Of a stretch of 64,000 bases of DNA, positions 1-64,000 are shown in pieces. Within the stretch, counting starts at the first letter, position 1. Every line of letters starts with the position of its first letter. A program made the position numbers and the translations under genes. Below the pieces are notes generated by a model. The model ran no database searches, had not been told where the DNA came from, and worked only from the letters and a program-made list of their open reading frames with translations. Source of the stretch: Tubiluchus corallicola (Eukaryota; Priapulida; Priapulimorpha; Priapulimorphida; Tubiluchidae); the NCBI GenBank assembly GCA_030141605.1, contig JAQGDQ010000114.1, forward strand, positions 1 through 64,000. The letters run 5' to 3'.

Positions 1-1418
1 ACACTAAAATAATATTGAGTGCATAATAGATTCCGAATTGGCTGAGCAGTACTGCGTACTGTAACGCAAAACATCAAAGTTGTGTCGATTCAATAGAGAA
101 TTGAGTGCGTAGAAGGATCTTTTGTCCAACCCCGACCCTTCGATTTTCCTACCATAACCCGCAAGTTCTCAGACTGTGTAAGACAATCGCGCAAGTTTAA
201 CCCAAACTATTGAAGCACGACTATTCTCTGTTGATTCAGTAATACTTTGATGTAATAAATTGACCTGTGTGTGTGCAATGTGTCAGTAAAGTGGGATTCA
301 TCCATGGGCCAGATATCTGGTACCACCTCGGAAGCCAAATTCTAGTTGCAATTTTTTGTTTTTATTTGTCCTAGATCATAATTTCTATTATGTCAGACAT
401 TGCGTATTACTGGTAGGCCCGTTTTTTGTGGGACCACCCCCAGAAAACCATGTTAGTGCAAATTTTTAAGTGGCAAGGAAGAAGCTGCACAATGTTGTAA
501 TCATAAGAATAAGTATTAAACGGCGTTTATCACATCCGGAAGACGTTATGCGTTATCCATCTGCGTATTAAAAATCAATAGCAAAAACAGCCGAAAAAAT
601 GACGCGTAGCACACGTCTCATAAACGGGTGCATTGAAAATAATATAGTCATTTTTTGTAACATATATGCATTCCGGATGTTTATTATGCGTCACTTTAAC
701 TTTGTTCAGTATTGTGCTACAAACAATTGTAATCAACTGCATATACTAGAAAGAAATTGAATGGCCCATCAAAATCTAATACCCTAAATGGTCCAAAATC
801 AGAAAGGCCCAAAAACGCATATAATGATACCCTGTTTATTTTTCATAGCTAGCTTTTTCTACTATAAGTTTCTGTCCACACTATGTACTAGTCTCGATAT
901 TGTTATATAAATCCCCATATTAGCGATTATTCAGAGTGGGGCAGTAGTTTGGCAAGAGGCATTTTGTGATGTCACGCCCAAAAACTATGGTTGATTAAAT
1001 ATGTTTGTGTTCAAATAGAGCTTTGTATAATTTAACTACATTCTAACATTATGCAACTTATTCACAAAAGTGCCACATATACATAGCCTTAGTAATTGCT
1101 AGAATAGCATTGTCCCTTCCATTAGTCTTGGAATGCGGAATAAATAGCTTCAATTCTAGCTAAAAATGTTGCTTTTTTAAATTTTTCCTGCTTAAAGCTT
1201 TGCAATTTATGCAATGGCTACTTGTGGTGTACAGTCAGAAACAGGTGATTAGAGATAACAGTTATCTCCAGTCTCCTGTTTCTGACTGACTGTACACCTC
1301 AAGTAGTTACTAATTCTGAATGTTTATAAAGTCAATATGCAAATATTTGGTTAGCCTTCAAGATCTTATATAGGCTATATCTAATTGATGTCAGGTATGT
1401 TTGTCAGTTTAATTTTAA
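1..1418. repeat. Left arm of a large inverted repeat
   Basis: This stretch is the reverse complement of 11035-12452. Base n pairs with base 12453-n from position 1 to about 1418, with no net insertion or deletion. Every segment I compared was identical except one C/T difference at 1405, near the inner edge. Similarity fades in an AT-rich tract at 1411-1420. The repeat may continue left of the window, so 1.4 kb is a minimum. No protein-coding potential is evident in the arm. It could be one terminus of a foldback-type transposon, two opposed copies of a non-coding element, or an assembly palindrome. Confidence 0.93.
1218..1306. repeat. Imperfect hairpin inside the left arm
   Basis: Two half-sites of roughly 40 bases pair around a centre near 1260. 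The left half starts with ctacttg, passes through gtacagtcagaaacagg and ends agataac. The right half mirrors it (gttatct, cctgtttctgac, gtacac, caagtag), with a short gactgac duplication and a few mismatches. The other arm carries the same hairpin at 11147-11235. It may be an older MITE or a structural part of the repeated element. Confidence 0.8.
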
Positions 1419-2991
1419 ATTTGTTATGTAATATGGAACCCGTAAGGTACGGAGCACGTAAGTCGACATTAGAAAAAAAATTTAAATATTTCGAAAAGTA
1501 TTCCGTTGCCTCGCAAAAAGAATTGCGTTTTCTTGTAAAGCGTTCGCAGGTTCGGATTTCGAAATCACGGAAGGATACAAATTACGGACTTTTATTAGGT
1601 ACTAGTGTATCTAAGCCATGGTTACCTTTTCTTGTGTCATTTTGACTAAAAATGACATAAACGCTTCTGAAGACAAATGCAGTTTTTGTAACTCTGTCGG
1701 ATACATATATATATTCAGCATGTGCTGTTTCATCACGAAACAGCATGACATGCGGCTTCTCACAAATGCCTGTGAAGCTAGTGCATGTGACATGACTTAT
1801 GTCTGCAGTTGCGACGCCGCATAAATACTTGACTGAATTTGTAATCGGTTAAATAATTTAACGCTTTGTAATGCCACTCACAGTAAAATTTGTAGTAAAA
1901 GTTACAAATGCAACATTGAAATTCGCAATTTACAAATTTATACAAATCACCCCGAACAAGGCCACTAGGTGTAAGAGACTATCGTAAAAAATGAAAATAT
2001 GAATACGGGTCATAAAAATATAAACTTGTAACTAATTTATTAGTGACAGACAGTAGGCATTAGTGTTCTACTTGTAGCAGGAAGGTGTAAAAGGAGCAAA
2101 CAGATTGATTCTGCTATATCAGAAGCTTTTTTAGATCTTGAGTTAATACGACATGAGCGACTTTTTTGACATGACATGAAGATCTCAGACTGAAGAAGAT
2201 GTTTGATAGTAGAATATTGTGATATCAGAGAATTAGTCTAGGCCCCAACAGGAATGTTCATAAAATCATCAGGATTGCTCATGTTTTCTTTGCCTAGCAC
2301 GATAATACAGGAGATGCCATGAAGAATCATTATATCATTATTGTTGGTTCTAATAAATCTAATACCTCACAGACCCCCCCCCCCCCCAATACACACCAAA
2401 ATAACGTCCAAAATAGTACTTCTTAAGTAATTCTTAGTCATTCTACTAAATATAGTTGTCCGTGTATGTGTATGTACGATAAGAATCATCGTAGTCATGG
2501 GAAGTTTTTGGTCTAATGTCAATTATGTTACCGCCATTCCCTCCCAATTTGGCGGCCAAAACTGCGTACTAAGTGTCCATTTAATGAACTAGATAATATT
2601 TTTGCCGCATATTTTTTAGAGAATCGCTCCGCGGCAGAGAACTAGTGCACATGCCACGGGCGTACATTCTGCAAATACTGTTTTCACTTGATAGATTACG
2701 TCAAATTTGCTCCGCTCGAAACCAGGTAATTAATTCAGCTAGTCGTTTCATACAACGAATACACGAAACACAAACAAGTCTTACTCAAGGCACAAAAAAT
2801 ATAAAGTGGCTGTTAGAACTGAGAAGTCCCGAGATTTTTCTTAAGTTTCTAAGTTATGCCACCCAACATACACTATTTAATGGCGTTTGGAAACCAGCCA
2901 GCACAGATAAACTGCAAAATATCCAAATTAAGCTCACGCAATACAGAAATTTCCCAACAACTTTTGTTATAAGACAAAGTTATACGTTTAC
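1419..2991. other. AT-rich non-coding interval inside the inverted repeat
   Basis: I recognise no gene here. Open frames at 1385-1645 and 1618-1824 start on non-ATG codons or overlap the repeat edge, and they show no domain-like composition. A run of 14 C residues lies at 2374-2387. An open frame across 2645-3037 (plus) overlaps the better-supported minus-strand exon at 2992-3210 and resembles nothing I know. Confidence 0.5.
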
Positions 2992-3210
2992 CTGTATAAA
3001 TTTAAGATCTGCGTCGCATATGTCCGATGTACTGTAACATTTTCTGTTGATATTCAATGGGTGTGGCTTTGTCTTGGTTTTCTTTAATGGAAGTAGCTCA
3101 GCCACATCTTCTTTTTCTGGAGACCGATTAGGGCTTCTGATTACATGAGGACCATCTTTCCCATTTTCCAAACAGTTCTTTAGGTTCATCGCTGCTTGTA
3201 TGCTTTCCAT
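2992..3210 (-). CDS. Possible first coding exon of an unidentified gene
   Basis: The frame opens with ATG at 3210 in a strong start context (aaaATGG). It runs 73 codons without a stop and ends exactly at a good splice donor (CAG|gtaaac, exon edge 2992) in phase 0. The peptide is polar. It has a Pro/Ser/Arg stretch (RSPNRSPEKED) followed by a Lys/Thr-rich stretch. I do not recognise a family. Later exons would lie at lower coordinates, but I could not find a convincing one before the inverted-repeat arm, so the gene may be broken or may have a long first intron. It could also be a chance open frame. Confidence 0.35.
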
Positions 3211-7056
<3,846 letters not shown>

Positions 7057-7062
7057 TTGCTG

Positions 7063-8514
7063 ATGGTGGTTCATGTGGATGGTAGTGCAGAATGTTTTTC
7101 AGTTTTTTGTCCAAGTCCGTATGCCTACGCACGACACGCGGATGTGAAGTCACAACTTAAATACGGAGTTCCAGCAGTGTATGGGCACGACGGCATGAAA
7201 GGCGATGGTAAACCCAAACCACCTGGTCCAAAAGGTCCAACAGGGTACATGACATACGATCCTGTTCCTGGTTATCCGACAAAGAAAAAAAAGACTATTG
7301 AATACGGTGAAAATCGACCTTTAACAGAGAAGCATAAAAGAGGTAAAAGTCGTGCTAACTATGGAAATAAAGGACACGAAGTGAAACAAACAAATTCTTA
7401 TAAGCCAGATTTTGGGAACAAAGAATATGGCGATAAGCGCGAAGAAGAACCTCGTTTCAAGGAAAGTTTGCACGTGGTTGAAAAAATGAATTATTATGAA
7501 AAAGAGCTTGGCAAATTCAGCAGCAATAAAAATAAGTACGACAAAGTGCGGAAAAGCTCTCAAAGTAGGAAACCATATGGAATTCCCTACCCTGTGACCG
7601 ATAAAAGGAAGTATAATGATGATCATGCTAATCCTCCACCCCTCCATACAGCAGATGATATTAGGAACTATGCTGCTGCTAAGGTCCAAGCGCATGCTGA
7701 ACCTCACACCTTTAATAAGCCAGACAAAATTGGTAAAGACATTTACGAGCTGACACATAGCGGTGTTAATAAAAATGCCGGATATGACATTGTGCAAAGG
7801 CACGAAACAAGCGGCATGTCTCCATTTGAATATGTAGAGAAAATGTCACTTAAGCCAGTAAAAGAAAATGTGCCGTACGTTCCACAGCCAAAACATCTGT
7901 CTCACGCATCATATTCAAATACTGAGCATCAAGTTAATGCACATATTTCTCCTCTGTTAAAATCTTCAAAAGTTCCTCACCCTGATATAAAAGATTTAGA
8001 AAAAGCAGCTTATGCCAACGTCCCACATGCAAAATCGCCTGATATTTCCCATTACAAGCCTCAGCATATTAAATATGCAAATCCCGAAGAATTGGAACGT
8101 GCCGCTTTTGCAAATATTCCACACATAAAAACGTCTGGTATTTCACATCCACAACATGCGCTCATTAAATACCCACATCCCAAAGAAGTGGAAGATACTG
8201 TTTATGCACATGCTGGTGTACCTCAAGAAAAAACGCAAGATGTTACGCATCCTAAACCGCCGCCTATTCATTACCCCGATCCCAAAGAACTTGAGCGTGT
8301 TGCGTATGCTAATATCCCGCACACGAAAGCAGAAATGCGATACCCAAATCCCCAGCATTTGGAAAAATCTATCAATGTGCACATTTCTTCGCAAAAAACT
8401 CCACACGTTTCATTCCCTACGGCAAAGCAGCTAGAACAAGCAGCTTATGCTCACGTGCCTAAAAAGGACATTTATGAGGAAGTGGTGAAATTTACCAAAA
8501 GGCAATTATCATAG
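7063..8514 (+). CDS. Lys/Tyr/Pro/His-rich protein with about seven degenerate repeats
   Basis: A single open frame of 483 codons runs from ATG 7063 to TAG 8514. The frame stays open up to a splice-acceptor-like tttctag ending at 7056, so this may be the last exon of a longer gene. The N-terminal third is very rich in Lys, Gly, Tyr and Pro, with PKPPGPKGPTG near residue 50. From about residue 273 a unit of 23-37 residues recurs roughly seven times, with a core close to Y-P-x-P-x-x-L-E-x-A-A-Y-A-N-x-P-H. The best units start near residues 306, 337, 369, 403 and 450. Only two Cys occur, near the N-terminus, and no membrane segment is visible. A possible poly(A) signal (aataaa) lies at about 8565. 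I recognise no family. The composition recalls extracellular structural proteins, but that is inference. It lies inside the inverted repeat. Confidence 0.7.
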   Translation: MVVHVDGSAECFSVFCPSPYAYARHADVKSQLKYGVPAVYGHDGMKGDGKPKPPGPKGPTGYMTYDPVPGYPTKKKKTIEYGENRPLTEKHKRGKSRANYGNKGHEVKQTNSYKPDFGNKEYGDKREEEPRFKESLHVVEKMNYYEKELGKFSSNKNKYDKVRKSSQSRKPYGIPYPVTDKRKYNDDHANPPPLHTADDIRNYAAAKVQAHAEPHTFNKPDKIGKDIYELTHSGVNKNAGYDIVQRHETSGMSPFEYVEKMSLKPVKENVPYVPQPKHLSHASYSNTEHQVNAHISPLLKSSKVPHPDIKDLEKAAYANVPHAKSPDISHYKPQHIKYANPEELERAAFANIPHIKTSGISHPQHALIKYPHPKEVEDTVYAHAGVPQEKTQDVTHPKPPPIHYPDPKELERVAYANIPHTKAEMRYPNPQHLEKSINVHISSQKTPHVSFPTAKQLEQAAYAHVPKKDIYEEVVKFTKRQLS

Positions 8515-10367
8515 TCCTAAGACAGGCATATGATGGATCTATTTCAAAAGAAGTGTTCTTTCGGTAATAAATGAGATAAATTCGTAACGTAAATCTACGT
8601 TACGACTTTTGGTAAAGTTCTATAGGCCTGCACATCAAGAAAGGAGCGACTGATTTTTACGCGAAGGGTAAATTTTCCGGGTTGGAGGGAGCTGGATAGA
8701 GTGGCTGGTGGCAAATGGGTCAATGTAGCCTGAACGTACGATTCTGACGCGTCTGGTAGAGGCATAAAGGAATAACGTTTGCTAAAAATGCTGATATTGT
8801 AAAGATGATAAAAAAGCATAATACGCATTAAGCACTGATTGCAAAAATACTTAGTGTGTACTTTGAAATAGGGCCTAGATTTCAAACCTGGCCGGGGCCT
8901 ATAAGGAGGTCAGCACGGCTCTGGGACTCAACTCAGTTTCTTGTTTCTTGTCTTTTTAAAGAAATCGTTCATTAGCTTGTTGCCCTGTTTTCACTCAGTT
9001 TGTTGCCCTGACCTTAAATTATCATTTTGGCACGTAGTAGTGTCATTGAAGCATATATTATACTGGTTTAAATAATTTATCGCAGTGATGAAGCTTACTC
9101 TTCCTGCACATTGGTTAAGAAGTGTTGATTTTTTAGCCACCCAATAATTCAATTAATGTACTTTGTTAGTTGTGCAAGATAAACCACGTTCGGTAATAAG
9201 AATAACACATTTATTATATGTTTTTTTTTTATTATGTCTGGCGCGCAAAAGATATTGATTTGTTCTTGTTTAGTAGTTCGGTCTGTTTTTGAACATGAAT
9301 TGAAATTTAAGGTAAAATTGAATAGTTGCCGCCGAAAAACTATATTTTTGCTCACAATAACATGTACTGGAAAAAAAACAACTTTGAAAATCTTGTAAGT
9401 CAATTGTTGGAACCTTTTTGGTTTTGGAAAATAGGATTTTAATTTCTTCATTTGGCTTCCGAAGACGCAATTTTATTTAACTTATTATCTAGGAAATTAT
9501 TTTTAATGAAAATAGCAATGCTACGCAAACATGTGAAGAATGTTTAAATAATTATGTACTCGTACTTTTCTTTAACGTTACACGAGACGTTATGAACAAA
9601 CTACTTTGAACAGTGGTGATGTGTCCAGCAAGACTTATATAAATATAAATAACGATCTAAAGATGATTAGTTTCTTCTGAGGTATCCACCTCTGGCTTAA
9701 CAGACCTGATTTTAAGAAGAGTGAAGTGTTACGTGGGAATTTACAGCTGTTCACGTATTCATGTCACACATTAAACTCTTGATCTAAAAATTCTAAATTA
9801 ATTTGAAGTCTGGTTCGAAGAAGCTCAGTTTATTTATGATGTGAAGACTAAAGAAAGACTAGAGGGTCCACCAACATAGTATTGCAAAGTCGTGTCGTGG
9901 AGGTACACCTAATGATAAAAAACTGTGGTTTGTTTTTCTTAAACGCGATGTTAACACAACTCCACATGTTGAACAAATTACTTTAGACCTATTCTAGAGA
10001 AAAGATTGAAATTGTTTATAATAAACTACTCAGAAGCTTTTATTTGACAATAGGTTCCTACTGGAAGCCAGAAGGTTTCCTAGCAAAACAAGTAATTTTA
10101 AGACCTTGAGAGTTAATAAATAAATGATCTTATTCAACGAGCTGAAGTCGCTACTCTGGATACGGCCTCTCTTTTGTTTTGGGAATGCACAGAGATCTAT
10201 AACAGTTTGCTGCAATAGTAGCCTATTGATATTAAATGATGTAAGTGAAATGCGTGTATGTCCATTGACATCCCATAAACTGTTATTGCGTATACCGTAC
10301 TATCAGTCGGAATTGTTGACACTGGTTTTAATAATGTATTATTTGTATGGCGTGCGATGGTACAAAA
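8515..10367. other. Non-coding interval
   Basis: No gene is recognised. The open frames present (8595-8885, 9149-9451, 10030-10215) are short, AT-driven and without domain features. A short duplication of a gttgccctg-containing phrase occurs near 8978-9012. The first part is presumably the 3' untranslated region of the repeat-protein gene. Confidence 0.45.
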
Positions 10368-10697
10368 TTGTATGAATTAAAACATCAGTGACGGTCTGTT
10401 CAAAATCTGGTTTGGTCATTTTCAGCTCTCCTTAGCAGTAGTTCTTAAATGTCTTGCATTGAGTTTGAATGGAAATGCTGACCATTAGGCGCGTACTGTA
10501 AATAATTAACTTATGGATTCATCTGACCTAGCTAGCATTAGATTGTCACAAAATTGAATGAACTAAAACATCAGCCAGTCTGTTTAAAATCTGGTTTGGT
10601 CATTTCCAGCTCTTTTTAGCAGTTTTTGGTTAGGTCTTTAGCAGGTCTTGCACTGAGGTTAAATGGCAATGCTGACCATTGGACGTGTAGGTAAATA
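10368..10697. repeat. Diverged direct repeat, two copies of about 145 bp
   Basis: Copy A spans about 10368-10510 and copy B about 10552-10697. They share the ordered blocks aaaacatcag, tctggtttggtcatt, cagctct, gtcttgca and aatgctgaccatt. Copy B has a short internal insertion. The offset is about 184 bases. Neither copy has coding capacity. It looks like an old local tandem duplication or part of an unidentified repeat. Confidence 0.75.
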
Positions 10698-10759
10698 ACT
10701 GTAAAAGAGGACAAAAAGCCCATAAATCTCAAAAAATTCCTTATTTTTTCTCCAGACGC

Positions 10760-10783
10760 TTTCGTCCTCTCGGACTTCATCAG
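10760..10783 (-). ncRNA. Hammerhead-ribozyme-like core motif
   Basis: On the minus strand CTGATGA (10783-10777) is followed by one A, then GTCC-GAGA-GGAC (10775-10764), which forms a perfect 4-bp stem with a tetraloop, and then GAAA (10763-10760). This matches the conserved core and stem II of hammerhead ribozymes, apart from the extra A before stem II. I could not find a convincing stem III plus UH cleavage site after GAAA. The motif may therefore be degenerate or coincidental, or it may act only as a dimer, as reported for hammerheads of Penelope-like retroelements. It lies next to a tandem repeat and the right inverted-repeat arm. Confidence 0.4.
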
Positions 10784-10838
10784 CTGCACAGAAAGATACG
10801 ATAATAAAAATTACATGAAAAACTAATAATAAAATAAG

Positions 10839-10990
10839 GTGTACAATGTCAGTAAAATAGAGGGTACAAAAGCATGAAGAGGCTGAATTAAAAAATAAGA
10901 AAAAATTACAGATGAAACAATTTATAAAATAAAAGTGTACAATATCAGTAAAATAAAGGGTATAAAAGCATAAAGAGGCTGAATTAAAAA
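10839..10990. repeat. Tandem repeat, two units with 96-bp period
   Basis: The phrase starting gtgtacaat and ending aggctgaattaaaaa (about 56 bases) occurs at 10839-10894 and again at 10935-10990, with five or six substitutions. The array lies between the hammerhead-like motif and the inner edge of the right inverted-repeat arm. That arrangement resembles the non-coding end of a retroelement. Confidence 0.8.
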
Positions 10991-11034
10991 CTAAATTAAA
11001 TGAAAAAGTAAAATTACCAACTAAGAAAACAAAA

Positions 11035-12452
11035 TTAAAATTAAACTAACAAACATACCTGACATCAATTAGATATAGCCTATATAAGATCTTGAAGGCT
11101 AACCAAATATTTGCATATTGACTTTATAAACATTCAGAATTAGTAACTACTTGAGGTGTACAGTCAGTCAGAAACAGGAGACTGGAGATAACTGTTATCT
11201 CTAATCACCTGTTTCTGACTGTACACCACAAGTAGCCATTGCATAAATTGCAAAGCTTTAAGCAGGAAAAATTTAAAAAAGCAACATTTTTAGCTAGAAT
11301 TGAAGCTATTTATTCCGCATTCCAAGACTAATGGAAGGGACAATGCTATTCTAGCAATTACTAAGGCTATGTATATGTGGCACTTTTGTGAATAAGTTGC
11401 ATAATGTTAGAATGTAGTTAAATTATACAAAGCTCTATTTGAACACAAACATATTTAATCAACCATAGTTTTTGGGCGTGACATCACAAAATGCCTCTTG
11501 CCAAACTACTGCCCCACTCTGAATAATCGCTAATATGGGGATTTATATAACAATATCGAGACTAGTACATAGTGTGGACAGAAACTTATAGTAGAAAAAG
11601 CTAGCTATGAAAAATAAACAGGGTATCATTATATGCGTTTTTGGGCCTTTCTGATTTTGGACCATTTAGGGTATTAGATTTTGATGGGCCATTCAATTTC
11701 TTTCTAGTATATGCAGTTGATTACAATTGTTTGTAGCACAATACTGAACAAAGTTAAAGTGACGCATAATAAACATCCGGAATGCATATATGTTACAAAA
11801 AATGACTATATTATTTTCAATGCACCCGTTTATGAGACGTGTGCTACGCGTCATTTTTTCGGCTGTTTTTGCTATTGATTTTTAATACGCAGATGGATAA
11901 CGCATAACGTCTTCCGGATGTGATAAACGCCGTTTAATACTTATTCTTATGATTACAACATTGTGCAGCTTCTTCCTTGCCACTTAAAAATTTGCACTAA
12001 CATGGTTTTCTGGGGGTGGTCCCACAAAAAACGGGCCTACCAGTAATACGCAATGTCTGACATAATAGAAATTATGATCTAGGACAAATAAAAACAAAAA
12101 ATTGCAACTAGAATTTGGCTTCCGAGGTGGTACCAGATATCTGGCCCATGGATGAATCCCACTTTACTGACACATTGCACACACACAGGTCAATTTATTA
12201 CATCAAAGTATTACTGAATCAACAGAGAATAGTCGTGCTTCAATAGTTTGGGTTAAACTTGCGCGATTGTCTTACACAGTCTGAGAACTTGCGGGTTATG
12301 GTAGGAAAATCGAAGGGTCGGGGTTGGACAAAAGATCCTTCTACGCACTCAATTCTCTATTGAATCGACACAACTTTGATGTTTTGCGTTACAGTACGCA
12401 GTACTGCTCAGCCAATTCGGAATCTATTATGCACTCAATATTATTTTAGTGT
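11035..12452. repeat. Right arm of the large inverted repeat
   Basis: This is the reverse complement of 1-1418, including the nested hairpin (here 11147-11235). The match holds exactly to 12452, which pairs with base 1 of the window. Whether it goes further cannot be tested because the left partner is cut off. No target-site duplication can be assessed for the same reason. Confidence 0.93.
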
Positions 12453-12879
12453 CGAAACTTCCGCATCTCGCAAAGCCTATAATCTTGAGAGGTACGACCA
12501 AATTAAGAGCAGGGCCACATTCAAGATCGTCTAACACATCGACATCTTGCATCTCCTGACCTGTTCGTTGAATATCGATCAATGGTATGTACTCGGATCG
12601 TTTTAGCCTCTACTCTCTCTTTCAAGATATCTCCTACACATATGTTCGGCAGATTTGAGTTTGAGATCCACACTAAATGTTGATAGAGGGCGTGATCATC
12701 AATTGACAGAGCATCACTTTGATGCAGTAAATTATTCCAGTGCTACTACTCCTTGTTGATTTTGTACGGCGCCTTAGCAAAAGCTCATGTTACAGGGCTA
12801 TTTGGCATATAGGGCTATTTGAGAGATAAATTATCATGAAATCTAAATAATTTATACTGTTTAGGTTCCAATTTAAACC
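12453..12879. other. Short interval between inverted repeat and LINE
   Basis: No gene or RNA is recognised. The first part could belong to an extension of the repeat arm. The last part (from about 12780) may be decayed LINE sequence upstream of the recognisable reverse-transcriptase motif. Confidence 0.4.
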
Positions 12880-14200
12880 ATGTTTGCAGATGACACTAAT
12901 CTATTTTTAACAGATACTAAGATAATTAATTTACAAACCTCAGTTAATAGTGAATTGCCATAAGATTAATCAGTGGATGAAAGCTAACAAACTGTCTATT
13001 AACTATAAAAAGACAAAATACATGTTGATTACGCCTGGCCGCAAAACAGACGCATATGAAAATTTCCAGATTTCAATGAATAATCAAATATTAACTAGGT
13101 CTAAAGAAATTAAATACCTCGGTATGTTCATTGATGATAACTTAACATGGTCTACACAAATAAAACACATAACCTACAAAATTAGCAAAATCAAGGGCAT
13201 AATTGCGAGGATAAAACACTACGTAAATACAGACGTACTAAAACTAATATACCATGCTTTGGTTTATTCTTATCTTCACTATGGGATTCTTGCCTGTGGC
13301 ACTGCATCTTCAAATACTTTAAAACCAATACAAACTCATCAAAACATTATAGTTAAGCTGATGACATTTTCTGGTAGACGCGAACATGCAACGCAATCCT
13401 ACATTAAACTGGGCCTCTTGAAACTGAATGATATCTACAAACTCGAGCTTGCAAAATTTGTATATAAATTTAAGAATAACTTACTACCATATTTGTTTCT
13501 AAATTACTATATGCCAGTATCTGATATTCACAGTTACAACACTAGGTTTTCTACTAGCAGTTCTTTCTTCATCGAATGATTTAATACATCTAAGGGTCAA
13601 CGGTCGTTAAAATATCAGGGATCAGTTTTTTTGGAACTCCTTACCTGCTCATATAACTTCTTTACCTCTGCATTCACTAAATAAACAGTACGCTAAGGCA
13701 CTTCTTGAAACTTACAAATAAATCAGTTTTTTGTCTATTAGATGTACATTCTTGTGGTAACTTTTGCTGGAAAACAATTTTTTATAAGGTGCAAACTCAC
13801 TTTCTATAATGTACAACAATGAACATGCTTCTTATATTACAGGCAAACACAGTCAGCAAAATGGACATAATGATTTGACTCAGAAACAATTGTGAGGTAT
13901 TTTCAATGAGTTGCTTAGTAGTTGATAAATTTGTCATGGTTTTTGGTTTTTGATTTTTGTTTTTTTTTGCTGTTGTATTTTTGTTTTTGTATTTCTGCAC
14001 GTTTATGTATTTTTTAATATAGTTGTGTCTGCTGTCATTAGCGTCCTTTTGTTTACTGTCCTTTGAGAAGGGTGGTTGACTCGATAACCTTTGGTTTTTC
14101 GCCACCCTTTCTCCCAATGTTCGTTTGTATTTTTGTGTATTTCATTGTCAAATCATTGTAAATTTATGGAGGAAAATAAATTTACTATTACTATTAGTTA
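12880..14200 (+). mobile_element. 5'-truncated, inactivated non-LTR retrotransposon (LINE) 3' part
   Basis: The catalytic FADD motif of a LINE reverse transcriptase is encoded at 12883-12894. The thumb region follows (…INQWMKANKLSINYKKT…, then IKYLGMFIDDNLTW and YSYLHYGILACG), and the C-terminal WNSLP block at about 13630-13650. This order is typical of the Jockey/CR1/L2 side of the LINE tree. The copy is dead. There is a frameshift between 12940 and 12965, a TGA at 13577-13579, and an extra base in the T-run at about 13627-13634. The 3' untranslated part ends near 14200 with a short actatt repeat. The 5' portion, including endonuclease, is absent. Confidence 0.85.
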
Positions 14201-14512
14201 GTGCTATTATTTTAATTTGCGATTTCTTCATTTATTTGGCCTGACCTTTTATGTAATATTTAATAAACTATAACCTGCCCTTAAATTTCGCCTAACTTGA
14301 TTGTGGGAACTTTTCGAGTGAAACATCATGCAATGCCTCAAGTAAGTTTTAGTAATGAAGTCGACGTGATAGTGGTATGACAACAATTTTGTCAAGATTG
14401 CTTTGTTTGCGAGGTCAATCGCTGTTCACGGAAATAACTGCGGTTTGTGACGACGTTTTGGGCTGTTAGTCCATCAAAAAGTCCTAATATCGTCCCAAAC
14501 GCGCAAGAAATT

Positions 14513-16978
14513 ATGGCCAGTCCTCGGTGGAAGAACGGACAACATCGTGGCAAACAGGAAAATACCAGAAACGTCTACGAAAGGTCACAAAGCTATGAAT
14601 ACGAAGGCACTACTCCGCAGTCACCAATTCATTTAAGTCAACCTGTCAGAGAAGTTGGTATTATAGAAAAGCTTCTGCATTCATACGGTTTTATTCAGTG
14701 CTGCCAAAGACAAGACAGGGTATTCTTTCATTATAGCCAATATCGAGGTGATATCAATCAAGTATGTATCGGCGATGCAGTAGAATTTATTATGGGAGCT
14801 GATAGAAAAACAAACAAGCCTATTGCCTGTGACGTAATCACTGTGCCGCCAGTAATAGCTTCACCACTTCCTATGTTGCATGCTGAAAGAGTTTTAGGGA
14901 CAGTAATTTCACAAGCAAGATTTGGTTGTGAAGGTTCTCAGTATGGTGATGCTGAAAGGTCCATGGATGGTGGCATACAGTATGAGCAAAGTGGAGAAAG
15001 TTTTTTCTTGCCATATAATACAGATGATTTAACAGATCCATCGCAAAACCTCCAAGTAGGAGATCAAGTAACTTTCTTGATTGCACCAAGTAATACTGAT
15101 GGAAGTTTGAGAGCGGTAGACGTCGAAGCTTTAAACCATGGTGGTGAAAAAATTCAAGGTGTTATTTGCACATTGAAAGACTCGTTTGGCTTTATTGAAA
15201 GAGCTGATGTTGTAAAGGAAGTCTTTTTTCATTTCACTGAATATCAAGGTGATCTTTCAGAAATGCATCTAGGTGAAGACGTTGAATTTTGCATTCAGGA
15301 TAGACATAACAAAGAAGTTGCTGTAAGCATTGTTCCTCTTCCAAGTGGAACTGTCATTTTTGAAGATGTTAGTGAAGAAAAGTTGAAAGGTTATGTTAAA
15401 AAAACAGTTATAAGAAATAGAAGACAACTTCAAAATAACGATACTGCTGCTGGCAGGATATCCTTCAAAGTAGAGAATGATGATTTAGAAATTCAGTTTA
15501 GTGAGAAAGATATAAGTAGAGATTATACCTTGTTAGAAGGCGATTTTGTTAGTTTTCATATAGCAACTGACAGGCGTGATGAGATGCAACATGCAACACT
15601 TATTGAATTACAAGAAGAAAGTTTCTTAAACTCAGATGAAACAAGAGAAACTGGAGTAATAGCTGTCGTTAAAGAAGGATTTGGATTTATTAAATGTGCA
15701 GAACGAGAAGCAAGAATGTTCTTCCACTTCAGTGAATTGCTAAATTTTAGCCGTGAACCAAAACCTCAAGATGAAGTTGAATTCACTGTAACAGAGGACT
15801 GCAATTCTAATAGACCTGTTGCCATTAGAATCAGGACCCTTCCAAAAGGAAGTGTAACATTTGAAAAATTGTTGGAACAAAAGTATGTGGGACATGTAGA
15901 AAAGGAAGCATTTTCTAAACGTAGTAGTAACAGAAGTCCTACTAAAAGTAAAGAAGGGACCAACAACACTGGAGAAATTGGTGCTATTGTCTGTAGTATA
16001 GACAACGAAACTCATACTGTACAATTTTTCATGAAAGATGTTGATGTACGAAATGTGCCAAAAATTGGTGATACTGTAGAGTTTCAGCTTTTAGAACAGA
16101 CAAGAAATGGTACAAAAACAGCTGTAAACATTCGTGTCCTAACACGAGCTAGTTCAGGACAACAACTTAGTGGATTTATTACTGGTCTGAAGGAGAATTT
16201 CGGCTTTATTGAGACTTTGGAACACGATCGGGAAATCTTTTTTCACTACAGTAATTTTGATGGTAATCCAAATGTGCTGCATTTAGGCGATGAAGTTAAA
16301 TATAACATGATGAAAAAGAATGGTAAACAGTGTGCTGAAAATGTGATAAAAATTCCCCTAGGAACTATACCTGTTGATGACTTAGAAGACAAAGTGTATG
16401 AAGGTACTGTTATAAGACAGCTTCGTGCAAACATTCCTGATGGAGAGTATGCTGGATTAGTGCAAGATAGTGAGCTGAGTGTATACCCGTATACTATTGT
16501 TAGTCTACTAAATAAGCAAGAATTACTTCAAAAAGGCGACTCGATAACATTTCAACTGACAAAAAGTAATGACCGCAAACAGCAATTTGCAGCAAACATT
16601 GTTGTCAAACGACAGTTGGTTCAGTCACGTGTAGAAGCCATTAAAGGACAGTTTGGTTTCATGTCATATGAAGCAGAAGAAGGGAAGAAGCTGTTTTTTC
16701 ACATGAGTGAAGTTATGGGTAGTGTTGAGCTGCAGGTTGGCGACGTCGTTCAGTTTTTTGTCATACATAACCAACAAACTGGAAAGAAATCTGCTTGTAA
16801 CGTCAACAAAATCAGTAGTCAAACTGATGTACCACGACCGGAGCGTCTACTGAGTCGGCTAAAAAGCATCTCGCTTGATGAAAGCCAGCCTAGAATTGTT
16901 GTTTTACGGCAGCCAAAGCCACCAGATGGCGCAAATGGATTTAAGTTTATTCGCTCAGTTAAAATACCTGTAAAATAA
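14513..16978 (+). CDS. CSDE1: Cold shock domain-containing protein E1 (UNR)
   Basis: An RNA-binding regulator of mRNA translation and stability, cytoplasmic in known animals. The 821-residue product starts at ATG 14513. The frame is open upstream only from non-ATG codons. Five canonical cold-shock domains carry the RNA-binding FGFI and FFH motifs: YGFI near residue 57, FGFI near 223, 389 and 561, and FGFM near 712. Non-canonical domains alternate between them. A SUZ-C-like tail (PRPERLLSRLK) sits near residue 776, followed by RQPKPPDG. Order and length match human CSDE1 (about 798 residues). The whole coding region is one exon, unlike the multi-exon vertebrate gene. A good donor (CAA|gtaagt at 14342) and an acceptor ending at 14469 suggest a small 5'UTR intron. 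Confidence 0.95.
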   Translation: MASPRWKNGQHRGKQENTRNVYERSQSYEYEGTTPQSPIHLSQPVREVGIIEKLLHSYGFIQCCQRQDRVFFHYSQYRGDINQVCIGDAVEFIMGADRKTNKPIACDVITVPPVIASPLPMLHAERVLGTVISQARFGCEGSQYGDAERSMDGGIQYEQSGESFFLPYNTDDLTDPSQNLQVGDQVTFLIAPSNTDGSLRAVDVEALNHGGEKIQGVICTLKDSFGFIERADVVKEVFFHFTEYQGDLSEMHLGEDVEFCIQDRHNKEVAVSIVPLPSGTVIFEDVSEEKLKGYVKKTVIRNRRQLQNNDTAAGRISFKVENDDLEIQFSEKDISRDYTLLEGDFVSFHIATDRRDEMQHATLIELQEESFLNSDETRETGVIAVVKEGFGFIKCAEREARMFFHFSELLNFSREPKPQDEVEFTVTEDCNSNRPVAIRIRTLPKGSVTFEKLLEQKYVGHVEKEAFSKRSSNRSPTKSKEGTNNTGEIGAIVCSIDNETHTVQFFMKDVDVRNVPKIGDTVEFQLLEQTRNGTKTAVNIRVLTRASSGQQLSGFITGLKENFGFIETLEHDREIFFHYSNFDGNPNVLHLGDEVKYNMMKKNGKQCAENVIKIPLGTIPVDDLEDKVYEGTVIRQLRANIPDGEYAGLVQDSELSVYPYTIVSLLNKQELLQKGDSITFQLTKSNDRKQQFAANIVVKRQLVQSRVEAIKGQFGFMSYEAEEGKKLFFHMSEVMGSVELQVGDVVQFFVIHNQQTGKKSACNVNKISSQTDVPRPERLLSRLKSISLDESQPRIVVLRQPKPPDGANGFKFIRSVKIPVK

Positions 16979-17645
16979 AATTAATGTAAAGATAACAATA
17001 ATGATGAGTTGGATATTTAACTAATATCTTTGTGTTGGTTAAATGATTTTTGACCGATTTTAAGATTTAGGCCTTTTTTAGGGTGTGGTCAGGCATTAAT
17101 TATATTTGTGAAATGACCATTTACATCAGGCAAAAACATATAAAAAGTTCTGAATTGATACTAACTAATCACTGTATTTTTTCTAATTTAAATGGTTAGA
17201 TGTTGAATGACAGCAGATGTTGCACGACGGTAGCTTTAACATTTTATCGATGAGAGTTTTTGTATTCAATTAATATTAACTTGTTTACAGACTAAAATGT
17301 ATTAAATGAACCCGAACCTGTCTCCAGTTGTGCTTTATGTTTGTTTGCAGTAATTTTATAATTTCAAATATGTTGGCATTTGTGAAAAAAAGTGACCATC
17401 TGAGTTTGATTGTATATTTTATACTGCAAACTGAGAAAGTTGCAGGAAATGTTTACATTGCCGCTGCTTCATTAATACTAAAATCTAATTGTTAACATGA
17501 GCTCTTATCAGGCAAATGTAGGAAAATTTTTGTTATTCGTAGTTTTGTGTGATATACCTGCTATTTCGTATAAGATTGCACAAATAATTTGTCTTATTAC
17601 AGATAGCGTAACATTTTGAGACTGAAACTAGCCACCGCATTTGTT
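16979..17645. other. CSDE1 3'UTR and SETD9 5' region
   Basis: No coding signal is seen. A splice acceptor (ttattacag, ending 17602) lies 43 bases before the SETD9 start codon, so SETD9 probably has a 5'UTR intron whose donor I cannot place. Because the two genes are in tandem only 667 bases apart, read-through or a shared transcript cannot be excluded. Confidence 0.5.
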
Positions 17646-18410
17646 ATGTCTCGATTTGCGAAGAAATGGCATAAATATCGGTACCGATTTGTTCCTTGGA
17701 TTGTAATGAACATGAGAGGTGGGCATATACGCGTCATTCCACCGGGAAGTTCCGATAAATTAATCCCAGACAATGAAGTAAAAAAATTTCTTTTGAATCT
17801 ATTCGAGAAATACTTGTCAGACAATGCTCTTCATAAAACTGAGGTACTGTATAAATATTCGGGATTTGAAATTGGACGTGTTACTAGTAAAATACCTGGT
17901 GCTGGTCGTGGAGTTGCAGTGACACGTGGTACTATACCTGCCGGCGCTGTAGCTGCTCTCTATCCTGGAACAATTTATCTTCCTTACGAGCCAATTCTCA
18001 TTCAGAGCATTGGCAACAGCTTCATCTTCCGATGTGCTGACCACATACATGTGGATGGGAAGGACACTGGCTTGTCACGACTTCTGTACCGATCATGTTA
18101 TAATAGAGAACGGTTCGGCAAATATCAGATGTGTGATAATACTTGGTTAACTGAACGTCCGGTTAATCCATTGGTTATCGGACAGTATGTTAATAACCAC
18201 AATGAGTCATTTCTTGCAAATGTTGCATATCAAGAAGTTGACATAGAAGATGATATTCCAATAAGACTACGACAATATATACCGAACGTGTACTACAGCA
18301 GAAATGAAAGTGATAGTCCAAGACCATTGCGCATAATAGCTTTAATTGCTACTAGAACTATTCTTGAAGGAGAAGAGCTGTTCTCTAGCTACTTCACAGT
18401 TATACATTAA
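17646..18410 (+). CDS. SETD9: SET domain-containing protein 9
   Basis: A putative SET-family lysine methyltransferase whose substrate is not established. The product has 254 residues from ATG 17646. The N-terminal MSRFAKKWHKYRYRFVPW block and the central GAGRGVAV segment (entry into the SET fold) are present. So are QYVNNHNESFLANV, which corresponds to the SET cofactor-pocket NH motif, and the C-terminal EGEELFSSY motif. The human protein is 299 residues, so this one is slightly shorter. The coding region is a single exon, while the human gene has several. It lies 0.67 kb downstream of CSDE1 on the same strand and converges with COQ8. A possible poly(A) signal attaaa overlaps the stop region near 18407. 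Confidence 0.9.
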   Translation: MSRFAKKWHKYRYRFVPWIVMNMRGGHIRVIPPGSSDKLIPDNEVKKFLLNLFEKYLSDNALHKTEVLYKYSGFEIGRVTSKIPGAGRGVAVTRGTIPAGAVAALYPGTIYLPYEPILIQSIGNSFIFRCADHIHVDGKDTGLSRLLYRSCYNRERFGKYQMCDNTWLTERPVNPLVIGQYVNNHNESFLANVAYQEVDIEDDIPIRLRQYIPNVYYSRNESDSPRPLRIIALIATRTILEGEELFSSYFTVIH

Positions 18411-20954
18411 AGATTATTGTTATTTATTACTTTAAGTGCTTATAAAACGTGTGTTTCTGTGGCAAAATACACAAAAATGCATTTAAATTTTAATTAACAG
18501 GCAGTAGCTTTTGTAATTTTCAATATTTTTCTACCTACATGTTGAACTCTAGCATCAACAATCTTTTCAATGATTTAATTTACAAAGTGTTATTGTGACT
18601 TGCAAGTTGCTTGTATCAAAATTCGATTTGTATATAAAAAACTGTAGCCTTCATCATTACCAAGTTTCACAATCACTGTACATATGTCAAAACCCAAGTT
18701 TCCCACTCAACTCAAAATCAAGGTGATGTGCCATTCTGTTGTTTTTATTAAAATTTCTTTTGGGGTTTTACAAAATAGTAGTTGCCTTTGTTTGATTTTC
18801 AAACAAAGTTGACCTTTGTCAAGATACACTATAACTGCAAATGATGAAAACAAAAATACAAAGTTTTAAGATTTATTTCTTATGAATAATAACCAAATAG
18901 AATTTAGAATGTGATCCTATTACAAAGACATACTAAACTTCAGTCAGTTTACATCGGCAGTAATAACAATGCCACCAATATAATTTTTTGAATAGACATG
19001 TTAAAATGACAGAAAGTAAAATTTGATAATTTTCATGATCTACAAAGTTTTGGACTGTCGTTCTTCTCCTGTCCTTGTGTACAAAGTCAACTTTTTGATA
19101 ACAGCAGCTTCAGAGTTCAGAAAAAGGCTAGGTAATGCAATAAAGTGAATAAGAATTATAAGTCAGGCTTGTTCTTGGTGTTTCTTCAGGTTCAGTTACT
19201 TGAAGCTTGATAACCATTTCTGTCCATATTGACTGCAAACTCTCTGTGTTAGTTCCGATCTTGTTTAAACTTTTGATGTTTTAACAAGTAACTCTTCGTT
19301 TAGTTGCCTTACAATTATCGTCTCAATTAATAATACACTACAGACATTATTAATTTCTGATTTACAAAGGATTAACTAAGTTGTGATGGGTAATTAACTT
19401 AATATGAAACATTCCATATAGGCTACTGACATGATTTTTAAAAGTAGATACAAAACACTGAATAAGTTACCTATTTCAAACGCAGGCAGGATTCCATAGC
19501 AGAACAATCTTTATAGCTGAAGATATGCGCTTAGCCAGAACCTAGTGTGTTTTTGATAACACCCTAAGACTACACATTCTATTTCTGTAACTTTCAATAT
19601 GTCAAAATGGCCAAATGAACAAAATGGTTTCTTAAGAACACAAAACAAGCAAAAATAGAAAAAGTGAAGTTGTACAAAATCATGATCAATCGTAGCTTGC
19701 AAGAAATATACAGATACTAGTATTTGTAATGGTCCCTGAGAGCTCTATCGAGTCATAACCTGCAGCAGAAAGTGTTTGTACTATGCAACTGCCTGCAGTT
19801 ACTAAATAATGGATGAATATTTTAGTGTCACAACTGCATTTTAAATATTTAAATGCAACTTGCACAAACAATAGTAACATAGGTTTTACTGATTTCTGGA
19901 TATTACTGTTACACAAGTTTTTGCGAGCAACTTGTTTTTGCAAATTTCGTGAGCAGGAATAAAAAAACATAAAAATTAAATAACAGAATTTTAAGTTGAC
20001 AAAACTTTTTAAAATCAGAGAATCGCACCAATGATGTATAAAAGAGCGATAATTTATAATCTATTGGTAGGGATGCTGAATATGGTAGAATGGCTTAGTA
20101 CATTTTTGGTTTTCTGTCAACGTTCTGTGATCAATCAGTGCTGTATAGCTGTAAAACTTGCAGGCCTGCTTTATCATTACATCAGTATGTCATTTGCGAT
20201 TTATCTCTTTTGGGGCTACAAGCCCAAAGGCCATATTAATGGGTGAAGGCAGTGGTGATGCACCTGAAATGTGTGAATCATAGACTTGCGTCATGAAAAT
20301 GCACAAATGACTATTTTGTGGCAGCTAGTCTTCTAGTAAAATACTAAAAACTTTGGTTGGAAAAATGTTAAAAGTAAAATTCTACCAATTATTTACTTTG
20401 CGTTACAGAAAGGATTGTACATGACAAGTTCAACATTAACTGACAGTTATAAAACTTGTTTAGAAGTTATCTGTTTTCTTAACAATGACGAGATTCAAAA
20501 ATTGAAAAAACAGATAACAAAATAGTTTCCATGCCAACATTGCGAACTTAAATGTTTTTCAGTACTTCTTCAGTTCAACATGGAACTTTTTCAGTTCCAT
20601 GTTGATCACAGGAACAAAATTAAAACTTGGAAATTTCTTTTAGTATGTAACTGTGAAACAATGACTAGTTAGAAATAATACAACAAAAATAACCACTTGA
20701 GTCTAAGCTGATTCTTTAATGAGGTGTGAAATTAGTTGGCAACTAAATGTAAATGAGAACTTTTCTGTTACCAAAAATTCCAAACTAAGAGAGCAAGGAT
20801 AGTTGTATAGCACACACCGTCATCACTCAGCTATATCTACTTCTCTTATCTACAGTTTTTGCTTTTGACATAAACCTCTACACACATTATTTTCACAGAA
20901 TGTACAGAGTGAAAGTTTTGTATAAAATCACAAAGAAAACTACGTCTTAGCAGC
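18411..20954. other. Intergenic region between convergent SETD9 and COQ8
   Basis: No gene is recognised. Open frames at 19511-19702, 19686-19970 and 20031-20246 lack domain features or plausible context. A perfect 13-bp-stem hairpin lies at 20575-20605 (tcaacatggaact, 5-base loop, agttccatgttga). It is downstream of the COQ8 stop on the minus strand and could fall in its 3'UTR. Confidence 0.5.
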
Positions 20955-37323
<16,369 letters not shown>

Positions 37324-37368
37324 CGTGCTTAATTTAATTTTGTTCCTTGATGTAGTACTGTTTAACGG

Positions 37369-39772
37369 CTGAAAATTGAAATACAGTTAATAACTAATTA
37401 TAATTTTAGATCTTGATGTCTTAATAAATAGATATTTTATTTGTGAGGCGGCTAACTGAAAATAAGTTGTAGTTAGACTTACTTTATCAGAGTTTAGTTC
37501 ATGGATAACTGAATCGTCTTTAAACAATCAGTTAACTATAGCAAGACGGTTTTGAGTTATTACTACACATTATTATTAGTGGCCTATCATACTGCACATT
37601 GAAACAATGATGTGTTTGAAGTTGACTATCAAGGGCTCTAGACTGTACAGCTGCTAAGCAACAGGAGTAGACATGTAGCACTAATAACTATTAACCTAAA
37701 TAGCTTGTGTAAAAATTAGCCAGGCATCCTTTTTAGGTTTACATGATACTTCTTTGGCAAACTCATTAATAACTTCAGCTATGCATGAATTCTGTTTCTA
37801 TGACATTGTAATTTCACTAAACAAATATTTTTTTACAACTGCAGCCACTAGTTCACAACAAGTTACTGCTTAACTGAATTGGTCTAATACTGTTATCAGA
37901 AATAGCAGGCTTCTCTGCCATTATTCAAGTTTAAATAGTAAATCATATAGAAGAATCTTAGGCATTATTAACATCAGCCAGTGACACAGCCAAGTGATTC
38001 AGATGCAGTTACTAAATTAGCAGTATGACAAGCAGCACAACATAATCCTTGTTTTTATTGTACATTCAAATTAATAAATGTAAATATGTACATTCTTGTA
38101 ATCCACTTAAAAAAGACCAGCAATGTAGTTGAAAGAAAGAAGGCATCTATAACAAGCCATTCCTATGTATGTACAATAGACATTGATCGGTTAGAGTTGT
38201 ACATATGCAATTAATTCGGTTAACAAACGTGTAGTGTACTTCGAATTACAAATTTTTGTAAGTGGTTGTAAAAACAAGTTATTACAGTTGACCTTATAAA
38301 GTAGGTACTATAAATGTAGTAATCAGTTTGGTCTGTGTGTCTGTCCACATGGTGTGCCTTTCTGTCTATATATTGCCACCTTTTCTTGGTTCTGGAATAA
38401 TCTGGAAAGTTGCATCTCGGTAGAGAAGTAGGAATCTCTCTCCAAACTCTGAGTCTATTGGTTTTTGGGTCAATCGGTGCAGATCTGAATTTTTCACAGT
38501 TTTTTAAAGATCTGCACATAACAGCTGTTGTGTTACTGAGGTGCAGGCGATTGATAGTCTGCTGCTTGGCCGTTATCAGACAACAACAATCAGTGACACA
38601 CATTTTAAGTTAATTCCAACTTGAAATAACCGTTGAATTCAGTCTATATCTAGACTGTTGCATTTTTTCATAGTATAATTTCCGTGATTAAGTATAATTT
38701 TAAGTGAAAATTACAAAACGTCAATATAGAAAATGCATCTTTTGCTGTAGTCTCCATGTATGTTGATCTCATCATAGTAACTGTATCCCTCTACTGGAGA
38801 CTCTGCAGTTTTATAAGCAAATAACATTATATTAACAGCTTTTTTAAGCAGCATGGCATGTTTGAAATTATCTTGACAAATTTGAAGTTAAAGTTCTTAC
38901 ATACACTTAAAAGTACACGAAGTAGCTGCAAAAAGTTTGTCCAAAAACAACAATTCATGAAATATAAAACTTTTAAAGAATCCAAATGATAGCATTAGTT
39001 TTATCATTTGCTTATAAATGACTGGAGTATCAATGTGCTTGACCAATTTTGCAATAATCAAAAGAAACTTTTGATGATTTTTTTCATATGAACATAATAG
39101 GAAATGACTAACGTTGACATGCTTTGTTCAGCTAATGAAATGCATTGTATAATCTACATTATTGTACTATACTCCAGCTAATTTTTGATGCTGAACCTAG
39201 GCAACTCAACTTGAAATCGGTTTGCTGCGAAATTCATGAAGGGTTGAAAGTGCCTAACACTATAATCATAGCTCTTTTTGTTATTCGTACTTTTTTCTCA
39301 GCTTGAATCAAAATATTGCATTATTTATATCTGTTAAATGATACTGTTTTTTCCTGTCTACAGGAAAAATCGCAAAAGTATGTTAAATATGTTTAGTACG
39401 CTTCGCATACTTTGATAAACTTTCTTGTGTTTTATGCTTAGGAAACTTCTCTTACAGAATAGAACTTAATATGGACTCTATTATTTACAAAAATTTCATG
39501 GTCAATAAACAATATATATAATTGGTTTCAGCATGATATCATATTACCATATAATTTACTTTATTTGCTTTTTGCGTACATCAAGCAAAATGTCATGCAA
39601 TGTCGGTTACTGAGTTTTCGTTAAAAACGGATTTATAAAAAACCTTGTAGGCAAATGGTAAGTAATAGTGGCCTATACAAAATTTATAACAAACTGGGAT
39701 AGTGGAGGATTGTGCAACTTTCATTTGATTTTCCTAGGATTTAGTTATACAAGAGTACAGATTTGTTCATAC
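37369..39772. other. Interval between COQ8 first coding exon and the mitoregulin-like exon
   Basis: Either an intron (if the two ORFs share a transcript) or intergenic DNA. An open frame on the minus strand at 38220-38603 reads through a gtctgt-rich patch and is probably spurious. Candidate AATAAA signals occur on the minus strand (for example near 39560), so an independent mitoregulin transcript ending here is also possible. Confidence 0.45.
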
Positions 39773-39794
39773 CTGTTTAACTCCAAAAAAATGT

Positions 39795-39971
39795 TCATAT
39801 AAGTCTGGTTTCTTCACTAATTTGATCTAAAGTCTTTTCCAGTTTTCGGTGGAGACGATCACGTTTATTCTTCAGATATCGTAATCTCCATGTTTTCAGC
39901 TGATATCCAAAAAGTACGCCAATGATAAAAGAAATACTAATAGTTGCTATTGTAGCATTCCTTGGTGTCAT
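39795..39971 (-). CDS. MTLN: Mitoregulin-like mitochondrial microprotein, 58 residues
   Basis: A 58-codon ORF runs from ATG 39971 to TGA 39795. Residues 8-23 form a hydrophobic helix ending in GVLFGYQ. A strongly basic segment follows (RLRYLKNKRDRLHRKL) with a short helical tail. Vertebrate mitoregulin (56 residues; an inner mitochondrial membrane protein that supports respiratory complexes and fatty-acid oxidation) has the same plan and the same spacing of key residues: GVLLGWQ, then RRRYL, RRL and KL. The putative exon is 39773-39986. It opens after an acceptor-like attgatag and closes at a donor (AACAG|gtatga). The ORF is on the COQ8 strand, 2.4 kb upstream of its first coding exon. It is too short for ordinary gene finders. 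The assignment rests on pattern comparison, not a search. Confidence 0.8.
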   Translation of the reverse strand: MTPRNATIATISISFIIGVLFGYQLKTWRLRYLKNKRDRLHRKLEKTLDQISEETRLI

Positions 39972-39986
39972 GTCAGTACAGATAGC

Positions 39987-42900
39987 CTATCAATAAAAAT
40001 ATAAATATCCAGTAATTTGTATCACGCTAACTTTGCAATAGGGTAGTTTTTGTTACTAGGGTTTAATTTTATTCCAACATTCCATTTTGTGAAGATTGCT
40101 ATTGATACCGAAATTAAAAAATCCTTAGTGCATTTAGGCAAGTTTATCTAACCTGCCACAGGGAGGTTAGATCAACAAGTTTTTGTTCCAACGTTTATCC
40201 ATAGCTCGTAACACAATAAGTGTCATAGGAACTATACTTTCTTCTGAAAAACTTGCAGTCGTGAATCTTTTTTCTTTTTTGGATGGCAGAAGTGCTTCCT
40301 CAATTTTATGGGTCAGTTAAAGAAATATGGATTTGTGGTGGAATGTACGTTGTTCTGATATCAACTGGTTAATAAGCAAAATACGTTTCGTGTATTATCT
40401 ATAATCTAGATTATAATATAATTAAGCTGTTACTACTACTAGTGTTAGGTAACTAATACAAGTTATCTTTGCTTGGTTGTTATATACTAGGATCTTTTAG
40501 AACATGGTAGTTTTTGTAGATAATTTCTTTTCAGTAACACCTGCACTTAGGAACGTGATAAATATGGTTGTAATCAAAAAACCCAGTTGCAGTATACACT
40601 ATTCAGCATACCCGCAAACCACGCGTACAGTCAAAACACAGAAGTGTGCTGTGTGCACGTTAGGGTTATCCATGCGCAAAATACCCTAACTTTTGCTTGG
40701 CGCCTGCAAATAGAGTCATAGATACAGAAGTGTTAGTTCACTTGTGAATATGAGTAGCGTCAAACAGGGTATCACTGATCGACTGGTCGGTGCTCCGAAT
40801 TAAGTTTCTGGTAGCATTGCATTTACACGATGAAATTAAGTTATAATTTCGAATAATTTACATCAGAGTATCTTACAAACATCTAAAACAGATATCGTGT
40901 TACATTATATAAGCAAACAAAAAAAAAACAGATGAAAAATGTCCATAAAACTTTTTTCAGGTATTACAAGCAAAGGTCAAAGTCATAAGAAAACTGCAGA
41001 GTAGGAATAAACATCATGAAAAGCGGGAGCAGGCCAAGTTGCAGGGAGAATATACTTAAATATTATTGAAAGATGAATATCTAGCTCTGAATGTTCGTAG
41101 GGTATCTAATGTTTTCTGAAGCAGAACATTTCAGCACGGGGATAAGTAGAAATTAGATTAGTTGCATGGATCACTATCCATACATATACGCATTTGTAGT
41201 AGAATGGCAGGTATTTCGATTTTTCATTTGATGAAAGGCAATCATTTTTATGATCCAAGAACATCCATTAACACAAAACAAATTTTGGAGACATCAGTAA
41301 GATACACTGATGATTGTGAACTATACTCTAACCTCTTCTATTCCCTGATCCACTCAGTATTGCAAAGGCTGTACGTGTGAGACACAGTAGGCTTGCACAG
41401 TAAGTTTTTAGAGCAGAACAGACTCATTACTAATATTTCGATGTAGTAAGTTGTCACACTATAGGTTAATTTTTTGCACCTCTCTGATCAAAAAGTTATG
41501 CTACTTATTCATGGGTGGTATAAGTGCAGTTGGGCATTTTTATGCTCATTATTTTTCGAGGGATTATTTTTAAGTTGTGAATAAATTCAAATATGGTCAT
41601 AAAGCGAATTACAGTAGGAGATTTGTATTTTACTGGATTTTATAAATTTGTAAAAAAAGATCCCAGAAATACTAAAAGGTACAAATGGAAAATGTGGGTG
41701 AATGAATAGTTGTGGTATTAATGATGTAGTGGAAACTGCAGAAAAGTACAGCATAGATGTGGAAATGTGAACACTATAAAAAAACCATTGATACACTACC
41801 AGGAAAAGACAACAAAAGGAAAATTGGATGTTCAGTAAAAATGTGCAAGAAGCTGCAGGAATAGAACCAAATTATGATTGTTAAAATATACCTTTGGTGG
41901 AGATGGCAAAATTACACGGGCCATATCTTATAAGCTCTTGTTTTTAAACATGGTATACATGTTATTAGTTAAAGTGGGAAACGTTGATAAATCGAGATAA
42001 ATCGAGATTAACTTGGAAAAAGCGTTAACCCAGAAATATTGCACAGAATTTTAATTATTACTACAGAAAAAGGCATTTTCATTATCCAAGATAAAAAATT
42101 TACTATCTGTTTATTCATTAACAAGTTCTGGTAGTGAGTTCATATTATGTTTTACTATTTAAAGTTTATTTTTGTACATTTAAAAATATACAAAACTTAA
42201 CTTTATATCTACCTTAATTTTAAAGCAAGTAATTGAATTATTTTTGTTGTTATGGGAAAGAGGGGTTATTGACGCTATTAGTGGCTCTTGGTGCTGTAGA
42301 GAATGAAGGCAGTTGTGCTAATTACAGCAACGATGATTGGTGGCGATTATAATGGCAGTAGTAACTGCATCGTGTGGCATTGCTTCCTCCCGCCGATGCT
42401 GCTTGCTGCAGGCATAATTATTTTTGTGGTTTGTTGATTTGTGTTGTTAATATGATGCCAATGAAAATGTCACTGTGATGTTGTCATTGTTGTTGCTACT
42501 GCTGCATTCCTATAGCTGCTTCATTCTCTGACACCATGCAACTATGTTAGGACTCGTTTTCCTATACATACATTATATATACATGTATATATACAATTAA
42601 AAAGAATGACGTTAATGACGAGATAATTAAAATAACAACAGCAACCTTTAGGACTCCGTTAATTAAAATAAGAACATTATCAGGCACCTTTAAGACTCAT
42701 TATACATGCATACATATGAAAGAAATCTTTAAGAGTATATATTTGAATTATGAGTCGTAAATTTGTTGGTTAATGTTGTTATTTTTAATTATCATGTCGT
42801 TAAAATTGTCTTTTTAATTATATATTTTGTCTTTGAAACGTGGCGACCGGCAGAAAGCAAAACATATTCTTTTCCATTTGTGCTATTGTTCCTATACTTT

Positions 42901-43226
42901 TTAACCGTGCTATTCTTTCCTGCGCCATTCATACATATTTTTTATTTGTACCATTTTTTCCTGTGTCATTTTTTGTGTTGCAGATTTTAAATGCCGCACT
43001 GGCGTTTTATGTATAGCCATTAGCCACAAAACCCCAGCGAATCAGCCACACACATTAAAATCTATGGCTATAGCCAAGTTGCAGTTTTGCGCAAGCGGAC
43101 GCACCGGGGAGTATGGCATCAAATTATCACTGATGCTGTGTTGAATAACTGAAGCACCTAAGATGAATTAATCATGATTTACTTTTTTTCTGGATTAAGC
43201 GTTTTTAAGTTGAGTGTTGATACTGA
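39987..43226. other. Divergent intergenic region between mitoregulin/COQ8 and NAA80
   Basis: Should contain the promoters of both divergent units and perhaps 5'UTR exons of the minus-strand transcript. No coding exon is recognised. The part at about 42835-43130 is richer in CpG than its surroundings and could be the NAA80 promoter side. Open frames at 40504-40689 and 41162-41380 have no recognisable features. Confidence 0.45.
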
Positions 43227-43334
43227 TATATAAGTGTTATATTTTTACGATTGCAACCGCGCAAACAAAGAATTTTCACGGAGTTATGCTCAGCTTCGTT
43301 CATTGACTCATCGCGAGAAGTGATCGGTAGCGGT

Positions 43335-46300
43335 ATGGGCATAAACGTCGTCACTCTTTTTGAAAGGCAAGATCTCATAAACCAGTTGGCAGATTTATTA
43401 AACAGTCAGTGGAGACGATCTAAGGCTGCCAGGTTTTTACATTTCACATGTTTATTTGTGTTTGCTTTACTGAGGGTACATTTAAAAATGATTAAATTTT
43501 AAGGTTACGCTTTGCTATTCTGTTGCCAACAAAATAGCATTTCCCCTAAGTGTTATTTAAAAGTATTTTGCTGTTAAACAACACTTGAATTATTTTGCTT
43601 CGAGTATGTTATTGTCTTTGTATTGTATCGTACTTCGAACAGAAGATACTTTGGCCATATAATTGACATAGCGTTCTTGTACACTATGGTTGATTGTCTT
43701 TTAAAGTATCACTGAAATAACTGTTGCATAAACTTGTGTGGGCAGCTTGCGCACAAAAAATTAAGCAAACTAATCTAAAGAGACTTTGGGTTGACCTAGA
43801 ATGACCGGAAAAGGTTGATAATATTAACATCCAATTGTAATAATTATATAAATTATGTATGTATAAAATCCAACAATGCAGTCTGATTAATATCGGCAAT
43901 TTGTTCCAAGTTGAACGTTTTATTACCTAACACATTACCTATTCTGGGGTCACAGGAAAGTACTATTGTATTATTATTATTAATAATTTCTACTACTACT
44001 ACTATTGCATTGCCTTCATTAGTACTGTACATGGAATCAACTTCTAAATATTTCATGTATAATCGCATAACTAAAAATCGTCATATTAATGGCAGCTCAA
44101 TACGAATGCCCAAGACTTGGCTCTTTGTCACAGTTAGTGTGAATTCTTCTGCTAATTATATTATCCAAGTAATGCATTATGAGTGTTCTTAGGGCAAAGT
44201 GCTTTCATGTAAGGGAAATATGGTGTTCACAGACATTATGCATACTTAAATGTTTAGTTCATAATTTCATTTTTTACAGAGTTAATAGCCTAGAGAAATC
44301 GTTGGGATCATTTCCTGTTTCACTGATTCTGCTTGATTGTGGATTGAATGGAAAAGAAGAAGTGATAGGACATAGTAGGATATGTATGGTTCTTGATAAG
44401 AATAATGCTTGTTGGGTAGAATCAGGTTAGTAATTTGTGTTTCTGCTAATTATTCAAAAACTTGTTCAGTGAACTACTAGTTTTACTTTGACTTTCTAAA
44501 AGACAAATGATGTTTTTTTTACAGTTTGGCAGTATTATATTGAATTTAGCACTCATCATCTGGACTTACTCATTATACGTGGGTGTTATAGGATTGAAAT
44601 CAATCTCATTATCTAGGATGCTTCTCTTAGGTGAGATGCTAAGTGGCATATGGTCTCGGCTCACATTCACATAGTGCATGCAATTCGCCTCCACACGGCA
44701 ATTATCCATGGACAGTATGGGCAGATGGCACTGTTCAAAATTGGTGGTTACCCATTCATTTATCCACATTGCTCGATGTTGCATATCATCAGGCACTAAC
44801 TTCCTCACCCCACTATGTAAACACAATAACTACTCAGTTATCAGCTTGCCTTCCTCATCATACGAAACTGCTTTTAAATGTACTTGGTTCACACTTTATA
44901 GCTATAATCAACTTGGTTGGTATGCTGTATGAGTGGTATCTTTTTTGCTTTTAGTTGTCGTGAAAAGAAGCTTAAGAGGAAAAGGCTTCGGAAGGTTAAT
45001 TATGAAACACACGGAAGAATATGCAAGAAGGTACTGTTTTAAACATGTAATTAGTGAACAACTTAATTAATTTCATTGTAATCTCCTGAAATTTTTGCAC
45101 ATTTTGGTAAAAACGGCAACGTCATATGATATGTGGTTTTGGAGTTAAGCACAGTTAAACGGCAACACTACACAGTGCACAAGCTGGTAGGAATACACCA
45201 TGCATTCATAGACACATCATTATGTGGCATTATTGAGTTGCTAGTCAATGAGTTGTAATCAAAGGGGTGATTTCTTCTTAAAATAGCAAAACTTGTATAA
45301 ATTATACTTTATAAATGCATTCTTAGACAGTTATCACTCTCAGTTTGTATCAACACTATGTATAAACAGTTGCTTTTGGGCGTCTAGTTTAACTAGAACA
45401 AATGAAAATGTGTTAAAGCAGCGATTTACCGATTTAACCATTAATTTATAATTTTATTGTAATGCACATGCTTACATTAAAATTCTAATTAAGTAGTAAC
45501 CTACAGAGCTGAAACTTGGTACCCTGACGGAGTTTTTAATATGATACAGTCAAGAATGTAGATAGCGCTGCTTCTCAAATATAACCAGAACCTGTCAGTG
45601 GATCCCTTTGATGGATTTCCTCTTTAAATGGGTCACGTGTGAAGCCAATTCTTCAAAATGAAAGCCTATGTAAGTTTACATTTCAATGAAGGAGTAAATT
45701 TATAATTAAATTGACATGTGGGTTTTGGTAAATGAGTTTTACTTGAAAAAAACAGCCTCATTTTAGGATTTTCTACAAGCAGCCTGCCACATCTCTAAAA
45801 TGAATGCTCACGTGGGTTTCAGTAAGTTGGTAGGTCTGCTCTTATGTATTATTCTCTCATCGAATATTTAGGCAGAAAATAGAAATAAAAGACCAATATC
45901 CTTTTCAGGTTGCCTTGGCATTGTATGAAGAGGCTCCTTCTATGGCAACCAAAATGCAACAAGTTTAAGCTTTAAAGCGATACTGAACTGTAAAACATCA
46001 TAAGTTCAGATCATGTGCTGTGTCTTATAAAGCGATTTCATAAAAAATTTTCGAACGATATATTTCACAAACTCCGAAAGGTTAATTTTTATATTAAAAA
46101 TTTCCACTCACCCTGTGATCAGCTGTCGCAAGTGCTATGTCGCACTGTGCGTAAGCTATGATGTCATTTCGTCCTCGCGCATTTGGCCTGCTCAATGCTA
46201 GTATACGCAGAGAACAGGGATAGTTTCTCACTGTTTATAGGAAACAATGTCTAAGCTGACTGCTAAAAATTGATACATACAGTAAATAGCAGGAGCACAG

Positions 46301-48425
46301 AAAGAAATAGAATAATTTTTACTAATTTTTAGACAGTGGAGCTGTAGAGCTTTGATTTTCTCTGCTGGGATTCCCATCTTAGCTGTTAACTTTTAGCCTC
46401 TAACAACATTTGTACAGATTTTTTGTAATGTAAAAATGTAAACAAATTGCTCCTTTCATGCAAATCTCTGTATTTAGCTGCATGTATTAGGTGAAATTCA
46501 TCAAGCCATTTATGCGAGAACTAGCTTGTAAGGACTGCACCAACCAATGTAGCACTGTTGTTCTTCTTTGAGATGATAGCATATAGGGAAGCTCTTTGCG
46601 TCCCTTCATGTAGCTACTTCTTGAAATGTACGAACCCGGCAAATTATTAGACTGACTATGGCGTTCATACTGTCGACACTATCATCAAACCAAGCGAGTA
46701 CAGAACGTGACGAGGCACTCGGTAATTGCAGAACTGGTCCTCATGCTACGTCTATACATTGGTGTATCTTTTCCCAAGATTCAATCGTTAATTTAAAAAC
46801 AACACTACTGCTGTTCCAGTGCTACAGCAAGTACAGACCACACTTTGTGCCATACACTTTTCAAAATTGACATCTATTCTCAGCATACAAGAACTGTAAT
46901 CCTAGCAAGTGCCACAGGCACGTATTAACTTTCAACGTACTTGCTAATGAGGACTTTGAGAACTGCGGTTTTTGAAGAACCAACTGAGACGTGTTGTAAA
47001 CAAGCTACAACTACCGGCGATGATGAAAGAAACCCCTCGTACTGCACAGTGGTTCAGTCGGTTCCATGCCATAGCAGGTTCCATTCTGTGTTGGTTCGGT
47101 GCTGTACTGCTGCCGATCTAAGATTGCAGGTTCAAATCCACTGGTGCAGCTTAGGACTACTGCCCCCCCCTCCCCAGTGTGACATTGAGCAGATGGTGCT
47201 TATACGCTTGACACGGCATACTTGTAAAGAAAACATAGACAAAGCAATAGTAAAAGTGAAATCATAGAATTGAGTAACTCGCCAGATATATAATCCGTTG
47301 TGTTCCATGCTGGCTGTCATTATGGAGTAGGTGCTGAGGTGGAAAATGCACCTGCCCGTCAGCCCACGAACCGACAAGGCCATTCCATTGCAACGGTTTT
47401 ATATCTGGTATTCAACACCACTATGCAATTGCTTAGTATGGAAGATTCCCTCACAATGTAGAGGGGTGGGTAGAAAATAAATGGCATAATGGAATTTTGC
47501 CTCCATAACAGTATTTTGGCATTGTAAATTATAAAACTGATAGTGACATTATCAAATTCGCTAAAGTCGGCTAAACTACTGAGTAAAACATTGAAAATAG
47601 ATTTTTGTTAAACTAAAACGCTGGTGAAGCTTATAAAGAAGTTTCTTATAGGAAATGATTTAACGAGATATGTTTATATATTTATCTACACATGCTGGTA
47701 AAGCTTACAAAGAAATTTTTTTTATAGGAAAGGATTTAATGAGATATATCTATCTACACATGATAAGCAGAAGTTCTATTCCCATCTTGGGTACAAATTT
47801 TGTGAACCTGTTGTAACTCTAGGAGGAGCCTCACATCTAATTAGTAGTGAAAAGGTAAAAATACTTTTAGATGATAAAACACATTTATATGATGACATTG
47901 TTGCGGCTGTATTCCGATGCTTTTCAAAAAAGTTAAATTTATTTAAGATTTTTTTTGTAGTTGCATGATTCAAGCTGTTAAATAGATTGTTTCCTTTAGT
48001 CCATTGTTAATGTTATTTATGCGAATGTGTGTTTCATTGTTTTTCTTCTTTCTATAAATTCATTCTTTCAGTTTCGACATCTACGGGCATCTCTTACTAA
48101 AAGTGTTAGGAACTCTGAAGAGCTAAATGATAATCGAGTATATGGCAGCAGGTATTTAGACTTGGAGAACACAGCTTCTGAGACTGATGCTTTGCAGCAA
48201 CTGAAAAGTACAGTTTCTCATACGTCAGGGAATTCATCTAGTCAATGTAATGCATACAGTACAAATATAAATTCTAGTCTGCCATCACATGTCATTCACG
48301 TGTCATCTAAGTCTGCTTCTACAGTTATTCCTCCTATACCTCCACCTCCTCCTATCCCGTTGCCCAAACCCAACAAACAGACTGCACAAGATGTGGTGTC
48401 TTTTATGATGAAGAGCTTGAGATAG
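43335..48425 (+). CDS. NAA80: N-alpha-acetyltransferase 80 (actin N-terminal acetyltransferase)
   Basis: A cytosolic GNAT-fold enzyme that acetylates the processed N-terminus of actin using acetyl-CoA. Five exons join in phase to 266 residues (human about 286): 43335-43432, 44280-44425, 44955-45030, 47728-47854, 48072-48425. Matching landmarks are LLNSQWRRSKAAR in exon 1, VIGHSRI in exon 2, the acetyl-CoA-binding VVVKRSLRGKGFGR (RGxGxG) in exon 3, and LSTHDKQKFYSHLGYKFCEPV in part (THD, FY, LGY, EPV) in exon 4. A C-terminal poly-proline stretch, IPPIPPPPPIPLP, is in exon 5. In the human protein the equivalent stretch binds profilin. The start is the first in-frame ATG after an upstream TGA (43224). 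A poly(A) signal lies near 48688. Confidence 0.93.
45031..47619. other. Largest NAA80 intron
   Basis: No nested gene is recognised. A tRNA-like patch is annotated separately at 47040-47150. Open frames at 46658-46870 and 46941-47267 appear fortuitous. Confidence 0.45.
47040..47150 (+). repeat. Possible tRNA-derived SINE head
   Basis: Contains a good tRNA B-box (ggttcaaatcc, at about 47129-47139), preceded at suitable distance by an A-box-like ttggttcggtgctg. A second, poorer pair (gtggttcagtcggt … caggttccattc) lies just upstream. No cloverleaf with a paired acceptor stem could be drawn, so this is not a functional tRNA. It is in a NAA80 intron. Confidence 0.3.
47620..47763. repeat. Tandem duplication of an intron end and exon start in NAA80
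   Basis: Copy A (47620-47693) and copy B (47694-47763) are adjacent. Both run from gctggt through aagctta, a pyrimidine tract, ttatag and then the beginning of exon 4, to atctacacatg. Copy B supplies the true acceptor (exon from 47728). Copy A also keeps an acceptor-like ttcttatag at 47643-47651, but its exon reading gives AAA-TGA, a stop in the used phase, so it is a decayed decoy exon start. Confidence 0.85.
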
Positions 48426-50517
48426 TGTTTCCAGAAAACTGCAGTTTGGTAAATTTGATGCCAATGGTGGTGCTTTAACTGCTTTTAGGATTTTTTGTTT
48501 TGTATTTTTAGATGTATTTTTTGAATCCTTCTTAATATTAAGCAAGGTACAAAATGATTTTTTTAAGATTATAATACCATAAATCCTCAAATGGCAAAGA
48601 CTACCAATTTCAGTTAAGGTCAGAGTGAAAATGATCCAATTGTTTAGGAATGGGCTACAGCAGCATACAACTGTAAATAATTACATAAATAAAATGTTTT
48701 GTGCATTTAAATTTTAATCCTTGTTTTTATACTAAATATAAAAGAGTTCACATTAAACCCGTTGACTCCCGTATACAATAGGGGAGCGAGTGCAATAAGT
48801 GATGAGATAACAGATTACGCATTTTTACATATAAAGTTCCTGATTTGATCACGCTTTGAATATGCAGTTTAGTCAGCCACCACATATCAGTAGCACTGGT
48901 CTGTTATTTTCACATTAAAATATTGAAGTTCTGTTCTTGAACCTGTGATTGACATAGATGGCTTCTGCTTTTAGGGCTTCATATATTACAAATAACATTA
49001 CTGTTCATTAGTATACAATAGGAATACACAGCAGTTTTCTTGTAAGTTAACATTAATTTTGAATAGAATTTGTGCTTTCGCAGCTTTTCCTGCTGCACAT
49101 TAAATTTGCTGGAAACTTCTTAAAAAAACAATTAGCATCTGCTCTTCTTTGTGGCGTATGGTATTACTTTAAATGCCAACAGTTGCTCGACCATTACACG
49201 ATCTCGCGTAACGTTACCTTGCAACTCTATGAAAAAGTGATTGTACTGGCAGTATAGCGATGACCACAATGTCTTGTTTGCTCAGGCGTGTAAATAGAAA
49301 CTTATGTAGCACATCAGTTCTACTCAGCTTTCAGCAGATGCGTGGTTAATTCTTTTCTGTTGTGCGTATAGGGCATCTTTTTTAGTTGAATGTTAAAAGA
49401 GGCCTGATTGCCCTGTTAATATTCATTTATCGGTATTCTAGAATTTACAATCTATTCTATACATGGTGTGTGTAATTTTATTCACAGTTTTACATTATAA
49501 GCAGAACTACAAAGACCCTTGCCACTTGTCATATATTGCACCATAATGTATTTTCACCAAAAAACATTCTCAAGTAAAGTGAACTGACAGTTGTGGGGAT
49601 AATAATGTGAATTGCTATAAATATGGAAGCATCAGCATGATGTACAATTTCAAACTTTCAATAAAGATATTGCTAACAAAGTAGCTGAAAAACTAAAAAT
49701 TCATGGAAATATATTACAATAGTCATAATAAGACATTTTCTTCAACCTTTTTTTGCTACTGGACAGTACAGCATAGATAATTGATAAAGGCTGTTTTGTG
49801 CAAAAACGTTTTATCAAAGACCCATAGCTTGAACATTTTAACATAGTAACAAGATAGTATATCTCACAAAAGAACAATTTTGAAAATATAATTCATATAA
49901 AATCGGGCTAGTAGATGTTTAATTTACACATGAATAAAAAAACATCACCGTACTATTACTTCATTAAATTATTTCTGATCCATAATGAAAGAAATGACAA
50001 AAACAAGTCATACAAACTGTATTGAAGTTAAATATTTCTATGGCTTTTCCTGTCAAATCTTCTGTAATAATAATTATTAAGTTCTGTCAGTTTCAATAGA
50101 CAATGTGCATACGTGAAACGGCAAAAGATATTTCCTATGCAATGCGTAGTAAGATTAATTTAAAATCAAAACAACAAATAACCACTAGTAGTCGAGCCAC
50201 ATACAACATATTATCCTCATTTTAAGGCACTTTAAACTCAGTTATTACAAATTTAATCACAATTATGATTACTAACTGGATGGTTGCACTAAAGTCAAAC
50301 AAATACAAATTTACAGAGAAGGTAACCACTTTCTTGTATGTGACTCTAATAAAACCTTAGTTTAATAAGCAATTGTATTCCACAGCTTCCATAATTTCAT
50401 GGTCTTTCATTGCCACAATACTTTGCAGTAACAGCTGCACAAACACAACGATCATATTTCCATATGGTTTTTATAACAAACCATGACGTGTTTAATCTAG
50501 ATCCATCAGTCTATTTT
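48426..50517. other. Intergenic region between convergent NAA80 and EML
   Basis: Contains the 3' untranslated regions of both genes. An aataaa lies near 48688 on the plus strand. No other gene is recognised. Open frame 49072-49257 shows no features. Confidence 0.5.
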
Positions 50518-63926
<13,409 letters not shown>

Positions 63927-64000
63927 CTGCAAAAGATAATTAAAGTTATGAAACAGCAAATGTTTAAATTTTAGTAATGTGCTTCTGAATTTAACAAGTG

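Follow-up and report, generated by a model that had tools for sequence, protein, structure and literature searches.

Mitoregulin (MTLN, also called LINC00116, MOXI, MPM and LEMP) is a tiny mitochondrial membrane protein that is described, in the available passages of reviews, as confined to vertebrates. Several properties of the mammalian protein are disputed in the accessible text of PMC11920140, including the membrane in which it resides (inner or outer), its partners and its respiratory effects; the partners reported there are HADHA/HADHB, CYB5R3, cardiolipin, CPT1B and others. According to the available part of PMC7214441, mouse LEMP/MTLN replaced the zebrafish protein, the mammalian and zebrafish sequences being 71% identical, which suggests that mitoregulin function tolerates some divergence, although the protein described here lies much further away. 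In the text available from the published papers searched, no invertebrate mitoregulin was found. The family itself is known, and a member outside the vertebrates is new as far as that text shows; uncurated invertebrate entries, for example within the Pfam family PF22002, may already exist.

In this study, we analyzed a 64,000-nucleotide stretch of animal DNA, referred to throughout as the window, and a short open reading frame (ORF) within it. On the basis of its sequence, we read this ORF as an apparently single-copy mitoregulin orthologue in a non-vertebrate, probably protostome, animal, and we assign this reading a probability of roughly 0.87.

The open reading frame and its product

The ORF runs intact from ATG to TGA on the minus strand (39971..39795), whereas frame 1 of the plus strand is interrupted by stops over the same interval, 39795-39971. 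An earlier note on this DNA had placed a gene of 58 codons at 39795..39971 without naming a strand, and translation of the minus strand from methionine to stop returns 58 residues, followed by the TGA. The same note had described a hydrophobic N-terminal helix ending in GVLFGYQ and a mitoregulin-type basic tail running from RLRYL to RLHRKL, and these features are all found in the product. The most hydrophobic 17 residues are residues 6-22 (mean Kyte-Doolittle value 2.11), and the presumably transmembrane part, approximately residues 6-24 (39900..39956, minus strand) by hydropathy and by the helix in the predicted model, ends in GVLFGYQ. The 34-residue C-terminal tail that follows (39798..39899, minus strand) has a net charge of +6 by charge count and contains both RLRYL and RLHRKL.

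Structure prediction by AlphaFold2 without an alignment gave one helix spanning residues 3-57 in the best of five models (mean pLDDT 90.0, pTM 0.45), two of the five being far less confident (mean pLDDT 71.4 and 66.2). A fold search of the PDB with the best model returned no matches at E <= 10, as may be expected for a lone helix. The product has the form that characterizes mitoregulin, namely about 56 residues, a single hydrophobic N-terminal segment, a basic C-terminal tail and one predicted helix.

Match to the mitoregulin family

The best Pfam-A family for the ORF product is PF22002 (MTLN, mitoregulin), which it matches at 44.9 bits (E 1.1e-11) against a curated cut-off of 27 bits. Residues 10-51 (39819..39944, minus strand) align with profile positions 12-53 of 56 with no net gap. 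The match takes in GVLFGYQ, RLRYL and RLHRKL and the greater part of both helix and tail, and the N-terminal nine residues fall outside it. When the PF22002 profile was searched against the source genome (343,548,820 bases, or 343.5 Mb, in 2344 contigs, with only the best candidates scored and introns ignored), the single match at E <= 0.001 was the same ORF, at 43.9 bits and E 8.0e-9. The ORF protein used as a query against its own genome likewise gave one match at that threshold, and it is in this sense, one match at E <= 0.001, that we call the gene single-copy. The profile search that the earlier note had proposed as a check has returned a family match well over the cut-off, with no second match in the genome at E <= 0.001.

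As a positive control, the presumed human MTLN sequence that was used for all comparisons scores 106.8 bits on PF22002; as a negative control, none of nine shuffles that keep the compositions of helix and tail apart matches MTLN. No PF22002 match was found in 14 control genomes, a weak control because the eight named ones are prokaryotes. Local alignment of the ORF product with the presumed human MTLN is ungapped and scores 67, a value reached by none of 20000 segment shuffles (largest 63); among the window's 591 stop-to-stop stretches of 40-300 residues, the runner-up scores 38.

Identity to the presumed human protein amounts to only 15 of 54 positions. A single hydrophobic helix precedes a basic tail in the same order and place, the patterns GVLxGxQ, RxRYL and RLxxKL are kept, and the net charge of the whole protein is +7 in both, although the N terminus of the window protein has a net charge of +1 rather than -1. 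The expectation that length and spacing would follow the vertebrate 56-residue protein was borne out, with 58 residues, no net gap in the profile alignment and none in the pairwise one. The more specific expectation of GVLxGxQ and RRYL in register held for the former and, but for one position, for the latter, in which the second R of human RRRYL is replaced by L to give RLRYL. In contrast to the described members of the family, the protein comes from a non-vertebrate.

A sequence search of the PDB with the ORF product gave a best E of 0.72, and an NCBIfam scan produced one match, of 12 bits where the cut-off is 270; both are at chance level. Among viral contigs, a collection without animals, 88 pattern matches included no relatives, and neither did 419 pattern matches among prokaryote genomes, a collection that says nothing on animals.

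Proposed function

If the ORF is a mitoregulin gene, it would be transcribed and translated, its message perhaps including a non-coding exon both before and after the coding one, and by analogy with the mammalian protein the single hydrophobic helix would insert the product into a mitochondrial membrane. The positively charged helical tail might then lie along the membrane and hold anionic lipid (cardiolipin) together with partner proteins, and cardiolipin would be protected and complex I activity and fatty-acid oxidation supported, as is reported for the protein of mammals. Because GVLxGxQ, RxRYL and RLxxKL are conserved in this order across such a distance, the sequence suggests that function resides in a helix packing motif and in a basic patch close to the membrane. 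This mechanism is offered as the best-supported one rather than as a demonstrated one, and it is borrowed from the mammalian protein, for which it is itself disputed.

Alternative explanations

A helix followed by a basic tail is a simple design, and a chance product or an unrelated single-pass membrane microprotein might come to resemble mitoregulin by convergence. In favor of this, the window contains many short ORFs, 163 with an ATG and 40-100 codons, and 61 of them have at least 58 codons, so the length of the ORF alone is unremarkable. The low identity to the presumed human MTLN also fits convergence, as does a sub-threshold match to the LapA_dom family (see below), which indicates that the design is common to another family. 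However, a simple design would have to account for a genome-wide E of 8.0e-9 for the family profile, for the failure of every shuffle to match MTLN (0/9 with half compositions preserved) or to reach the pairwise score (0/20000), and for a shared register without net gap at nearly equal length. We regard convergence as very unlikely. A decayed or silent copy, in which the family was once present but the ORF is no longer expressed, is less probable still, and we consider it most unlikely. In its favor, the codon choice of the ORF is only weakly gene-like, ranking 17 of the 163 overall and 14 of the 163 on synonymous choice alone; four of the top eight ORFs by this score overlap exons of COQ8 or EML and one is a GA repeat. 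Against it, the frame is complete with start and stop, the family-specific residues are intact, and no second copy occurs in the genome at E <= 0.001.

A further alternative concerns the transcript only and is compatible with membership in the mitoregulin family. The interval 39773-39986 on the minus strand, which had been singled out in the earlier note, was recovered as a candidate exon from putative splice motifs only; it has an acceptor-like AG before 39986 and a donor-like CAG/GTATGA after 39773, and it extends 15 nt 5' of the ATG and 22 nt 3' of the stop. If the donor at 39772 is used, the exon could continue into the downstream COQ8 gene, so that the ORF would be the upstream cistron of one mRNA for two mitochondrial proteins. 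COQ8 does lie on the same strand, with exons from approximately 36.5 kb down to 20.9 kb (an N-terminal exon at 36014-36484 was assigned by eye), and the donor-like motif follows the stop of the ORF. However, the window contains three copies of the donor octamer CAGGTATG, the expectation being 1.4; as 18 of 100 shuffles also contain at least three, this 8-base donor is no rarer than chance. Moreover, an AATAAA motif about 230 nt past the stop (39560..39565, minus strand), a possible polyadenylation signal and an alternative to use of the donor, would let the transcript end independently. A shared mRNA appears unlikely. An Rfam scan of the window gave no matches at gathering scores, and a scan for bacterial-type promoters found 8 against 7.7 expected, a count without meaning here.

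Age of the family

A genuine non-vertebrate member moves the origin of the mitoregulin family back. To judge from the sequence, the gene is probably older than has been thought, and it is likely that mitoregulin was already present in the bilaterian ancestor, if not earlier, and is an ancient protein of animals rather than a vertebrate invention. The earlier suggestion that the family is under-recorded outside vertebrates agrees with the available text of PMC11920140. Such a member would also make deep alignments possible, which would reveal the residues that matter in a protein of disputed mechanism, and it suggests that other microproteins considered vertebrate-only may have gone unnoticed because they were not annotated.

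Whether the family reaches back further is a more speculative matter. The second match of the window protein in Pfam, a weak one after PF22002, is LapA_dom (PF06305), the bacterial lipopolysaccharide assembly protein A domain, at 18.1 bits; the presumed human MTLN scores 23.6 bits on the same profile, and both values are under the cut-off of 28. None of nine shuffles of the window protein matches LapA_dom. Both families place a basic tail after a membrane helix; however, the window protein falls short of the score for membership, and its match is restricted to profile positions 23-63 of 64, the last two thirds, with the profile start unmatched. A sub-threshold match of this kind can mean shared design or distant common origin and is a lead only. 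Because it is shared by the window protein and the presumed human MTLN and is lost in nine of nine shuffles, descent from a bacterial protein may be contemplated. The combined proposal, in which a mitoregulin already present in the bilaterian ancestor goes back to a protein of the bacterial inner membrane that arrived with the mitochondrion, nevertheless seems very improbable on these sequence comparisons.

Genomic context and source animal

The contig is 608 kb long, and the mitoregulin ORF is located at 39.8 kb on it, among the animal genes COQ8, CSDE1, NAA80 and EML. The assignment of COQ8 (minus strand) is based on joined exons that match COQ8B and COQ8A structures. COQ8A and COQ8B are the products of a vertebrate duplication. 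The window COQ8 is 65.0% identical (273/420) to COQ8B (9tvk; species not given), 63.5% identical (266/419) to a reconstructed tetrapod COQ8A (9tvn) and 62.2% identical (240/386) to COQ8A in 4ped. Over the same columns, 9tvn and 9tvk share 75.2% identity (315/419). As COQ8A and COQ8B are closer to each other than to the window gene, the latter split off before the two separated. Contamination with vertebrate DNA was considered and rejected on the grounds of the low identity to the presumed human MTLN, the 608-kb contig and the position of COQ8 outside the A/B pair.

Within the COQ8 region, a rhodopsin-type receptor in one exon (32154-33134, minus strand; Pfam 7tm_1, 81.7 bits) lies between the COQ8 exons at 36014-36484 (by eye) and 27592-27771, and it may nest in a COQ8 intron. 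A long GA/CT microsatellite at 22150-22600, also apparently in a COQ8 intron, gives low-complexity ORFs on both strands.

CSDE1/Unr (14447-16978, plus strand), identified by the Pfam families CSDE1 and CSD and by structures, is a single uninterrupted ORF of 843 codons; vertebrate CSDE1 is split into many exons. One of its cold-shock domains is 60% identical (45/75) to the solved CSDE1 chain 2ytx. Pieces of NAA80 lie at approximately 44.9-48.0 kb (plus strand) and pieces of EML at approximately 50.5-57.7 kb (minus strand). Elsewhere in the window, a 485-residue ORF at 7057-8514 (plus strand) contains degenerate internal repeats (KYANPEELERAAFANIPH, HYPDPKELERVAYANIPH), and an ORF at 12950-13579 (plus strand) resembles, by eye, the terminal part of a non-LTR reverse transcriptase; neither has a Pfam match at 0.001.

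A search of the genome for the Antennapedia homeodomain gave 37 matches, 30 of which were inspected. Judged by eye, these 30 include what we take to be Hox1- to Hox5-like genes and a Post2/AbdB-like gene, and we presume the labels Scr-like, Lox5/Antp-like, Lox2/Lox4-like and Post2-like from the homeodomains and their flanks. Three Hox-like genes share one contig and strand (C1217). The homeodomain of another locus (L007) is followed by a UbdA-like peptide, which diverges from the xxIxELN motif in the available text of PMC12852818. In the accessible parts of PMC12852818 and PMC2842273, this peptide is given as characteristic of Ubx/abd-A and Lox2/Lox4 in protostomes. The Hox genes look protostome, on labels assigned by eye, and we have fair confidence that the source is a protostome, which may belong to the lophotrochozoans. 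The description of the DNA as invertebrate in the earlier note is supported by the COQ8 and CSDE1 comparisons and, by eye, by these genes. No match to COX1 (PF00115) was found in the assembly. Profiles that we take to represent mollusc haemocyanin (PF14830), arthropod cuticle (PF00379) and the annelid linker (PF16915) also gave no matches in the assembly, and as the controls gave none either, absence of these families is unproven. Two further loci, L028 and L029 on contigs C205 and C528, carry the same homeobox gene with open frames of 314 residues that are identical in the part compared, and the pair represents either a recent duplicate or uncollapsed haplotypes.
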